Assembly: GCF_014837065.1 (NCBI RefSeq)
Contig: NZ_JACSPP010000002.1
Coordinates: 62,001 to 126,000 of the forward strand
Direction of reading: 5' to 3'
Length of the DNA: 64,000 bases
DNA from: Phocaeicola intestinalis
GTDB lineage: Bacteria > Bacteroidota > Bacteroidia > Bacteroidales > Bacteroidaceae
This document shows, one piece after another, positions 1-64,000 of this stretch (positions within the stretch are counted from its first letter, which is position 1; each line of letters begins with the position of its first letter). Position numbers and translations under genes: made by a program. Below the pieces are notes generated by a model that saw nothing but the letters and a program-made list of their open reading frames with translations, did no database searches and was not told where the DNA came from.

Positions 1-414
1 AAAAACATTAAATGGAAAAGGAGTGGTGCACGTGCTGAGCAGCATAGCCCGTTTACCCTTGTGCAAAGGCTGGGGAATACCTTGCAGACTCTCGCCCATC
101 ATCCCATACACCAGCCGGTCGAACAACACCTTCAGCGTACCTGGCATATTGCCCCAATAGCAAGGAGCCCCGATAACCAGTACATCGCATGCTCCGATGA
201 GCTGGAGCACACGCTGGGCATCGTCTTCAGGCAGTACGCATGCCTGCTTTGTGCGACACACCATGCATCCCTTACAAGGCACGACATGCAAATCGGAAAC
301 ACGGACCGACATGACCTGCATCCCTGCCTTTACGGCTTCTTCTTCCATCGCGCCCAACATACGGGATATGTTCCCCTTCGGGCGGGGACTGGCATTGAGT
401 ATCAGCACGTTCAT
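1..414 (-). CDS. Flavodoxin-family NAD(P)H-dependent FMN reductase (3' end outside window)
   Basis: The first 138 residues are visible; the C-terminus lies beyond the window edge. The N-terminus MNVLILNASPRPKGN is the phosphate-binding loop of FMN_red/flavodoxin-like reductases. A cysteine-rich stretch CKGCMVCRTKQAC around residues 47-59 and the core APCYWGNMPGTLKVLFDR around 83-100 match the multimeric-flavodoxin (WrbA/iron-sulfur flavoprotein-like) group. It is expected to be a cytosolic FMN-binding redox protein; its partner is unknown. Its ATG lies four bases after the stop of the upstream TSCPD gene, so the two are probably one operon. The family call is firm; the substrate cannot be told. 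Confidence 0.8.
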   Translation of the reverse strand, partial: MNVLILNASPRPKGNISRMLGAMEEEAVKAGMQVMSVRVSDLHVVPCKGCMVCRTKQACVLPEDDAQRVLQLIGACDVLVIGAPCYWGNMPGTLKVLFDRLVYGMMGESLQGIPQPLHKGKRAMLLSTCTTPFPFNVF

Positions 415-418
415 ACAA

Positions 419-664
419 CTATGCTTTTACCGTACGCAACGCCTTGCACAACTGGTCGGGACATGAAGTGGGTTTCGAACCGCACCGGATACCTTCCAGC
501 CGGGCTATCACTTCGCTCACGGGCATCCCTTTCACCAGAGCACTGATGCCTTGCAGATTGCCGTTGCATCCCCCGGTATAGCGCACGTCTTTCACGATTC
601 CGTCTTCCACTTCTACCTCGATGCGCGTACTGCAAGTGCCCTCCGTCTGATAATCAATTCTCAT
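419..664 (-). CDS. TSCPD domain protein (TIGR03905-type)
   Basis: An 81-residue protein beginning MRIDYQTEGTCSTRIEVEV and carrying the diagnostic TSCPD motif near its C-terminus (GIRCGSKPTSCPDQLCKAL). Related domains occur in ribonucleotide reductases and as stand-alone small proteins that may bind a metal or nucleic acid; the role is not established. Conserved cysteines at TCST, GGCNGN, RCGS and SCPDQLC suggest a metal site. An in-frame upstream ATG would add 34 residues, but a promoter-like box lies inside that extension, so the internal ATG at 664 is preferred. It is the first gene of a probable operon with the flavodoxin-like reductase. Confidence 0.85.
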   Translation of the reverse strand: MRIDYQTEGTCSTRIEVEVEDGIVKDVRYTGGCNGNLQGISALVKGMPVSEVIARLEGIRCGSKPTSCPDQLCKALRTVKA

Positions 665-705
665 AATCCAGCTTCTCCTAATAAAGATTATTCTAAGTAA
701 GTGTG

Positions 706-713
706 CAAAATTA
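706..713 (-). promoter_or_regulatory. Bacteroides-type -7 box (TAATTTTG) for the TSCPD gene
   Basis: On the minus strand this reads TAATTTTG, a match to the Bacteroidota -7 consensus TAnnTTTG, 42 bp before the chosen start at 664. No clear -33 element was identified. Confidence 0.45.
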
Positions 714-723
714 AATGATATTA

Positions 724-814
724 TCAGAAACACAGATTTCCGCAGATTAGCGCAGATTAAGAACAAATATTAGAATAATAATCCGCGAAAATCTGCGTTA
801 ATCTGCGTTTCTGA
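724..814. repeat. Inverted-arm element built from a CGCAGATT word
   Basis: Left arm 724-757 and right arm 780-814 are imperfect inverted copies of TCAGAAACGCAGATT followed by two more (C)GCAGATT words. The same word recurs at 4475-4667 and near 6764. The arms could pair in RNA or cruciform DNA. It sits between the divergent-facing end of the TSCPD promoter region and the YebC gene end. Confidence 0.7.
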
Positions 815-860
815 GCCGACACATTATATCAACTAATTCTCAACATCTACTAATTAAACA

Positions 861-879
861 ATCCGTGTAATCTGTGGTG
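861..879. repeat. Single arm of the CACCACAGATTACAC repeat
   Basis: Reads ATCCGTGTAATCTGTGGTG, directly after the YebC stop codon (transcribed leftwards). It is one base different from perfect arms at 49342-49360 and 55173-55191. No matching opposite arm is obvious nearby. Confidence 0.55.
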
Positions 880-887
880 AAAAAAAA

Positions 888-1619
888 TCATTCTTCTTCG
901 GGCTTCATATTGGTATATACCGTCTGCACATCGTCGAACTCTTCCAGGCGTTCCACCATTTTGTTGATGGTTTCGCGCTGTTCGGGAGTCACATCCTTCA
1001 GGTCGTTCGGAATATAAGTAAATTCACCTCCTACATCCTCGAACCCGCACTCTTCCAAATGCTTCTGGATGGCAGCATAGCTCTTCGGGTCACCATAAAT
1101 CGTGATAGTGCCTTCTTCGGGGTCTTCATCGTATTCATCGTCTACATCGTAATCGATGAGGTCGAGAATCAGTTCTTCCATATCCAGCCCGTCTTTCTTC
1201 TTGAAAGTGAACACACACTTGTGGTCGAACAAGAAAGCCAGCGAACCGGTCGTACCCAAGTTTCCGCCGAACTTGTTGAATACCGAACGCACATCGGCAA
1301 CGGTACGGGTCGTATTGTCGGTCAACGTATCGACGAAGATAGCCACCCCGTGCGGGCCGTATCCTTCGTAAGTCATTCCCTTGTACTCGCTCTGGTCCTT
1401 GCCCATCGCGTTTTTGATGGCACGCTCGATGTTGTCTTTCGGCATGTTCTCACGCTTGCAGGTAGCGATGACCGAACGCAAGGTCGGGTTGTTTTCGGGT
1501 TCCGGTCCGCCCGCCTTTACGGCAATGGCGATTTGTTTTCCCAGACGAGTAAATGTTTTGGCCATGTGGCCCCATCTTTTCAGTTTTGTAGCTTTTCTAT
1601 ATTCAAACGCTCTTCCCAT
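888..1619 (-). CDS. YebC/PmpR (TACO1) family protein
   Basis: A 243-residue protein, the usual family length. It begins MGRAFEYRKATKLKRWGHMAK, the canonical N-terminal helix region, followed by the conserved KAGGPEPENNPTLRSVI and CKRENMPKDNIERAIKNA segments, then YEGYGPHGVAIFVDTLTDN and the acidic domain-3 region. Family members are cytosolic; they were annotated as DNA-binding regulators, and several are now known to help ribosomes translate proline-rich stretches. No operon partner is evident: a repeat-rich 220-bp gap follows and another precedes it. Confidence 0.93.
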   Translation of the reverse strand: MGRAFEYRKATKLKRWGHMAKTFTRLGKQIAIAVKAGGPEPENNPTLRSVIATCKRENMPKDNIERAIKNAMGKDQSEYKGMTYEGYGPHGVAIFVDTLTDNTTRTVADVRSVFNKFGGNLGTTGSLAFLFDHKCVFTFKKKDGLDMEELILDLIDYDVDDEYDEDPEEGTITIYGDPKSYAAIQKHLEECGFEDVGGEFTYIPNDLKDVTPEQRETINKMVERLEEFDDVQTVYTNMKPEEE

Positions 1620-1651
1620 TGGATTATATATTTTAAATGTTGTTGTTTTTT

Positions 1652-1864
1652 TAAGGGACTAGGTAACTAGGGACTAGGGGACTGGGTTTAGATAGTTCTA
1701 TACCCTGCACGGTATGAATTTGTACACTTCCTTGAACATTTCGTACCGTTTCTGTAGAGACGATGTGCACATCGTCTCTACTACATGGCATATACAAAAT
1801 GCACAAATTAATGCGCGAGAAGTATAAGTATTCAGAACCTTGTCACCTTGTCAACTTGTTACCT
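1652..1864. repeat. Composite element: word-repeat arms around a 28-bp perfect palindrome
   Basis: Left arm 1652-1688 repeats GGGACTAGG/TAACTAGG words; right arm 1829-1864 (TATTCAGAACCTTGTCACC and following) is of the CTTGTCACC word type, also found at 10481-10515. Between them, 1754-1781 is a perfect 28-bp palindrome with half-site GTAGAGACGATGTG. A second copy of the palindrome and part of its flank (GAAACGGT..CGAAA) lies at 45227-45270. The gap separates yebC and pheT and holds no gene. Confidence 0.7.
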
Positions 1865-1871
1865 AAAAAAT

Positions 1872-4334
1872 TTATCTCAATTTCGCTCCCAGTTTTGTTT
1901 CCAGGTTCTGCACCAGCTTGTTCATCAGCTTGTCTATCTGCTTGTCGTTCAGCGTGGCGTTTTCGTCCTGCAGGGTGAAGCTCACCGCGTAACTCTTCTT
2001 TCCGGCTTCGAGGTTCTTGCCTTCGTACACATCGAAAAGCTCTACGCGCTTCAAGAGCTTCTTGTCGGTCTCGTAGGCGATTTTCTCGATTTCGGCAAAT
2101 TGCACCTGCTTGTCGAGCAAGAGCGCCAGGTCGCGCTTCACGGCAGGATACTTGGAAATGTCCTTGTAAGTCACCGCGTTGTTCTTGACCGCCTTCATCA
2201 GCTCCCTCCAGTTCAGGTCGGCATAATACACTTCGTTCTCGATATCGAACATCTTCAGGAGCTTCTTGTGCAGGATGCCGAGCGTAGCCAGCAACTTTCC
2301 GCCACGGGTATGCACCGACAGGGCGGCGGCATAGATGTCATCGCTCAAGGTGCCGAACACCAGCGCGCCGAAGTTCACGCCCAGACGGCGCAGGATGTTC
2401 AGCACGTATGCCTTCAGCTCGTACACCGACGAGTCCTCATCGGCGTGCGCCCACGAGTTGCTTACCCGCTTGCCGGTCACCCACAAGCCCATGTGCAGTT
2501 CTTCGGAGTAAGGCGCGAGCGCTTTTTCAGGGTTCCGCTTTCCGGCATTATAATGATAGCAATTGCCGAACTCGAAGAACTTCAGGTCGGCATTCTTGCG
2601 GTTGGCGTTGTGCTCGATGCTTTCCAGCCCGCCGAACAGAAGGGTGCCGCGCAATACGTTCAGGTCGTTGCTCAACGGATTCATCAGCCGCACCAGGTTT
2701 TCGGGCTTATACGTTTCCAGCCCTTCGTAATACGAAGCGGAGGTGAGCGAGTTGTTCAGGATTTCGTTGAACCCGCATCCCACCAGCTGCTCCGACACGA
2801 GGTTCTGGAGCTTCACCGACTTGTCTTCGGCTCCTTCCACGCTCAGGCACGCCTTTACCGAAGTGGGGATTTCCACATTGTTGTATCCGTAGATGCGCAG
2901 GATGTCCTCCACCACGTCGCACGGACGCTGCACGTCCACACGGTAAGGAGGCACCACCAGCGAAAGCCCTTCTCCGGTCTCGCCCGTGATTTCCATTTCC
3001 AGGCTCGAAACGATGCGCTTTATCACCCCGGCAGGGATTTCCTTGCCAATCAGCGAACGGACATACGCATACGAAAGCTCTACCGGGAAGCCGGCTATCG
3101 GGCTGGGATAGTTATCCTTGATTTCACAAGCGATTTCACCTCCCGCAAGCTCTTTCGCCAGGATAGCCGCCTCTTTCAGGGCATAAATCACGCCGTTCGG
3201 GTCGATGCCCCGTTCGAAACGGAACGAAGAATCGGTGCTCAGCCCTTGGCGGCGTGCGGTCTTGCGCACCCACGTAGGATGGAAATAAGCGCTTTCGAAG
3301 AACACGTTGCGGGTCTCTTCGGTAGTGCCCGAATCGAGTCCGCCGAACACGCCCGCGATACACATCGGCTCTTCGGCGTTGCATATCATCAGGTCGCGGT
3401 CCGAAAGCTTGTGTTCCACGCCGTCCAGCGTCACAAACGGAGCGCCTTCCGCCACGGTCTTCACCACAATCTTGCCACCCTTTATCTTGTCGGCGTCGAA
3501 GCAGTGCATCGGCTGGCCGTAAGCGTGCAGGATGTAGTTGGTGATGTCCACAATGTTGTTAATCGGACGCAAGCCGATGGCTTTCAGCTTCGCCTGGAGC
3601 CATTCGGGGCTTTCCTTCACCGTGACGTTCTTTACCACCACGCCGGCATAGCGCGGGCAAGCCTCGGTGTTCTCTACCACCACGTCGATGTCCAGGTCGT
3701 GATTGTCTACCGCAAACGCCTCTACCGAAGGGCGTTTCAGTTCCGCCTCATGCCCGTTCTGCACGAGCCAGGCGTACAGGTCGCGCGCCACGCCGTAGTG
3801 CGAGCAGGCATCCGCGCGGTTGGGCGTGATGTCCACCTCCAGCACGTAGTCGCTCTTCACGTTGTAGTAATCCTTGGCAAGCGTGCCCGGCTCCACGTCA
3901 TCGGGCAGCACGATAATGCCCTCGTGGCTGGTTCCGATGCCGATTTCGTCTTCGGCACAAATCATGCCGTTCGATTCCACGCCCCGGAGTTTCGATTTCT
4001 TTATGGTGAAACACTCGTCTCCGTCATACAGCTTGGTGCCCAAGGTAGCTACCACCACCTTTTGCCCTGCGGCTACGTTCGACGCCCCGCATACAATCTG
4101 CACGGGGTCGCCCTGCCCCAAGTCGACCGTCGTAATGTGCATGTGGTCGGAATTGGGATGCGGCTCGCAGGTCAGCACTTTTCCGATGACCAAGCCTTCC
4201 AGCCCTCCTTTAATCGACTGGACTTCTTCCACTTCGCCTGTTTCCAGCCCGATAGAGGTAAGCGCCGCCGCCACCTGTTCGGGGGTCAAGTCGAAGTTGA
4301 CGTATTCTTTTAGCCAGTTATACGAAATATTCAT
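1872..4334 (-). CDS. pheT: Phenylalanine-tRNA ligase beta subunit
   Basis: 820 residues, full length for the long bacterial beta chain. It opens with MNISYNWLKEYVNFDLTPEQ, then the EMAP/tRNA-binding fold (VLTCEPHPNSDHMHITTVDLG, about residues 50-150), the B3/B4 editing region (EVDITPNRADACSHYGVARD, about 165-370), B5 (about 400-480), the catalytic-like core, and a C-terminal anticodon-binding FDX-ACB domain (YKDISKYPAVKRDLALLLD to the end). With PheS (not in this window) it forms the cytosolic alpha2beta2 enzyme that charges tRNA-Phe. It appears to be a single-gene unit with a promoter box 39 bp upstream. Long open frames on the opposite strand are shadows of its GC-rich codons. Confidence 0.98.
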   Translation of the reverse strand: MNISYNWLKEYVNFDLTPEQVAAALTSIGLETGEVEEVQSIKGGLEGLVIGKVLTCEPHPNSDHMHITTVDLGQGDPVQIVCGASNVAAGQKVVVATLGTKLYDGDECFTIKKSKLRGVESNGMICAEDEIGIGTSHEGIIVLPDDVEPGTLAKDYYNVKSDYVLEVDITPNRADACSHYGVARDLYAWLVQNGHEAELKRPSVEAFAVDNHDLDIDVVVENTEACPRYAGVVVKNVTVKESPEWLQAKLKAIGLRPINNIVDITNYILHAYGQPMHCFDADKIKGGKIVVKTVAEGAPFVTLDGVEHKLSDRDLMICNAEEPMCIAGVFGGLDSGTTEETRNVFFESAYFHPTWVRKTARRQGLSTDSSFRFERGIDPNGVIYALKEAAILAKELAGGEIACEIKDNYPSPIAGFPVELSYAYVRSLIGKEIPAGVIKRIVSSLEMEITGETGEGLSLVVPPYRVDVQRPCDVVEDILRIYGYNNVEIPTSVKACLSVEGAEDKSVKLQNLVSEQLVGCGFNEILNNSLTSASYYEGLETYKPENLVRLMNPLSNDLNVLRGTLLFGGLESIEHNANRKNADLKFFEFGNCYHYNAGKRNPEKALAPYSEELHMGLWVTGKRVSNSWAHADEDSSVYELKAYVLNILRRLGVNFGALVFGTLSDDIYAAALSVHTRGGKLLATLGILHKKLLKMFDIENEVYYADLNWRELMKAVKNNAVTYKDISKYPAVKRDLALLLDKQVQFAEIEKIAYETDKKLLKRVELFDVYEGKNLEAGKKSYAVSFTLQDENATLNDKQIDKLMNKLVQNLETKLGAKLR

Positions 4335-4372
4335 ATTAAGTATGTTTTGATGTTTTCCTTGTTTTTGATGCG

Positions 4373-4380
4373 CAAAGTTA
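4373..4380 (-). promoter_or_regulatory. -7 box (TAACTTTG) for pheT
   Basis: Minus-strand TAACTTTG matches TAnnTTTG, 39 bp before the pheT ATG. This is the expected distance for a short leader. Confidence 0.55.
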
Positions 4381-4474
4381 CAATAAATCTATGAAAAACC
4401 ATACAAATTTTAAGGACATCAACGAAAATATTCGGTTTTTACGGTGCACAAGAAGATGCGGAAACCTATTTTCT

Positions 4475-4667
4475 GAAACGCAGATTCACGCGGATTTCCG
4501 CAGACTATTTTCATTTGCGCCGCTTTTTTCATTCAAATCCACCGGAAAAAGGCCTATATTTTTGTACCTTTGCGCCCCGAAAACGGATGCCGGAACGCAG
4601 ATTCACGCAAACATCCCTACATGAATAAAAAATACAATCTGCGGAAATCCGCGTGAATCCGCGTTTC
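4475..4667. repeat. Inverted-arm element (CGCAGATT word) spanning the crcB promoter
   Basis: Arms 4475-4504 (GAAACGCAGATTCACGCGGA and on) and 4638-4667 are inverted copies with about two differences over 30 bp; a third, shorter word copy lies at 4593-4609. The arms enclose the TACCTTTG box at 4565-4572, so a transcript from that box would carry only the right arm and the internal copy. Confidence 0.75.
4565..4572 (+). promoter_or_regulatory. -7 box (TACCTTTG) for crcB
   Basis: TACCTTTG in the context TTTTTGTACCTTTGCGCC, a typical Bacteroidota promoter core, 133 bp before the crcB start. Confidence 0.6.
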
Positions 4668-4704
4668 AAAAAAACCGTAAATAATAAAACCGTAAATAAA
4701 CAAC

Positions 4705-5085
4705 ATGTCCAACGCATTGATAACCATATTTTTGGGAGGCGGCATCGGGAGCGTAATGCGCTTCGGGGTGCAGGCGGTGATGAACGGGCGCATCCCTCCC
4801 CTTTTCTTCCCGTGGGCTACGCTCGGCGTCAACGTGGCGGGAAGCTTCCTCATCGGGCTGTTCTACGCCCTCTCCGCCCGCTTCGGCTTCTCCGACGAGA
4901 CACGGCTTTTCCTCACCACGGGGCTTTGCGGAGGGTTCACCACCTTCTCCACCTTCAGCCAAGAGAGCCTGACGCTGCTCCGCCAGGGGCATTACGCCGC
5001 CTTCGCGCTCTACACCCTTGCCAGCGTGGCGGCAGGCATTGCCGCGGCACTTGCCGGAGGGTGGGTAGGGAAAGCCCACGCATAG
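4705..5085 (+). CDS. crcB: Fluc/CrcB-type fluoride channel
   Basis: 126 residues with four predicted membrane helices, the normal size of a Fluc subunit that works as an inner-membrane dual-topology dimer exporting fluoride. Signature segments are GGGIGSVMRFGVQ (helix 1), TLGVNVAGSFLIGLFYAL (conserved Asn, helix 2) and GLCGGFTTFSTFSQE (the phenylalanine box and polar track, helix 3). It appears monocistronic, with its own promoter box. No fluoride riboswitch was recognised in the leader; that leader is occupied by repeat words instead. The gene is visibly more GC-rich than its flanks. Confidence 0.95.
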   Translation: MSNALITIFLGGGIGSVMRFGVQAVMNGRIPPLFFPWATLGVNVAGSFLIGLFYALSARFGFSDETRLFLTTGLCGGFTTFSTFSQESLTLLRQGHYAAFALYTLASVAAGIAAALAGGWVGKAHA

Positions 5086-5088
5086 ACA

Positions 5089-5215
5089 ACCTTGTTTCAA
5101 CCAAGGTCATCCCACGGGACAGGGTAATTTGAAATTACCTCGTCTCAGAGACGAAGTGGTTTCAAACCACATCATCTCCTTGCGCGGGAGGGGTGTAAAT
5201 CGAAATGACACCCCA
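5089..5215. repeat. String of consecutive short perfect hairpins
   Basis: Directly after crcB: ACCTTG/CAAGGT (5089-5107), GGTAATTT-G-AAATTACC (5123-5139), CGTCTC-A-GAGACG (5141-5153), GTGGTTT-C-AAACCAC (5156-5170), CTCC/GGAG (5176-5190) and GGGTGT/ACACCC (about 5191-5215). Three have a single-base centre. The first could terminate crcB, but the string as a whole is unexplained. Confidence 0.7.
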
Positions 5216-5460
5216 CGGCACGTATGCCGGTATGGAGAGGGAAATAGTGGGTGGAGGATTCACTCCACAAAGATACGAAAAATTTTTCAATTGGCAATGG
5301 ATATTAGGCAATGGACAATGGAAAATTGACAATCGGCAATTATTTTTTGCCAAGCTGTGTTTAAACCGCTGAGATGCAACTATTTGCATGGGCGCGCGGA
5401 GCTATATATACCGGAATTTGCATATAGATGCGTGATATATGCAAGATATAAGCATAATGA
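5216..5460. other. Gene-free AT-rich stretch
   Basis: No convincing coding potential. It contains loose repeats of the ATTGGCAATGGA/ATTGACAATCGG type at about 5290-5345, which look like a degraded word-repeat arm, and the low-complexity sequence ATATATGCAAGATATAAGC. Confidence 0.5.
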
Positions 5461-5650
5461 TGACAATGACAAATGACAAATGACAATTAACTTTTTCCGG
5501 AAAATGCCTTAATAGCAGGTGAGCGACATTATAAATTATATTATATATATATTATTATATATATAATATAATTTAATTTACAATTCTCTTTTCTTCTTCG
5601 TGGTGCGTTACATCACTTTGTTAATTGTCATTTGTCATTTGTCATTGTCA
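5461..5650. repeat. 190-bp element with perfect 30-bp inverted arms and an AT palindrome core
   Basis: Arms 5461-5490 and 5621-5650 are perfect inverted copies over 30 bp, each made of tandem TGACAAA words. The interior holds a long alternating AT tract (about 5530-5580) that is itself nearly palindromic. No open frame of note is present. Confidence 0.85.
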
Positions 5651-5790
5651 CGATAATACAAGCATAGAAATAACATTTTCACATCTTATATAATTCTCAT
5701 TTTCAGCAATATAGATAGAAAAACGATAATCAGTTAACAGATTTTTACGCCCACCTGTTCCAAATCCATTGCCACATGGAAAAGATTTCT

Positions 5791-5798
5791 TACCTTTG
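5791..5798 (+). promoter_or_regulatory. -7 box (TACCTTTG) for the RNA methyltransferase
   Basis: TACCTTTG followed by GCAGAGGAGAG, 99 bp before the start at 5897. A CTTGTCACC-type repeat word (about 5824-5868) lies in the resulting leader. Confidence 0.55.
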
Positions 5799-5896
5799 CA
5801 GAGGAGAGAGGGAGGAACATTATAGGCAACAAGGCTTTTTATAGGTAACAAGGTACCAGTTGACAAGTTTTGAATTGCCTACACAAAAAACAAATT

Positions 5897-6706
5897 ATGG
5901 AAAAGGAACGAATCATCGAAATCACGTCGCTGGAGCAGCCGGGGGTGGAGCTGTTCGGCGCACTGACCGAGGCCCAACTGCGCAACCGGCTGGAACCGGA
6001 GAAGGGCGTGTTCATCGCCGAAAGCCCGAAAGTAATCCGCGTGGCGCTGGACGCGGGCTACGAGCCGCTGGCGCTGCTGTGCGAGCGGAAGCACCTCGCG
6101 GGCGACGCCGCCGACATCCTTGCCCGATGCCCGGACATACCCGTCTACACCGGCGGACGCGAGCTGCTCGCCCGGCTTACGGGCTATACCCTGACACGCG
6201 GCGTACTCTGCGCCATGCGCCGGCCGCCGGTGAAAAGCGTGGAAGAAGTATGCGGCGGGGCACGGCGCATCGTGGTGATTCACGGGGTGACCGACACGAC
6301 CAACATCGGTGCCATCTTCCGCTCTGCCGCCGCATTGGGCATCGACGGGGTGCTGCTCACCCCCGACTCGTGCGACCCGCTGAACCGCCGTGCCGTGCGT
6401 GTCTCGATGGGTTCGGTGTTCCTCATTCCGTGGACGTGGGCCGATGCTCCCCTCGCCGCCCTGCACCGCCTGGGCTTCCGCACCGCCGCCCTGGCACTCT
6501 CGGACGACTCCGTCCCGCTCGACACGCCTGCCCTCAAGCAAGAGCCGCGGCTGGCACTGGTGATGGGCACCGAAGGCGACGGGCTTCCGCACGCCACCAT
6601 CGCCGAAGCCGACTACACGGTGCGCATCCCGATGGCGCACGGGGTGGACTCGCTCAACGTGGCGGCAGCATCCGCCGTAGCGTTCTGGGAGCTGCGGACG
6701 ATTTGA
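5897..6706 (+). CDS. TrmH/SpoU-family RNA 2'-O-methyltransferase
   Basis: 269 residues from the ATG at 5897. N-terminal substrate-binding region, then the SPOUT knot with its three motifs: NIGAIFRSAAALGIDGVLL (around residue 135), VMGTEGDGLP (about 220) and RIPMAHGVDSLNVAAASAV (about 243). It should use S-adenosylmethionine to methylate a ribose in rRNA or tRNA; the target base is not predictable. The gene is strikingly GC-rich, like crcB, while the DNA between them is AT-rich. Its last codons ACG ATT TGA are the first bases of a repeat word that runs on downstream (see 6698-6762). Two upstream in-frame ATGs are less likely starts. Confidence 0.92.
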   Translation: MEKERIIEITSLEQPGVELFGALTEAQLRNRLEPEKGVFIAESPKVIRVALDAGYEPLALLCERKHLAGDAADILARCPDIPVYTGGRELLARLTGYTLTRGVLCAMRRPPVKSVEEVCGGARRIVVIHGVTDTTNIGAIFRSAAALGIDGVLLTPDSCDPLNRRAVRVSMGSVFLIPWTWADAPLAALHRLGFRTAALALSDDSVPLDTPALKQEPRLALVMGTEGDGLPHATIAEADYTVRIPMAHGVDSLNVAAASAVAFWELRTI

Positions 6707-6762
6707 ATTTACGATTTGGCGATTTACAATTTACGATTTACAATATACGATTTTGCGATTTT
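6698..6762 (+). repeat. TTTACGATTT word array overlapping a stop codon
   Basis: Begins ACGATTTGAATTTACGATTT at 6698-6717, including the methyltransferase stop codon, and continues with variant ACGATTT/ACAATTT words. The first 20 bp are identical to 63701-63720, which overlaps the recR stop codon. A CGCAGATTTTCGCAG word follows at about 6767-6780 and an AGAAGCTGTTTTAAATGA word at about 6801-6818. Confidence 0.75.
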
Positions 6763-6880
6763 GAAACGCAGATTTTCGCAGCTCACACTTTAAATGACTT
6801 AGAAGCTGTTTTAAATGAAAGAGCCGTGCGGGATATAAAAAAAGAAGTCCTCTTTACCCTGCAATACCGGCAAATTTTCG

Positions 6881-6888
6881 TACCTTTG
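6881..6888 (+). promoter_or_regulatory. -7 box (TACCTTTG) for dapL
   Basis: TACCTTTG in the context TTTCGTACCTTTGCACC, 44 bp before the dapL ATG. Confidence 0.6.
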
Positions 6889-6931
6889 CACCGGAAACAG
6901 ACTAACGCATAAACTTCAACACATATCGAAT

Positions 6932-8161
6932 ATGGCACTGGTAAACGAACATTTCCTGAAATTGCCGAACAACTACTTCTTCTCCGACCTGGAAAAGAAA
7001 GTCAACTTGTTCAAGGTGACCCATCCCAAAGCCGACCTTATCCGGCTGGGTACAGGAGATGTCACCCTGCCCCTTCCACAGGCGTGCACCGAGGCAATGC
7101 ACCGCGCTGTCGACGAACTGGCACACGCCGCCACCTTCCGCGGCTACGGGCCCGAAGAAGGATACCCGTTCCTTATCGATGCCATCATCAAACACGATTA
7201 TGCGCCACGCGGCGTGCATCTGGAACGCAGCGAAATCTTTGTGAGCGACGGGAGCAAAAGCGACACAGGACACATCGGCGACATCCTTCGCCACGACAAC
7301 AGCATCGGAGTGACCGACCCTATCTATCCTGCCTACATCGACTCGAACGTATCGTGCGGACGCGCAGGCGAGCTTTTGGCGGGAGGGAAATGGAGCAATG
7401 TAATTTATATGCCCTGCCTGCCAGAAAACAATTTCATCCCTCCCATCCCCGACCATCGTGTCGATATTATTTACTTATGCTACCCGAACAACCCTACCGG
7501 TACCGTGCTGGACAAATCCGAACTGAAAAAATGGGTGAACTACGCCCTCGAAAACGATACCCTCATCATCTTCGACGGTGCCTACGAAGCCTATATCCAA
7601 CACGCCGGCATCCCTCACTCCATCTATGAGATAAAGGGAGCACGCAAAGTAGCTATCGAGATGCGCAGCTTTTCGAAAACAGCCGGTTTTACAGGTGTGA
7701 GATGTGGCTACACGGTTATCCCGAAAGAAGTGACCGGAGGCACACTGGCAGGGAAACGCATCCCCCTGGGCCCCCTGTGGAAACGGCACCAGGAAACGGT
7801 ATTCAACGGCACCTCCTACATCACCCAGCGTGGAGCGGAAGCCATCTATACCCCCGAAGGAAAAGAACAGGTAAAAGCCCATATCCAATATTACATGAAC
7901 AACGCCCGCATCATGAAGCATGCACTTACCAGCATCGGGCTGAAAAACACCGGAGGCGAAGACGCGCCCTACCTGTGGGTCAAAGCTCCCGACGGAATGT
8001 CATCGTGGAAGTTCTTCGAAAAACTACTGTACGAAGCGCAGGTGGTGACCACTCCGGGGGTAGGTTTCGGCCCAAGCGGGGAAGGCTACCTGAGACTGAC
8101 CGCCTTCGGCGAAAAAGAACGCATCCAAGAGGCGATGCAACGCCTGTGCAGATGCCTGTAA
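6932..8161 (+). CDS. dapL: LL-diaminopimelate aminotransferase
   Basis: 409 residues, the standard DapL length. A class I/II PLP-dependent aminotransferase that converts tetrahydrodipicolinate plus glutamate directly to LL-diaminopimelate, bypassing the succinylase steps of lysine and peptidoglycan synthesis. Visible features are MALVNEHFLKLPNNYFFSDL at the N-terminus, IRLGTGDVTLPLP, the PLP-phosphate region VSDGSKSDTGHIGDIL, CYPNNPTGTVLDKSELKKWV, and SFSKTAGFTGVRCGY containing the Schiff-base lysine. Its own promoter box lies 44 bp upstream. The type III glutamine synthetase follows 51 bp later, so the two nitrogen-metabolism genes may be cotranscribed. Confidence 0.96.
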   Translation: MALVNEHFLKLPNNYFFSDLEKKVNLFKVTHPKADLIRLGTGDVTLPLPQACTEAMHRAVDELAHAATFRGYGPEEGYPFLIDAIIKHDYAPRGVHLERSEIFVSDGSKSDTGHIGDILRHDNSIGVTDPIYPAYIDSNVSCGRAGELLAGGKWSNVIYMPCLPENNFIPPIPDHRVDIIYLCYPNNPTGTVLDKSELKKWVNYALENDTLIIFDGAYEAYIQHAGIPHSIYEIKGARKVAIEMRSFSKTAGFTGVRCGYTVIPKEVTGGTLAGKRIPLGPLWKRHQETVFNGTSYITQRGAEAIYTPEGKEQVKAHIQYYMNNARIMKHALTSIGLKNTGGEDAPYLWVKAPDGMSSWKFFEKLLYEAQVVTTPGVGFGPSGEGYLRLTAFGEKERIQEAMQRLCRCL

Positions 8162-8212
8162 CCGGAATTTCATCAAACAGAACATAAACAAGAAACAACA
8201 GAGGTAATTATT

Positions 8213-10402
<2,190 letters not shown>

Positions 10403-10410
10403 TCTCTTTA

Positions 10411-10546
10411 AGGTGACTAGGTACTAGGTACTAGGTGACGAGGTACTAGGTGACGAGGTACTAGATACCATTAGCAAAACTATTCAGAACCTTGTCACCT
10501 AGTCAACTTGTCACCTAGTACCTAGTCGCCTAGTCACCTTGTCAAC
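10411..10546. repeat. Inverted-arm element built from TAGGTACTAGGTGAC words
   Basis: Left arm 10411-10464 repeats AGGTGACTAGGTACTAGG; right arm about 10490-10546 carries the inverse words CTTGTCACCTAGT several times. The centre (about 10465-10489) is short. This is the whole gap between the glutamine synthetase and the next gene, and its right arm shares TATTCAGAACCTTGTCACC with the element before pheT. Confidence 0.8.
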
Positions 10547-10562
10547 TATAAAACAGACCAAA

Positions 10563-12224
10563 ATGGAATGGTTATACGATTTGTTTTTTGAGCAGACTGC
10601 CCTACAGGCGGTTATCATCATTTCCCTGATTATCTCCACAGGGCTTGCCTTGGGGAAAATACATGTTTGCGGCATCTCGTTAGGGGTGACATTCGTGTTT
10701 TTCATGGGTATCCTTGCCGGTCATTCAGGACTTGCCATCAATCCACAGATGCTGAACTATGCCGAAAGTTTCGGACTGGTATTATTTGTTTATGCACTGG
10801 GGCTGCAGGTCGGACCGGGATTCTTCAGTTCCCTACGCCAGGGTGGATGCCAACTGAACCTGCTGGGACTGGGGGTCATCTTACTGGGCACGATAATGGC
10901 AATCGTGCTGACCTTGTTCACCCCCATCTCGATGTCGGACATGGTGGGAATCCTTTGCGGAGCCACCACAAACACACCGGCACTGGGAGCTGCACAACAA
11001 ACATTGAAACAACTGGGCGAACCTACCAGCGGTGCCGCACTGAGCTGTGCCGTCACCTACCCGCTGGGAGTGGTAGGAGTGATTCTTGCCATCGTAGCGG
11101 TAAGGAAACTGTTCGTACGCCCTTCCGATATGGAAGAGCATCCGCACGACGACCCTAACCACACCTATATCGGTACCTATCAGGTACACAATCCTGCCAT
11201 CTTCGGCAAAAGCATCCACGAACTGGTGCATATGGGTTATTCCAAGTTTGTCATCTCCCGCCTGTGGCGCGACGGACAGGTGTGCATTCCCACTTCCGAC
11301 AAAGTGCTGCAAGAGAACGACCGCCTGCTGGTAGTGACCACCGAAAAAGACGTGGAAGCCCTGACCATCCTGTTCGGCGAACAAGAACAGAAGGACTGGA
11401 ACAAGGAGGATATCGACTGGAATGCCATCGATAGCCAGCTTATCTCGAAACACATCGTTATTTCCCGTCCCGAAATAAACGGGAAAAAGCTGGGTTCGCT
11501 CCGCCTGCGCAACGTGTATGGCATCAATATCAGCCGTGTGCTGCGCAGCGGTGTACAACTGCTTGCCACCCCCGAACTGGTATTACAACTGGGCGACCGC
11601 CTGACCGTGGTGGGCGAAGCCGCAGCTATCAAGAATGTGGAAAAAGTATTGGGCAACACCGTAAAAACCCTGAAAGACCCCAATCTGGCTTCTATCTTCA
11701 TCGGCATCGTGCTGGGACTGATAGTCGGCTCCATCCCCATCGCCATCCCGGGCATATCGACACCTGTCAAGCTGGGACTGGCAGGAGGACCAATCGTCGC
11801 CGGCATCCTCATCGGCTCGTATGGCCCACGCCTGCACATGCTGACCTACACCACCCGCAGCGCCAGCCTGATGCTACGTGGCATCGGACTTTCCCTGTAT
11901 CTTGCCTGCCTTGGACTGGATGCCGGAGCACATTTTTTCGAAACCGTGATGCGTCCGGAGGGTGCTTTATGGGTTGGTATCGGATTTATTATTACCTTTG
12001 TACCCGTAGTGATTATGGCACTGGTGGCATTACGGTGTTTCCACCTCGACTTCGGAAACACCTGCGGCATGCTCTGTGGAAGTATGGCAAACCCAATGGC
12101 ACTGAACTATGCCAATGACATCATCCCGAACGATAACCCTGCCGTGAGCTATGCCACGGTCTATCCGCTGGGGATGTTCACCCGTGTCATCATCGCCCAA
12201 CTGATACTGATGTTGTTTTTATGA
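10563..12224 (+). CDS. AspT/YidE/YbjL-family membrane transporter with two RCK_C domains
   Basis: 553 residues. Five to six N-terminal membrane helices (about 10-190), a central cytosolic part with two TrkA-C (RCK_C) domains (about 200-370: HNPAIFGKSIHELV and RPEINGKKLGSLRLRNV regions), then a second membrane half (about 380-553). Internal repeats include ICLCGATTNTPALGAAQ-like and GMLCGSMANPMALNYAN motifs, the duplicated signature of this family, whose founding member exchanges aspartate and alanine. Substrate here is unknown. The ATG at 10563 (MEWLYDLFFEQ) is preferred to an upstream TTG that lies within repeat DNA. No promoter box was recognised. Confidence 0.88.
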   Translation: MEWLYDLFFEQTALQAVIIISLIISTGLALGKIHVCGISLGVTFVFFMGILAGHSGLAINPQMLNYAESFGLVLFVYALGLQVGPGFFSSLRQGGCQLNLLGLGVILLGTIMAIVLTLFTPISMSDMVGILCGATTNTPALGAAQQTLKQLGEPTSGAALSCAVTYPLGVVGVILAIVAVRKLFVRPSDMEEHPHDDPNHTYIGTYQVHNPAIFGKSIHELVHMGYSKFVISRLWRDGQVCIPTSDKVLQENDRLLVVTTEKDVEALTILFGEQEQKDWNKEDIDWNAIDSQLISKHIVISRPEINGKKLGSLRLRNVYGINISRVLRSGVQLLATPELVLQLGDRLTVVGEAAAIKNVEKVLGNTVKTLKDPNLASIFIGIVLGLIVGSIPIAIPGISTPVKLGLAGGPIVAGILIGSYGPRLHMLTYTTRSASLMLRGIGLSLYLACLGLDAGAHFFETVMRPEGALWVGIGFIITFVPVVIMALVALRCFHLDFGNTCGMLCGSMANPMALNYANDIIPNDNPAVSYATVYPLGMFTRVIIAQLILMLFL

Positions 12225-12233
12225 ATATATATA

Positions 12234-12324
12234 CAATTAATAATTAACAATTAATAGTTAACAATTGCGACCGCTTTACCCGTTCTCCTTTAATTGCCAA
12301 TTATTAATTATTAATTGTTAATTG
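12234..12324. repeat. Inverted-arm element built from AATTAATAATTAACA words
   Basis: Arms 12234-12266 and 12292-12324 are inverted copies matching at about 28 of 33 positions; the 25-bp centre is GC-richer. It fills most of the gap between the transporter and fbp. Confidence 0.8.
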
Positions 12325-12353
12325 CTGATTATCATTTTTAACCTGAAGAAGAT

Positions 12354-14351
12354 ATGAAATCCTACAACCAAATCACAACGGAGATGATACAACAAGACCT
12401 CCGATACCTGGAACTGCTTTCGCACAACTTCCCGACCATAGCCTCTGCCAGCACCGAAATCATCAACCTGGAGGCCATTCTGAACCTTCCCAAAGGTACG
12501 GAACACTTCCTTGCCGACTTGCACGGGGAATACGAAGCGTTCCAACACGTATTGCGGAATGCTTCGGGTGCCATCAAACGAAAAGTGAACGAAATCTTCG
12601 GCAATACGTTGCGCGAAATGGAAAAAAAAGAATTGTGCACACTTATCTATTATCCCGAACAGAAACTGCAACTGGTAAAGGAAGTGGAAACCGAACTGGA
12701 AGACTGGTACGTCATCACCCTGAACCAGCTGGTAAAGGTATGCCAGAATGTATCATCGAAATACACCCGCTCGAAAGTGCGCAAGGCCTTGCCCGAAGAA
12801 TTTTCCTACATCATACAAGAATTGTTGCACGAAAGCAGCATGGACCCCAACAAGCAGGCATACATCAACGTCATCATCAGTACCATCATCGACACACACC
12901 GTGCCGATGACTTCATCGTGGCATTGAGCAACCTTATCCAACGGCTGACCATCGACTCGCTTCACATCCTGGGCGATATCTTCGACCGCGGACCAGGTCC
13001 GCACATCATCATGGATACCCTGTGCGACTATCACAACTTCGACATCCAATGGGGAAACCACGACATCTTGTGGATGGGCGCCGCATCGGGAAACGATTGC
13101 AACATCGCCAATGTACTCCGGCTCGCCATGCGTTATGGCAACCTCTCGGTGCTGGAAGACGGCTATGGCATCAACCTGTTGCCTCTCGCCACATTCGCCA
13201 TGGATACTTATGCCGATGACCCTTGCTCGTTCTTCGAACCAAAGATTGACGATACCCTTAATACAGACAGTGCAAAAACCATCCGCCTGATAGCACAAAT
13301 GCACAAGGCTATCAGCATCATCCAGTTCAAACTGGAAGCCGAAATCATCCGCCGCCGCCCGGAATTCAGGATGGAAGACCGCATGTTGCTGCACCACATC
13401 GACTTCGAGAAACACACCATCACACTTAACGGCAAAGAATATCTGCTACGCGATAGTTTCTTCCCTACCGTAGACCCATCAGACCCCTACCGGCTGACCG
13501 ACGAGGAACGTGATGTGGTAGACAAGTTGCACAAATCATTTACAAGCAGCGAAAAACTACGCAAGCACATGAAATGCCTCTTCCGCTACGGATGCATGTA
13601 CAACGTATGCAACTCGAACCTGCTGTTCCACGCTTCCATGCCGCTCAATGCCGACGGTACCTTGAAAGAAATCGACATTTTAGGTGAAAGCTACAAAGGA
13701 CAGGCTCTCTTAAAACGTGTGGGACAACTGATACGTACCGCCTATTTCGATGAAAGCGAAAGCGAAGAAAAGGCATTCGCCCTGGATTACATCTGGTACC
13801 TGTGGTGCGGAAAAGACTCACCCGCCTTCGACAAAGACAAAATGGCCACCTTCGAACGATACTTTATCGAAGACAAGGAAACGCACGTGGAAACAAAAGG
13901 ATATTATTACCAGTTACGCGACCGCGAAGATATCTGCGACATGATCCTGGACGAGTTCGGTGTGGAAGGCGAACACCGGCATATCATCAACGGACATGTA
14001 CCGGTAAAAGCCGGAAAAGGTGAAAAACCCATCAAGGCGAACGGAAAACTGATGGTAATAGACGGAGGATTCTCGAAAGCCTACCAGCCTGAAACAGGTA
14101 TTGCAGGCTATACCCTGGTGTACCACTCGCGCGGATTCCAACTGGTACAGCACGAACCGTTCACCTCCACCCAGCGAGCCATCGAAGAAGGACTTGACAT
14201 CAAATCGACCACTCAAATCGTAGAAATGAGTGCCAAGCGGATGATGGTGAAAGACACCGACAAAGGAAAAGAATTAAGTATTCAGATAGAAGACCTTAAA
14301 AAGCTGCTGGTGGGATACCGCACCGGTATCATCAAAGAAAAGGCAGACTGA
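12354..14351 (+). CDS. fbp: Class III fructose-1,6-bisphosphatase
   Basis: 665 residues, the expected size of the FBPase_2 (class III) enzyme found in Bacteroidota and Firmicutes. It hydrolyses fructose 1,6-bisphosphate to fructose 6-phosphate for gluconeogenesis in the cytosol. The calcineurin-like metallophosphatase motifs are visible: FLADLHGEYEAF (residue about 60), LGDIFDRGPGPHIIMD (about 205), WGNHDILWMGAASGND (about 230) and INGHVPVKAGKGEKP (about 545). A strong bidirectional terminator follows ten bases after the stop. Confidence 0.97.
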   Translation: MKSYNQITTEMIQQDLRYLELLSHNFPTIASASTEIINLEAILNLPKGTEHFLADLHGEYEAFQHVLRNASGAIKRKVNEIFGNTLREMEKKELCTLIYYPEQKLQLVKEVETELEDWYVITLNQLVKVCQNVSSKYTRSKVRKALPEEFSYIIQELLHESSMDPNKQAYINVIISTIIDTHRADDFIVALSNLIQRLTIDSLHILGDIFDRGPGPHIIMDTLCDYHNFDIQWGNHDILWMGAASGNDCNIANVLRLAMRYGNLSVLEDGYGINLLPLATFAMDTYADDPCSFFEPKIDDTLNTDSAKTIRLIAQMHKAISIIQFKLEAEIIRRRPEFRMEDRMLLHHIDFEKHTITLNGKEYLLRDSFFPTVDPSDPYRLTDEERDVVDKLHKSFTSSEKLRKHMKCLFRYGCMYNVCNSNLLFHASMPLNADGTLKEIDILGESYKGQALLKRVGQLIRTAYFDESESEEKAFALDYIWYLWCGKDSPAFDKDKMATFERYFIEDKETHVETKGYYYQLRDREDICDMILDEFGVEGEHRHIINGHVPVKAGKGEKPIKANGKLMVIDGGFSKAYQPETGIAGYTLVYHSRGFQLVQHEPFTSTQRAIEEGLDIKSTTQIVEMSAKRMMVKDTDKGKELSIQIEDLKKLLVGYRTGIIKEKAD

Positions 14352-14360
14352 AACAAACAA

Positions 14361-14401
14361 GGGGATGCCGGAATAAAAACAAACACTATTCCGGCATCCC
14401 C
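14361..14401. terminator. Bidirectional terminator between fbp and panD
   Basis: Perfect 15-bp stem GGGGATGCCGGAATA (14361-14375) and its complement (14387-14401) with an 11-base loop, followed by an AATTATTAATTATT word tract. It sits between convergent fbp and panD. Confidence 0.85.
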
Positions 14402-14430
14402 CTTAATTATTAATTATTAATTGTTAATTG

Positions 14431-14784
14431 TCAAACAAGCTTGTTCGTCACCGTATCGGGGAAAATCACTGAGGGCTTGAAGTGTTTGGCTTCTTCAAAA
14501 TCCATCAATGCATACGACATGATAATCACGGTATCGCCTACCTGGACTTTGCGGGCGGCTGCACCATTCAGACAAATGCACCCAGATCCGCGCTCACCTT
14601 TTATTATATAAGTCTCGAAACGCTCGCCGTTATTATTATCCACAATCTGCACCTTTTCGCCGGCTATCATATTGGCGGCATCCAGCAAATCCTCATCTAC
14701 CGTAATACTGCCCATGTAATTCAGATTTGCCTCGGTAACACTTACACAGTGAATCTTCGACTTCAGTACTTGTATCATCATCAC
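14431..14784 (-). CDS. panD: Aspartate 1-decarboxylase
   Basis: 117 residues, standard for the pyruvoyl enzyme that makes beta-alanine from aspartate for pantothenate synthesis. The self-cleavage site Gly-Ser lies in [12 protein letters not shown]; serine becomes the pyruvoyl group. The downstream signature [14 protein letters not shown] and [12 protein letters not shown] are present. The start is one of three consecutive ATGs (14784, 14781, 14778); AAGGAG lies inside the end of panC, about eight bases before the first. It follows panC with a four-base gap, so the two are one operon. Confidence 0.97.
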
Positions 14785-14788
14785 ACGC

Positions 14789-15634
14789 TCACTCCTTATA
14801 TTTAATGTTATCTATCAAACGTACATCCCCACAGAATACAGTAATACAACCTACAATGTAGCCGCTTTCGTCCCACGAACTTACAGGCTGCAAGGTATTC
14901 CCGTCTACAATTTCGAAATATTCCAGACGCAACCCTTCAGCATCTTCAATACCCTTTTCCACAAATGCTTTTGTTTCTGCCAGCGAATGCACCTTGGCAT
15001 AATCTACACTGGCAAACAGGGTTTTCGATATCTGCAAAGCCTGCATACGCTGTTCTCCACTCAAACGGGCATTACGACTGCTCAATGCCAGCCCATCGGC
15101 CTCACGTACGATGGGACAACCCACAATCTGCAACGAAAAAGGATACTTACGTACCATTTCACGGATGATGGCAAGCTGCTGGAAATCTTTTTCACCAAAA
15201 TAGGCACGCGTAGGCTCTACAATCAGGAAAAGCTTGCTCACAATCTGGCATACACCGTTAAAATGTCCCGGACGATATTTGCCCTCCATCACCGTATCCA
15301 GCGGAGCATAACTGAACGTACGTGTGTCCGGTTCGGGATAAATCTCTTCTACCGAAGGTGCGAATACGAACGTGACGCCACACGCTTCCAAAAGCCGGCA
15401 ATCGGCATCCAGCGTACGCGGATACTTCGCCAAATCATTCTTATCATTAAACTGGGTGGGATTGACAAAATCGCTGACCACCACTACATCATTCTCGGCA
15501 ACGGCGCGTTTCACCAATGAAGCGTGACCGGCATGCAAAGCTCCCATTGTGGGAACCAGACCAATGGTTTTCCCTTCGCCCCGAAGTACATCCAACTTCG
15601 CACGAAGCTCATGAATAGTTTGAATTAATTCCAT
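14789..15634 (-). CDS. panC: Pantothenate synthetase
   Basis: 281 residues from the ATG at 15634 ([14 protein letters not shown]). It joins pantoate and beta-alanine with ATP in the last step of pantothenate synthesis. The family motifs are clear: [17 protein letters not shown] (HxGH nucleotidyl-transferase site), [43 protein letters not shown] and [11 protein letters not shown]. It precedes panD, which supplies its beta-alanine substrate. A seven-codon upstream extension is possible but unlikely. Confidence 0.97.
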
Positions 15635-15799
15635 TTTTCTGATAATTAAACCCAATGTTTTTCTAAAAACAGGTGCAAAGTAACCACATTTTTACCAAAT
15701 AATAAAGCAGTTTTTACAAAAAAGCACCATCCACAGACAGATTAACAAACTATAAGGTAAATAACGTGCACAAATTAACAAAGTGGTCTGATTTTTTTG
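15635..15799. other. Divergent promoter region between panC and the GT5 gene
   Basis: AT-rich, with no open frame or clear repeat. A near-match to the -7 box reads TTACTTTG on the minus strand (about 15676-15683), 42 bp before panC. Confidence 0.4.
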
Positions 15800-15807
15800 T
15801 ACCTTTG
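15800..15807 (+). promoter_or_regulatory. -7 box (TACCTTTG) for the GT5/DUF4270 unit
   Basis: TACCTTTG in TTTTTTTGTACCTTTGCAC. Transcription would start about 15814, which argues for the ATG at 15836 or, less likely, 15818. Confidence 0.65.
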
Positions 15808-15835
15808 CACAACCTTTATGAGCAATAGTAGAAAC

Positions 15836-16657
15836 ATGAGTGCAAAAAAAGTATTATTCATTACACAAGAAATTACTCCTTACGTACCCGAAAGTGAACT
15901 ATCGTTAATCGGTCAGAATCTTCCCCAAGCTATTCAAGACAAAGGCTGGGAAATCCGGACATTCATGCCCAAATGGGGCAATGTCAACGAACGGCGTAAC
16001 CAACTGCATGAAGTCATACGCCTGTCCGGCATGAACATTATCATCGATGATACAGACCATCCTTTAATCATCAAAGTAGCTTCTATACAAGCTGCACGCC
16101 GCCAGGTCTATTTCATCGACAATGACGACTATTTCCAACACCGGCTGATGACAACCGATGAAGAAGGAAAAGAATATGAAGACAATGGCGAACGAGCCAT
16201 CTTCTATGCCCGGGGTGTATTGGAAACCGTAAAAAAATTACGCTGGTGTCCCGACATCATCCATTGTCACGGATGGATGAGCGCCGTGGTTCCGCTCTTC
16301 ATCAAAAAAGCATACTACGACGAGCCTTCCTTTAGAGATTCAAAAGTGGTATTCTCGGTGTACGACAACGGATTCCAGTCAAACCTGAACCCGGACTTCA
16401 CCAAACAAGTAATCTACAGAGAAATCACTCCCGATGATGTTAAGATGGTACAAAATCCTGTCGATTATGAAGAGTTATGCAAACTTGCTATCACTTATTC
16501 GGACGGCGTAGTGCAAAACAGCGAAAAGGTAAACCCTGCCATCATGGATTACGCACGCAGCTTGAATCTTCCTACCATAGATTACCAAGCCGATGAAAAT
16601 ACGTATGCAGACGCCTGCGATGCACTCTATAAAAAGGTGCTTGGCGACGCCGAATAA
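15836..16657 (+). CDS. Stand-alone GT5 starch/glycogen-synthase-like N-terminal domain
   Basis: 273 residues, matching only the N-terminal Rossmann half of GT5 glycogen synthases (full enzymes are near 480). It starts MSAKKVLFITQEITPYVPES and keeps FMPKWG, the central CHGWMSAVVPLFIKK and VFSVYDNGFQ. In catalytic enzymes a KxGGLGDV loop follows the first strand; here the aligned residues are PESELSLIGQNLP, so the ADP-glucose-binding lysine and both glycines are absent. The C-terminal GT1-like half is missing and no second half lies downstream. It forms an apparent unit with the DUF4270 lipoprotein (30-bp gap). Bacteroidota annotate this as glycogen synthase; activity is doubtful from sequence alone. 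Confidence 0.8.
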   Translation: MSAKKVLFITQEITPYVPESELSLIGQNLPQAIQDKGWEIRTFMPKWGNVNERRNQLHEVIRLSGMNIIIDDTDHPLIIKVASIQAARRQVYFIDNDDYFQHRLMTTDEEGKEYEDNGERAIFYARGVLETVKKLRWCPDIIHCHGWMSAVVPLFIKKAYYDEPSFRDSKVVFSVYDNGFQSNLNPDFTKQVIYREITPDDVKMVQNPVDYEELCKLAITYSDGVVQNSEKVNPAIMDYARSLNLPTIDYQADENTYADACDALYKKVLGDAE

Positions 16658-16687
16658 GACGAACTTATAACAATTAATCAGAAAACA

Positions 16688-18145
16688 ATGAAACTTAAGT
16701 TCTGGGCGGCAATAGGACTACTGACAGCCGCTACACTCTACAGCTGTGATGATGAAACAACGGGAATCGGACAATTTGTCGCTGATGAAGACTTTATCCT
16801 TGCCAAATCCGATTCATATACAGTATCTACAGAATCGTATTTGCTGGACTCGGTCTATTCCCGTTCAAATACAGCCTATCTGGGCAAGTTTACCGATGAA
16901 GGATATGGCACATTTACGTCCGACTTCCTCGTACAGATAAACTGTCCCGAAAACTTCCAGCTTCCCGACCGCCTGCAAAGCATCGACGAAGCAACGCTGG
17001 GACTTTACTACACCAGCTATTTCGGTGATTCTCTGGCTACCTTACGTGTACAGGTCGACACCCTTACCACAGCCATTCAAGACAACGGACTGGACAAGAA
17101 CCTCTATTATACCAACCTGGATCCCACACGTTTCTATAACCCGCAGAGTCTTCCGTTAGCTACGAAAGATTATACAGCATACGACAAAACCGTCAGTGAC
17201 TCACTTTACAACACCAGCGACTATTATCCGCATGTGTCCATTGACTTGGGAAAAGCATTCTGTGACAATTTCAAAAGCAAATACGACTATAGCGTAGAAG
17301 AAAACGGCGTTACCGTACATCCTTATTTCAAAGATGCAGAATCTTTTATCAACAACGTCTTGAAAGGATTTTATGTACACGTAACAAACGGTGAAGGTTC
17401 CGTCCTTTATATTTCAGATATTTACCTGCACCTGACGGTTTCTTATCTAGGCAGGAACTCGGCCGATACCGCCGACTCTTTATATACGGGCGTTGTGCCG
17501 ATGACGGCAACAAAGGAAGTCTTCATGTCTACCCGTTTCCAAAACTCAGGACTGCAAAATCTGGTGGAAGACCCTACACGCACGTATCTGAAGACACCTG
17601 CCGGGCTATGCACCAAAGTAACACTTCCTCTGGAAACAATCTACGAAGATCACAAGAGCGATACATTGAATTCTATTTCACTCTCGTTCGAGAAAATGAG
17701 AGACCAGAGCAGCAGTCCATATAAAATGGGAACCCCGACCACCCTGCTGATGATAAGGGCAAAAGACATGAAAAGCTTCTTCGAAAACAACGAAGTAAAT
17801 GACAATCGTACATCGTTCCTTTCCACATATAGCAGTACAAACAATGCTTACTCTTTCTCACAACTGAACCGGTTGATAGCGAATATCTTCAGCGAAATCA
17901 GACCGGAAATAGAAAAAGGTGAAACCGAATGGGAACAGTGGAAAGCCGATAACCCGGACTGGGACAAAGTATTACTGATACCAGTAAGTACGGAAACCGA
18001 TGCCAATAGCAATGTCATTGGTGTAGACAATGACTTGAGCGTCAATTCGGCCATGCTGATAGGAGGAAAAGACCTCAACGAATCGACCGATGAAGACCAG
18101 AAAATTCAAATGAACATTATCTATACACAACCCCAACAAAAGTAA
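16688..18145 (+). CDS. DUF4270 lipoprotein
   Basis: 485 residues with a lipoprotein signal: MKLKFWAAIGLLTAATLYSC, cysteine 20 as the lipid site, followed by DDE. The mature part is a beta-rich DUF4270 protein with NTAYLGKFTDEGYGTFTSDF near the N-terminus and CTKVTLPLETIYEDH in the second half. It is expected on the periplasmic or outer face of the cell envelope; function is unknown. It follows the GT5-domain gene in the same direction, so the two are probably cotranscribed. Confidence 0.88.
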   Translation: MKLKFWAAIGLLTAATLYSCDDETTGIGQFVADEDFILAKSDSYTVSTESYLLDSVYSRSNTAYLGKFTDEGYGTFTSDFLVQINCPENFQLPDRLQSIDEATLGLYYTSYFGDSLATLRVQVDTLTTAIQDNGLDKNLYYTNLDPTRFYNPQSLPLATKDYTAYDKTVSDSLYNTSDYYPHVSIDLGKAFCDNFKSKYDYSVEENGVTVHPYFKDAESFINNVLKGFYVHVTNGEGSVLYISDIYLHLTVSYLGRNSADTADSLYTGVVPMTATKEVFMSTRFQNSGLQNLVEDPTRTYLKTPAGLCTKVTLPLETIYEDHKSDTLNSISLSFEKMRDQSSSPYKMGTPTTLLMIRAKDMKSFFENNEVNDNRTSFLSTYSSTNNAYSFSQLNRLIANIFSEIRPEIEKGETEWEQWKADNPDWDKVLLIPVSTETDANSNVIGVDNDLSVNSAMLIGGKDLNESTDEDQKIQMNIIYTQPQQK

Positions 18146-18149
18146 TTTC

Positions 18150-18241
18150 CCGAAAACACACAAAGACGCAAAAAACACGGAGATGCATACACAAACAAAC
18201 AATAAATGACTCTCTGTGCTTTTTGCGTCTTTTGCTTTCGG
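18150..18241. repeat. Inverted-arm element built from CAAAGACGCAAAA words
   Basis: Arms 18150-18183 and 18211-18241 are inverted (CCGAAAACACACAAAGACGC and on) with a few mismatches and indels, around a 27-bp AT-rich centre. A degraded relative lies at about 37960-38020. Confidence 0.75.
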
Positions 18242-18259
18242 CATAAAAACAACACGACT

Positions 18260-19039
18260 ATGAAATTAGGAAAATGGATTGGCGGCATCATGGGATTCAT
18301 CGCCATGGGAGGACCGCTCGGAGCTTTGGCTGGATACGTGCTGGGCTCCCTATTTGACAAGGCGACCGAGGCTCAAAACTCTTTTGACACGACAAACGGT
18401 GATACACAAACCAATACCGGACAACGGAACAGCTTCTTATTCTCTATGCTTGTCATGGCCTCGTACATCATCCGCGCAGACGGAAGAATCATGCATAGCG
18501 AAATGGAATTCGTACGCCGCTTCCTGCGTACCAATTTCGGTGAAGAAGCTGTAAACGAAGGACAACAAATCCTACTTAACCTCTTCGAGGAGCAAAAACG
18601 GATGGACGCTACAAACCCGTATGCCTTCCGCAATACCATACACGAATGTGGCGCACAAATCGCTGCCAATCTCTCCTATGGAGAACGCCTGCAACTGCTG
18701 GACTTTCTGGTGAAGATTTCACAGAGCGACGGTAAAGTATGTGAAAAAGAAATTGAAGCCCTGAAAGAAGTGGCACAAGCCATGCAACTCTCAGAAAAGG
18801 AAGTAGAATCGATGTTAAACCTGGGAGGTGACTCGTTGGCCGATGCCTACAAGGTATTGGAAATCGACCCCTCGGCAACTGATGACGAAGTGCGTACCGC
18901 CTACCGCCGTCTTGCCTTGAAGCATCATCCCGACCGTGTAGCTACCCTTGGCGAAGACATTCGTAAAGCTGCCGAAGAAAAATTCCAGAACATCAATAAT
19001 GCCAAGGAACGCATCTACAAGGCAAGAGGGATGAAATAA
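18260..19039 (+). CDS. TerB-like plus DnaJ-domain protein (DjlA type)
   Basis: 259 residues from the ATG at 18260. The N-terminus MKLGKWIGGIMGFIAMGGPLG is a glycine-rich hydrophobic anchor, followed by a TerB-like helical domain (about 60-165: ASYIIRADGRIMHSEMEFV) and a C-terminal J domain (about 195-259: DAYKVLEIDPSATDDEVRTA, HPD motif in LALKHHPDRV). The layout matches DjlA, a membrane-anchored co-chaperone that stimulates DnaK. An upstream in-frame ATG lies inside a repeat arm and was rejected. Confidence 0.88.
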   Translation: MKLGKWIGGIMGFIAMGGPLGALAGYVLGSLFDKATEAQNSFDTTNGDTQTNTGQRNSFLFSMLVMASYIIRADGRIMHSEMEFVRRFLRTNFGEEAVNEGQQILLNLFEEQKRMDATNPYAFRNTIHECGAQIAANLSYGERLQLLDFLVKISQSDGKVCEKEIEALKEVAQAMQLSEKEVESMLNLGGDSLADAYKVLEIDPSATDDEVRTAYRRLALKHHPDRVATLGEDIRKAAEEKFQNINNAKERIYKARGMK

Positions 19040-19067
19040 CAATAATTAAGAAACAGTTTCTAATAAA

Positions 19068-19084
19068 GCCAACCAGAAGTTGGC
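19068..19084. terminator. Short hairpin between convergent genes
   Basis: GCCAAC-CAGAA-GTTGGC, followed on the plus strand by TATTAATTATTAACTATT. It is a plausible but weak bidirectional terminator. Confidence 0.5.
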
Positions 19085-19087
19085 CTA

Positions 19088-20218
19088 TTAATTATTAACT
19101 ATTACATGTGGCACGAACTCCGACAGGTTATCGGTTATCTCCATACGGTTTTCACGGATGCCGATACCTGCCGGCTCTCCACCCACAATCCACGAGCCGA
19201 TTACCGGATAGCGCCCGCCATATACCGTAGGCCTTACATATCCCTGATAAACATACGCACCCTGATTATAATCACCCTCTGTCTCGCGAAGCAAAGGACG
19301 CTCCTCCCAGTTCCGTATCTCAACCACGCTTACATTATGCCCCTCGCGCGAAAAGACCGGTTTCTTACAATACACCCCCTCCTGGGGACGTGAAAGAAAA
19401 CAAGGTAATACATAAGGCGAATCGGGAAACAACTCGAATATTTTTGTCAGAATGGCTTTGTTCGACATCACCAGTTTCCATATCGGCTCCAGCCATGTCA
19501 ACGAAGCCAGACACCCGTCCGGACTTTCATCTGCCATCCACTCCCATGGGTATAACTTGAAGCAATGCTCAATGCGTTCCCCACTCGGGTCATAAAAACA
19601 ACCGTCCTGCAAATCCATATCATTGATATCAAGCACACGGGTAGAATAGCCAGCCTCCATAGCCGTACTTGCCAAGTATTGCAGTGTCCCCGAATCTTCA
19701 TGATTGTCGAGCACACCGGCAAAATGCAAGTTGCTTCCTGATGCGAAAATATCTTTCCACGACTGTACCAGACCTTCGTGAATGCCATTGTATTGGTCGC
19801 AATCCGGAAAAACATCTTCTTTCCATTGCCACTGGATCACGGAAGCCTCCAGCAACGAAGTAGGTGTATCAGCGTTGAATTCCAATATACGTGGTGTCCC
19901 CTTTTCATCCAGCATAAAGTCGAAACGTCCATATAAGCTCAGTTCATCCGCATTCCACGACTCCCGGATACGTTGACAAATCTCCGGCGGAAGCTGCAAG
20001 AAACGCTCCATCCATTCCGGTTCTTTTTCAATGATGTATCCTGCTGCCTCACAATACATACGATAAGCTTCTGCTGTAGCTTCCTCCAGCCGGCCGATTT
20101 CGTCCGATGTAAATTGGTAATAAGCCTCCTCACGCCAATAATCGCCGTGGAAATCAAATCCCAATGCTTCTATCTTTTCACGATAATCTGCCCGGGGGGT
20201 AACATATTTCCTTTCCAT
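19088..20218 (-). CDS. Glutathionylspermidine-synthase-like ATP-grasp enzyme (YgiC type)
   Basis: 376 residues, the size of the stand-alone GSP_synth ATP-grasp module (YgiC/YjfC type); the amidase half of the bifunctional E. coli Gss is absent. Visible: WNADELSLYGRFDFMLDEKG, the metal/ATP segment ILEFNADTPTSLLEASVIQW, and C-terminal KKPVFSREGHNVSV and GSWIVGGEPAGIGIREN. It should form an amide bond using ATP; the substrate is unknown. It follows a small lipoprotein gene by 12 bases, echoing the enterobacterial ygiB-ygiC pairing. Confidence 0.9.
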   Translation of the reverse strand: MERKYVTPRADYREKIEALGFDFHGDYWREEAYYQFTSDEIGRLEEATAEAYRMYCEAAGYIIEKEPEWMERFLQLPPEICQRIRESWNADELSLYGRFDFMLDEKGTPRILEFNADTPTSLLEASVIQWQWKEDVFPDCDQYNGIHEGLVQSWKDIFASGSNLHFAGVLDNHEDSGTLQYLASTAMEAGYSTRVLDINDMDLQDGCFYDPSGERIEHCFKLYPWEWMADESPDGCLASLTWLEPIWKLVMSNKAILTKIFELFPDSPYVLPCFLSRPQEGVYCKKPVFSREGHNVSVVEIRNWEERPLLRETEGDYNQGAYVYQGYVRPTVYGGRYPVIGSWIVGGEPAGIGIRENRMEITDNLSEFVPHVIVNN

Positions 20219-20230
20219 ATAGCCTCATCT

Positions 20231-20584
20231 TTATGCATGAACACCCGAAGAACGGTGTGACGAACCGAACACACGGCCGCTCGATTTCGACTTGCTTCCA
20301 GCAGGAGAGCTTACTTTCACTCCCGAAGGTGCATTGACCCGCGTACCATTAGCGTCTGTCCACGAACCCGTGTTCGGATAATAATAATGTGTCGTTGTCA
20401 ACCCGTTCATCGCCGAAGGCATTAATGCCCAGCGCATCAGCATCGCGTTGTATATCCAACTGTTGCCTTGGCTGTCACGATATTCTTCCTTGTCTTTCGG
20501 GTCTTCGGGCAATTCAGTCTTTTGGGTACATGCAGCAAGCGTCATCAGACACATTGCCGCCATCAGGTAATGCCGTTTGTTCAT
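20231..20584 (-). CDS. Small lipoprotein paired with the YgiC-like enzyme
   Basis: 117 residues from the ATG at 20584, MNKRHYLMAAMCLMTLAAC, with cysteine 19 as lipobox. The mature protein has DSQGNSWIYNAMLMRWALMP, then THYYYPNTGSWTDANG and a serine/glycine/lysine-rich tail (SSPAGSKSKSSGRVFGSSH). The position and tail resemble YgiB, which precedes ygiC in enterobacteria; I do not claim homology. A longer reading begins upstream of a promoter box and is unlikely. It is first in the unit with the ATP-grasp enzyme. Confidence 0.8.
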   Translation of the reverse strand: MNKRHYLMAAMCLMTLAACTQKTELPEDPKDKEEYRDSQGNSWIYNAMLMRWALMPSAMNGLTTTHYYYPNTGSWTDANGTRVNAPSGVKVSSPAGSKSKSSGRVFGSSHRSSGVHA

Positions 20585-20614
20585 ATAGCTGCTCTTATTT
20601 AATGTTATACGGTA

Positions 20615-20622
20615 CAAATATA
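20615..20622 (-). promoter_or_regulatory. -7 box (TATATTTG) for the lipoprotein/YgiC-like unit
   Basis: Minus-strand TATATTTG, 31 bp before the start at 20584. It decides against the upstream in-frame ATG at 20626. Confidence 0.55.
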
Positions 20623-20630
20623 ACACAAAT

Positions 20631-21668
20631 TCAATTCTTCAGCAACAAATCTTCATATTTCACCAATGCCTGCTTGAAAAGTTGGACAGCATCTGCCATC
20701 GTGCCATAAAACTCACCACCGGAAGCATTCAGGTGTCCCCCTCCATTGAAAAACTCGGCCGCCACCTTATTACAAGGGAAATTCCCTACCGAACGGAGCG
20801 AAATCTTAATCATATCTTTTTCAGTATCCTCACGGAGGAAAGCCGAAAAACAAATATTCTTTATCTGTAACGGAATATTGACGAATCCTTCCGTATCCCC
20901 CTTCACATAATGAAATTTGCCCTGCTCGCCCTTGGTCAGTGTTATCAGGGCAGAACGGAACTGAGGAAACACCTGCATCTTGTCATACAGCACATAACCC
21001 ATCAGCCGCAAGCGGTCTTCAGAATAAGTGTTGAACACCTTGCGGTAGATTTCATCCTTATCAATGCCTTTCGAAAGCAACTCGCTGATGATAAAATAGA
21101 TTTCCTGATTATTTGAATTGTATGTGAAACCGCCCGTGTCGGTCATCATCCCCGTGTAGATACATTCGGCACATTCCTTGGTAATGTCTTCAAAACAGCC
21201 CATCCGGCAAATCAGGCGGAACACCAGTTCAGAAGTAGAAGAGATTTCGGGATGTGAAATGACAATTTGGCAAAAGGTCTCCGGATTCAAATGATGGTCT
21301 ATCAGAATTTTCTTCCCTTGCGCTGCCGCCACCGGACTTGCTAATGCATCAATACGCGAAAGAGCATTGAAATCCAGACAACAAACCACATCCGCTTCGG
21401 CAACCAACTTGTCGGCAAATTCAGCATATTTATCATAACGGAGTACGTCCTTGGCTCCCGGCATCCATCTCAGAAAATCCGGAAATGCATTCGGCACAAT
21501 GACCCGAACCTCCTTCCCTTGTGTCTCCAGAAAATGAAGCAATCCCAGTGAAGAACCGATAGCATCCCCATCGGGCGACACATGGGAAACAATCACTATT
21601 TTTTCAGCAGCCTCGAAACACTTGGCTACCTTATCGATATTGGCTTGAAGAATGATTTTAGATAACAT
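20631..21668 (-). CDS. DHH/DHHA1 phosphoesterase (NrnA-like nanoRNase/pAp phosphatase)
   Basis: 345 residues. The DHH domain shows VSHVSPDGDAIGSSLGLLHF (metal-binding aspartates), CLDFNALSRIDAL and the DHH motif in ILIDHHLNPETF; the C-terminal DHHA1 domain ends with FFNGGGHLNASGGEF, its RNA-binding GGGHxxASGG signature. Such cytosolic manganese enzymes degrade 2-5-nt RNAs and often dephosphorylate 3'-phosphoadenosine 5'-phosphate. It has its own promoter box 27 bp upstream. Confidence 0.92.
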   Translation of the reverse strand: MLSKIILQANIDKVAKCFEAAEKIVIVSHVSPDGDAIGSSLGLLHFLETQGKEVRVIVPNAFPDFLRWMPGAKDVLRYDKYAEFADKLVAEADVVCCLDFNALSRIDALASPVAAAQGKKILIDHHLNPETFCQIVISHPEISSTSELVFRLICRMGCFEDITKECAECIYTGMMTDTGGFTYNSNNQEIYFIISELLSKGIDKDEIYRKVFNTYSEDRLRLMGYVLYDKMQVFPQFRSALITLTKGEQGKFHYVKGDTEGFVNIPLQIKNICFSAFLREDTEKDMIKISLRSVGNFPCNKVAAEFFNGGGHLNASGGEFYGTMADAVQLFKQALVKYEDLLLKN

Positions 21669-21694
21669 ACCTATATTATTTGAAATTGAGGGTA

Positions 21695-21702
21695 CAAAGA
21701 TA
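21695..21702 (-). promoter_or_regulatory. -7 box (TATCTTTG) for the DHH phosphoesterase
   Basis: Minus-strand TATCTTTG, 27 bp before the ATG at 21668. Confidence 0.6.
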
Positions 21703-21742
21703 GGGATAAATTGAAAATATCAGGATTCCCCAAGCCAAAAAT

Positions 21743-22129
21743 TCATTCGGTTATCTCAATCAGATTGCCTTCCGGTCCCTCAATACAACTCTCATAATAG
21801 CCGTCACCTGTAATACGCGGACCGCTTACCACCCGATAACCATTGTCATAAAGAAGTCCGGTCAACCGATCTACCTCCGATTGGCTACCCACAGCGAAAG
21901 ACAAATGAATGTACCCGGTGCGGAACATATCTTTCGCCTCATCTTTCATATCGGGACGAGACATGATTTCCAGCCTTGCCCCATCACCAAACGACAAGAT
22001 ATACGTACGTAACCCTGTCCGCGGATTATGATACATCTCATTGGAAACCGCCCCGAAGAAGCGGACAAAAAACGCCTTCACTTCTTCCAATTCATTAACA
22101 TACAAAGCAATATGGTCTATTTTCATCAT
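21743..22129 (-). CDS. VOC-superfamily (glyoxalase/dioxygenase fold) protein
   Basis: 128 residues, one complete VOC unit of two beta-alpha-beta-beta-beta modules. It begins MMKIDHIALYVNELEEVKAF (metal His in IDHIALYV) and continues with YILSFGDGARLEIMSRPDM, YIHLSFAVGSQSEVDRLTGL and the terminal GYYESCIEGPEGNLIEITE, whose last glutamate is the usual metal ligand. Glyoxalase-I-like in size, but VOC proteins have many substrates. No operon partner: a terminator separates it from pulA. Confidence 0.88.
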   Translation of the reverse strand: MMKIDHIALYVNELEEVKAFFVRFFGAVSNEMYHNPRTGLRTYILSFGDGARLEIMSRPDMKDEAKDMFRTGYIHLSFAVGSQSEVDRLTGLLYDNGYRVVSGPRITGDGYYESCIEGPEGNLIEITE

Positions 22130-22191
22130 ACAAATCCTTATATAAAGAAATACTGTTTTATCAAGCTGAAAATCCCCTCAGAGTATTTTAC

Positions 22192-22237
22192 TTTTAGAAA
22201 AGGCTGGCTCTTCTTTATGAGTCAGCCTTTCCTAAAA
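22192..22237 (-). terminator. Terminator downstream of pulA
   Basis: Arms 22192-22210 and 22219-22237 pair at 17 of 19 positions around an eight-base loop; on the minus strand the stem follows the pulA stop and is flanked by T-rich sequence. Confidence 0.8.
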
Positions 22238-22247
22238 TAAAACATTA

Positions 22248-24242
22248 TCAACGATGCAGAATCAACGCCGAACGTGCGCCCACACTCACCTTTCCTCCTT
22301 GCAACGTGCCCAATCCGGCATCCGGAGCAATCCGTCCGTCACGGCATACTACCTGCCAAACGCCTGCCGGCAATTCTACAGACGTAGCATGGTCGCGCGC
22401 ATTCAGTATCACCGTTATATCCGTCCACGCATCTCCATTAGGCTGTCCTTTCAAGCGGAACGCAACCACATTATCTTCAGTTGCAGGTAAGAACTCCAGA
22501 TATTTACGTACCGAATCGGCATCCCCCATACGGAAAGCCGGATGAGCACGCCGCATTGCGATAAGTCCGCTTACATAATCGAACAAGTCCCGGTTTTGTT
22601 TTTTAAGTTCCCAATGAATGGCATTGATTTCATCCGGACTATTGAATGAATTATGAACACCCTGCTTGTCGCGCATCACTTCATCGCCCGCAAAGATAAA
22701 CGGCACGCCTTGAGAAGTCAATACAGCTGTCAATGCCAACTTATGCAAATCTTTACGCACATTTACCGAAGCCTGTGGCATAGTAGCCTTCAGCCTGTCT
22801 GCCAAGCACATATCATCGTGACAACTTACATAACTGATAAATTGTGTAGGCTGTAATGCCCAGAATTTAGGCACTTTATGAGCCCCTTCGCCATTGACTT
22901 GCGGATGCTCGATACCGCCTGCAATACCGAAACGAATACCAGCCTCATGCCCTTTCAATCCGGCAAGGAAAGCACCTTGGGCATCATTGCCGAAAGGTCC
23001 GCGCAGGCTATCACGGAACTCATCGCTAAATGCGGCGATGCGGGACAAGCGGTCAATATTGTTTTTCATCGCCAACGAATCCATCGGCAATTGAGGCGCA
23101 CCTGCAGCCCAACCTTCTCCATATATATAAATAGTAGGGTCTATTTCGTCTACAGCTTTACGAATGGCACGCATGGTTTCCAAATCGTGAATGCCCATCA
23201 GGTCGAAGCGGAAACCATCGACATGATATTCGTTCACCCAGTATTTCACACTTTCCACCATATATTTACGCACCATGGCACGCTCAGACGCTGTCTCATT
23301 ACCACACCCCGAAGCATTGGCAAAGTTCCCTTCCGGTGTCTGACGATAAAAATAACCGGGAACGGTACGCTCGAAATTGCTCCCTTCGGTCACTGCCGTA
23401 TGATTATACACCACATCCATCACCACACGGATACCTGCCTGATGCAGCGCCATCACCATTTGTTTAAATTCACGGATACGAACCTCCGGAGCATACGGGT
23501 CGGTCGAATAAGAACCATCTGGCACATTATAATTCTTCGGGTCATATCCCCAATTGTACTGAGGAGTATCCAGCTTCGTTTCATCCACTGATGAATAATC
23601 AAACGAAGGCAAAATATGAACATGTGTTACACCCAGCTCTTTCAGATGGTCGATGCCTGTTTTCTGCCCGCGAGCCGTTTTTGTCCCATTCTCCGTCAGA
23701 GCCAAAAACTTGCCTCGGTGGTCGATTCCCGATAAAGAATCGATGGAAAAATCCCGGTGATGCATCTCATAAAGAACTATGTCGGCAAAGCTTTTCAGTT
23801 CGGGACGCACGTCTTTGTCCCAACCTTCAGGGTCAGTCGCATTCAGATCGATGACAGCAGCCCGGTCTCCATTCACGCCAACTGCCTTCGCCCATACTCC
23901 CGGCGTATCGCCCAACCATACCCCTTTTACCTTTACATCGAACGTATAAAACTGACCGTCCAAGTCTTCAGATACCTCGGCACGCCATAAACCATTTTCG
24001 GCTGCCTTCATCGCCACCGTACGCGTAGGCTGCCCTCCCTGACCTTCCGCATACAGCTTCAGGTTCACTTCTTCTGCTGTAGGCGCCCACAGTGCAAACC
24101 GGGTTTCCTGCGGTGAATAAACCATCTCTTCCCAGTCACCTTTCACGACCGGATAATCAGCAAACGATTCATAATCGTTTTTTACGAACTGGCAACCCAT
24201 AGCCGCCAATACCGGCAAAATCAGCAAGTGTCTTAACCTCAT
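22248..24242 (-). CDS. pulA: Type I pullulanase, lipoprotein
   Basis: 664 residues, GH13 subfamily 14. A lipoprotein signal MRLRHLLILPVLAAMGC (cysteine 17) suggests anchoring to an envelope membrane. An N-terminal CBM48-like domain (about 40-130: TRFALWAPTAEEVNLKLYAE) precedes the barrel with the pullulanase signature YNWGYDPKNYNVPDGSYSTD, nucleophile in GFRFDLMGIHD, acid/base in YIYGEGWAAG, and the third aspartate in YVSCHDDMC. It cleaves alpha-1,6 branches of starch, glycogen or pullulan. It is divergent from malQ and an MFS transporter, a compact alpha-glucan locus. Confidence 0.96.
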   Translation of the reverse strand: MRLRHLLILPVLAAMGCQFVKNDYESFADYPVVKGDWEEMVYSPQETRFALWAPTAEEVNLKLYAEGQGGQPTRTVAMKAAENGLWRAEVSEDLDGQFYTFDVKVKGVWLGDTPGVWAKAVGVNGDRAAVIDLNATDPEGWDKDVRPELKSFADIVLYEMHHRDFSIDSLSGIDHRGKFLALTENGTKTARGQKTGIDHLKELGVTHVHILPSFDYSSVDETKLDTPQYNWGYDPKNYNVPDGSYSTDPYAPEVRIREFKQMVMALHQAGIRVVMDVVYNHTAVTEGSNFERTVPGYFYRQTPEGNFANASGCGNETASERAMVRKYMVESVKYWVNEYHVDGFRFDLMGIHDLETMRAIRKAVDEIDPTIYIYGEGWAAGAPQLPMDSLAMKNNIDRLSRIAAFSDEFRDSLRGPFGNDAQGAFLAGLKGHEAGIRFGIAGGIEHPQVNGEGAHKVPKFWALQPTQFISYVSCHDDMCLADRLKATMPQASVNVRKDLHKLALTAVLTSQGVPFIFAGDEVMRDKQGVHNSFNSPDEINAIHWELKKQNRDLFDYVSGLIAMRRAHPAFRMGDADSVRKYLEFLPATEDNVVAFRLKGQPNGDAWTDITVILNARDHATSVELPAGVWQVVCRDGRIAPDAGLGTLQGGKVSVGARSALILHR

Positions 24243-24604
24243 GGATTATTTTTATTAAGTTAGATAATGAATTTGTAGCTAAAGATACACCTTTTCATTA
24301 CATGAGAAAAACCGATAGAAAAAATATAGAACTTTAACGTAGTTTTATCAAGTTGATTATTAGGCATTTTCATCATTCCGCATGAGGTATTTATAGAAGC
24401 ATTCACTTTTATTTCATACCGGTTTTCTCCCGATACAAACAAAAAAAACCACTAAAACTTACCTTGCTAAAACAGGAAAAGCAACTACAGCTTTTTTATA
24501 TTTTTATTATCCAAAATCGCGTCTACAAATATCTGAGACCGCTATTTCCACTTAATTTAATTTATATTTTCATTATTCGAAGGGTGGTTTCCGTCCAGTC
24601 TCCC
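24243..24604. other. Divergent regulatory region of pulA and malQ
   Basis: About 360 bp of AT-rich DNA with no credible gene. A near-match -7 box TATCTTTA on the minus strand (24280-24287) could serve pulA. No operator palindrome was recognised with confidence. Confidence 0.45.
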
Positions 24605-24612
24605 TATCTTTG
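24605..24612 (+). promoter_or_regulatory. -7 box (TATCTTTG) for malQ
   Basis: TATCTTTG 40 bp before the malQ ATG, preceded by a GGTTTCC stretch in the -33 region. Confidence 0.6.
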
Positions 24613-24651
24613 TGAGATAATTCTTAAATCACTCTAATACCAAGATAACGT

Positions 24652-27324
24652 ATGACAATTATTTTTCGAATTCAGTATCACACGAACTGGGGTGAAAACC
24701 TCCGCGTTCTTATAGACGAAAAGACCACTGTAGAACTGACCACTGTAGACGGTTATTGTTGGCAAGGACAAACCGATTACCTGCCCGATACACCCGTCCC
24801 ACTCGTCACTTACCGTTATGAAGTATGGCAAGACAACTGCCGCATCCGACGTGAATGGGGTATCCTGCCACACATTTTATATATAACCGACACACAAGAA
24901 CGTCATTATCTGGTGCAAGATACGTGGCGAGACCTGCCTGCCGCTTCTTATCGGTTCAGTTCTGCATTTTGTGGTGAAAATGTTTCACAACGCATCGAAA
25001 CACTCCCGACACCCGGAAACGATACAGCCATCGTCATCCGTGCCTTATGCCCGTCGAATGGGAAAAGCACGCGCATATTAGGCATCACCGGTAACTGCAA
25101 GACATTAGGCAACTGGGGCGAAACAGCTCCCCTCCGCATGCACGAAGTAAAGCCTAATGAATGGCAAGTAGCAATAGATGCTACCATATTGCCCCCTGAC
25201 TTCACATATAAGTATGTCACCCTCTCTCCTGAAGACGGTAGCATAACCGAATGGGAAGCACACGAAAACCGCAGTATCACACCTCCGTCGCTTCAGCCTG
25301 GTGAGACCTATGTCACTCCCGAAGAAGAAGTATTCTTCGCCAGCGAAAGCTACAAGATAGCCGGATGTGCCATTCCTGTATTCTCGCTCCGCTCTGAAGG
25401 CAGCTATGGCGTGGGCGACTTTGGTGACCTGAAAAGTTTCATCCGCTGGGCTGCACACACACACCAGCGTGCCGTACAGGTTCTCCCCATCAACGACACG
25501 ACAATGACCGGTACATGGACCGACTCGTATCCATACAGTAGCATTTCCATCTATGCTTTCCATCCGATGTATGTCGATTTACGGCAACTTCCAGCCTTGA
25601 ATGACCAGGCATCTGCCATCACATTCGAACAGAAGCGCAACGAACTGAACGCTTTGCCACAAGTAGACTACGAAGCTGTGAACCAGTGGAAACGAGCTTA
25701 CCTAAAAGCTATTTTCCAACAGGAACAAGATACAGTACTTAACTCGAACGGATTCTGCGAATTCTATCGTGAGAACGCCGAATGGCTACGCCCGTATGCA
25801 GCATTCTGTTACCTGCGCGACAAGTTCCAGACACCTGACTTCCACCAATGGCAAGACTACAGCACTTACCATCCGGAAACAGCCGAACAACTGTGCACAC
25901 CTGACAACGAAGCCTATCCCGAAACCATGTTCCACTGCTACGTGCAGTACCTGCTTCATGTCCAACTGCTGGATGCCTGCAACTACGGACGTAAACTAGG
26001 CGTCATCGTCAAAGGCGACATCCCCATCGGTATCAGCCGCACCAGCGTAGAAGCATGGGTAGAACCTTATTATTTCAACATGAACGGACAGGCCGGTGCA
26101 CCGCCCGATGCGTTTTCTACCAAAGGACAAAACTGGGGCATGCCAACCTATAATTGGAAGGTAATGGAAAAAGACAATTACCAGTGGTGGCAACGCCGTT
26201 TCCGTAAAATGGCAAATTACTTCACCGCTTACCGCATCGACCATATCCTGGGTTTCTTCCGCATTTGGGAAATTCCTATCCACTCTGTTCATGGACTGCT
26301 GGGACAGTTCGTTCCATCGCTCCCGATGAGCGTGGAAGAGATAGAAAGTTACGGACTGCATTTCCAGAAAGATTTCATGACCCGTCCTTTCATCAACGAC
26401 CACATGCTGGACGAAATGTTCGGAACACGCAGTCAGGAAGTGCGCGACACCTTTGTGCGCCATGAACACCACGACATCTACTCGATGCGCCCCGAATTTG
26501 ACACCCAACGGAAAATAGAAGCATACTTTGCCGGACGCACAGACACCGAAAGTATCAACCTGAAAGAAGGACTGTATGCACTGGTAAGCAATGTTCTGTT
26601 CATCCCCGACCGTGACAACTCCACAATGTACCATCCACGCATTGCTGTGCAGAACGATTACATCTACCGCCAACTGACCGGACAGGAACAGGATGCTTTC
26701 AACCGATTGTATAATGATTATTATTACCGCCGCCACAATGAATTCTGGTATCACGAGGCAATGAAAAAGCTACCAATACTCACACAAGCCACTTCGATGC
26801 TGGTATGCGGCGAAGACTTGGGAATGGTGCCCGACTGCGTACCCTGGGTAATGGAACAACTGCAAATCCTTTCGCTGGAAATCCAACGCATGCCGAAAAA
26901 CCCGCAAGATGAGTTCGGACACGTACACTCCTATCCGTTCCGCTCGGTATGTACCATTGGTACACATGACATGTCTACCTTCCGGGGTTGGTGGGAAGAA
27001 GACCGAAACGTAGCTGCCAGATTCTTCTATCACGAACTGGGACACTGGGGAGATTTGCCAGAACATGCTCCGGGATGGCTGTGCGAGGATGTTGTGCGCC
27101 GTCACCTATACAGCCCATCAATGCTCTGCATCCTGACATGGCAGGACTGGCTGGCAATGGATGAACAATTGCGCAACCCCGATGTAACCATCGAACGCAT
27201 CAACGTGCCCGCCAACCCGAAACACTACTGGCGTTGGCGTATGCATCTCACACTGGAAAATCTGATTAAACAAGATGCCTTCAATGACAAAGTACGCCGG
27301 ATGATAGACGAAAGCGGAAGATAA
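24652..27324 (+). CDS. malQ: 4-alpha-glucanotransferase (GH77) with N-terminal starch-binding domains
   Basis: 890 residues, longer than E. coli MalQ (about 690) because two CBM20-type starch-binding modules precede the catalytic part (about 1-105 and 120-235, each with a conserved GNCKTLGNWGETAPLRM-type segment). The GH77 barrel carries KGDIPIGISRTSVEAW, the nucleophile region AYRIDHILGFFRIWEIP, acid/base LVCGEDLGMVP, and GTHDMSTFRGWW. It disproportionates maltodextrins, probably in the cytosol as no signal peptide is seen. The layout resembles plant DPE2. The MFS transporter follows 91 bp later, behind a strong hairpin. Confidence 0.96.
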   Translation: MTIIFRIQYHTNWGENLRVLIDEKTTVELTTVDGYCWQGQTDYLPDTPVPLVTYRYEVWQDNCRIRREWGILPHILYITDTQERHYLVQDTWRDLPAASYRFSSAFCGENVSQRIETLPTPGNDTAIVIRALCPSNGKSTRILGITGNCKTLGNWGETAPLRMHEVKPNEWQVAIDATILPPDFTYKYVTLSPEDGSITEWEAHENRSITPPSLQPGETYVTPEEEVFFASESYKIAGCAIPVFSLRSEGSYGVGDFGDLKSFIRWAAHTHQRAVQVLPINDTTMTGTWTDSYPYSSISIYAFHPMYVDLRQLPALNDQASAITFEQKRNELNALPQVDYEAVNQWKRAYLKAIFQQEQDTVLNSNGFCEFYRENAEWLRPYAAFCYLRDKFQTPDFHQWQDYSTYHPETAEQLCTPDNEAYPETMFHCYVQYLLHVQLLDACNYGRKLGVIVKGDIPIGISRTSVEAWVEPYYFNMNGQAGAPPDAFSTKGQNWGMPTYNWKVMEKDNYQWWQRRFRKMANYFTAYRIDHILGFFRIWEIPIHSVHGLLGQFVPSLPMSVEEIESYGLHFQKDFMTRPFINDHMLDEMFGTRSQEVRDTFVRHEHHDIYSMRPEFDTQRKIEAYFAGRTDTESINLKEGLYALVSNVLFIPDRDNSTMYHPRIAVQNDYIYRQLTGQEQDAFNRLYNDYYYRRHNEFWYHEAMKKLPILTQATSMLVCGEDLGMVPDCVPWVMEQLQILSLEIQRMPKNPQDEFGHVHSYPFRSVCTIGTHDMSTFRGWWEEDRNVAARFFYHELGHWGDLPEHAPGWLCEDVVRRHLYSPSMLCILTWQDWLAMDEQLRNPDVTIERINVPANPKHYWRWRMHLTLENLIKQDAFNDKVRRMIDESGR

Positions 27325-27332
27325 AAATAATT

Positions 27333-27375
27333 ACGCGACTGCACGGACGATTGTAGTTCGTCCGTGCAGTCGCGT
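27333..27375. terminator. Perfect 18-bp hairpin between malQ and the MFS gene
   Basis: ACGCGACTGCACGGACGA (27333-27350) and its exact complement (27358-27375) around a seven-base loop. There is no strong U-tract, so it could equally be an RNA-stability hairpin or a mobile palindrome. Confidence 0.7.
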
Positions 27376-27415
27376 GCTATTCGAAACAATAAGATTATAA
27401 AAACACTCATAAACC

Positions 27416-28777
27416 ATGAAAGAAATACCTAACCTTAGTTTCTGGAAACTGTGGAACATCAGTTTCGGCTTTTTCGGCGTACAGATAGCCTACGCCCTGC
27501 AAAGCGCCAACATAAGCCGCATCTTCTCCACGCTGGGTGCCGACCCTCACAGCCTGAGTTACTTCTGGATACTACCTCCCCTAATGGGAATCATCGTACA
27601 GCCGCTCATCGGAGTGTTCAGCGACCGTACATGGTGCCGTTTCGGCAGGCGCATCCCTTATTTGTTTATCGGAGCCATCATCGCCGTATTGGTAATGTGT
27701 ATGCTACCCAATGCCGGGAGCTTCGGTATGACCGTATCGGCAGCTATGGTTTTCGGCCTGTTCTCACTGATGTTGCTCGACACCTCCATCAACATCGCCA
27801 TGCAACCGTTCAAAATGATGGTAGGTGACATGGTGAACGAGAAACAAAAGGGACTTGCCTATTCCATACAAAGTTTCCTCTGCAATGCCGGAAGCCTTGC
27901 AGGCTACCTCTTTCCCTTTATTTTCGCTACTCTTGGCATCAGCAATATCGCTCCCAAAGGTGTTATCCCCGACTCGGTCATCTACTCATTCTACGTAGGC
28001 GCCACCATCTTAATCCTATGTGTTATCTACACCACCGTGAAAGTGAAAGAATATCCACCGCAACTCTATGCCGAATACCATGGCATTGCCACTAGCGGAG
28101 AAGAAGAAAAAACAAATGTGTTCCGCCTGCTGGTCAAAGCACCGAAAGCTTTCTGGACGGTAGGGCTGGTACAGTTCTTCTGCTGGGCAGCATTCATGTT
28201 CATGTGGACATACACTAACGGAACGGTAGCCGCCAACGTATTCGACACACCTTCTGTCGAAATCGTGAAAGACGGAATAACCTCGCTGGTACTCGATACA
28301 CAATCGAAACAATACCAAAATGCAGGCGACTGGGTGGGTATTTTATTTGCCGTACAGGCCATCGGTTCGGTTATATGGGCGGTAATCCTGCCTTCTTTCA
28401 AGAGCCGCAAGCTAGTTTATTCCTTGAGTCTGGTACTGGGAGGCATCGGCTTTGTGTCTACCTTCTTCATCCACGACCAATACCTGCTGTTTGTTGCATT
28501 CCTGCTGATAGGTTGCGCTTGGGCTGCCATGCTGGCTCTTCCGTTCACCATCCTGACCAACTCACTATCGGGCGGCCACATGGGAACATATTTGGGACTT
28601 TTCAATGGAACCATCTGCATCCCACAAATTGTAGCAGCCGCTACAGGAGGACAAATACTTCATTTATTCACCCGTGAAGGCAATGTTCCTCCCGAAGTAA
28701 ATATGCTGGTACTGGCTGGCATATTGCTCTTTGCCGGTGCTTGCTGTGTGGGATTCATCAAAGAAAAGAAAGCGTGA
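27416..28777 (+). CDS. MFS sugar transporter (SLC45/GPH-like)
   Basis: 453 residues with about twelve predicted membrane helices. The N-terminus FWKLWNISFGFFGVQIAYAL, the loop GVFSDRTWCRFGRRIPYLF between helices 2 and 3, and LPFTILTNSLSGGHMGTYLG are characteristic of SLC45/sucrose-type and maltose-type symporters in Bacteroidota. It probably imports maltose or maltodextrin across the inner membrane, supplying malQ and linking to pulA. The substrate is inferred from context only. Confidence 0.88.
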   Translation: MKEIPNLSFWKLWNISFGFFGVQIAYALQSANISRIFSTLGADPHSLSYFWILPPLMGIIVQPLIGVFSDRTWCRFGRRIPYLFIGAIIAVLVMCMLPNAGSFGMTVSAAMVFGLFSLMLLDTSINIAMQPFKMMVGDMVNEKQKGLAYSIQSFLCNAGSLAGYLFPFIFATLGISNIAPKGVIPDSVIYSFYVGATILILCVIYTTVKVKEYPPQLYAEYHGIATSGEEEKTNVFRLLVKAPKAFWTVGLVQFFCWAAFMFMWTYTNGTVAANVFDTPSVEIVKDGITSLVLDTQSKQYQNAGDWVGILFAVQAIGSVIWAVILPSFKSRKLVYSLSLVLGGIGFVSTFFIHDQYLLFVAFLLIGCAWAAMLALPFTILTNSLSGGHMGTYLGLFNGTICIPQIVAAATGGQILHLFTREGNVPPEVNMLVLAGILLFAGACCVGFIKEKKA

Positions 28778-28800
28778 ACAAAAGATAGAATTCATAGCAA

Positions 28801-28931
28801 GACGCAGCCGGTTGCGGAAGCCCGCGGATATAGGTGCGTCGGCAAACTCATATAAGTCCATCCGCTGTAAGATTAATAATCTTCAGGCTGTAAGATTATT
28901 AATCTTACAAGCGGAAGATTATTAATCTTAC
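28801..28931. repeat. Three near-palindromes at 23-bp spacing, plus a hairpin
   Basis: 28867-28884 (GTAAGATTAATAATCTTC), 28890-28908 (GTAAGATTATTAATCTTAC) and 28913-28931 (GGAAGATTATTAATCTTAC) start exactly 23 bp apart. TCCGCT (28861-28866) pairs with AGCGGA (28910-28915). A separate GACGCA/TGCGTC pair spans 28801-28840. They lie between the convergent MFS and comEC genes. Confidence 0.75.
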
Positions 28932-28948
28932 ACCAGACGAAGTTATCT

Positions 28949-30901
28949 TCACTTTATCAACACAGCATACGAACCCTTTTCTGTCATATCCACACAAGCT
29001 ATCCCTAATGATTCACATTCGTCCCTCAATCGTTTTTTATACGATTCATTCAATGCATTATCAAACACAACCTTCCTCAACTGGAAAAGAGCAGTCAAAT
29101 CCTCCATATCTCCTTTAAATCCTTTACATATATAAATATAGTCAAGCGGAAGCCGTTCCGTTACTTCTTTGTCTTTCCAGCGTGCATCATTAGCCAGTGC
29201 TACCCGTAATGTTTTTATTTGACAGATACCATTCTTTGCAAATAATTGCACGACATTGCGCTCGCGCTTTGTATAGATGCCAGAACGAGAAAAATAAAGA
29301 TAATCCTCTGTCGGAGCCAGACGGTCAACAAGAAATGTAACCATTAAAACATCCAAACAACACAAAACAGCAATCAGTTTCCGGGCAGACCTACGGGAAA
29401 CATACAATAAAGCTGCCACTATACACAAAGCCAACAGCCACGCCTGCAACGGAGAAAAATAAACAGACGTAATTTGAGACCCAGACAACCCCTGTACCCA
29501 CTCCATTATCCCATTCAATACTTGCACTGACAAAGACAATCCTTTCACCAGCCAAGATATCGCTCCGCATACCAAACAGATTAGCGTCAATGCTAAAATA
29601 ACAACAGATAAAGGAGTCACAACCAGATTGGCAAGTAAAAAATAAGTAGGAAATGTACCGAAATAACACAAGATAAAAGGAAGTGTCCCCAGCTGGGCTG
29701 CAAACGATATTGCCAAAGATTGCCAAAGATAATTGAGTACCCACCAACGACTATGCAACAGCCTTTCCACCAACGGATAAATAACCAGCAAAGACAATAC
29801 AGCCACAAAAGACAACTGAAAACTGACATCAAACAGATACATCGGCTGATAAAGCAACATCAAAAAAGCAGCCAACGAAACGGATGAGACACCTGCGAAC
29901 CTACTTTCTGTAAATACGGCAGCCACCACACACAAAGTATACATGACCACCGCACGAATCACCGAAGGACTTAAACCTGAAAGAAAAGCAAAGCTCCATA
30001 AAAAAATTACAATCAAAATACTTAAGAGCCATTTTCCACCACGCACATATCGCAAAGGATAAAGTATCCACGACACAATGAAAGCCAATAGAACAATATG
30101 CATTCCAGACAATGCCAATATGTGACTGGTTCCTGCAGCCGTATACGAATCTTTCAGTTCTTGTGTCAACTCGCTCTTATCCCCTACCGTAAGTGCCGAA
30201 ACCACAGCAAGAACTTCTCCTTCCAACCCCCACGACTGGAAAATACGAACAATCTGCTCACGATAAAGCAGAGCACGCTGCCGGAAAGAAAGTCTTGTAT
30301 GGCTCTTCAGTTTCTGCCAGTCTCCGGCAAAGGCTACCGCAGTACCTGCGATACCTTGACGCTCCAGATACAATCCATAATCAAAACCGGAAAGTTCAAC
30401 ATCCGAAACCGGACGACTGATACGTGAACGAAAGACCAAACGATCACCGCATGACAATACACCTTGAATAGAATCCGGCATCCAGTATAACACAATTTTC
30501 CGGTCCACAGCCTGCCAGCACTGTGCCGAATCGACTTTCATACATTCTACTTGCACCACTGCCTGCATGGTTTTCGGCTTATGATGAGGAACATCCATGA
30601 TTGTACCGATGTAAACAACCGGTTTTTTTACCCATGCATAACGAATCGCCTCCCGCTCTGATAAAAACAAGACTGCCCCTAATAAAGCGACATTCACATA
30701 AACCACTATCCCGAAAAGCATCCGCCACCGGTAAACTTTCAAAGGATAGCATGCCAAAGCAATTACAAAAGTACATCCCCATGCTATCTCCAGCTCTGAC
30801 ACACATGTGATTTCCGAAAAGAAAAATCCGGAAACAAAAATTCCGGTTGCCAAAGCAAGAGTCAACCGGAACAACGGGTAAGCAGTCAAACGGTCAAGCA
30901 C
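28949..30901 (-). CDS. comEC: ComEC/Rec2-family DNA-uptake channel, shortened C-terminus
   Basis: 650 residues. Two helices and an OB-like DUF4131 region (about 25-215, KPVVYIGTIMDVPHH), then the competence domain with many membrane helices (about 220-500), including HILALSGMHIVLLAFIVSW and FAFLSGLSPSVIRAVVMYT. Full ComEC proteins end in a metallo-beta-lactamase-like nuclease domain with an HxHxDH motif; here the last 110 or so residues lack that motif, as in many Bacteroidota members. It sits in the inner membrane and would move single-stranded DNA. It starts one base after the rpe stop codon, so the two genes are translationally close. Confidence 0.9.
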   Translation of the reverse strand: MLDRLTAYPLFRLTLALATGIFVSGFFFSEITCVSELEIAWGCTFVIALACYPLKVYRWRMLFGIVVYVNVALLGAVLFLSEREAIRYAWVKKPVVYIGTIMDVPHHKPKTMQAVVQVECMKVDSAQCWQAVDRKIVLYWMPDSIQGVLSCGDRLVFRSRISRPVSDVELSGFDYGLYLERQGIAGTAVAFAGDWQKLKSHTRLSFRQRALLYREQIVRIFQSWGLEGEVLAVVSALTVGDKSELTQELKDSYTAAGTSHILALSGMHIVLLAFIVSWILYPLRYVRGGKWLLSILIVIFLWSFAFLSGLSPSVIRAVVMYTLCVVAAVFTESRFAGVSSVSLAAFLMLLYQPMYLFDVSFQLSFVAVLSLLVIYPLVERLLHSRWWVLNYLWQSLAISFAAQLGTLPFILCYFGTFPTYFLLANLVVTPLSVVILALTLICLVCGAISWLVKGLSLSVQVLNGIMEWVQGLSGSQITSVYFSPLQAWLLALCIVAALLYVSRRSARKLIAVLCCLDVLMVTFLVDRLAPTEDYLYFSRSGIYTKRERNVVQLFAKNGICQIKTLRVALANDARWKDKEVTERLPLDYIYICKGFKGDMEDLTALFQLRKVVFDNALNESYKKRLRDECESLGIACVDMTEKGSYAVLIK

Positions 30902-30902
30902 A

Positions 30903-31565
30903 TCAATGAGCCAATGATTTCAGTTGATGCACCATTTCTCCAAAATCGGGTGCCTTAAACACCGTACTTCCTGTCACCAACACATCTACTCCCGCTTCTA
31001 CCAGCCGGGCACCTGTTTCCAAGTTTACTCCTCCATCCACTTCTATCAACACATCAGCCTGCTTTCGGTCAATCAATGAACGTAAGGCGCGTACTTTATT
31101 TATGGTATTTTCAATAAACTTCTGTCCACCAAATCCAGGATTTACACTCATCAGCAGTACCATGTCCACATCATTGATAATGTCTTCCAACATTGACACC
31201 GGGGTGGATGGATTCAGTGTCACACCAGCCTTCATACCGGCATCTTTTATCTGTTGTATTACCCGATGCAAGTGCACACAAGCCTCGTAATGCACATTCA
31301 TCATCATTGTCCCCAACTCTTTCACTTCACGGAGAAACTTCTCGGGCTGCACAATCATCAGATGTACATCCAATGGCTTCTGTGAAAGTTTCGCCACATA
31401 TTTCAATACGGGAAATCCAAAAGAAATGTTCGGTACAAACACACCGTCCATGATATCAATATGCAACCAGTCGGCATCACTCTGATTTACCTTCTCAAGT
31501 TCTAGTTCCAGATTGCTGAAATCGGCAGCAAGCAGGGAAGGAGATATTTTCAAGTCTGTTTTCAT
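30903..31565 (-). CDS. rpe: Ribulose-phosphate 3-epimerase
   Basis: 220 residues, standard length. It interconverts ribulose 5-phosphate and xylulose 5-phosphate in the pentose phosphate pathway. Motifs: ISPSLLAADFSNLE, WLHIDIMDGVFVPNISFG (metal His/Asp), LDVHLMIVQPE, LLMSVNPGFGGQKFI and EVDGGVNLETGARL. It is the first gene of an rpe-comEC unit. Confidence 0.97.
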   Translation of the reverse strand: MKTDLKISPSLLAADFSNLELELEKVNQSDADWLHIDIMDGVFVPNISFGFPVLKYVAKLSQKPLDVHLMIVQPEKFLREVKELGTMMMNVHYEACVHLHRVIQQIKDAGMKAGVTLNPSTPVSMLEDIINDVDMVLLMSVNPGFGGQKFIENTINKVRALRSLIDRKQADVLIEVDGGVNLETGARLVEAGVDVLVTGSTVFKAPDFGEMVHQLKSLAH

Positions 31566-31588
31566 ACGTCTTAGTTATTAATGAATAA

Positions 31589-31596
31589 CAAACATA
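31589..31596 (-). promoter_or_regulatory. -7 box (TATGTTTG) for rpe-comEC
   Basis: Minus-strand TATGTTTG, 24 bp before the rpe ATG. Confidence 0.55.
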
Positions 31597-31685
31597 CGTA
31601 AATTTATTCAGATATCCTGCTGTTTTTAAGAAAAATTGTGCAAAACAAACTCACCCCCCATTTTAAGAAACTGTTCCTATGACAC

Positions 31686-32972
31686 CTACTTCGTCAAGCT
31701 GAACCGCAAACCCACTTGAAGATTAAAATTAAGTGGATGTTCCTTCCGGATAGTTTCCACATCACTTCCATCATCAAAATAATATGCAATACCCGGCTCG
31801 GCATACAATCCTATCTGCGGTGTGATGTTCACTTGTACACCTGCAGCCGCCGTTACCGACCATTGCCATTCCTTAATATGCAACGAGTGATGTTCCGTCT
31901 CACGCGAAGTCATTCCGTTGACATAAACCACATCCTGACTGGCAGACACACATTTTTCCACCATTCCACCTGCCGAAGCATAAAGCGAAATCCACCGGCT
32001 GTCAAACAGTGAACGATGCAATTTCACCGGTACGCCGATATAATGCAACTTCTGCTCTTCTTCGAGATAGGTATCCGTCCCCGAACGAAGGTCGGACGAA
32101 AGGAGCGTATAAGTCAACCCTGTCTCAAGTGCCCATCGGGACGAGAAATTCCATTTAAACGATGCCCCCACTGTGACAGGCATCTTGTGATGTATCTCGG
32201 TCTTCGAAGTCTGGTCACGATTATTAAACAATAACTGATTATAAGCAGTACGTCCGGCATCTTCGGAAGCCATCACCATATCCGATACCGAAACTTGCGC
32301 AGCCTGTAAACTCAATCGACCGACCCCATTGAATGAGTTAGACGAACTGAAAGGCATATTTCCTGTATTGAGCCCTATTGACCAATGACGGTTTTCAGCA
32401 TTTTCCTTTTTCCCTTCCCACACTTCACGGTTCCGCTGCATCTGTTCCTGATCAAATGCACGGCGATGCTTACGCACCTTTGATTCGGAAGCAGAGAGAA
32501 GATTTTCTCCTGTTTGTCGTGTACTCTCCTCACCTTCTGGCGTCGCAACCGTTTCCGAATCATCCACCTCCGACAAAGACTGCACCGGCGACTCACTTAG
32601 CGAATGTGTCATTCGGGCATCAGCCAGTAAAGGTGTTTCGACTGCCACCTTCGATAAAGGACGGGATACAGAAGGAAGCAAAGGTTTTTCATCAGGAGCA
32701 ACTGGGAAGGTATTCTTTTCTGCCACCACAGCATCGGGCTGCTCAAGTTCTTCAGCCCAGAATCCTGCTAACCAAGCAGTAAGAACCGATACAGATACCA
32801 CCAACGCCGCTGCAACAGCTACAGCAAAACGCCGCATCCGCCACATCGGCACAACCTTCGGCGAAGATGACATTTCTGCTTCCAGTCTTTCCCACAACCC
32901 TTCAGGCAAAGGTTCGGAATAGTCCTCCATCTTTTTCTTAAAATGTGCAGCCCATCTGTCTTTGTCCATCAT
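31686..32972 (-). CDS. Single-pass protein joining an anti-sigma-like N-terminus to a beta-barrel-type domain
   Basis: 428 residues in three parts. Residues 1-46 are soluble and charged (DRWAAHFKKKMEDYSEPLPE), as in cytosolic anti-sigma heads. One hydrophobic helix follows at about 47-72 (RRFAVAVAAALVVSVSVLTA). A long low-complexity periplasmic linker (about 75-195) leads to a C-terminal barrel-like region (about 195-428) with alternating aromatic strands such as WALETGLTYTLLSSDLRSG and a final LNFNLQVGLRFSLTK. It overlaps the ECF sigma gene by four bases (ATGA), so it is probably that factor's partner. How one chain could span the inner membrane and also form an outer-membrane barrel is unclear; the barrel-like part may stay periplasmic. 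Confidence 0.75.
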   Translation of the reverse strand: MMDKDRWAAHFKKKMEDYSEPLPEGLWERLEAEMSSSPKVVPMWRMRRFAVAVAAALVVSVSVLTAWLAGFWAEELEQPDAVVAEKNTFPVAPDEKPLLPSVSRPLSKVAVETPLLADARMTHSLSESPVQSLSEVDDSETVATPEGEESTRQTGENLLSASESKVRKHRRAFDQEQMQRNREVWEGKKENAENRHWSIGLNTGNMPFSSSNSFNGVGRLSLQAAQVSVSDMVMASEDAGRTAYNQLLFNNRDQTSKTEIHHKMPVTVGASFKWNFSSRWALETGLTYTLLSSDLRSGTDTYLEEEQKLHYIGVPVKLHRSLFDSRWISLYASAGGMVEKCVSASQDVVYVNGMTSRETEHHSLHIKEWQWSVTAAAGVQVNITPQIGLYAEPGIAYYFDDGSDVETIRKEHPLNFNLQVGLRFSLTK

Positions 32973-33541
32973 TGCAACTCCTTTTTTCTATAATTATTAA
33001 TTTTTTTAATCAGCAAATTCTTTGCCCGATAGAACTGGGACGATGAAGTATGCTCCGTGATTCCCAGCATCGAAGCTATTTCCTTATGACTCTTATCCTC
33101 GAACACATAAAGATTAAACACTGTGCGGTAGCCTTCAGGTAATTCCTTGACCATCTGCATCAAAACCGAGGGAGGTATGCCATTGAAATCGTCTTCGTCA
33201 GCATCGGGCATATCGGGAATCTCATCCAGCAACACTTCCTGCTGTACTTGGGCATTCCGCTTACGCAGATAGCCAAGTGCCTCATTGACCATCACCCGCG
33301 AAAGCCATGCCTTTAACGAGCCTTCGCCCTGATAGGTAAACTGTTGGCTTATAGATTCAAAAATGCGCAGGAAGCCATCGTGCAAGATATCCTCGGCAAC
33401 CTCTTTGTCTCCTGTATAGCGAAGACAAATAGCCAGCAAAGCACCACCATAACGCTCGTAGAGCAAACGGTGTGCCTGCATATCTTTCTGCTTACATCGA
33501 AGCACCAGTTCTTCTTCTGATATGTCTGCTTTCTGTTGCAT
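32969..33541 (-). CDS. ECF-type RNA polymerase sigma factor
   Basis: 190 residues from the ATG at 33541 (MQQKADISEEELVLRCKQKD). Region 2 (about 25-95: HRLLYERYGGALLAICLRYT, EDILHDGFLRIFE, GSLKAWLSRVMVNEALGYLR) and region 4 (about 130-185: LPEGYRTVFNLYVFEDKSHK, IASMLGITEHTSSSQFYRAK) are both clear. It would direct polymerase to envelope-related promoters; its control probably comes from the overlapping downstream gene. An upstream extension of 25 residues lacks conservation and was rejected. Confidence 0.95.
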   Translation of the reverse strand: MQQKADISEEELVLRCKQKDMQAHRLLYERYGGALLAICLRYTGDKEVAEDILHDGFLRIFESISQQFTYQGEGSLKAWLSRVMVNEALGYLRKRNAQVQQEVLLDEIPDMPDADEDDFNGIPPSVLMQMVKELPEGYRTVFNLYVFEDKSHKEIASMLGITEHTSSSQFYRAKNLLIKKINNYRKKELQ

Positions 33542-33664
33542 TTTTATTGAAAATGTAATGATTGTGCAAATACTGCATCGACTCTTCCAAAAATGTGCGT
33601 TAAATTGTTTTAACAAAGGCAGATGCAGTAATTATGCCCCTCTCGCATTTATTCATAAAAATGA

Positions 33665-33672
33665 CAAAGATA
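33665..33672 (-). promoter_or_regulatory. Possible -7 box (TATCTTTG) for the sigma-factor unit
   Basis: Minus-strand TATCTTTG, 124 bp before the sigma-factor ATG and nine bases before the start of the divergent NigD-like gene. Confidence 0.4.
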
Positions 33673-33680
33673 CAGATTTT

Positions 33681-34397
33681 ATGATGAAAGTAAAATACTT
33701 TTTAGTTGCCTTGACTATTGCGGGGCTTATGGGAACTCTTCCCTCTTGTACACTGACCAAGGACGATACCCTCGACAACCTGACCCAAAGCGATGCTGGC
33801 ACATTCTCCACCTTGGGCACTGTAATGATGAACGGAGAACTCCTGTCCATTGAATCGGACAGATACGGCACTCTGATGCCCGAAAACCCAGAAATGATCA
33901 GCCAAATAGACGCCGACTCTACCGGACAACGCGTACTGATAGGATTCGTCTACTTAAACTATGTCACTCCACGAAGCACCCACGAAAGTTACCCTGTGCG
34001 TATTGTCGACCTGCTTTATAAAGTGGAAACCCGAAGAGCCGAAATGCTAAAAGCAGACAGTGTAGACATGTTTGGAACTGACCCGCTGCAAATCACCAAT
34101 GCATCGCTCAGCAAAAATCACCTCAATATCCAATATACTTACGAAGGAAGTGCACAAACTTACCATCGGTTCAATCTGATAGTGAAAGAAGGCAGCAGTC
34201 CCGATACCGAAGGCCTGCTACCCGTAGAATTACGACACGATGCCGGAGGTGATTACGCCACCACCTCCACCGAATCGATGATTTCGTTCACACTGGAAAG
34301 CATCGACCAGTTCTACCCTTCCGGTTACAAAGGTTTCAGAATTTTCTATAACAGTGGGGCAAACAGCCGTGCCGAATGGAAAGCACTGAAAGAATAA
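33681..34397 (+). CDS. NigD-like lipoprotein
   Basis: 238 residues; start at either of two adjacent ATGs (33681, 33684). The signal is MKVKYFLVALTIAGLMGTLPSC, with the lipid cysteine at residue 23 and then TLTKDDTLD. A small N-terminal OB-like part (TFSTLGTVMMNGELLSIESD) and a beta-sandwich ending in YKGFRIFYNSG match the NigD-like family of Bacteroidales. NigD proteins were first linked to a bacteriocin immunity locus, but most homologues have no known role. It is divergent from the ECF sigma-factor unit. Confidence 0.85.
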   Translation: MMKVKYFLVALTIAGLMGTLPSCTLTKDDTLDNLTQSDAGTFSTLGTVMMNGELLSIESDRYGTLMPENPEMISQIDADSTGQRVLIGFVYLNYVTPRSTHESYPVRIVDLLYKVETRRAEMLKADSVDMFGTDPLQITNASLSKNHLNIQYTYEGSAQTYHRFNLIVKEGSSPDTEGLLPVELRHDAGGDYATTSTESMISFTLESIDQFYPSGYKGFRIFYNSGANSRAEWKALKE

Positions 34398-34431
34398 ATT
34401 CTTTCATCTGCTGTAAACTATAATTTTACCC

Positions 34432-35403
34432 TTACCTCACCGTTGCCGCGTCCGTATGGCGATAACCTCGCAGAAAATCGGAAACATCCATCCGTTTCTT
34501 GCCTGCCAGCTGCAACGACAGGAGATGAAGGTAACCGTCTGTAGTAGCTACCTTGAAATAAGACTTTCTGTCGGTCACAATGGTACCAGGGACCAGCGAA
34601 TGGCTGGCAAATTCCTTGGTTGTCTCATATATCTTCAATGTAACAGGCAATGCATCCGGTTCACACAGTTCTGTCCACGCAGCAGGATAAGGTGACAATC
34701 CACGGATAAAGTCGTATACCGCCTTCACGCCTTTCGTCCAGTCGATGCGACACGTTTCCTTGAATATCTTTGGTGCCGGATGAAGGACGGTTCCTTCTGC
34801 CAATTTTTCCTGTGGAACAGTCTTCACACTATTATTAAGGATAGCATCGACAGTCTTCAGCACCAGATTACCCCCTAGCCTCATCAGTCGGTCATAAACC
34901 ATACCTACATTGTCCGTGTCGGCTATGGGAACACGGACCTGGTCGATAATTTCCCCCGTATCGATTTCGTGCTTTAGAAAGAAGGTAGTGATACCCGTTT
35001 CTGTCTCTCCATTGATGACCGCCCAATTGATAGGAGCCGCTCCCCGATATTGAGGCAATAAGGAAGCATGAAGATTAAATGTACCCAAACGGGGCATTTG
35101 CCATACCACTTCGGGCAACATCCGGAACGCCACCACGATTTGAAGGTCAGCATGCAAGGCACGAAGTTCTTCCAGAAAATGTTCGTCTTTCAGTTTTTCT
35201 GGCTGCAACACCTTTAATCCTTGTGAAACAGCATACTCTTTTACCGGACTGGGCTGGAGCACACTTCCGTGACGTCCCACCGGCTTGTCGGGCATCGTGA
35301 TAACCCCTACTACATTGTATCCGCCCTCTACCAGACATTTCAGGCTCTCCACTGCAAATTCGGGAGTACCCATATAGACGATACGTAAATCAGTCTTTTC
35401 CAT
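34432..35403 (-). CDS. fmt: Methionyl-tRNA formyltransferase
   Basis: 323 residues, standard length. It formylates initiator Met-tRNA with 10-formyl-tetrahydrofolate. Motifs: RIVYMGTPEFAVESLKCLVE, VITMPDKPVGRHGSVLQPSP, the catalytic block NLHASLLPQYRGAAPINWAV, and the C-terminal OB domain (about 210-323). It follows the chloride channel gene by 24 bases in the same direction. Confidence 0.97.
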   Translation of the reverse strand: MEKTDLRIVYMGTPEFAVESLKCLVEGGYNVVGVITMPDKPVGRHGSVLQPSPVKEYAVSQGLKVLQPEKLKDEHFLEELRALHADLQIVVAFRMLPEVVWQMPRLGTFNLHASLLPQYRGAAPINWAVINGETETGITTFFLKHEIDTGEIIDQVRVPIADTDNVGMVYDRLMRLGGNLVLKTVDAILNNSVKTVPQEKLAEGTVLHPAPKIFKETCRIDWTKGVKAVYDFIRGLSPYPAAWTELCEPDALPVTLKIYETTKEFASHSLVPGTIVTDRKSYFKVATTDGYLHLLSLQLAGKKRMDVSDFLRGYRHTDAATVR

Positions 35404-35427
35404 ATATCTTTTTCTTGTTTATGTTTC

Positions 35428-37227
35428 TCATTCTGCCGAGAGGTCTACCAACACCTGACGATAGGTATTCAGCATTTTCGACTTCGACACGAATCCCAAA
35501 TAACGGTTAGCCTCATCTACTACCGGCAAGTTCCATGCACCCGTAGTATCAAATTTCTTCATCACCTCTTCCATCGAATCGGTTTTTACGATGCGTGCCT
35601 TAGGCTTTTCCATAAAGCCTTCCACCCAATACCGGTGATACAGCTCCTGGCGAAAGATAATGTTCCGTATGTCGTCCAGCTTCACGATGCCTATCAATTC
35701 ATCGTTGACATCAACCACGGGAAACAGATTACGTTTCGACTGAGAGATAACTTTCACCATCTCGCCTAAGTCCATGTCTGGGCGGACTTTCAGAAAATCG
35801 TTCTCCACAATACTCTCGATGTTCATCAATGTCAGCACTGCCTTGTCTTTATGATGAGTTATCAGTTCGCCCTTCTTCGCCAGACGCATCGAATAGATGC
35901 TATGAGGTTCGAACACAATAATAGTAAGGTAGGCACACACCGAAACAATCATCAGCGGCAAGAACAAGGCATAACCACCTGTCAGTTCTGCAATCAGGAA
36001 AACACCTGTCAGCGGAGCATGCATTACGCCCGACATCAGACCCGCCATTCCCATTAAAGCAAAGTTCTTTTCCGGAATATAAGTAGTAGCCAAATCACAT
36101 TCATTGCATACGTACGAGAAAACGAAACCGGCAATACACCCTAGGAAAAGGCTCGGAGCAAAAATACCACCACAGCCTCCACCGCCGTTCGTAGCACTGG
36201 AAGCAAACACCTTAAACAGGATAATCAGTAACAGGTAAGGTATTAGTAAGTGCGTATCGCCATAAAAAAGCGAATTATTCATTACCGTGTCCCATTCGCT
36301 CTCCTTGGTACCGTTCAGCAGCAGTGTAATAGTATCGTAGCCTTCACCGTAAAGCGGCGGGAAAAGGAAAATCAGAACACTCAACATCGCTCCTCCTATC
36401 ACAAACTTCACGTACGGGTTGGGATAACGGCGAAAGATATTCTCTATCCAGTTCATTGCACGGGTAAAATACCATGCCACCAATCCGCAGAAGATACCCA
36501 GCCCGATGGCATAAGGAATACGCTCCAGCGAAAAAGGATAATCCAGATGAAACTGGAACATCGCCTCCGTACCCGTCAGCAGGTAAGACACCGAAGCAGC
36601 TGTCACGCTAGTGATAAGCAACGGAAGCAAGGATGCCATTGTCAAGTCAATCATCAGCACTTCCAGCGTAAACACCAGCCCCGCAATGGGTGCCTTGAAG
36701 ATACCAGATACTGCCCCGGCTGCCCCGCATCCCACCAGAAGCATTAACGTCTTATGGTCCAGGCGAAACAGGCTTCCCAAGTTAGAACCGATGGCCGAAC
36801 CAGTCAACACAATCGGTGCCTCGGCTCCCACTGAACCACCGAAGCCGATGGTTATTGCCGAAGCACACACTGACGACCACATATTATGCCGCTTGATGTG
36901 ACTCTGCTTCCGCGAGATAGCATACAAGATTTTTGTCACCCCATGACTGATGTCATCACGCACTACCTTACGGATAAACAATCCTGTAATAAAAATACCG
37001 ACCACCGGATATACCAAGTACAGCCAGTTGGCACCCATCGGGTCGAAACGGTCAGTCAGGAACTCTTTGATATATTCTACCAGAAACTTCAACACGTAAG
37101 CTGCCAGTGCCGTAAACACACCTACCAGCAAGCTCAGTATCAGAATGAACTGTTTGTCTTTAATGTGCTTCTCGCGCCACTTGATGAAACGCTGAAGCAC
37201 ATCCCATTTCTCTTCAGAAGTCCTCAT
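35428..37227 (-). CDS. CLC-family chloride channel/transporter with CBS pair
   Basis: 599 residues. The membrane part (about 30-440) has the selectivity motifs GFGGSVGAEAPIVLTG, in which the gating glutamate is kept, and NGGGGCGGIFAPSLFLG. The C-terminus (about 455-599) carries two CBS domains (VRPDMDLGEMVKVISQSKRN and VKTDSMEEVMKKFDTTGAWN), which usually sense nucleotides. It should move chloride, perhaps in exchange for protons, across the inner membrane. It lies between a threonylcarbamoyl-AMP synthase gene and fmt in one orientation. Confidence 0.93.
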   Translation of the reverse strand: MRTSEEKWDVLQRFIKWREKHIKDKQFILILSLLVGVFTALAAYVLKFLVEYIKEFLTDRFDPMGANWLYLVYPVVGIFITGLFIRKVVRDDISHGVTKILYAISRKQSHIKRHNMWSSVCASAITIGFGGSVGAEAPIVLTGSAIGSNLGSLFRLDHKTLMLLVGCGAAGAVSGIFKAPIAGLVFTLEVLMIDLTMASLLPLLITSVTAASVSYLLTGTEAMFQFHLDYPFSLERIPYAIGLGIFCGLVAWYFTRAMNWIENIFRRYPNPYVKFVIGGAMLSVLIFLFPPLYGEGYDTITLLLNGTKESEWDTVMNNSLFYGDTHLLIPYLLLIILFKVFASSATNGGGGCGGIFAPSLFLGCIAGFVFSYVCNECDLATTYIPEKNFALMGMAGLMSGVMHAPLTGVFLIAELTGGYALFLPLMIVSVCAYLTIIVFEPHSIYSMRLAKKGELITHHKDKAVLTLMNIESIVENDFLKVRPDMDLGEMVKVISQSKRNLFPVVDVNDELIGIVKLDDIRNIIFRQELYHRYWVEGFMEKPKARIVKTDSMEEVMKKFDTTGAWNLPVVDEANRYLGFVSKSKMLNTYRQVLVDLSAE

Positions 37228-37355
37228 TATTTTCAGTTATTTAATTCACCCGGAAGAAACACGGATACATGCAGATTTTCATGAATTATCATTCCATAAA
37301 TAAAAAATCGCCTCATCGTGTTAACCCCCGTTTCTTTCCTCGCATGGAGTTCATT

Positions 37356-37922
37356 TCATTCACGGATAATCTTCACTTCGCCCCCTTTACCCAACTTAAT
37401 GATGCTGGATGGTTTGGGATGACCGGTTTCTTCCCGACGATAGTCTACCACATAATCCACCGCCTGCTTGATTTCCTCACTTATTTCGCTGAATACTGCC
37501 GGTGACGGCTGCCCGCTGATATTTGCCGAAGTGGAAACGATAGCCTTGCGGAAACGAAAACAAAGTTCTTTCGAAAAAGCCTCATTGGTCACACGGATAC
37601 CTACACTCCCGTCTTCGGCAAGCAGGTTAGGTGCCAAATTTCTCGCGCCATCGTAAATGATGGTCAAGGGTTTGGTGGTCATCTCTATCAGATCCCATGC
37701 TACAGGAGGAACCTCACGTACATAAAAGTCGACCTTCACCGGACTATCTACCAGCACAAGCATCGCCTTACTGTCTGCCCTCCGCTTGATTTCATACACC
37801 CGTTTCACTGCTTCCTCGTTGGTAGCATCACACCCGATGCCCCATACCGTATCAGTGGGATAGAGAATCACTCCTCCTTTATACATCACTTCACATGCTT
37901 TCCTGATTTCTTCTTTCATCAT
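37356..37922 (-). CDS. Threonylcarbamoyl-AMP synthase (YrdC/TsaC domain)
   Basis: 188 residues from the first of two adjacent ATGs (37922, 37919). One YrdC domain without the extra Sua5 C-terminal domain. Motifs: GGVILYPTDTVWGIGCDATN, KRRADSKAMLVLVD, KPLTIIYDGARNL, VGIRVTNEAF and ISTSANISGQPSPAVF-like (VSTSANISGQPSPAV here). It makes threonylcarbamoyl-AMP for t6A37 of ANN-decoding tRNAs. It is the first gene of a likely unit with clc and fmt, though a 128-bp gap follows. YciO-type paralogues are less likely. Confidence 0.92.
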   Translation of the reverse strand: MMKEEIRKACEVMYKGGVILYPTDTVWGIGCDATNEEAVKRVYEIKRRADSKAMLVLVDSPVKVDFYVREVPPVAWDLIEMTTKPLTIIYDGARNLAPNLLAEDGSVGIRVTNEAFSKELCFRFRKAIVSTSANISGQPSPAVFSEISEEIKQAVDYVVDYRREETGHPKPSSIIKLGKGGEVKIIRE

Positions 37923-38037
37923 ATCATACCTATTTATATAAGGAATACAGAAGCGTCGAGACACAAAAACACAAAAAAATCTTCAAGAAAACGCTTTGCG
38001 CCTCCGCGTCCTTGTGTTCCAAAAACCACAAGTCGCA

Positions 38038-38045
38038 CAAAAGTA
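38038..38045 (-). promoter_or_regulatory. Possible -7 box (TACTTTTG) for the YrdC gene
   Basis: Minus-strand TACTTTTG, 116 bp before the ATG; the leader would contain a degraded CAAAGACGC-type repeat (about 37960-38020). It is back-to-back with the dinB promoter box. Confidence 0.4.
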
Positions 38046-38057
38046 CAAAACTTTCAT

Positions 38058-38065
38058 TAAATTTG
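38058..38065 (+). promoter_or_regulatory. -7 box (TAAATTTG) for dinB
   Basis: TAAATTTG, 21 bp before the dinB ATG. No LexA-like palindrome was recognised beside it. Confidence 0.5.
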
Positions 38066-38085
38066 CACGAAGAAAGCCTTACTTT

Positions 38086-39186
38086 ATGACAACCGAACGA
38101 AAAATCATCCATATTGACATGGATGCCTTCTATGCATCTATCGAGCAACGCGACCATCCCGAGTTGAAAGGAAAACCCGTTGCCGTAGGCCACGCCGACA
38201 AACGCGGCGTAGTGGCTGCTGCCAGCTACGAAGCCCGCAAGTACGGTGTACGTTCTGCCATGTCGTCGGTCAAAGCGCGTAAACTCTGCCCTCATCTTCA
38301 TTTCATCGAAGGCAGAATGGACGTGTACAAAGAAGTATCAGCACAGATACACGAAATCTTCCACCGCTACACCGACCTCATCGAACCCATCTCGCTGGAC
38401 GAAGCCTTTCTCGATGTGACCGAGAATAAGAAAGGCATGGAACTGGCGGTAGACATAGCCCGTGAAATCAAACGAAGCATCCGCGATGAACTGCACCTCA
38501 TAGCTTCGGCAGGTATATCCTACAACAAATTCCTCGCCAAAGTAGCTTCCGACCTCCGCAAGCCTGACGGCTTATGCACCATCCATCCGGCACAGGCACA
38601 AGACTTTATCGATCACTTACCTATTGAGGCTTTTTGGGGTGTAGGCCCCGTCACGGCACAAAAAATGCATATTCTAGGTATCTATAACGGACGGACATTG
38701 CGCGAATGTTCGCTGGAAATGCTTGTGCGCCAATTCGGTAAAGCTGGACAGATTTACTACGATTTCGCCCGCGGTATTGACAACCGGCCTGTAGAACCAA
38801 CCCGTATCCGTAAATCCATCGGGTGCGAGCATACCCTGGAAAAAGACATATCTGTACGTTCTGCGGTCATCATCGAATTATACCACGTGGCCTGCGAACT
38901 GTGCGAACGCTTAGAACGAAAAAACTTCCAAGGCTCTACCCTGACCCTTAAGGTGAAATTCCATGATTTCACCCAAATCACCCGTAGCTTGAGTACAGAC
39001 AAACCGCTCCGCACCCTGAAAGAAATCCTCCCTCTCGCCAAGCAATTACTGAATGGAGTAGATTACGAAACTCACCCTGTGCGCCTGCTGGGACTTTCCG
39101 TATCCAATCCCAAAGAAAATTCGTTTACCTCTCGCAACAGCGAGAAAAAAGAATGGATTCAACTCCGGCTAAACTTTGACGAATAA
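38086..39186 (+). CDS. dinB: DNA polymerase IV
   Basis: 366 residues from the ATG at 38086. Y-family error-prone polymerase for lesion bypass. The palm shows HIDMDAFYASIEQRDHPELK and EPISLDEAFLDVTENKKG (catalytic Asp and Glu), then SAGISYNKFLAKVASDLRKP, the thumb, and the little-finger domain (about 240-350). No beta-clamp motif is obvious beyond a C-terminal WIQLRLNF. It is convergent with the lspA cluster, only 15 bases apart. Confidence 0.96.
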   Translation: MTTERKIIHIDMDAFYASIEQRDHPELKGKPVAVGHADKRGVVAAASYEARKYGVRSAMSSVKARKLCPHLHFIEGRMDVYKEVSAQIHEIFHRYTDLIEPISLDEAFLDVTENKKGMELAVDIAREIKRSIRDELHLIASAGISYNKFLAKVASDLRKPDGLCTIHPAQAQDFIDHLPIEAFWGVGPVTAQKMHILGIYNGRTLRECSLEMLVRQFGKAGQIYYDFARGIDNRPVEPTRIRKSIGCEHTLEKDISVRSAVIIELYHVACELCERLERKNFQGSTLTLKVKFHDFTQITRSLSTDKPLRTLKEILPLAKQLLNGVDYETHPVRLLGLSVSNPKENSFTSRNSEKKEWIQLRLNFDE

Positions 39187-39200
39187 GTATTAACAGACAA

Positions 39201-39536
39201 CTATAATGCAATGATACGGCTTTCCGAAGTAAATTCTAATGCAGAAAGATTGAAAGAAGTAAGCCAATAGGCACGGCAAGACAAAGAACTGACAGGCAAG
39301 CATGCCACTTCCTGATTCAGCCGATGAAAAAAAACAGAAAACGGCTCGCTACCTTTTCTTTCTATAAAAAAAGGAGACACGAAAATCATGCCAGGCAACC
39401 ATTCTGTATGACTAATTTCCTCTGCCAACGGATATATCCGGACAACATTCCCAGCTTCATCCAATTCAAGCACCGGAAAAGACAACCAATCCCCTGTATT
39501 CACTTGGTAAACACGGTGCGTAGCCACACGTCTCAT
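39201..39536 (-). CDS. Conserved-position small protein of unknown function
   Basis: 111 residues; I do not recognise a family. It starts MRRVATHRVYQVNTGDWLSF, is rich in aromatic and hydrophobic residues, and has no signal peptide or clear membrane helix. The ATG overlaps the stop of the DUF4296 gene by four bases (ATGA), which strongly suggests translational coupling and supports it as a real gene. It is the last gene of the lspA-DUF4296 unit. Confidence 0.65.
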   Translation of the reverse strand: MRRVATHRVYQVNTGDWLSFPVLELDEAGNVVRIYPLAEEISHTEWLPGMIFVSPFFIERKGSEPFSVFFHRLNQEVACLPVSSLSCRAYWLTSFNLSALEFTSESRIIAL

Positions 39537-40417
39537 TTTCTGTTCTCTATTTTCCTGACAGGTTGTATTTGACTACGGCCTACCACTCTTTCTTTCCGCT
39601 CCAGCCTTGATGTATCTCTGACTGCAACAGTATCCGGCACAGAAACAGCTTCTTTCTCTTTTACGTGATAACGGGTCAAATGGATATCATTTACCAATAA
39701 CGATGTTCCCGTAGACTCTTCATCCATAAAATAAACAAAACCACTGATGCTTTGAATGGCAAAAGCCGAATCGGGACGCAGATACAAACGCTGCATCCCC
39801 GAATGTGTAACCATGCGGGTCAAGCCTTGCACACTGTCGTTATCGAAATAAAAATTAAGTGCCATGACAGCCTTGCCCGATTGTTTCGCCGAAGAAGGGA
39901 TAAAGTGGAAATCAGCCTTCAGCTCCATGGCATCATAAGGCTTGAATGTCGTATCCGTCTTCAAATCAAAAACCACCTTGTTGGTCAACGGAGAAGCAGA
40001 GAGCCAATACAACGGACGGTCTTGCCATACATCTACCGTATCGCCCGACATCGAGACATCAATCTGATTGTCCCGCTTTGCCACTACTTCCTTCATCTGC
40101 TTTTCCTCTTTCTCCAACCGTTCCTGCAAGCTGCGGTAAATTGTTGCCAGTTCCTCTGCATGACGGGTATACCATACCATCGACGAGTCAAACTCGGCCT
40201 CGGTCACCTGATGCTTTTGGAAAACATAATCCAAATAAGCGTCTTTCTTGTACGATTCGGCATACGGCAACGAGGTGCTCATGGTAGAAGCCAGATGATA
40301 ATCATACAGCAGGCTCTCCATGGCATCCGGCTGGATAATGTCATCGGGAATCTTCTTCCCGCAACTTGCCAGCAAGCCTAAAGCCAATACTACATACAAT
40401 CCAGTCGTTGTTCTCAT
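39533..40417 (-). CDS. DUF4296 lipoprotein
   Basis: 294 residues. The signal MRTTTGLYVVLALGLLASC has lipid cysteine 19. A short helical DUF4296 domain follows (about 25-110: PDAMESLLYDYHLASTMSTS, DYVFQKHQVTEAEFDSSMVW), then a beta-rich second half ending in a serine/arginine/lysine tail. Family role unknown; it should be anchored in the envelope. It overlaps lspA by four bases upstream and the 111-residue gene by four bases downstream, placing a lipoprotein directly behind its own signal peptidase. Confidence 0.88.
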   Translation of the reverse strand: MRTTTGLYVVLALGLLASCGKKIPDDIIQPDAMESLLYDYHLASTMSTSLPYAESYKKDAYLDYVFQKHQVTEAEFDSSMVWYTRHAEELATIYRSLQERLEKEEKQMKEVVAKRDNQIDVSMSGDTVDVWQDRPLYWLSASPLTNKVVFDLKTDTTFKPYDAMELKADFHFIPSSAKQSGKAVMALNFYFDNDSVQGLTRMVTHSGMQRLYLRPDSAFAIQSISGFVYFMDEESTGTSLLVNDIHLTRYHVKEKEAVSVPDTVAVRDTSRLERKERVVGRSQIQPVRKIENRK

Positions 40418-41067
40418 GATTGTTTTTCTTCCTTGGTATTCTCCATTTTCTGAAACTCTTGTCCCAATGTCCGACTATAAAACAAAAATGCTGCAATCAC
40501 TCCACAACTGATTGAAGCGTCTGCAAAATTAAAAATGGGACTGAAGAAAATAAAGCGGTCACCGCCACAGAAAGGCATCCAGTCGGGCCAATAAGTATCA
40601 ATAATAGGGAAATAGAACATATCCACCACCTTGCCATGCAGCCAAGAGCCATATCCTTCACCTACCGGCACCCAATGGGCCAGTGTATAAGAAGTACTTT
40701 CGCTGAAAATTTCACCATAGCACACACAATCAATGATGTTGCCTATGGCTCCAGCCAGCATACAAGCCAAACAAACGATATACCCTGTTTTCAACTTTTC
40801 TGCCCGATGCGTAGCCTTATACAAATACCACGTAATGAATATGACTGCCACAATACGGAACATCGTAAGAAGTAGCTTCGGAAGGATTTCCATTCCAAAA
40901 GCCATTCCTTTATTTTCCACAAAAACAAGATAAAACCAATCTGTAATATGAATGCTTTCGTGTAAGTACATTCCTGTCTTCACACAAATCTTGATTACCT
41001 GGTCTATTACCAATACCACGAAAACTATCAAAGCCGCCAGACGCCCTTGCGTCAGAATCTTCTTCAT
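40414..41067 (-). CDS. lspA: Lipoprotein signal peptidase (signal peptidase II)
   Basis: 217 residues, longer than the 160-170 of E. coli because of an insertion between helices 3 and 4 (about 125-165), typical of Bacteroidota. Catalytic motifs: GAIGNIIDCVCYG (first Asp) and FNFADASISCGV (second Asp), with VVDMFYFPI between. Four membrane helices. It removes signal peptides from prolipoproteins at the lipobox, relevant to the many lipoproteins in this window. It heads a unit with DUF4296. Confidence 0.97.
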   Translation of the reverse strand: MKKILTQGRLAALIVFVVLVIDQVIKICVKTGMYLHESIHITDWFYLVFVENKGMAFGMEILPKLLLTMFRIVAVIFITWYLYKATHRAEKLKTGYIVCLACMLAGAIGNIIDCVCYGEIFSESTSYTLAHWVPVGEGYGSWLHGKVVDMFYFPIIDTYWPDWMPFCGGDRFIFFSPIFNFADASISCGVIAAFLFYSRTLGQEFQKMENTKEEKQS

Positions 41068-41082
41068 CTATCCACTTTATTA

Positions 41083-41179
41083 TAGGTGACAAGCCAACGA
41101 GTTGACAAGTTGACAAGGTTCTTTCAGACATTTTATCTTTCTATCTTAAAGCCCTGTCACCTTGTCAACCGATACCTTG
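41083..41179. repeat. Inverted-arm element built from TTGACAAG words
   Basis: Left arm 41083-41118 (AGGTGACAAGCCAACGAGTT and TTGACAAG repeats), right arm 41152-41179 (CCCTGTCACCTTGTCAACC). It occupies the gap between lspA and the DksA-like gene and is related to the words at 1829-1864 and 10411-10546. Confidence 0.7.
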
Positions 41180-41192
41180 CCGACTCAATCAT

Positions 41193-41573
41193 TTATTTTA
41201 CTCCGTGCTGCTTTGCCTCAATGCTCAGCGTGGCATGAGGCACGGCACGCAACCTTTCTTTCGGAATCAGTTTCCCCGTCTCGCGGCAAATGCCGTACGT
41301 CTTGTTCTCAATACGTACCAATGCGGCACGCAAGTTCTGGATGAACTTCAGCTGACGGGCTGCCAGGCGGGTTGTCTCTTCTTTCGACAACGTGTTGGCA
41401 CCTTCCTCCAATACTTTATAAGTAGGGGAAGTATCGTCCGTATCGTTGCCGTCCGTATTCATGATACTACTTTTCAATTTTTCATAGTCGCGCTCGGCGA
41501 GCTGAAGTTTCTCCATGATAATAGCGCGGAATTCTTCGAGTTCTGCGTCAGAGTATCTTGTCTTTTCAGCCAT
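41193..41573 (-). CDS. TraR/DksA-family protein without the zinc cysteines
   Basis: 126 residues. An N-terminal coiled coil (about 8-85, EFRAIIMEKLQLAERDYEKL) and a DksA-type C-terminal fold, YGICRETGKLIPKERLRAVP then HATLSIEAKQ. Only one of the four zinc-finger cysteines is kept (GIC); the partner is Thr and the second pair is replaced. Such proteins bind the RNA polymerase secondary channel; here the fold must hold without zinc. It follows ileS with a 25-base gap and is probably cotranscribed with it. Confidence 0.92.
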   Translation of the reverse strand: MAEKTRYSDAELEEFRAIIMEKLQLAERDYEKLKSSIMNTDGNDTDDTSPTYKVLEEGANTLSKEETTRLAARQLKFIQNLRAALVRIENKTYGICRETGKLIPKERLRAVPHATLSIEAKQHGVK

Positions 41574-41598
41574 AAAATAATAATTTTAAAGTTAATAA

Positions 41599-44500
41599 TT
41601 AGAGTTTCGACACTTTCACATACAACGTGAAATCATCAAAGTTCAGTTCAACACCACCCGGCACCTCATCAGACAGTTCCAATGAGTTTGCCAGCACTTG
41701 GTTGCAAATATACGTATTATATTCTTTTACCGCATCATCTGTATTCGGATTTTTTGACAATACCAAATGAATCTTGTCGGTTATCTCAAAACCACTGTTC
41801 TTACGGATGTTCTGAATACGGTTCACCAGTTCACGTGCTATACCTTCCCGGCGCAAGGATTCAGTGATGGTCACCTCAAGCGCTACGGTCAGCTTGCCTT
41901 CGTTTGCAACCAGCCAGCCGGGGATATCTTCGCTGTAGATTTCCACATCAGTAGCTTCGATGAGTGCCTCGCCGTCTGCCAGCTGAAGATTGTATTTGCC
42001 GTTCCGTTCCAGTTCAGCAATGGCTTCCTGCGACAATTCTGCCACAGCTGCTGCTACGGCTTTCATCTGCTTACCGAACTTCGGTCCCAGTTTCTTGAAG
42101 TCACATTTCACCTTCTTCACCAGCACACCGGCTTCTTCTACAAACTGAAGCTCTTTCACATTCACCTCACTTAAAATCAAATCCTTCACTGCCTCGATGT
42201 GACGTTTCTGTTCCTCATCCACTACGGGAACCATGATGCATTGAAGCGGCTGGCGCACCTTGATATTCACCTTGCGGCGCAAAGCCAGTACCATCGAAGT
42301 CACATCCTGCGCCATCTGCATACGCGCTTCCAGTTCCTTGTCTATCAGGCTTTCATCCGCTACGGGGAAGTTTGCCAAGTGTACCGATACCACATGGTCA
42401 CGCTCCGTCACCTTTATCAGGTCGATATACAGGCGGTCGGCATAGAACGGTGCAATCGGAGCCATCAGTTTCGCCACCGTTTCCAGACAAGTGTATAAGG
42501 TCTGGTAAGCCGACAATTTGTCTTGCGACATCGCGCTTCCCCAGAAACGTTTCCGGTTCAGGCGCACATACCAGTTACTCAGGTTATCGTTTACGAAATC
42601 CGTTATCAAGCGTCCTGCCTTTGTAGGCTCGTAATCATTGAAGCAAGCATCTACATCTTTTATCAACGAATTGAGCAAAGACAGAATCCAGCGGTCGATT
42701 TCCGGACGTTCTGATACCGGCACTTCTTTCTCGGCATAGGTAAAGCCGTCTACATTGGCATAAAGAGCAAAGAACGAATAGGTATTATATAAGGTGCCGA
42801 AGAACTTGCGGCGCACTTCGTCCACTCCGTCCGTATCAAACTTCAGGTTATCCCACGGAGCCGAGTTCGTAATCATGTACCAGCGCAAGGGGTCGGAACC
42901 GAACTTCTCGATGGTGCTGAACGGGTCTACCGCATTGCCCAAACGTTTCGACATCTTGTTTCCGTTCTTATCCAACACCAATCCGTTGGAAATGACATTC
43001 TTGTAAGCCACGCTATCGAATACCATCGTAGCTATCGCATGGAGGGTAAAGAACCACCCGCGGGTCTGGTCTACACCTTCGGCGATGAAATCTGCCGGAT
43101 AATACGAGCGGCTATCCACCAGTTCCTTGTTCTCGAACGGATAGTGCAATTGCGCGTAAGGCATCGAACCCGAATCAAACCATACGTCTATCAGGTCCGC
43201 CTCGCGCTTCATCGGTTTGCCCGCAGGCGAAACCAAGATGATATCGTCCACATACGGACGGTGCAAGTCTATCTTGTCGTAATTCTCTTTCGTATATTTG
43301 CCCGGCACGAAGCCCAGTTTCTTGTACGGATTCTCCGCCATGAAACCAGCCTCAACCGCTTTCTCGATTTCATTATACAGTTCTTCTACCGAACCGATGC
43401 AGATTTCGGCACCGTCTTCGTCACGCCAGATAGGAAGCGGAGTCCCCCAATAGCGCGAACGGCTCAGATTCCAGTCGTTCAGGTTCTCCAGCCACTTGCC
43501 GAAGCGTCCCGAACCGGTCGATTCCGGTTTCCAGTTGATGGTCTTGTTCAGCTCAATCATCCGGTCCTTGCAAGCCGTAGAGCGGATAAACCAGCTGTCC
43601 AGCGGATAGTAAAGCACCGGCTTGTCGGTACGCCAGCAGTGCGGATAGTTGTGCACGTGCTTTTCCATCTTGAACGCCTGGTTTGCCTGCTTCATCTTCA
43701 TGCAGATATATACATCGAGCGATTCAGCTGCTTGCGCCGCCTTCTCATCATATTTGCCATCGACGGTGAACTGAGGGTCGTATGCATTCTTCACCCATCT
43801 GCCCTGATACTCCTTATAAATATCTACGTCCACACACTCGGCAACGAACTTCTCGTCCAGTTCGTCCAGCAGGTAGAACTTTCCGGTCAGGTCCACCATC
43901 GGACGTGTCTCGCCTTTCTTGTTAATCATGAAGAGCGAAGGGATGCCTGCGGCTTTTGCCACGAAAGCATCGTCAGCACCGAACGTAGGAGCGATATGTA
44001 CGATACCCGTACCGTCTTCTACGGTCACATAGTCACCCGCAATGACACGGAAAGCTTTTGCAGAAGCGTCATGCCAGTTTCCGTCTTCGTCCAGCTCTAC
44101 CGGCTTCACCCACGGGAAGAGCTGCTCGTATTCCATGTCTACCAAGTCGGGACCCTTGTATTCGCCCACTACCTTAAACGGTACCAGCTTGTCGCCCGGC
44201 TTGTAGTCTTCCAGCGCCATGCCTTCCGCCTTCTTGTTGAAGTGTGTATAAAGCAAAGCCTTTGCCAGAACTACCGTAATCTTCTCGCCGGTATAAGGAT
44301 TGTAAGTCTGTACGGCTACATAATCTATCTTCGGACCTACGCAAAGCGCGGTATTCGAAGGCAAGGTCCACGGAGTGGTGGTCCATGCCAGGAAGTAAGG
44401 AGTTCCCCACTCCGCCATTTCTGGTTTCGGGTTCTTTATTTTGAACTGCCCTACCACAGTCAGGTCTTTTACGTCCCGGTAACATCCCGGCTGGTTCAGT

Positions 44501-45084
44501 TCGTGCGAGCTAAGCCCCGTACCTGCCGCAGGCGAATAGGGCTGGATGGTATATCCTTTGTAGAGCAAGCCTTTCTTATAAAGTTGTTGCAAGAGCCACC
44601 ACAAGGTTTCGATGTAGCGGTTGTCATACGTAATATACGGATTATCCAAGTCCACCCAATAGCCCATCTTGTGGGTCAGGTCGGTCCATTCCTTCGTGAA
44701 CTTCATTACGTCCGTGCGGCAATGCTGATTGTATTCAGCCACCGATATGGTCTTGCCTATGTCTTCCTTCGTAATGCCCAACGCTTTCTCTACACCCAGT
44801 TCCACCGGAAGCCCGTGCGTATCCCAGCCTGCTTTACGCTTCACCTGAAAGCCTTTCATCGTCTTGTAACGGCAGAAAGTATCCTTAATGGTACGCGCCA
44901 TCACGTGGTGGATGCCCGGCATACCGTTTGCCGAGGGAGGTCCTTCGTAAAACACAAAAGAAGGATGCCCTTCACGTTCCGTCATACTGCGGGAGAACAC
45001 ATCGTTCTCGTCCCATTTCTTCAGCACTTCCTTGTTGATGTCAGAAAGGTTCAGTTGTGAATATTCAGTAAATTTCTTACTCAT
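41599..45084 (-). CDS. ileS: Isoleucine-tRNA ligase
   Basis: 1161 residues from the ATG at 45084 (MSKKFTEYSQLNLSDINKEV), the long eukaryote-like type of class Ia IleRS. HIGH-type motif GMPGIHHVMARTIKD (about 55), CP1 editing domain (about 190-430), and KMSKRLGNAVDPF (about 655), then the anticodon-binding helices. It charges tRNA-Ile. The long type lacks the C-terminal zinc finger of E. coli IleRS and is often linked to mupirocin resistance. The upstream in-frame ATG at 45147 lies before the promoter box and is rejected. Confidence 0.98.
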   Translation of the reverse strand: MSKKFTEYSQLNLSDINKEVLKKWDENDVFSRSMTEREGHPSFVFYEGPPSANGMPGIHHVMARTIKDTFCRYKTMKGFQVKRKAGWDTHGLPVELGVEKALGITKEDIGKTISVAEYNQHCRTDVMKFTKEWTDLTHKMGYWVDLDNPYITYDNRYIETLWWLLQQLYKKGLLYKGYTIQPYSPAAGTGLSSHELNQPGCYRDVKDLTVVGQFKIKNPKPEMAEWGTPYFLAWTTTPWTLPSNTALCVGPKIDYVAVQTYNPYTGEKITVVLAKALLYTHFNKKAEGMALEDYKPGDKLVPFKVVGEYKGPDLVDMEYEQLFPWVKPVELDEDGNWHDASAKAFRVIAGDYVTVEDGTGIVHIAPTFGADDAFVAKAAGIPSLFMINKKGETRPMVDLTGKFYLLDELDEKFVAECVDVDIYKEYQGRWVKNAYDPQFTVDGKYDEKAAQAAESLDVYICMKMKQANQAFKMEKHVHNYPHCWRTDKPVLYYPLDSWFIRSTACKDRMIELNKTINWKPESTGSGRFGKWLENLNDWNLSRSRYWGTPLPIWRDEDGAEICIGSVEELYNEIEKAVEAGFMAENPYKKLGFVPGKYTKENYDKIDLHRPYVDDIILVSPAGKPMKREADLIDVWFDSGSMPYAQLHYPFENKELVDSRSYYPADFIAEGVDQTRGWFFTLHAIATMVFDSVAYKNVISNGLVLDKNGNKMSKRLGNAVDPFSTIEKFGSDPLRWYMITNSAPWDNLKFDTDGVDEVRRKFFGTLYNTYSFFALYANVDGFTYAEKEVPVSERPEIDRWILSLLNSLIKDVDACFNDYEPTKAGRLITDFVNDNLSNWYVRLNRKRFWGSAMSQDKLSAYQTLYTCLETVAKLMAPIAPFYADRLYIDLIKVTERDHVVSVHLANFPVADESLIDKELEARMQMAQDVTSMVLALRRKVNIKVRQPLQCIMVPVVDEEQKRHIEAVKDLILSEVNVKELQFVEEAGVLVKKVKCDFKKLGPKFGKQMKAVAAAVAELSQEAIAELERNGKYNLQLADGEALIEATDVEIYSEDIPGWLVANEGKLTVALEVTITESLRREGIARELVNRIQNIRKNSGFEITDKIHLVLSKNPNTDDAVKEYNTYICNQVLANSLELSDEVPGGVELNFDDFTLYVKVSKL

Positions 45085-45144
45085 ATAGAATGCATTTATC
45101 TTTTTCGTTTTTTCTTCGGAAATACCCTTCCCGAATTTAGGCTG

Positions 45145-45152
45145 CAAATTTA
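45145..45152 (-). promoter_or_regulatory. -7 box (TAAATTTG) for ileS
   Basis: Minus-strand TAAATTTG, 61 bp before the ATG at 45084. Confidence 0.5.
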
Positions 45153-45226
45153 TAAGAAAAAAGAATATCCGGAAAACTTTTCAGCTAATATTCACATAAA
45201 CAAGCGTTAATTTGTTTCGGCACATG

Positions 45227-45310
45227 GTAAAGACGATGTGCACATCGTCTCTACGGAAACGGTGCGAAACGTATAGGAAGATTCTAAGCCGTTCCATCAT
45301 ACATTAGTTC
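45227..45310. repeat. Second copy of the AGACGATGTG palindrome element
   Basis: 45227-45254 matches the 1754-1781 palindrome with one mismatch in the outer stem; the flank GAAACGGTGCGAAACGTATA and a later TTCATACC-type stretch correspond to the reverse complement of the flank at 1690-1753. The remaining gap up to 45377 holds no gene. Confidence 0.7.
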
Positions 45311-45377
45311 ATACCCTGCCCAACAAACTTATCGGAGAAAATAAAGTGAAGAGCTTCACACTATCAAAACTCTTTTC

Positions 45378-45385
45378 TATCTTTG
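45378..45385 (+). promoter_or_regulatory. -7 box (TATCTTTG) for the AEC transporter
   Basis: TATCTTTG, 23 bp before the ATG at 45408. Confidence 0.6.
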
Positions 45386-45407
45386 CAACGACAATAAACA
45401 AAGACTT

Positions 45408-46316
45408 ATGAACGCTATTGTGACGCAGATGATTATTTTGTTCATCATCGTAATCATCGGCTACTTCCTGAGCAAAAAGAAAATGATGGACGCGGATTTC
45501 GACCGCAAGCTATCTGTTCTGGTGATTAACGTAACCTGCCCCAGCCTGATTCTGTCTTCCGTAATGGGCGACACGCTTCCCGACAAAGGCTTTATCCTGC
45601 CCTTGCTCGTCGTGGGATTCGCTACCTATATCGTTCTTATCGGCGGAGCTTTCCTGCTTCCACGGATCCTGCCCGTAAAGGCTGCCGACCGGGGTATCTA
45701 TAGTTTTATGCTGGCTTTCGGCAATGTAGGCTTTATCGGCTATCCCATTGTGGCTTCCATTTTCGGAGCAAACGCGGTGTTTTATGCCTGCATCCTCAAT
45801 TTCCCCAGTACCTTGCTGATATTCGTGTTCGGCACCCTCTTCGTTTCGGGAGGAGAAGGCAAGGTACGCTTCGATTGGCGCACGCTCTATTGTCCGGCGA
45901 TGATTGCGTCTTACCTTTCCATTCTGATTGTAGTGACCGGCTGGATACCTCCCAAAGTGCTCAGCACGCCTTTCGTCCTCTTGGGAAACATCACCGTGCC
46001 CGCCGCCCTGCTCATCGTAGGCTCTTCCATTGCCCAGGTCCCTATCTGGCGCATGTTCAGCAATACGGCTATCTACCTCATGTCTGCCCTCCGCCTGATG
46101 CTGGTTCCCCTCCTGATATTATACCTCTCGCGCCTGTGCCGGGTAGAGGAAACCATCGCCAACATCAACGTGGTATTGGCAGCAATGCCCGTAGCTTCCT
46201 ACGGCACTCTGTTCTGCATCCAGTATGGGAAAGGGGAAGTCATCATGGCGGAAGGCACGTTTATCACCACCCTGCTTTCGGTGATTAGCATTCCTTTGCT
46301 AACGATGTTTTTATAA
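45408..46316 (+). CDS. AEC-family membrane transporter
   Basis: 302 residues with about ten membrane helices, the normal size of auxin-efflux-carrier-type proteins in bacteria (often malate or other organic acid carriers). Two inverted halves; conserved VINVTCPSLILSSVMGD, FGNVGFIGYPIVASIFG and NVVLAAMPVASYGTLFCIQY. Inner membrane; substrate unknown. A repeat element begins one base after its stop codon. Confidence 0.9.
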   Translation: MNAIVTQMIILFIIVIIGYFLSKKKMMDADFDRKLSVLVINVTCPSLILSSVMGDTLPDKGFILPLLVVGFATYIVLIGGAFLLPRILPVKAADRGIYSFMLAFGNVGFIGYPIVASIFGANAVFYACILNFPSTLLIFVFGTLFVSGGEGKVRFDWRTLYCPAMIASYLSILIVVTGWIPPKVLSTPFVLLGNITVPAALLIVGSSIAQVPIWRMFSNTAIYLMSALRLMLVPLLILYLSRLCRVEETIANINVVLAAMPVASYGTLFCIQYGKGEVIMAEGTFITTLLSVISIPLLTMFL

Positions 46317-46450
46317 AATGAATATCCACAAACATCCCATGTAGGGGCGTATCGCATACGCCCGAATGCATCTACTTATCCACGTGGATGTCTTCGGGGC
46401 GTATGCGATACGCCCCTACAAGCAAATTGGGTAAAATGCGGATATTCATT
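46317..46450. repeat. TGAATATCCGCA-terminated double-hairpin element, copy A
   Basis: Outer 12-bp inverted ends TGAATATCCACA (46319-46330) and TGCGGATATTCA (46437-46448), 130 bp overall. Inside are two inverted copies of GTAGGGGCGTATCGCATACG (the GGGCGTAT..ATACGCCC palindrome). The right end abuts the start-less TPR regulator remnant. Confidence 0.85.
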
Positions 46451-46478
46451 AACTATTTTTATTAACCCATTTTTTGTC

Positions 46479-48141
46479 TTGATTATTGCAACCATTTTAG
46501 GTGGATGCAATAACCATCCGGCAAGCCCTACTTTATTAAATAAGGTAGAAAACCTGATGCCAGCACAACCGGACAGTGCCTACGCTTTATTGGCTTCCAT
46601 CGATACGGATACACTAAATGCCGGAAGCTTTGCGCGCTGGTGCATGCTGAAAGCAGAGCTTTCGCACCGCACCTCTCATGTTTCCGTTCCTTCTATCGAA
46701 GACATGGAAAGGACACTCAATTGGTACAAGAAACAAGGCACGGAAGAAGAATGCCTGAAAGCCGGATTCTATTTAGGCATGGCACATGCCCATGAAGGTG
46801 AAAGCGATAAAGCTATGAATATACGCACGCATATATACTATCGCAGAGAAAAGGCACGATTTCCAGCTAATGGGATATACCTGTTCATATATGGCAGACC
46901 TGTATGCAAGACAAGACTACCCATCTCTATCACTAAGAAAGACAAAAGAAGCAGCCGTTTGGTTTCAAAAAGCCAATAACAAAAGAAGTTATGTCTGTGC
47001 ACTAAGGGATATTTGCCGAAGGTATGCTTACATGGATTCTTTATCGTTAGCATTAACCTATCTACAAAGGGCTGACTCCCTCTGCCAAACATTTAACGAC
47101 ATAAATGTTTACCATTCCATTCTAAATGCGTATGGCAATATCTACCAAATGCAAGGTGAATACGAATTAGCTGAAAAGTATTTTTATCAAACTCTAAATA
47201 ATAGCGCAAATCCTATTCCTGATTACTTTGCTTTATCTCATTTGTACATAGAAACCAACCAGCTACAGAAAGCCAAAGAAATGCTGCAAAAAATCCCTAT
47301 GAAAGAAAGCATAAACCGCTATGCCGTATATTCTGATTTATACGAAATAGCCAAGTTGGAAGGAAAATTTGAGCAAGCCCTCAACTACTTGGAACAATAC
47401 ACAGAAATCAATGATTCCTTATCTATTGCTTCCAACGAATCGAAAATACTCGAAATAGAAAACCGCTACAAGCACCAAAAACTGAAAACCGAGAATGCCG
47501 AGCTTCGGCTCAGGCAAACAGGCTATCTGCTGGCTTGCGCCGTATGCCTGATAGTAGTCTTAATCGTGCTTTGGATTTACTTCGGCTACCGCAAGCGGAC
47601 GGAAAAGAAACTCCTGCTGCAACAAGCCGACCTGCGCGATACACGCAACCGCCTGCTGGAACTGTCCATCGAGATGGAGCGGAAAAACGCCCTGCTGAAA
47701 CATTCGGAAGAAGAGGAAAAGGCACTGGAGCGGATGCGCGAAGAAATGGAAACACTGACCGCCCGCTACCGCACCCTGCGGGAAAACATGCTGGAAAGCT
47801 CGCCTGTATATAAGAAACTGCACCAGCTGGCAAAGCAGAAGAAGCCGCAAAACACCCGGACGCTCATCGGCGAAGAGCTATGGGAACAAATCAAACAACA
47901 AGCGCAAAAGGTATATCCCGGCCTGCGCCGTTACGTCATCAACCGCTGTCCCGACCTGAACGAATCGGAGTGGGCATACTGCTGCCTCTACCTGTTCGGA
48001 TTCGACACCAACGACGAGGCTTCGCTGCTGGGCATCAACCCGACATCAGTCCGCACCAAAACCTTGCGCTTACGCATGCGGCTGAACATCGACCTGCCCG
48101 CACAAATGTCACTTTATGAATATATTACCATGCAGATATAA
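46479..48141 (+). pseudogene. Frameshifted TPR-coiled-coil-HTH membrane regulator
   Basis: Two overlapping frames form one protein. Frame one (46479 on) reads LIIATILGGCNNHPASPTLL, a lipoprotein-like start with no ATG upstream, and runs to SDKAMN near 46820. The family sequence then continues in another frame as IYARIYTIAEKRHDFQLMGY through TPR repeats to 48141. A two-base loss in an AT dinucleotide run at 46819-46823 would explain the shift. The second part has TPRs (to about 47470), a membrane helix (YLLACAVCLIVVLIVLWIYF, about 47522-47585), a coiled coil and a C-terminal helix-turn-helix-like end (NEASLLGINPTSVRTKTLRL region). It is flanked by two copies of one repeat. Confidence 0.82.
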
Positions 48142-48171
48142 GCTGCTTCTGCACATTTTTTTACCGCACTG

Positions 48172-48300
48172 GGTATAACGCAAATAGCCAATGTAGGGGC
48201 GTATCGCATACGCCCGGATGCACCAACTTACCCACGTGGACGCTTTCGGGCGTATGCGATACGCCCCTACAAGCAATTTGGCAAAATGAGGACATTCATT
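48172..48300. repeat. TGAATATCCGCA-type double-hairpin element, copy B (left end degraded)
   Basis: Same inner inverted pair (GTAGGGGCGTATCGCATACG at about 48193 and its complement at about 48250-48271) and right end TGAGGACATTCATT (48287-48300); the outer left end is no longer recognisable. Same orientation as copy A. Confidence 0.8.
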
Positions 48301-48350
48301 TAACAATTTATTTTCGAAAGGAAGACAATCGGTTTTCAGATGTCTCCTTT

Positions 48351-48442
48351 TTACGTTCTCCAATTGGAAACCGTACGTTTTTGATATCAAAACCGTATGT
48401 TCTCCAATTGAAAACCGTACGGTTTCCAATTGGAGAACGTAA
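48351..48442. repeat. Perfect 27-bp inverted repeat with a third, internal copy
   Basis: 48351-48377 and 48416-48442 are exact inverted copies (TTACGTTCTCCAATTGGAAA and on). Inside, 48397-48420 is a further copy (TGTTCTCCAATTGAAAACCG) in the same direction as the left arm, next to a TTTTTGATATCAAAA palindrome. Stem pairing weakly continues outwards. No known element is recognised; the 48301-48600 gap holds no convincing gene. Confidence 0.85.
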
Positions 48443-48601
48443 AAGGGAGATGCCCGAAACAACAATAGGAGGCTTCCGCAAAGGCAATGGCATCCTTCCG
48501 AATATGCTTTGCACAAAAAGAAAGCGTCGCAAAACATGCTTCCGCATGCCTGCGACGCCTCTCGCTTTATACACCTTTAAACAAAATGAACTTTAGTTCC
48601 T

Positions 48602-49270
48602 TTATTTGCGCGCTTCGGCAATATAGCCTAACGCTTCCTTACACTTATCGGTAATGTAAGCCCAGTCTTCTGCCGCTACCTTATCCTTCGGGAAGAGCTT
48701 CGAGCCCATACCTACGCAGAACACACCAGCCTTGATCCATGAAGTCAGGTTTTCCTGGGTAGGCTCTACACCGCCGGTCACCATCAGTTTCGACCACGGC
48801 ATCGGAGCCAACATGCCTTTTACCAACTTCGGACCCAATACATCGCCGGGGAATACCTTGCACAGGTCGCAGCCTACTTCTTGTGCAAAACCTACTTCGG
48901 ACACGCTTCCGCATCCCGGAGTGTAAGCTACCAAACGGCGGTTGCATACCTTAGCGATTTCGGGATTGAACAACGGGCCTACCACAAAGTTGGCTCCCAA
49001 CTGGATATAAAGCGCAGCCGTAGCAGGGTCTACTACAGAGCCTACGCCCATCGCCATTTCAGGACATTCCTTAGCGGCGAACTTCACTACTTCGGCAAAT
49101 ACCTCGTGAGCGAAGTCACCACGGTTTGTAAACTCGAAAGCACGCACGCCGCCATCATAGCAAGCCTTAACCACTTTCTTTGCCACTTCTGCGTCTTTAT
49201 GGTAGAACACAGGCACCATGCCGGTTGAACCGATTTTGTTCAACACAGCTATCTTATCAAATTTTGCCAC
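48602..49270 (-). CDS. eda: KDPG/KHG aldolase
   Basis: 222 residues, the standard size. It splits 2-keto-3-deoxy-6-phosphogluconate to pyruvate and glyceraldehyde 3-phosphate, the last step of hexuronate breakdown. Motifs: [14 protein letters not shown] (catalytic Glu region), [36 protein letters not shown] and [20 protein letters not shown] with the Schiff-base lysine in CKVFP. It follows kdgK by 101 bp (containing a perfect inverted repeat) and is divergent from a LacI-type regulator and uxaA. Confidence 0.96.
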
Positions 49271-49300
49271 AATTTAAAGTTTTAAGTTTATGAAATTTCT

Positions 49301-49360
49301 CACCACAGATTACACAGATTATTTTAAAATCAAATGAACCTATCTGTGTAATCTGTGGTG
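49301..49360. repeat. Perfect 19-bp inverted repeat (CACCACAGATTACACAGAT)
   Basis: Arms 49301-49319 and 49342-49360 are exact inverted copies around a 22-bp AT-rich loop, between kdgK and eda. In RNA it would form a strong hairpin inside the operon. The same word flanks 54887-55191 and occurs alone at 861-879. Confidence 0.85.
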
Positions 49361-49371
49361 AATAAAAAGAT

Positions 49372-50394
49372 TTAGCGTTGTACGCGACCGCTTGCATCAC
49401 CGCCAGCCAGTGCTTCTACCTCTTCTACCGAAACAAGGTTGAAGTCACCGTTGATGGTATGTTTCAATGCAGAAGCAGCTACGGCAAATTCCAATGCCTC
49501 GCCTTGATTCGGCTTCGTCAGCAGACCGTGGATGATACCGCCTGAGAATGAGTCGCCGCCACCTACACGGTCGATAATGGGGTTGATGTCGTAACGCTTC
49601 GATGTATAGAACTCTTCACCGTTATAAATCATTGCTTTCCAGCCATTGTGAGTAGCCGAGAACGATTCACGCAAGGTAGAGATAACATACTTGAATCCGA
49701 ATTCTTTCGCCATGACAGTGAAAATGCCTTTGTAGCCTTCCGCATCGGTCTTTCCGCCTTCTACATCAGCATCGGGCTTGAATCCCAGGCAGAGTTCCGC
49801 ATCTTCTTCGTTTCCGATGCAAACATCCACGTATTGCATCAACGGGCGCATGATAGACTGGGCTTTTTCCTTGGTCCACAATTTCTTACGGAAGTTCAAG
49901 TCTACAGATACCGTTACTCCGTGACGCTTGGCAGCCTCGCAAGCCAATTTGGTCAGTTCTGCAGCTTTATCGGAAATAGCCGGCGTGATACCCGACCAAT
50001 GGAACCAGTCAGCACCTTCCATGATAGCATCAAAGTCGAAGTCAGAAGGATCAGCTTCAGCGATAGCTGAGTGTGCACGGTCGTAAATCACTTTACTCGG
50101 GCGCATAGAAGCACCTGTTTCAAGATAATAAATACCCAGACGGTCACCGCCACGGGCAATATAATCGGTCTTGACACCATATTTGCGCAAAGCGTTGAGG
50201 GCACATTGTCCGATTTCATGCTTCGGCAATTTGGTTACAAAATAAGCATCATGTCCATAATTGGCACAGCTGACAGCTACATTCGCTTCGCCGCCACCAT
50301 ACACTACATCGAAACTATCCGACTGTACGAACCGCGTATTGCCCGGCGTAGACAGCCGCAACATAATCTCGCCTAAAGTAACAATTTTTCCCAT
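49372..50394 (-). CDS. kdgK: PfkB-family sugar kinase, probably 2-keto-3-deoxygluconate kinase
   Basis: 340 residues. Ribokinase fold with MGKIVTLGEIMLRLSTPGNT, the glycine pair in YGGGEANVAVSCANYGHDA, VDLNFRKKLW and the anion-hole/catalytic motif DRVGGGDSFSGGIIHGLL. In context with eda and uxaA it should phosphorylate 2-keto-3-deoxygluconate, joining altronate dehydration to KDPG cleavage. It has its own divergent promoter box facing the LacI gene. Confidence 0.9.
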   Translation of the reverse strand: MGKIVTLGEIMLRLSTPGNTRFVQSDSFDVVYGGGEANVAVSCANYGHDAYFVTKLPKHEIGQCALNALRKYGVKTDYIARGGDRLGIYYLETGASMRPSKVIYDRAHSAIAEADPSDFDFDAIMEGADWFHWSGITPAISDKAAELTKLACEAAKRHGVTVSVDLNFRKKLWTKEKAQSIMRPLMQYVDVCIGNEEDAELCLGFKPDADVEGGKTDAEGYKGIFTVMAKEFGFKYVISTLRESFSATHNGWKAMIYNGEEFYTSKRYDINPIIDRVGGGDSFSGGIIHGLLTKPNQGEALEFAVAASALKHTINGDFNLVSVEEVEALAGGDASGRVQR

Positions 50395-50489
50395 TGCTAA
50401 TAATTTTTATATCGTTTATACTTCTTGTTTGATTAAATTCCATACTTTCCACATAAAGGAAAACATTTATCCGCTCTGTGTACGCACAC

Positions 50490-50497
50490 AAAGGTAC
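50490..50497 (-). promoter_or_regulatory. -7 box (TACCTTTG) for kdgK-eda
   Basis: Minus-strand TACCTTTG, 96 bp before the kdgK ATG, with a TTTGG at about 50516-50520 as a possible -33 element at the usual spacing. It lies 30 bp from the divergent regulator promoter. Confidence 0.6.
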
Positions 50498-50527
50498 GAT
50501 TTATTTTTTAAATACCAAAAAAAGTAA

Positions 50528-50535
50528 TATATTTG
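50528..50535 (+). promoter_or_regulatory. -7 box (TATATTTG) for the LacI-type regulator
   Basis: TATATTTG, immediately followed by the palindrome TATCGATA (50536-50543) at the expected transcription start. The palindrome is short but well placed for an autoregulatory operator. Confidence 0.5.
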
Positions 50536-50602
50536 TATCGATATTTTTTCAACACACACATTAAACCATCTTTTAAAACACATTTTATTAAGGTATAGAG
50601 AC

Positions 50603-51685
50603 ATGGACAAACAAGCAGAACGAATCCGAATCAAAGACATAGCCCATCTGGCAGGGGTATCAGTAGGCACGGTCGACCGTGTGCTTCACGGACGCAGCGG
50701 AGTATCTGAAGCCAGCCGGAAAAAAGTAGAAAATATCCTGAAACAACTAGACTACCAGCCGAATATGTATGCCAGCGCACTGGCATCGAACAAGAAATAC
50801 GTCTTTGCCTGCCTGCTGCCCCAACATACAGCAGGAGAATACTGGACGTATGTAGAAAACGGGATGAAACGTGCTATCAAGGCATTCTCGGATTTCAATA
50901 TATCACTGGTAAGCGGATACTACGACCAATACATGCCAGGCGACTTCAGGCGGGCAGGAGAAAAACTGCTGGAAGAGGCTCCCGACGGACTGGTCATCTC
51001 TCCTACCATCGAATCGGAAACTACCGGATTTGCCGGCGAGCTGCAGGCACGTTCTATACCTTATATATTTATAGACTCGAACATCCCAAGCCTCAAACCG
51101 CTTGCCTTTTACGGGCAACATGCCAAACAAAGCGGATACTTTGCCGCACGCATCATGAAAATGCTGATGCAAGACCAAACCGAACTGGTAATATTCCGCC
51201 AGATAAACGAAGGCAGGCTGGGTTCGAACCAGCAGCTGCATCGCGAAGAAGGATTTTACAGCTATATGAAAGAACATCATCCCAACCTGACAATGCTGGA
51301 ACTGAACCTGTATGCCAAACGACCGGGCGAGGATGAAACGTTGCTGAATGACTTCTTCCGGGAACATCCGGAACTGTCCTATGGCATTACATTCAACTCG
51401 AAAGCATATATCATTGGCGAATACATGGAAAAGCAGCACCGGAAAAACTTTCACCTGATGGGATATGACCTGTTGGAGCGTAATGTCAACTGCCTGAGAA
51501 AAGGCAGTATCGACTTTATTATCGCCCAGCAACCCTCACTTCAAGGCTATAACAGCATTGCAAGCCTGTGCGACCATTTAATCCTGAAGAAAACTATCAA
51601 AGAATGCAACTATATGCCCATCAATTTCCTTTCGATAGAAAACATCGACTTCTATCTGGACATGCACCGGAACAATCATAACTAA
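50603..51685 (+). CDS. LacI-family transcriptional regulator of the hexuronate genes
   Basis: 360 residues. N-terminal HTH and hinge (RIKDIAHLAGVSVGTVDRVL, HGRSGVSEASRKKVENILKQ) followed by a periplasmic-binding-protein-like effector domain (about 70-355: YVFACLLPQHTAGEYWTYVE). Cytosolic repressor or activator. It is divergent from kdgK-eda and is followed by uxaA, so it most likely controls both in response to a hexuronate intermediate. Confidence 0.93.
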   Translation: MDKQAERIRIKDIAHLAGVSVGTVDRVLHGRSGVSEASRKKVENILKQLDYQPNMYASALASNKKYVFACLLPQHTAGEYWTYVENGMKRAIKAFSDFNISLVSGYYDQYMPGDFRRAGEKLLEEAPDGLVISPTIESETTGFAGELQARSIPYIFIDSNIPSLKPLAFYGQHAKQSGYFAARIMKMLMQDQTELVIFRQINEGRLGSNQQLHREEGFYSYMKEHHPNLTMLELNLYAKRPGEDETLLNDFFREHPELSYGITFNSKAYIIGEYMEKQHRKNFHLMGYDLLERNVNCLRKGSIDFIIAQQPSLQGYNSIASLCDHLILKKTIKECNYMPINFLSIENIDFYLDMHRNNHN

Positions 51686-51698
51686 CCTTTAGTTCTTG

Positions 51699-51786
51699 AG
51701 TCTGTGACTTCTTACGTTCTTCATAACAGAAACCCACAAACTCAAAAACTTAAAAACTTAAAAACTCAAAAACTCAAAAACCCAAT
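51699..51786. repeat. AAACTCAAAAACTTAA word array with weak inverse arm
   Basis: 51735-51786 repeats AAACTCAAA/AAACTTAAA five to six times up to the uxaA start; 51690-51722 (AGTTCTTGAGTCTGTGACTT) is a loose inverse counterpart. It fills the gap between the regulator and uxaA. Confidence 0.65.
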
Positions 51787-51791
51787 TATTT

Positions 51792-53282
51792 ATGGAAACA
51801 ACTTATTTGAAAATCAACCCTGCCGACAATGTAGCCGTTGCAATCACCCCGTTGAAATCAGGCGAAACCATTACCGTAGACGGTCAGGACATCGTGCTGA
51901 AAACAGACATTCCCGCCGGACACAAGGTGACACTGACGGACTTTAATGAAGGCGACAACATCATCAAATACGGATATCCCATCGGACACGCCACAAAGCA
52001 CGTACCGCAAGGAAGCTGGATTTCGGAAAAGGAAATCAAGACCAACCTTGCCGGATTGCTGGAATACACGTACCAGCCGGCCGAAGTAGCGCTAGACATC
52101 CCCTACGAAAACCGTACATTCAAAGGTTACCGGCGTAAAAACGGTGACGTGGGCATCCGTAACGAGATATGGATTATTCCGACCGTGGGCTGCGTGAACG
52201 GTATCGTAAACCAACTTGCCGAAACCTTGCGCCGGGAAACAAACGAGGAAGGCATTGATGCCATCGTAGCTTTCCCCCACAACTATGGCTGCTCGCAACT
52301 GGGAGATGACCACGAAAACACCAAGAAAATCTTGCGCGACATGGTGCTTCACCCCAATGCCGGAGCCGTACTGGTAGTAGGACTGGGATGTGAAAACAAC
52401 CAGCCGGACATCTTCCGTGAATTTATCGGTACGTATAATGAAGAGCGCATCAAATTTATGGTAGCACAGAAAGTGGACGACGAACTGGAAGAAGGCATGA
52501 AGATTCTGCGGGACCTGTATGCCAAATGCAAGCAGGATGTCCGCACCGATGTCCCACTCTCGGAACTGCGCGTAGGACTAAAATGTGGAGGCTCGGACGG
52601 ATTCTCGGGCATTACAGCCAATCCGCTGCTGGGCATGTTCTCTGACTACCTCATCGCACAAGGCGGCACTTCTGTCCTGACCGAAGTACCGGAAATGTTC
52701 GGCGCCGAAACCATCCTGATGAACCGCTGTAAAACTCCGGAACTGTTCGAACAGACCGTACACCTGATAAATGACTTCAAAGAATACTTTTTGTCACACG
52801 GCGAACCTGTAGGCGAAAATCCATCTCCAGGAAACAAGGCTGGAGGCATTTCCACTCTGGAAGAAAAAGCTTTGGGATGCACACAAAAGTGCGGAAAGAG
52901 TTATGTGTCGGGGGTATTGCCTTACGGCGAACGCTTGCAGACGAAAGGCTTAAGCTTACTGTCGGCACCAGGCAACGACTTAGTAGCAGCTACAGCTCTG
53001 GCTTCATGCGGCTGCCACCTCGTACTCTTTACTACTGGACGCGGTACACCTTTCGGCACTTACGTCCCCACAATGAAAATATCCACCAATTCCCGCCTTG
53101 CTGCCCACAAGCCCGGATGGATTGACTTTAATGCTGGAGTAATCGTAGAAAACGAACCGATGGAAGTAACTTGCCGCCGTTTTACCGACTATGTCATCCA
53201 AGTGGCAAGCGGAGAATGGGTAAACAATGAAAAGAAAAACTACCGCGAAATAGCCATCTTCAAGACTGGAGTTACGCTATAA
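51792..53282 (+). CDS. uxaA: Altronate dehydratase
   Basis: 496 residues, same length as the E. coli enzyme. An N-terminal SAF domain (about 1-75: YLKINPADNVAVAITPLKSG) and the UxaA catalytic part with VGCVNGIVNQLAETLRRET, FPHNYGCSQLGDDHENTKKI, LKCGGSDGFSGITANPLLG and GRGTPFGTYVPTMKISTNS. It is an iron/manganese-dependent enzyme that dehydrates D-altronate to 2-keto-3-deoxygluconate, the substrate of kdgK. UxaC, UxaB and UxuAB genes are not in this window. Confidence 0.96.
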   Translation: METTYLKINPADNVAVAITPLKSGETITVDGQDIVLKTDIPAGHKVTLTDFNEGDNIIKYGYPIGHATKHVPQGSWISEKEIKTNLAGLLEYTYQPAEVALDIPYENRTFKGYRRKNGDVGIRNEIWIIPTVGCVNGIVNQLAETLRRETNEEGIDAIVAFPHNYGCSQLGDDHENTKKILRDMVLHPNAGAVLVVGLGCENNQPDIFREFIGTYNEERIKFMVAQKVDDELEEGMKILRDLYAKCKQDVRTDVPLSELRVGLKCGGSDGFSGITANPLLGMFSDYLIAQGGTSVLTEVPEMFGAETILMNRCKTPELFEQTVHLINDFKEYFLSHGEPVGENPSPGNKAGGISTLEEKALGCTQKCGKSYVSGVLPYGERLQTKGLSLLSAPGNDLVAATALASCGCHLVLFTTGRGTPFGTYVPTMKISTNSRLAAHKPGWIDFNAGVIVENEPMEVTCRRFTDYVIQVASGEWVNNEKKNYREIAIFKTGVTL

Positions 53283-53303
53283 GGAATGAAAAATAAAGCA
53301 ATG

Positions 53304-53348
53304 AAACAAATAACGGAGGGTGCAGAAGCATTGCTCCGTTATTTGTTT
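53304..53348 (+). terminator. Terminator of uxaA
   Basis: Perfect 15-bp arms AAACAAATAACGGAG (53304-53318) and complement (53334-53348) around a 15-base loop, 21 bases after the uxaA stop and directly abutting the next repeat element. Confidence 0.8.
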
Positions 53349-53513
53349 TGAATATCCGCAAACATCCCAATGGATGAAAAGGAGTCATGCCCGCTTCGCT
53401 CACAGAAGTTAAATGCCAATAGCCCTGCTATGGTTTCCATTAGTAAAAGTATTGGCTTCTAACTCCCTTTAACTCCCTGAAATAACTCCTTATTGGTGAA
53501 ATGCGGACATTCA
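53349..53513. repeat. TGAATATCCGCA-terminated element, copy D with a different interior
   Basis: Ends TGAATATCCGCA (53349-53360) and TGCGGACATTCA (53502-53513) pair with one mismatch, and the left end continues AACATCCCA as in copy A. The 140-bp interior has no GGGCGTAT palindromes; it holds CATGCCCGCTTCGCTCACAG and TTAACTCCCTTTAACTCCCT stretches instead. Confidence 0.75.
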
Positions 53514-53524
53514 TATAAAAATAT

Positions 53525-53532
53525 TATCTTTG
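53525..53532 (+). promoter_or_regulatory. -7 box (TATCTTTG) for the NhaC-type antiporter
   Basis: TATCTTTG, 32 bp before the ATG at 53565. The element end at 53513 lies 11 bp upstream, so the -33 region would fall inside the repeat element. Confidence 0.6.
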
Positions 53533-53564
53533 CACCAGCTTTCATTTTACAGATTTTTCGACTC

Positions 53565-54869
53565 ATGGACTATAACAAACTGACTCCCATTGTAAACAAG
53601 CCGAACGGATGGGCACTGATGCCGCTCGTCGTTTTTCTGTGCCTGTACCTGATAACCTCCATCATCGTCAACGACTTTTACAAAGTTCCCATAACCGTGG
53701 CGTTCCTGGTAGCTTCGGTTTATGCCGTCGCCACAACCAAAGGGCTTTCGCTGAACGACCGCATCCTGCAATACTCTTCGGGAGCCGCCAATACCAACAT
53801 CATGCTGATGATTTGGATATTTATCCTTGCCGGAGCCTTTGCCCAGTCGGCAAAAGCCATGGGAGCCATTGATGCTACCGTCAATCTTACCCTCTGGCTC
53901 CTTCCGGAAAACCTGTTGCTTGCCGGCGTATTTCTCGCCTCGTGCTTTATCTCGCTCTCCATCGGCACCTCGGTAGGCACCATTGTCGCCCTTGCTCCGG
54001 TAGCTGCAGGCATTGCCGCCAAGACCGACATCAGCATGGCGTTTATGACGGCAATCGTCGTTGGAGGGGCTTTCTTTGGTGACAATCTTTCTTTTATTTC
54101 CGATACCACCATTGCCGCGACACGCACCCAAGGCTGCGTGATGCGCGACAAGTTCCGTGTCAATTTTCTGATTGCTCTCCCGGCAGCCCTGCTGGTATTG
54201 ATATACTACATTGTATACGGAATGCAAACCGAAGCCCATCCCGACATCTCTCCCATCGAATGGGTGAAAATCATCCCCTACCTTATCGTGCTGGGGACTT
54301 CCATCGCCGGAATGAATGTCACACTGGTATTGCTCTTAGGCTTGCTGTCGACCGGCATCATCGGATGGGGATACGGCACATTCGACCTTTTCGGATGGTT
54401 TGGCGCAATGGGAGAAGGTGTACTGGGAATGGGGGAACTGATTATCATCACGCTGATGGCAGGCGGTATGCTGGAACTCATCCGGTTCAATGGAGGCATC
54501 GACTATATCCTGCACCGGCTGACCGAACGCATCAACAACAACCGGGGAGCCGAATTCAGCATTGCCGCCCTCGTCAGCCTTGCCAATTTCTGTACCGCCA
54601 ACAATACGATTGCCATCATCACAGTGGGTCCACTCGCCAGCCGCATAGCGGAAGAATACCGGGTAGACAAGCGGAAAAGTGCCAGCATACTCGACACATT
54701 CTCGTGCGTAATACAGGGCATTATCCCCTATGGGGCACAGATGCTGATTGCAGCCGGACTGACCCAATTGTCTCCACTCGACATTATTCCCTACCTTTAT
54801 TATCCGATGGCATTAGGAATATTCGCCATCCTAAGCATCGCATTCCGTTTCCCACGACGGTACTCCTGA
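53565..54869 (+). CDS. NhaC-family sodium/proton antiporter-like protein
   Basis: 434 residues from the ATG at 53565, with about eleven membrane helices. Conserved FISLSIGTSVGTIVALAPVA, FFGDNLSFISDTTIAATRTQ (the key Asp-containing helix), and FCTANNTIAIITVGPLASRI match the NhaC/ArsB-NhaD superfamily. Inner-membrane cation exchange is likely; some relatives move organic acids. An upstream extension would begin within the repeat element and was rejected. Confidence 0.88.
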   Translation: MDYNKLTPIVNKPNGWALMPLVVFLCLYLITSIIVNDFYKVPITVAFLVASVYAVATTKGLSLNDRILQYSSGAANTNIMLMIWIFILAGAFAQSAKAMGAIDATVNLTLWLLPENLLLAGVFLASCFISLSIGTSVGTIVALAPVAAGIAAKTDISMAFMTAIVVGGAFFGDNLSFISDTTIAATRTQGCVMRDKFRVNFLIALPAALLVLIYYIVYGMQTEAHPDISPIEWVKIIPYLIVLGTSIAGMNVTLVLLLGLLSTGIIGWGYGTFDLFGWFGAMGEGVLGMGELIIITLMAGGMLELIRFNGGIDYILHRLTERINNNRGAEFSIAALVSLANFCTANNTIAIITVGPLASRIAEEYRVDKRKSASILDTFSCVIQGIIPYGAQMLIAAGLTQLSPLDIIPYLYYPMALGIFAILSIAFRFPRRYS

Positions 54870-54886
54870 TGGAATATTATAAAAAG

Positions 54887-55191
54887 CACCACAGATTACA
54901 CGGATATTCAATTTTTCGATTTACGAAGTACGATTTTAGAAGCTGTTTTGAATTTCTCCAAAAAGTTTTTCTTGGCTTGATGTATCCGTTTTCGTGTGTG
55001 CTTTGGGCGATTTTTTGGTCCTTTCCGCTCCTGTTCTTCGTCAGATAGCCCGCTATCTTCCTCATCACAAAAGCGAAAATGCCTCAAAAACTCATCCCAA
55101 ATCAGCGCACGATAAATTCAAAACAGCTTCTTAATATCAAAAATAGTAAATTATCAAATCGTAAATTGATTAATCTGTGTAATCTGTGGTG
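54887..55191. repeat. Three nested inverted-repeat layers
   Basis: Outer arms CACCACAGATTACACGGAT (54887-54905) and its near-exact inverse (55173-55191). Middle arms of TTTTTCGATTTACGA type (about 54912-54936) and AATCGTAAATT (about 55157-55167). Inner element 54936-55135 with 19-20-bp ends TTAGAAGCTGTTTTGAATTT and the inverse AAATTCAAAACAGCTTCTTA (55115-55134). The inner 160-bp interior has no gene and could be a remnant of an insertion sequence. Confidence 0.8.
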
Positions 55192-55199
55192 AAAAAGCG

Positions 55200-55802
55200 T
55201 CAACGCGCTGCCGTGGCATTGCTGAATGCACTGGTCACCTCATCGAAGAAAACCGGGTCGGGATTTGCCTGAAGCAACTGCATCATCAAATCATATACAT
55301 CGGCATGGCTGTCCAATTTCATCGCCATCTGCAAATCGGCCAATGACTCTTCATACTTGCCGTTGTTCATATAAACTTCTGCACGTGCCTTATAGTTTTC
55401 CACATCCGAAGGAGTCAGGCGGATAGCCTCATCCAAATCGTCTTCCGCTTCGGCGTATGCCTTGGCATTCATCAGCAGCATGCCTCGCGTATAATACGCA
55501 AACGCACGATACTCGGTATCCGCTTCGGGTATAAAGCGTAAGCTTTCGTTTACTGCATGGAAAGCCAACTTAGCATCTCCGCAAAAATTACAGACCAAAG
55601 CCATATAGCAATGGGCATAGCCATTCTCCGGATTGGCGTTCAGTTCGTTAGTCAGATAAGTATAAGCCTGTTCGATATTACCTTCGTTCAAAGCCTCTAC
55701 CCCTTTTTGATAATCGGCCGTAACCGGACGCTCGAAACCTTTTGCAAAAAGGGAATTTACCGCCAGCAGCCCGCAAATCAATGTTATAATCAGTGTCTTC
55801 AT
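55200..55802 (-). CDS. Periplasmic tetratricopeptide-repeat protein
   Basis: 200 residues. Signal peptide MKTLIITLICGLLAVNSLFA with likely cleavage before KG. Four to five TPR units follow (about 30-190: YQKGVEALNEGNIEQAYTYL, AYYTRGMLLMNAKAYAEAED, YKARAEVYMNNGKYEESLAD). A protein-interaction scaffold in the periplasm; partner unknown. It appears monocistronic. Confidence 0.88.
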   Translation of the reverse strand: MKTLIITLICGLLAVNSLFAKGFERPVTADYQKGVEALNEGNIEQAYTYLTNELNANPENGYAHCYMALVCNFCGDAKLAFHAVNESLRFIPEADTEYRAFAYYTRGMLLMNAKAYAEAEDDLDEAIRLTPSDVENYKARAEVYMNNGKYEESLADLQMAMKLDSHADVYDLMMQLLQANPDPVFFDEVTSAFSNATAAR

Positions 55803-55886
55803 GATACCATTAGGTTGTTTTTGATTGTTGGCTGCGAAATTACAAGCTTTTCTCCGAACAACAAATACCTTTTTTTATGTTCTGCA

Positions 55887-57347
55887 TCAGCTTTTTAACA
55901 CTTTCCTGCTCAATGACCACAAACCTAAGAAGGTCAGCAGCCCGTTGAACATCAACATTTCATAACCGAAAGCATATCCTGCCAGGTAAAAACACAGGCG
56001 GTCGGTGGCATAACACACCAGCGGAGAGAGCAACGCCACATAAGGAACAAACCGGTCGCGAGGCAACCTGCGGGTAAACATTCCGAAAGCAAACATGCCC
56101 AACAGCGGCCCGTACGTATAGGCTGCCAGTACATAAATCGTATCGATAATACTCTGACTGCCTACCGCCTTGAACACCAACATACAGCCGATAAAAACAA
56201 CAGAAATACCTATATGTACACACCGGCGGATGCGTTGTGCCTTACCCTCCGAAAACTGTCCTACCTCCAGAATGTCAATACAGAAACTGGTGGTCAATGC
56301 CGCCAATGCCGAATCGGCACTGGAAAAAGCCGCAGCGATTATGCCGATGGTAAAGAGCACCAGCACCACCGGACCTAAATATCCCTCGGCGGCAAACATC
56401 GGAAGAATATCATCCCCCTTGGCTGGCAAGTCTACCCCCAACCGGGAAGAAGCCAGCAACAACAATATCCCCAACACCAGAAACAGGAAATTGACCGGCA
56501 AAAACGAGAAACCGTAACAATACATATTCTTCTGCGCCTCCTTCAGGTTACGGCACGAAAGGTTCTTCTGCATCATATCCTGATCCAGCCCTGTCATAAC
56601 GATGGTAATGAAAATGCCGCTGAAGAACTGCTTGAAAAAGTTTTGCTTCGAATGCCAGTCGTCGAGCACAAAGATACGGCTGTGCGCATTATCCGCCACA
56701 GCACCGGCAACCGATGGCCAGTCGCCACCGAGCATCGCCACTACCTTGTATATAATAAGGACTAAAGCCGCCAGCAGGCAGAAGGTCTGCAGGCTATCGG
56801 TCCAGACAATGGTACGTATTCCGCTCTTATGCGTGTATAGCCAGATGAGGACTACCGTACCGATGGCAGTCAGCAAAAAAGGGACACCGTATGCGTCGAA
56901 CACATAATGCTGCAAAATCAGACAGACCAAGTACAGACGCGCGGACGCTCCCAGCAATTTAGAGACCAGAAAAAAAGAAGCGCCCGTCTTATAAGAACAG
57001 ACACCGAAACGTTCTTTCAAATAAGTATAAATGGAAATCAGGTTCAGCCGGTAATAAAGCGGAAGCAGCACATGGGCTATCAGCAGATAACCGACAAAAA
57101 AGCCCAGACAGGTCTGCATATACGTCATATCAATGCTCCGCACCATGCCGGGCACCGAAACAAACGTCACGCCCGAAAGCGAAGCCCCTATCATACCGAA
57201 CGACACAATGTACCACGGCGACTGGCGGTTGCCCCGGAAAAAAGCATCGTTGTCGCTGCTGCGAACCGACGTGATATGCGCCACCAGCAAAAGGATGCCG
57301 AAATAAACCGCTATGGTAACAAGGATGAATATGCCGTTCATTGTCAT
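55887..57347 (-). CDS. Sodium:solute symporter (SSS family)
   Basis: 486 residues with about thirteen membrane helices. Conserved FFRGNRQSPWYIVSFGMIGA, SLSGVTFVSVPGMVRSI, MTGLDQDMMQKNLSCRNLKE and FSSADSALAALTTSFCIDIL place it in the SSS family; substrate is not predictable, though sugars, sialic acid or amino acids are common. Its ATG overlaps the stop of the RelE-like toxin gene by four bases, so it is translationally coupled to a toxin-antitoxin pair. Confidence 0.93.
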   Translation of the reverse strand: MTMNGIFILVTIAVYFGILLLVAHITSVRSSDNDAFFRGNRQSPWYIVSFGMIGASLSGVTFVSVPGMVRSIDMTYMQTCLGFFVGYLLIAHVLLPLYYRLNLISIYTYLKERFGVCSYKTGASFFLVSKLLGASARLYLVCLILQHYVFDAYGVPFLLTAIGTVVLIWLYTHKSGIRTIVWTDSLQTFCLLAALVLIIYKVVAMLGGDWPSVAGAVADNAHSRIFVLDDWHSKQNFFKQFFSGIFITIVMTGLDQDMMQKNLSCRNLKEAQKNMYCYGFSFLPVNFLFLVLGILLLLASSRLGVDLPAKGDDILPMFAAEGYLGPVVLVLFTIGIIAAAFSSADSALAALTTSFCIDILEVGQFSEGKAQRIRRCVHIGISVVFIGCMLVFKAVGSQSIIDTIYVLAAYTYGPLLGMFAFGMFTRRLPRDRFVPYVALLSPLVCYATDRLCFYLAGYAFGYEMLMFNGLLTFLGLWSLSRKVLKS

Positions 57348-57685
57348 TTCAATCCATTCAACCGAAGCAGCTCTTCGATTTCTTTCTTGCTGATAGAAGA
57401 ACGCTCCGCCTTATCGTAAATGTAAAGCAAGTTGATTTCGCTCTCTTCCACCGCTACCACTACCGTAAAGGTAATAACCCGCGCGCCGCCGCTCTTGCCT
57501 TTCCCTTTCGAGGTGATAGCCATGCGAATCTTGCGCAATCCGCCGCCCAAGTCGGTACCGAGGTGCGGATTGGCTGAAATCTCAAGAAGCAGTTTCGCAT
57601 AATCGTCAGCAATGGACGCATAACGTTTACCTAATCTTTTAATTTCCTTATCAAAAGATTTTGCCGTTTTTATCTTATAGTCCAT
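57344..57685 (-). CDS. RelE/ParE-superfamily toxin-like protein
   Basis: 113 residues. MDYKIKTAKSFDKEIKRLGK, then LGTDLGGGLRKIRMAITSKG, GGARVITFTVVVA and INLLYIYDKAERSSISKKEI follow the RelE/ParE fold, with basic residues in the region where ribosome-dependent RNases or gyrase poisons act. It follows the antitoxin gene with an 11-base overlap and overlaps the SSS gene by four bases. Whether it is an active toxin is not known. Confidence 0.85.
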   Translation of the reverse strand: MDYKIKTAKSFDKEIKRLGKRYASIADDYAKLLLEISANPHLGTDLGGGLRKIRMAITSKGKGKSGGARVITFTVVVAVEESEINLLYIYDKAERSSISKKEIEELLRLNGLK

Positions 57686-57917
57686 TCCGAAGCTCCTCTA
57701 ATAATTCTTCGGCAGGCCGTGTTCGTCCAGCCTTCATATCTTTCAGCCCCGCGTCAATCCCCGCGAGGATTTCTTCCTTGCTGATATACTCGGTTTCCTC
57801 TTCCTCCTTGCGGGTGCCTTCCAGCAATTTGTCGGCAAGCCATATACGGTTCCGCTCGCTAAGCGAAAGCGACTGGATATATTGCCAAAGACTTTCCATC
57901 GATGCTGATACTCTCAT
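57675..57917 (-). CDS. Antitoxin-like partner of the RelE/ParE protein
   Basis: 80 residues, acidic and helical: MRVSASMESLWQYIQSLSLS, LADKLLEGTRKEEEETEYIS and a C-terminal helix PAEELLEELRNGL that would wrap the toxin. No clear DNA-binding ribbon-helix-helix is identified. It is first in the unit, as in most type II systems, with a promoter box 35 bp upstream. Confidence 0.8.
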   Translation of the reverse strand: MRVSASMESLWQYIQSLSLSERNRIWLADKLLEGTRKEEEETEYISKEEILAGIDAGLKDMKAGRTRPAEELLEELRNGL

Positions 57918-57951
57918 AGCGTATTCCTCCTTATATGATTAAGTGACAAGG

Positions 57952-57959
57952 CAAAGATA
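57952..57959 (-). promoter_or_regulatory. -7 box (TATCTTTG) for the antitoxin-toxin-symporter unit
   Basis: Minus-strand TATCTTTG, 35 bp before the antitoxin ATG. Confidence 0.6.
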
Positions 57960-58002
57960 GCAAAATATCTTCAAACTCCGCTACAAACGCACGAAAAAGA
58001 CA

Positions 58003-60084
58003 CTATTTGAAACGGGACGTATCCACCGCTTCCCGACGCTTCTCCTGATAGCCGCCGAACTTCCACGTAAACGACAAGCCTACGGAACGGTAGCACGAAT
58101 AATCGTTCGTCACCCACTGGCGGGCGATGCGGATATACGGGTCGATGCCCGCGGTCTCGAAAATATCCTTGCACCAAACCGAGAGGATGCAGTTCTTGCC
58201 GGCGAAAGCGTAACGCAACGCTACGTCCACATTCCCGCTGGCAGGCAAATCGTACGTGCCTTGATGAGCTTTGCTGCGCACGAAACCATTCAGTGTCAGA
58301 CGCAAGTCCGGACGAGTGGAAAGCGTAACTGTATTGTTCCACACCGCCATGCCGTAAGCGATGCGCCGGTCGAAAGGCATATCATAGAAGTCGGCGTCTT
58401 TCTCGCGCGTCCATACGCCTATCAGCGTCAGGCGCGAGTCGAGCCATTTCTTTATCTTGAACGGAAGGGAAGCCTGAATGCCCGCCTGACGCTGGAAATC
58501 AAAATTCAGATAACGGTAAATCTCCACCAAGCGTTCGGGCGACTGGTAAAGCGTCTGCGTGGCATAATCTTCCGTATGACTGAACCAGGCAGAAAAGATA
58601 TACTTCGATTTCAAGACATACACCAACCTCACATCGTAATCTTTCGAAGGCTTCAGCAACGGATTGCCCTGCACTTCCGAATAACCTCCGCCCAGATAAG
58701 ACACCGCATCCTGCACCGCCCAGTAACCGGGATAACGCTTGTCGCTGCTGAAAGAAAGCTGCACGATATGGCTGGCGGAAGGTTTATACGTAGCCGTCAG
58801 ATTCGGATACCAACTCCATTCGTCCCACACCGGAGTCCGGTAACGCTCGGCTGCAAGCGAAAAGTCCACCGACAAATCTTCGCCGAACGACTTGCTGAAG
58901 CCCGCATATACGTTCAGCGTCTGTTCCCTCCGGCGCGAATCCATGTCCGAAGGCAATCCTTCATTCCCCGAATAACGCTGGTACGAATTGTCCACACTCG
59001 TAGAATACACCACTCCATAGTTCAGTCCCCAGCCGTGCTTCAGCTGATGTTCTTGCGACACGTAGAACTTCCAGGCATTGATGCGCTGCGCGTCTTCGGT
59101 ATAAAAGTCCATGTCCGTCTCCTCCATTTCGCTGGCGAGACGCTGGCTGCCTGGCGCATGATACCATGTAAACTCTACGCCTGCCTTCAGCCCGAACGGA
59201 ACCTGATAATCCAACCGCCCATCGTGAAGCCATGATTCCTGATTGCCCAAGGTCGTTGCAGTCTGTGTGCCCGTAGTATATTGGTTATAATGGCTGGTAT
59301 CGTAACTCCCATTATAGACAAAGCCCAGCGTATGATTTTCGGCAAACCGGTAATCGGCGCCGAGGCGGAACGTATGCGTATGGTTCCGTCCGTGCCCCCT
59401 CTCGTGGTTCCGGACAGAATAAGCCTCACCCTCCGCCTCCTGCCAGTGGCGCGCCTCTTTGTCGGTCGTGTTGTAACTCTCGCCGTGCGTATGCGAATAA
59501 AGGAAATCCGCCGAAAACTTCCCTCCATTATATAATAAGGAGGCACGCTCCTCGAACGAAGCTTCGTGCCGCTGGTCATACTTGGCGAACGCTTCGCCCT
59601 GCACCGAGCCGGGGTCGCCGATGCGGTGGCGCAGGCGGACGTTTATCAACGCACCCCTCACCTGATAGCGCGCCGGAGCATTGTACATCACTTCCACCCG
59701 CTCGATACGGCTGGCAGGCATTGACTTGAGCAACGAATAAAGTTGTCCGGCACTCATATTCGTCACTTTCCCGTCCAGCACGACGGTCACGCCCCGTGCG
59801 CCCAACGTCAGCCCGCCGTTCATCTCCACCACACCCGGAAGTTCCTTCAAGGCATCATATACATTGTCTATCGGTTTCTGTGCTATCATCCGCGGCAGGT
59901 CGTATTCCAACCTCCCCGGCAATGCCTTGACCACGGGGCGTTCGCCTTCCACCATCACTTCGGGCAAAGCCTGAAACAAGCTGTCCGTCTGCACGTCGCC
60001 CGTCAATAAACTATCTGCTGCTTCTTGTGCCGGAAGCCCAGCTCCGAAAGCTGCCAGCCCGATAATCAAAATCATTCGTTTCAT
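58003..60084 (-). CDS. TonB-dependent-receptor-like outer-membrane barrel (OMP_b-brl_3 type)
   Basis: 693 residues from the ATG at 60084 (MKRMILIIGLAAFGAGLPA, signal peptide). No carboxypeptidase-like leader domain; the plug-like part (about 40-150) has EVMVEGERPVVKALPGRLEY, NVYDALKELPGVVEMNGGLT and MPASRIERVEVMYNAPARYQ. A large barrel follows, ending in ...GLSFTWKFGGYQEKRREAVD. Such proteins lack a certain TonB box and may import or sense a ligand. It is divergent from a histidine kinase/response regulator pair and may be their target; phased TTACCG boxes lie between. Confidence 0.88.
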   Translation of the reverse strand: MKRMILIIGLAAFGAGLPAQEAADSLLTGDVQTDSLFQALPEVMVEGERPVVKALPGRLEYDLPRMIAQKPIDNVYDALKELPGVVEMNGGLTLGARGVTVVLDGKVTNMSAGQLYSLLKSMPASRIERVEVMYNAPARYQVRGALINVRLRHRIGDPGSVQGEAFAKYDQRHEASFEERASLLYNGGKFSADFLYSHTHGESYNTTDKEARHWQEAEGEAYSVRNHERGHGRNHTHTFRLGADYRFAENHTLGFVYNGSYDTSHYNQYTTGTQTATTLGNQESWLHDGRLDYQVPFGLKAGVEFTWYHAPGSQRLASEMEETDMDFYTEDAQRINAWKFYVSQEHQLKHGWGLNYGVVYSTSVDNSYQRYSGNEGLPSDMDSRRREQTLNVYAGFSKSFGEDLSVDFSLAAERYRTPVWDEWSWYPNLTATYKPSASHIVQLSFSSDKRYPGYWAVQDAVSYLGGGYSEVQGNPLLKPSKDYDVRLVYVLKSKYIFSAWFSHTEDYATQTLYQSPERLVEIYRYLNFDFQRQAGIQASLPFKIKKWLDSRLTLIGVWTREKDADFYDMPFDRRIAYGMAVWNNTVTLSTRPDLRLTLNGFVRSKAHQGTYDLPASGNVDVALRYAFAGKNCILSVWCKDIFETAGIDPYIRIARQWVTNDYSCYRSVGLSFTWKFGGYQEKRREAVDTSRFK

Positions 60085-60152
60085 CGTATTTCCGTTTTTG
60101 TTTGATACGGCAAAATTCGGCATTTCCCGCGGAATCCGCCTTATCTTCCGTC

Positions 60153-60190
60153 TTACCGAGTGTTACCGGAAGTGTTATTTAGTCTTACCG
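60153..60190. promoter_or_regulatory. Helically phased TTACCG direct repeats
   Basis: TTACCG at 60153-60158, 60163-60168 and 60185-60190, with a degraded TTATTT at 60174-60179; steps of 10, 11 and 11 bases. This is the layout bound by OmpR/PhoB-class regulators. It lies 28-65 bp before the kinase-operon -7 box and about 70 bp before the barrel gene. Confidence 0.55.
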
Positions 60191-60217
60191 TTTTCCGCAA
60201 GATTGAGCGGAAAGACC

Positions 60218-60225
60218 TATCTTTG
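60218..60225 (+). promoter_or_regulatory. -7 box (TATCTTTG) for the two-component operon
   Basis: Perfect TAnnTTTG match. Transcription would begin near 60232, at the first unit of the 41-bp array, giving a leader of about 410 nt. Confidence 0.6.
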
Positions 60226-60229
60226 CCTT

Positions 60230-60469
60230 GCGAAAGCTTCCCCACGGTGTCGGCAAGGAATTGCAGACCTGCGAAAGCTTCCCCACGGTGTCGGCAAGGA
60301 ATTGCAGGCCTGCGAAAGCTTCCCCACAGCGTCGGCAAGGAATCCCAAACCGGGAAAGCTTCCCCACGGCGTCGGCAAGGAATCCCAAGCTGGGAAAGCT
60401 TCCCCACGGCGTCGGCAAGGAATTGCAGACCTGCGAAAACTTCCTGCACGTTGCAGGAAGGAATCGCAG
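60230..60469 (+). repeat. Six tandem 40-41-bp units in the presumed leader of the kinase gene
   Basis: Units begin at 60230, 60271, 60312, 60352, 60392 and 60433 (period 41, 41, 40, 40, 41). Core: GCGAAAGCTTCCCCACGGTG, TCGGCAAGGAATTGCAGACC. Each has TTCC and GGAA 15 bases apart; the sixth diverges but carries TTCCTGCA-CGT-TGCAGGAA, a stronger hairpin. Units are not multiples of three, so no repeat protein is encoded. Confidence 0.9.
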
Positions 60470-60482
60470 AGAAAGAACAATA

Positions 60483-60612
60483 TGAATATCCGCAAACAGC
60501 CCATGTAGGGGCGTATCGCATACGCCCGAATACGCACACTTATCTACGTGGATGTTTTTCAGGGCGTATGCAATACGCCCCTACAGCTAATTGGGCAAAA
60601 TGCGGATATTCA
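60483..60612. repeat. TGAATATCCGCA-terminated double-hairpin element, copy C
   Basis: Ends TGAATATCCGCA (60483-60494) and TGCGGATATTCA (60601-60612) are perfect inverted copies; 130 bp, same length and direction as copy A, with the GTAGGGGCGTATCGCATACG pair inside. It lies in the presumed kinase leader, 30 bp before the ATG. Confidence 0.9.
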
Positions 60613-60642
60613 ATAAAAACAAACCTAAAAAAAGACCAACGC

Positions 60643-62145
60643 ATGAAACTGCCCCTGAAATACATCGCCCTGCTGGTCATCCTCTCGCTGGCGGGCGTAT
60701 TCGCCTACCAAGCCTATTGGCTGACCAGCCTTTACCGCACCCAACGGAGCGAAATGGAAAAGGACATCCGCGAAGCCCTGCGCACGAGCGATTACAACGA
60801 AATGATTGTGCGCGTCAAGAACCTGCAGAACGATTCGCTGGCACAAGCCGAAGTGACCGTCTCGACCGGATACGACGACGAACGGGCGTTCACGAAGACC
60901 CATACTATCCGCAGCGTCAAGTACGGCGACAGCACCCGCATCTCCATTTGGGAACACAGTGTAAAAGACACCGTCCCCGCCCCGCAAGCTGCCCTGCAAG
61001 CCGACATCGCCTCTATCCTCTTCGAAAACAAAAACTCGGCTGACGAACTCGCCTCCAACTTCCAGCAAGGGCTGCACGCCGCCATGGACGTACTGAGCGA
61101 TCCCGATTTCGCCGTCTTCGACAGCCTCTTAGAGACCGAACTTCGCCGCATCGGCATCCGCGCCCCTTACCGGCTGATGTACCTGCACCGGGGAAGCACC
61201 GTCGATTCGAGCTATACGTTCACCGACACGCTCAATGTCAAAAGCACCGGCGGTTACCTCCCTTCGCCGAAAGCCATTACCTACGATTACAGTTACGACC
61301 GGCACGGCAATTGGCTCTACCGGCTCACCTTAGAGCCTATCGAGAGCATCGTGCTCACCCAAATGGCAGGCATCCTCACCGCCTCGGCGCTGATACTGGT
61401 TATCTTGGGGCTTGCGTTCGGCTTCCTCATCCGCACCCTCCTGCGCCAAAAGACGCTGGAAGAAATGACAAGCGACTTCACCAACAACATCACCCACGAA
61501 CTGAAGACCCCCATCGCCGTGGCATACGCCGCCAGCGATGCCCTGCTCAACTTCGACTCCGGAACAGACCCGGCGAAACGCGCACGCTACCTGCGCATCT
61601 GCCAGGAACAATTACGGAGACTGAGCGGGCTGGTGGAACAGATACTCGGCATGTCAATGGAACGGCGCAAGACTTTCCGCCTGCATCCGGAAACCTTCGC
61701 GCCCCAGGAAGTCATCGCACCGCTCATCGAACAGCATAAGCTGAAAGCGGACAAGCCCGCCGGCATTACCCTCCGCATCGAGCCGGAGAACCTCACCGTA
61801 TACGCCGACCGCACGCATTTCAGCAACATCGTGAGCAACCTGCTGGACAACGCCGTGAAGTATTCGCCCGGCGAGGCACAGATTGACATAACCTGCCACG
61901 AAGACAACGGCTGGTTCATCCTCTCCGTCCGCGACCAAGGCATCGGCATCCCGCACGACAAGCAACGCCACGTGTTCGACAAATTCTACCGTGTGCCTAC
62001 CGGAAACCTGCACGACGTAAAGGGCTATGGGCTGGGGCTGTATTACGTAAAGACCATGACCGAGAAACACGGCGGAACGGTGGAAGTGAAGAGCGAACCG
62101 GAACGAGGAAGCGAATTCACGATTAAATTAAGAATGAAGAATTAA
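60643..62145 (+). CDS. Membrane sensor histidine kinase
   Basis: 500 residues from the ATG at 60643 (MKLPLKYIALLVILSLAGVF). Helix 1 (about 7-27), a periplasmic domain of about 205 residues without a recognised fold, helix 2 (about 236-263), then the H box with His285 in NNITHELKTPIAVA, and the ATPase motifs SNLLDNAVKYSPG (N), RDQGIGIPHDK (G1), FDKFYRVPTG (F) and KGYGLGLYYVKTM (G2). It would phosphorylate the next gene's product. The frame is open far upstream through repeats, but that extension is not protein-like. Its last codons and the next start come from a 14-bp duplication. Confidence 0.95.
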   Translation: MKLPLKYIALLVILSLAGVFAYQAYWLTSLYRTQRSEMEKDIREALRTSDYNEMIVRVKNLQNDSLAQAEVTVSTGYDDERAFTKTHTIRSVKYGDSTRISIWEHSVKDTVPAPQAALQADIASILFENKNSADELASNFQQGLHAAMDVLSDPDFAVFDSLLETELRRIGIRAPYRLMYLHRGSTVDSSYTFTDTLNVKSTGGYLPSPKAITYDYSYDRHGNWLYRLTLEPIESIVLTQMAGILTASALILVILGLAFGFLIRTLLRQKTLEEMTSDFTNNITHELKTPIAVAYAASDALLNFDSGTDPAKRARYLRICQEQLRRLSGLVEQILGMSMERRKTFRLHPETFAPQEVIAPLIEQHKLKADKPAGITLRIEPENLTVYADRTHFSNIVSNLLDNAVKYSPGEAQIDITCHEDNGWFILSVRDQGIGIPHDKQRHVFDKFYRVPTGNLHDVKGYGLGLYYVKTMTEKHGGTVEVKSEPERGSEFTIKLRMKN

Positions 62146-62155
62146 GAATGAAGAA
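62128..62155 (+). repeat. Perfect 14-bp tandem duplication at the kinase/regulator junction
   Basis: TTAAGAATGAAGAA occurs twice in a row (62128-62141, 62142-62155). The first copy encodes the kinase's final Met-Lys-Asn, the second gives the kinase stop (62143-62145) and the regulator start (62148-62150). Confidence 0.9.
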
Positions 62156-62858
62156 TAGAGAAGCAATAATCGATGTACTGCTGGTGGAAGACGAGGAGAC
62201 ACTCGCCCTTATCATCAAGGACACGCTGGAAGGGCAAGGCTTCGCTATCCGTTTGGCGGAAAACGGGGAAGAAGGAATCGAAAAGTTCTTCGACCAAAAG
62301 CCGGACGTGGTAGTGGCAGACGTGATGATGCCCCGCATGGACGGATTCGAAATGGTGCGCCGCATCCGGCGCAAGGACAAGCAGACACCCGTGCTTTTCC
62401 TCACGGCCCACTCTGCCACGAACGATGTGGTGGAAGGCTTCGAATTAGGAGGGAACGATTACCTGAAAAAGCCGTTCGGGATGCAGGAACTCATCGTGCG
62501 CATCAAAGCGCTCTTAGGACGGGCTTCCAACTATTCAGCCCCAGAAAAGCAAACGTCCGTAACAGAATTCGAAATAGGCAGGTACCGCTTCAACGCCATC
62601 ACCCAACGCCTCTCCTACCTCGGAAACGAGACCGAACTTTCTTACCGCGAAAGCGAAATCTTGCGCCGCCTCTGTGAAAACCGGAACGAAGTGACCCTGA
62701 TGCAAGACATTCTGATTGAGTTATGGGGCAACGATACGTTCTTCAACCAGCGCAGCCTGCACGTATTCATCACCAAACTCCGCCACAAGCTCTCGCGCGA
62801 CGAGCGCATCCGCATCGTAAATGTCCGAGGCATCGGGTACAAACTCATCATCAACTGA
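62148..62858 (+). CDS. OmpR/PhoB-family response regulator
   Basis: 236 residues. Receiver domain (about 8-125) with DVLLVEDEETLALI, phosphoacceptor Asp58 in VVVADVMMPRMDGF, LFLTAHSATNDVV and the lysine of DYLKKPFGMQEL; a winged-helix DNA-binding domain follows (about 138-235: RLSYLGNETELSYRESEILR, RSLHVFITKLRHKLSRDERI, VRGIGYKLIIN). It starts two bases after the kinase stop. Candidate sites are the phased TTACCG repeats before the operon. Confidence 0.96.
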   Translation: MKNREAIIDVLLVEDEETLALIIKDTLEGQGFAIRLAENGEEGIEKFFDQKPDVVVADVMMPRMDGFEMVRRIRRKDKQTPVLFLTAHSATNDVVEGFELGGNDYLKKPFGMQELIVRIKALLGRASNYSAPEKQTSVTEFEIGRYRFNAITQRLSYLGNETELSYRESEILRRLCENRNEVTLMQDILIELWGNDTFFNQRSLHVFITKLRHKLSRDERIRIVNVRGIGYKLIIN

Positions 62859-62926
62859 AAAAGCCCACAATCACACAGACAACCAATCGCCACCCGCGAA
62901 ACTTCCAGCCGCTTCAGGAGTTTCAA

Positions 62927-62974
62927 CAGGCTGAAACTGCAGTTTTCACCGGTTAAAACCATCGTTTCAGCCTG
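62927..62974. repeat. Nested stem: CAGGCTGAAAC / GTTTCAGCCTG
   Basis: Perfect 11-bp arms (62927-62937, 62964-62974) enclose a second pair GTTTT/AAAAC (62942-62959). A related TTTCA word precedes it (about 62919). It lies between the response regulator and the recR promoter; it could terminate the former. Confidence 0.65.
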
Positions 62975-63048
62975 ACAAAAGCCGCAAGGCAACAGGCTGC
63001 GTTTGAAAGTTTTCCTTGCCGCATCGCTTAAAGAAGCGGGATTTTTCG

Positions 63049-63056
63049 TACATTTG
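63049..63056 (+). promoter_or_regulatory. -7 box (TACATTTG) for recR
   Basis: TACATTTG in TTTTTCGTACATTTGCGCC, 32 bp before the recR ATG. Confidence 0.55.
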
Positions 63057-63088
63057 CGCCTCGGAAACAGATAAGGAAATTAGAAACG

Positions 63089-63709
63089 ATGAACCAACAA
63101 TATCCGTCCGCATTACTCGAAAAGGCAGTAGACGAGTTTGCCAAGCTGCCCGGCATCGGCCGAAAGACCGCCATGAGACTGGTGCTCTACCTGCTGCGGC
63201 AAGACACGCAGGCAGTGGAATCGTTCGGCAATGCGCTCATCCGGCTGAAACATGAAGTGAAGTATTGCAAGGTGTGCCACAACATTTCGGACACGGACGT
63301 CTGCCAGATTTGCTCCAATCCCTCGCGCGATGCCTCGACCATCTGCGTGGTAGAAAACATCCGCGACGTAATGGCAATCGAAAACACCCAGCAATACCGC
63401 GGACTGTACCACGTGCTGGGCGGAGTCATCTCACCGATGGACGGCATCGGTCCCTCGGACCTGCAGATAGAAAGCCTGGTGGAACGCGTGAAGGCAGGCA
63501 CCGTGTCGGAAGTCATCCTGGCGCTCAGCTCGACCATGGAGGGCGACACAACCAATTTTTACATCTTCCGCAAACTGGCACCCTACAACGTGAAACTGAC
63601 CATCATCGCCCGGGGCATCTCCATCGGCGACGAGCTGGAATATACCGATGAGGTCACGCTAGGACGATCCATCGCCAACCGGATTGTGTTCACGGGCACC
63701 ACGATTTGA
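63089..63709 (+). CDS. recR: Recombination mediator RecR
   Basis: 206 residues, standard. Helix-hairpin-helix ([18 protein letters not shown], about 17-34), C4 zinc finger ([19 protein letters not shown], about 58-76), Toprim domain (about 82-180: [35 protein letters not shown]) and a Walker-B-like end. It works with RecO and RecF to load RecA on gapped DNA. Its final codons ACG ATT TGA start a repeat word identical to that after the RNA methyltransferase gene. Confidence 0.97.
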
Positions 63710-63742
63710 ATTTACGATTTAACGATTTACGATTTTACGATT
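63701..63742 (+). repeat. TTTACGATTT word array linking recR to the next gene
   Basis: 63701-63720 is identical over 20 bp to 6698-6717. The array continues as AACGATTTACGATTTTACGA and ends in GATTT directly before the next ATG at 63744, so the array forms the whole intergenic space. Confidence 0.8.
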
Positions 63743-63743
63743 T

Positions 63744-64000
63744 ATGGAAAAAGAACTGAAACGCCTGATACGGATATTGAAAGCCGAATATGCCCTGATG
63801 TGGGTGCTGACTGTGTTGCTCGCCGCGCTATATGAATGCGACATCTTGCCTCAAGGGCTTTTTGCAGGCGATGCCCAGATGGAATACATCATGCAGGTAA
63901 CCAGCATCCTGCTCACGATATGTCTCATCCCCCTGTCGCTGCGCCTCTTCAACCTGTCACTTACACGGCACATCGCTGCCCTTCCTCTCAAGAATGCCCT
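63744..64000 (+). CDS. Membrane protein of unknown function (3' end outside window)
   Basis: The first 85 residues are visible. MEKELKRLIRILKAEYALMW is a basic, amphipathic start, followed by two hydrophobic segments (VLTVLLAALYECDIL, about 21-35, and MQVTSILLTICLIPLSLRLF, about 50-69). No family is recognised. It follows recR in the same direction with only repeat DNA between. Confidence 0.6.
   Translation, partial: MEKELKRLIRILKAEYALMWVLTVLLAALYECDILPQGLFAGDAQMEYIMQVTSILLTICLIPLSLRLFNLSLTRHIAALPLKNA

Follow-up and report, generated by a model that had tools for sequence, protein, structure and literature searches.

Genes of the DUF6261 family (PF19775) are usually preceded by a tandem array whose unit length and symmetry are constrained and whose sequence is free. 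Among 73 distinct DUF6261 loci whose upstream sequence could be used, 61 have an array of period 40-43 bp just upstream. Most of these arrays are mutually unrelated in sequence; as a set they are two-fold symmetric about centres spaced by half a unit. This pattern upstream of DUF6261 genes, in which geometry is fixed and letters vary, fits no kind known to us and is the main finding. One array of this kind lies in front of a sensor kinase gene in the window, a stretch of 64,000 nucleotides of Phocaeicola intestinalis DNA (genome G000; Table 1). The best explanation of the window array, a candidate whose chances we put a little short of even, is that it is a solo copy of the repeat kind found upstream of DUF6261 genes and would work at the level of DNA through a trans-acting factor.

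Tandem Repeats Finder (TRF) reads the window array with a period of 41, 6.0 copies, 86% matches and a score of 321. The unit spacings are 41, 41, 40, 40, and 41, and the six 41-bp units of an earlier note on this DNA are thus real. Three bases separate the array from the TATCTTTG box, which resembles the -7 box of Bacteroides promoters. With a transcription start 6-7 nt past this box, the predicted leader of the kinase gene, whose ATG is at 60643, would be about 410 nt long. Farther upstream of the kinase gene, at 60151-60189, there are spaced TCTTACC/TGTTACC/TGTTATT words, which are present in relatives too; they look like candidate response-regulator sites between the kinase gene and a divergent outer-membrane gene. 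Elsewhere in the window, the other TRF row of period 30-60 is a 31-bp, 1.9-copy reading of an 8/16-bp repeat (10489-10548), and adjoining short tandem repeats of AGGTACTAGGTGAC and ACCTAGTC types, apparently mutually inverted, occupy 10411-10548.

Table 1. Features at the kinase locus (window coordinates)
Feature	Positions	Strand	Basis or remark
-7-like promoter box TATCTTTG	60218..60225	+	kept before the array in G000, G001, G017, G084
Array of six 40-41 bp units; solo member of the DUF6261-associated kind	60229..60470	+	TRF, relatives
Hairpin H1, unit 1: CCCAC-GGT-GTCGG	60241..60253	+	one C-C mismatch
Junction hairpin H2, units 1/2: TTGCA-GACC-TGCGA	60261..60274	+	
Hairpin H1, unit 6: CTGCA-CGT-TGCAG	60444..60456	+	unit orthologous with G001, G084
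Copy C, 130-bp palindrome of a dispersed family, distinct from the array	60483..60612	+	BLAST, fold z -11.3
Sensor histidine kinase gene (HisKA, HATPase_c)	60643..62145	+	
Response regulator gene (Response_reg, Trans_reg_C)	62148..62858	+	

The units are not all alike. Units 1-5 of the window contain a TTCC..GGAA pair and unit 6 contains an 8-bp hairpin, TTCCTGCA-CGT-TGCAGGAA. The TTCC..GGAA pair is not general in the repeat family, in which the kept helices are the 5-bp hairpin H1 and a second helix, H2. The C-C mismatch of the unit 1 H1 stem (CCCAC/GTCGG) recurs in units 2-5. G000, G001, and G084 have closely similar final units in their kinase arrays (similarity 0.93-0.95). The earlier note held that unit 6 had diverged and gained a hairpin; the direction is the reverse, unit 6 being of the old type and units 1-5 carrying the mismatched stem.

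In four genomes the array precedes the orthologous kinase gene, with 6 units in G000, 6 in G001, 7 in G017, and 2 in G084. The perfect -7 box that had been noted before the array is present, and the order of box, array, and ATG is kept in all four. The number of units, through which the earlier note supposed that kinase output might be tuned, differs between species. In all eight of the more distant orthologues (G024, G027, G031, G010, G035, G025, G002, and G011), a word of the TATCTTT/TATTTT type is followed by 5-25 nt to the ATG; the strict TAnnTTTG box occurs in G035 and G011 only, and the words of the six others, read by eye, end in A or CG. Because the distance from box to ATG is so short in the distant orthologues, the array lengthened the predicted leader, and a transcribed leader is plausible; transcription of the kinase-array leader would follow from the box. 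An array in four related genomes, together with short leaders in eight distant ones, suggests that the lineage leading to these four acquired the array between box and ATG, probably before the species split. In G027, an unrelated 41-bp hairpin array (L054:3768-3963) lies directly past the stop codon of the orthologous response regulator gene. This array and the kinase-leader array are two different arrays at one operon in different lineages.

The leader of about 410 nt in the earlier note also included copy C. The family of this element, which starts GTAGGGGCG, has 78 BLAST matches in its own genome, with both strands of the palindrome counted. Copy C begins GTAG, as read by eye, and the array itself is without that start. 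At the kinase site copy C is present in the window genome only, being absent in G001, G017, and G084, and thus it is a separate insertion and no fixed part of the leader. The leader proposed in the earlier note stands in part: the placement of the array between box and ATG is conserved, with short leaders in the distant orthologues. A different palindrome with the same layout as copy C sits past the DUF6261 array of G084 (L128). In one paper (PMC3733652), GTAG repeats are reported for Proteobacteria, Cyanobacteria, Chloroflexi, and the PVC group, and CGTC repeats for five phyla including Bacteroidetes.

The repeat family of the kinase array (the kinase-type subfamily) recurs at many further sites in both G017 and G001. 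Matches to a covariance model built on its unit occur in 4 of 61 genomes of the genus and in 7 of 399 of the family, in searches that scored the best candidates per genome (93 in the genus search and 14 in the family search), so that absences are not firm. Two of the matching genomes, G362 and G369, belong to another genus; G175 and G389 have weak single matches and were not counted as members of the subfamily. In total 30 places were examined, including L081 and L121 with about one unit only. Four are the kinase sites, six lie directly upstream of DUF6261 genes (L069, L074, L077, L123, L128, and L131), and the remaining 20 have other neighbours, their settings being sense, antisense, or convergent. 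The model orientation of L123 and L124 is reverse, and these two were turned by eye. Of the 116 ORFs neighbouring the 30 places, those that match the kinase or its regulator (BLASTP, E 0.001) all belong to the kinase sites, and by this measure none of the other 26 places is beside a two-component gene. A device dedicated to the kinase is therefore rejected, and the earlier note had itself named the occurrence of the array at sites unrelated to two-component genes as a refutation. The single unit of L081 (2990-3040, G001) is within another palindromic repeat (GTCACGCCGGATT...AATCCGGCGTAA). A search of plasmids and phages by blastn found no such array, and an array pattern that fits only some unit types gave 0 matches in genome and viral contig collections.

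The recurrent neighbour of the array is DUF6261 (E 1.8e-27 and 3.7e-23). Homologues of the window array lie upstream of DUF6261 genes in G001, G017, G084, and G369, and not in the window genome. The close DUF6261 subfamily has 17 matches in 12 chosen genomes, none of them in the window genome, and the Pfam model has 39 matches in 12 of 121 genomes. The idea that the window genome is without any DUF6261 was dropped, since the Pfam model finds one distant copy there, which has a different array. This array in turn has a solo relative of 4.3 units on another contig (74-76%). Distant DUF6261 paralogues likewise carry arrays of unrelated sequence.

Two sets of loci make up the count. In the first, 33 of 44 usable loci (of 46) have an array of period 40-43. 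The second was collected by protein similarity; its sources are Phocaeicola coprophilus, Bacteroides sp. An322, Caecibacteroides pullorum, Parabacteroides gordonii, and several MAGs. It has an array at 34 of 36 usable loci, with a period of 41 in 6 and 42 in 28, and no other array of period 30-60 within those loci. Seven loci common to both sets were counted once, and ortholog pairs such as L133/L134 and L179/L180 were counted apart. An array was counted if it ended at most 450 nt upstream of the start, with DUF6261 starts chosen by script, and loci with less than 150 nt upstream (L173, L177, L215, and L216) were excluded. The 61 arrays have periods of 42 (37 arrays), 41 (16), 40 (7), and 43 (1). 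The 58 control loci (193 kb), which were earlier matches and not a random draw, contain two arrays of period 30-60, which TRF reads as three rows; one of these arrays, in G027, is of the same hairpin type. The 12 DUF6261 loci without an array are L139, L145 (= L186), L150, L155, L156, L158, L165, L168, L171, L175, L178, and L182. G096 has 16 DUF6261 matches, and L165, L168, L171, and L175 are those without an array among its loci examined. At L199 (Bacteroides sp. An322) the DUF6261 frame stops at 62 codons, yet a 4.4-unit array is upstream. Clustering of the nearest ORFs revealed no common neighbour gene of DUF6261.

Within the 50 nt before the array, a strict TAnnTTTG box is present for 8 of 58 DUF6261 arrays; among 406 control windows, 10 have it (p = 0.0006). 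Half of the eight (L133, L134, L154, and L199) represent one homologous promoter. In 6 of the 58, the box follows the array and precedes the gene.

The symmetry of the arrays is evident in several measures. Complementarity around the best centre averages 0.783 in the 61 arrays and 0.685 in shuffled units (sd of the mean 0.010); around the opposite centre, half a unit away, the values are 0.520 and 0.383 (sd of the mean 0.014). Judged one by one against 95% of their own shuffles, 23 of the 61 arrays pass at the best centre and 29 at the opposite one; the two-fold symmetry is a statement about the set of arrays, not about single arrays. By a stricter hairpin count there are 6.5 paired bases versus 3.1 after shuffling, and 55 of 61 arrays are above their own shuffled mean, with five arrays lacking a hairpin at this setting. 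In 17 of the 24 arrays with two hairpins, a distance of 19.5-21 bp separates the hairpin centres. Four turns of B-DNA span 42 bp, and the symmetry centres would therefore lie about two turns apart.

Within the kinase-type subfamily, the H1/H2 helices are better kept than expected from shuffled units: 93.2% of cells are paired versus 77.9%, 80 double-sided cells are seen versus 27.9, and the covariation score is 0.433 versus 0.178, values that none of 500 shuffles reached. Two of the five covariation measures are not above the shuffles (double-change pairs, 8 versus 6.8; pair types, 15 versus 15.5). RNAalifold prefers H2 as an outer stem; in 19 informative units, junction pairing is better in 12 and the outer stem in 6, with one tie. 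By its period, its homologues upstream of DUF6261 genes, and its two symmetry centres, the window array belongs to the DUF6261-associated kind.

Conserved H1 stems with compensatory changes would also be expected of the structured leader RNA proposed in the earlier note, in which the output of the kinase would be tuned through unit number or translation, or else through RNA stability. The conserved -7-like box just upstream, the short leaders in eight relatives, and the strong RNA fold of the window array (z -3.95) agree with such a leader, as does the sense orientation of the four kinase arrays and of all DUF6261-linked arrays of the subfamily (L123 having been re-oriented by eye). Selection on sense RNA, however, should leave more G-U than A-C mismatches and a sense strand that folds better. 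In 44 arrays there are 54 G-U and 49 A-C, some of these mismatches stemming from units with indels; 13 arrays are richer in G-U and 9 in A-C. Three-unit tilings of the 61 arrays fold with a mean of -46.4 kcal/mol for sense and -46.6 for antisense, versus -36.5 for shuffled units, and the more stable strand is sense in 31 and antisense in 30 (p = 0.98). In the window array the antisense strand, with a z of -5.33, folds even better than the sense strand. Solo arrays are often antisense or between convergent genes, and the six Rfam matches of the region 59400-61400 (E up to 5) remain far under their gathering scores. The parity of G-U and A-C and the equal folding of both strands rule out selection for sense-strand RNA structure as a general claim, and the hint in the earlier note that structure is kept is, for RNA, not supported on the same grounds. 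A symmetry without strand preference favours a symmetry of DNA, or a mutational process, over sense RNA; an RNA role at single genes may remain. On balance, we regard the RNA leader as quite unlikely.

Sequence appears to pass between arrays. Although the last unit of the G001 kinase array is orthologous to those of G000 and G084, units 1-5 are not nearest to the other kinase arrays. Compared with 18 other arrays, they are nearest to DUF6261-linked arrays of G084 and G001 (0.88-0.93). Arrays thus seem to exchange sequence, and passage between arrays seems the simplest reading of these similarities.

Units apparently copied between loci are also what selfish or neutral repeat DNA would produce, in which palindromic units slip, amplify, copy between loci, and are mended by template switching, the kinase copy having no function. 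Such an origin is somewhat unlikely in our estimate, but several observations suit it. Solo arrays occur in sense, antisense, and convergent settings without strand preference, stems are homogenised within arrays and different between them, and a base pair is broken in units 1-5 of the window. Moreover, sites are empty in sister genomes: the syntenic intergenic region of an array shared by G001 and G084 is without an array in G000 and G017. For the murI array of G017, the flanks are on different contigs elsewhere, and no clean empty site was obtained. Selfish DNA fails to predict a fixed period of 40-43 bp across unrelated sequences, or placement upstream of one protein family at 61 of 73 loci, and all four genomes of the genus that have the repeat family retain the copy at the kinase.

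The predicted model of the DUF6261 protein (32 sequences; mean pLDDT 88.6, pTM 0.65) consists of ten helices and a disordered acidic tail, and the mean net charge is -7.4 for the body and -12.5 for the tail. Foldseek finds nothing at E 0.001 in PDB or BFVD (best E 0.082), and the best match to a LemA protein by VIA-align (Z 9.0, 116 residues) is within the usual range for helical bundles. No convincing match was found in NCBIfam, PADLOC, or PHROGs. With an acidic body and tail in the predicted model and no significant fold match, DUF6261 looks unlike a simple DNA-binding protein, and since its acidity speaks against simple DNA binding, a partner protein is kept as a possibility. DUF6261 paralogues of one genome (L179-L214) have a common C-terminal tip past the acidic tail, and the tips differ between genomes (for example SDDGEL, GGSPL, GGLAG, and ESPDPIV). 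In the searchable open-access literature, DUF6261 turned up only in work on Streptococcus oralis. No description of such arrays was found in the Bacteroidetes/Bacteroides tandem-repeat literature covered by the search, outside of which lie most subscription papers and preprints.

Several known systems resemble the arrays in part. Like REP/RAYT systems, they comprise palindromic repeats dispersed between genes, a gene family beside the repeats, and copies elsewhere in the genome; unlike them, DUF6261 arrays are tandem, their period is 40-43 bp, their letters are mostly unrelated, and the partner is DUF6261 rather than a Y1 enzyme. If a resident transposase had spread a REP/REPIN or MITE family, its copies would likewise be dispersed, palindromic, intergenic, and variable between species. 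We consider this very improbable, given tandem units of fixed period without spacers and the lack of a Y1_Tnp (PF01797) match at E 0.001 in the window genome, a profile that does match in 5 of 14 control genomes. In addition, DUF6261 matches no transposase family in Pfam, and there is none among its NCBIfam, PADLOC, and PHROGs rows. Operator or iteron arrays upstream of a regulator share the tandem symmetric sites and the spacing of nearly whole DNA turns. Here, however, the letters change freely under a kept symmetry, solo copies lie elsewhere, and DUF6261 is acidic and without a recognised DNA-binding domain. Minisatellites (VNTRs) also have head-to-tail copies, variable in number between species and homogenised within an array, but DUF6261 arrays have one period and one symmetry across mostly unrelated sequences and one protein family. 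Riboswitches and attenuators resemble the window array in its predicted place between promoter and kinase ATG; they differ from an array that has no strand preference, no Rfam match above cut-off, and sites that are not leaders. CRISPR arrays are also regular repeats with palindromic parts, whereas the window units run head to tail at 40-41 bp without spacers.

The explanation that we prefer, a DNA-level solo copy acting through a trans-acting factor, would run as follows. The array kind has a unit of 40-43 bp and two symmetry centres half a unit apart, and its letters may differ freely from gene to gene. Its usual place is directly upstream of DUF6261 genes, with solo copies in intergenic DNA elsewhere, one of which would have been gained between the kinase promoter and ATG before the four species split and then kept with 2-7 units. 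A trans-acting factor, perhaps DUF6261 or a partner, would recognise the spaced symmetric units, acting first at its own gene (autoregulation) and then, through solo copies, at other genes such as the kinase. Counted against this scheme are the acidic character of DUF6261 and its lack of a significant fold match, a full array in the window genome, which has no DUF6261 of the close subfamily, the 12 loci without an array, the strict TAnnTTTG box at only 8 of 58 arrays, the shuffle limits of single arrays, and the two covariation measures at shuffled level. A broader proposal, which we consider unlikely, is that DUF6261 and the arrays form a new two-part system, in which a non-transposase protein (or its partner) would work on arrays defined by geometry and not by letters. 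Each DUF6261 gene would have its own array; solo arrays would trade sequence with that array and place host genes, the kinase among them, under the same factor.

DUF6261, a family of gut bacteria whose function is unstudied, has in these arrays a near-constant companion, free in its letters and constrained in unit length and symmetry. The companion offers a strong handle on what DUF6261 does, and a case in which recognition of DNA by its geometry can be tested. Solo arrays, if they carry regulation, would be a means of connecting further genes, in this instance a sensor kinase, to a control that already exists. Should they be purely selfish, they would be a striking example of concerted evolution in which symmetry is retained and sequence is not.
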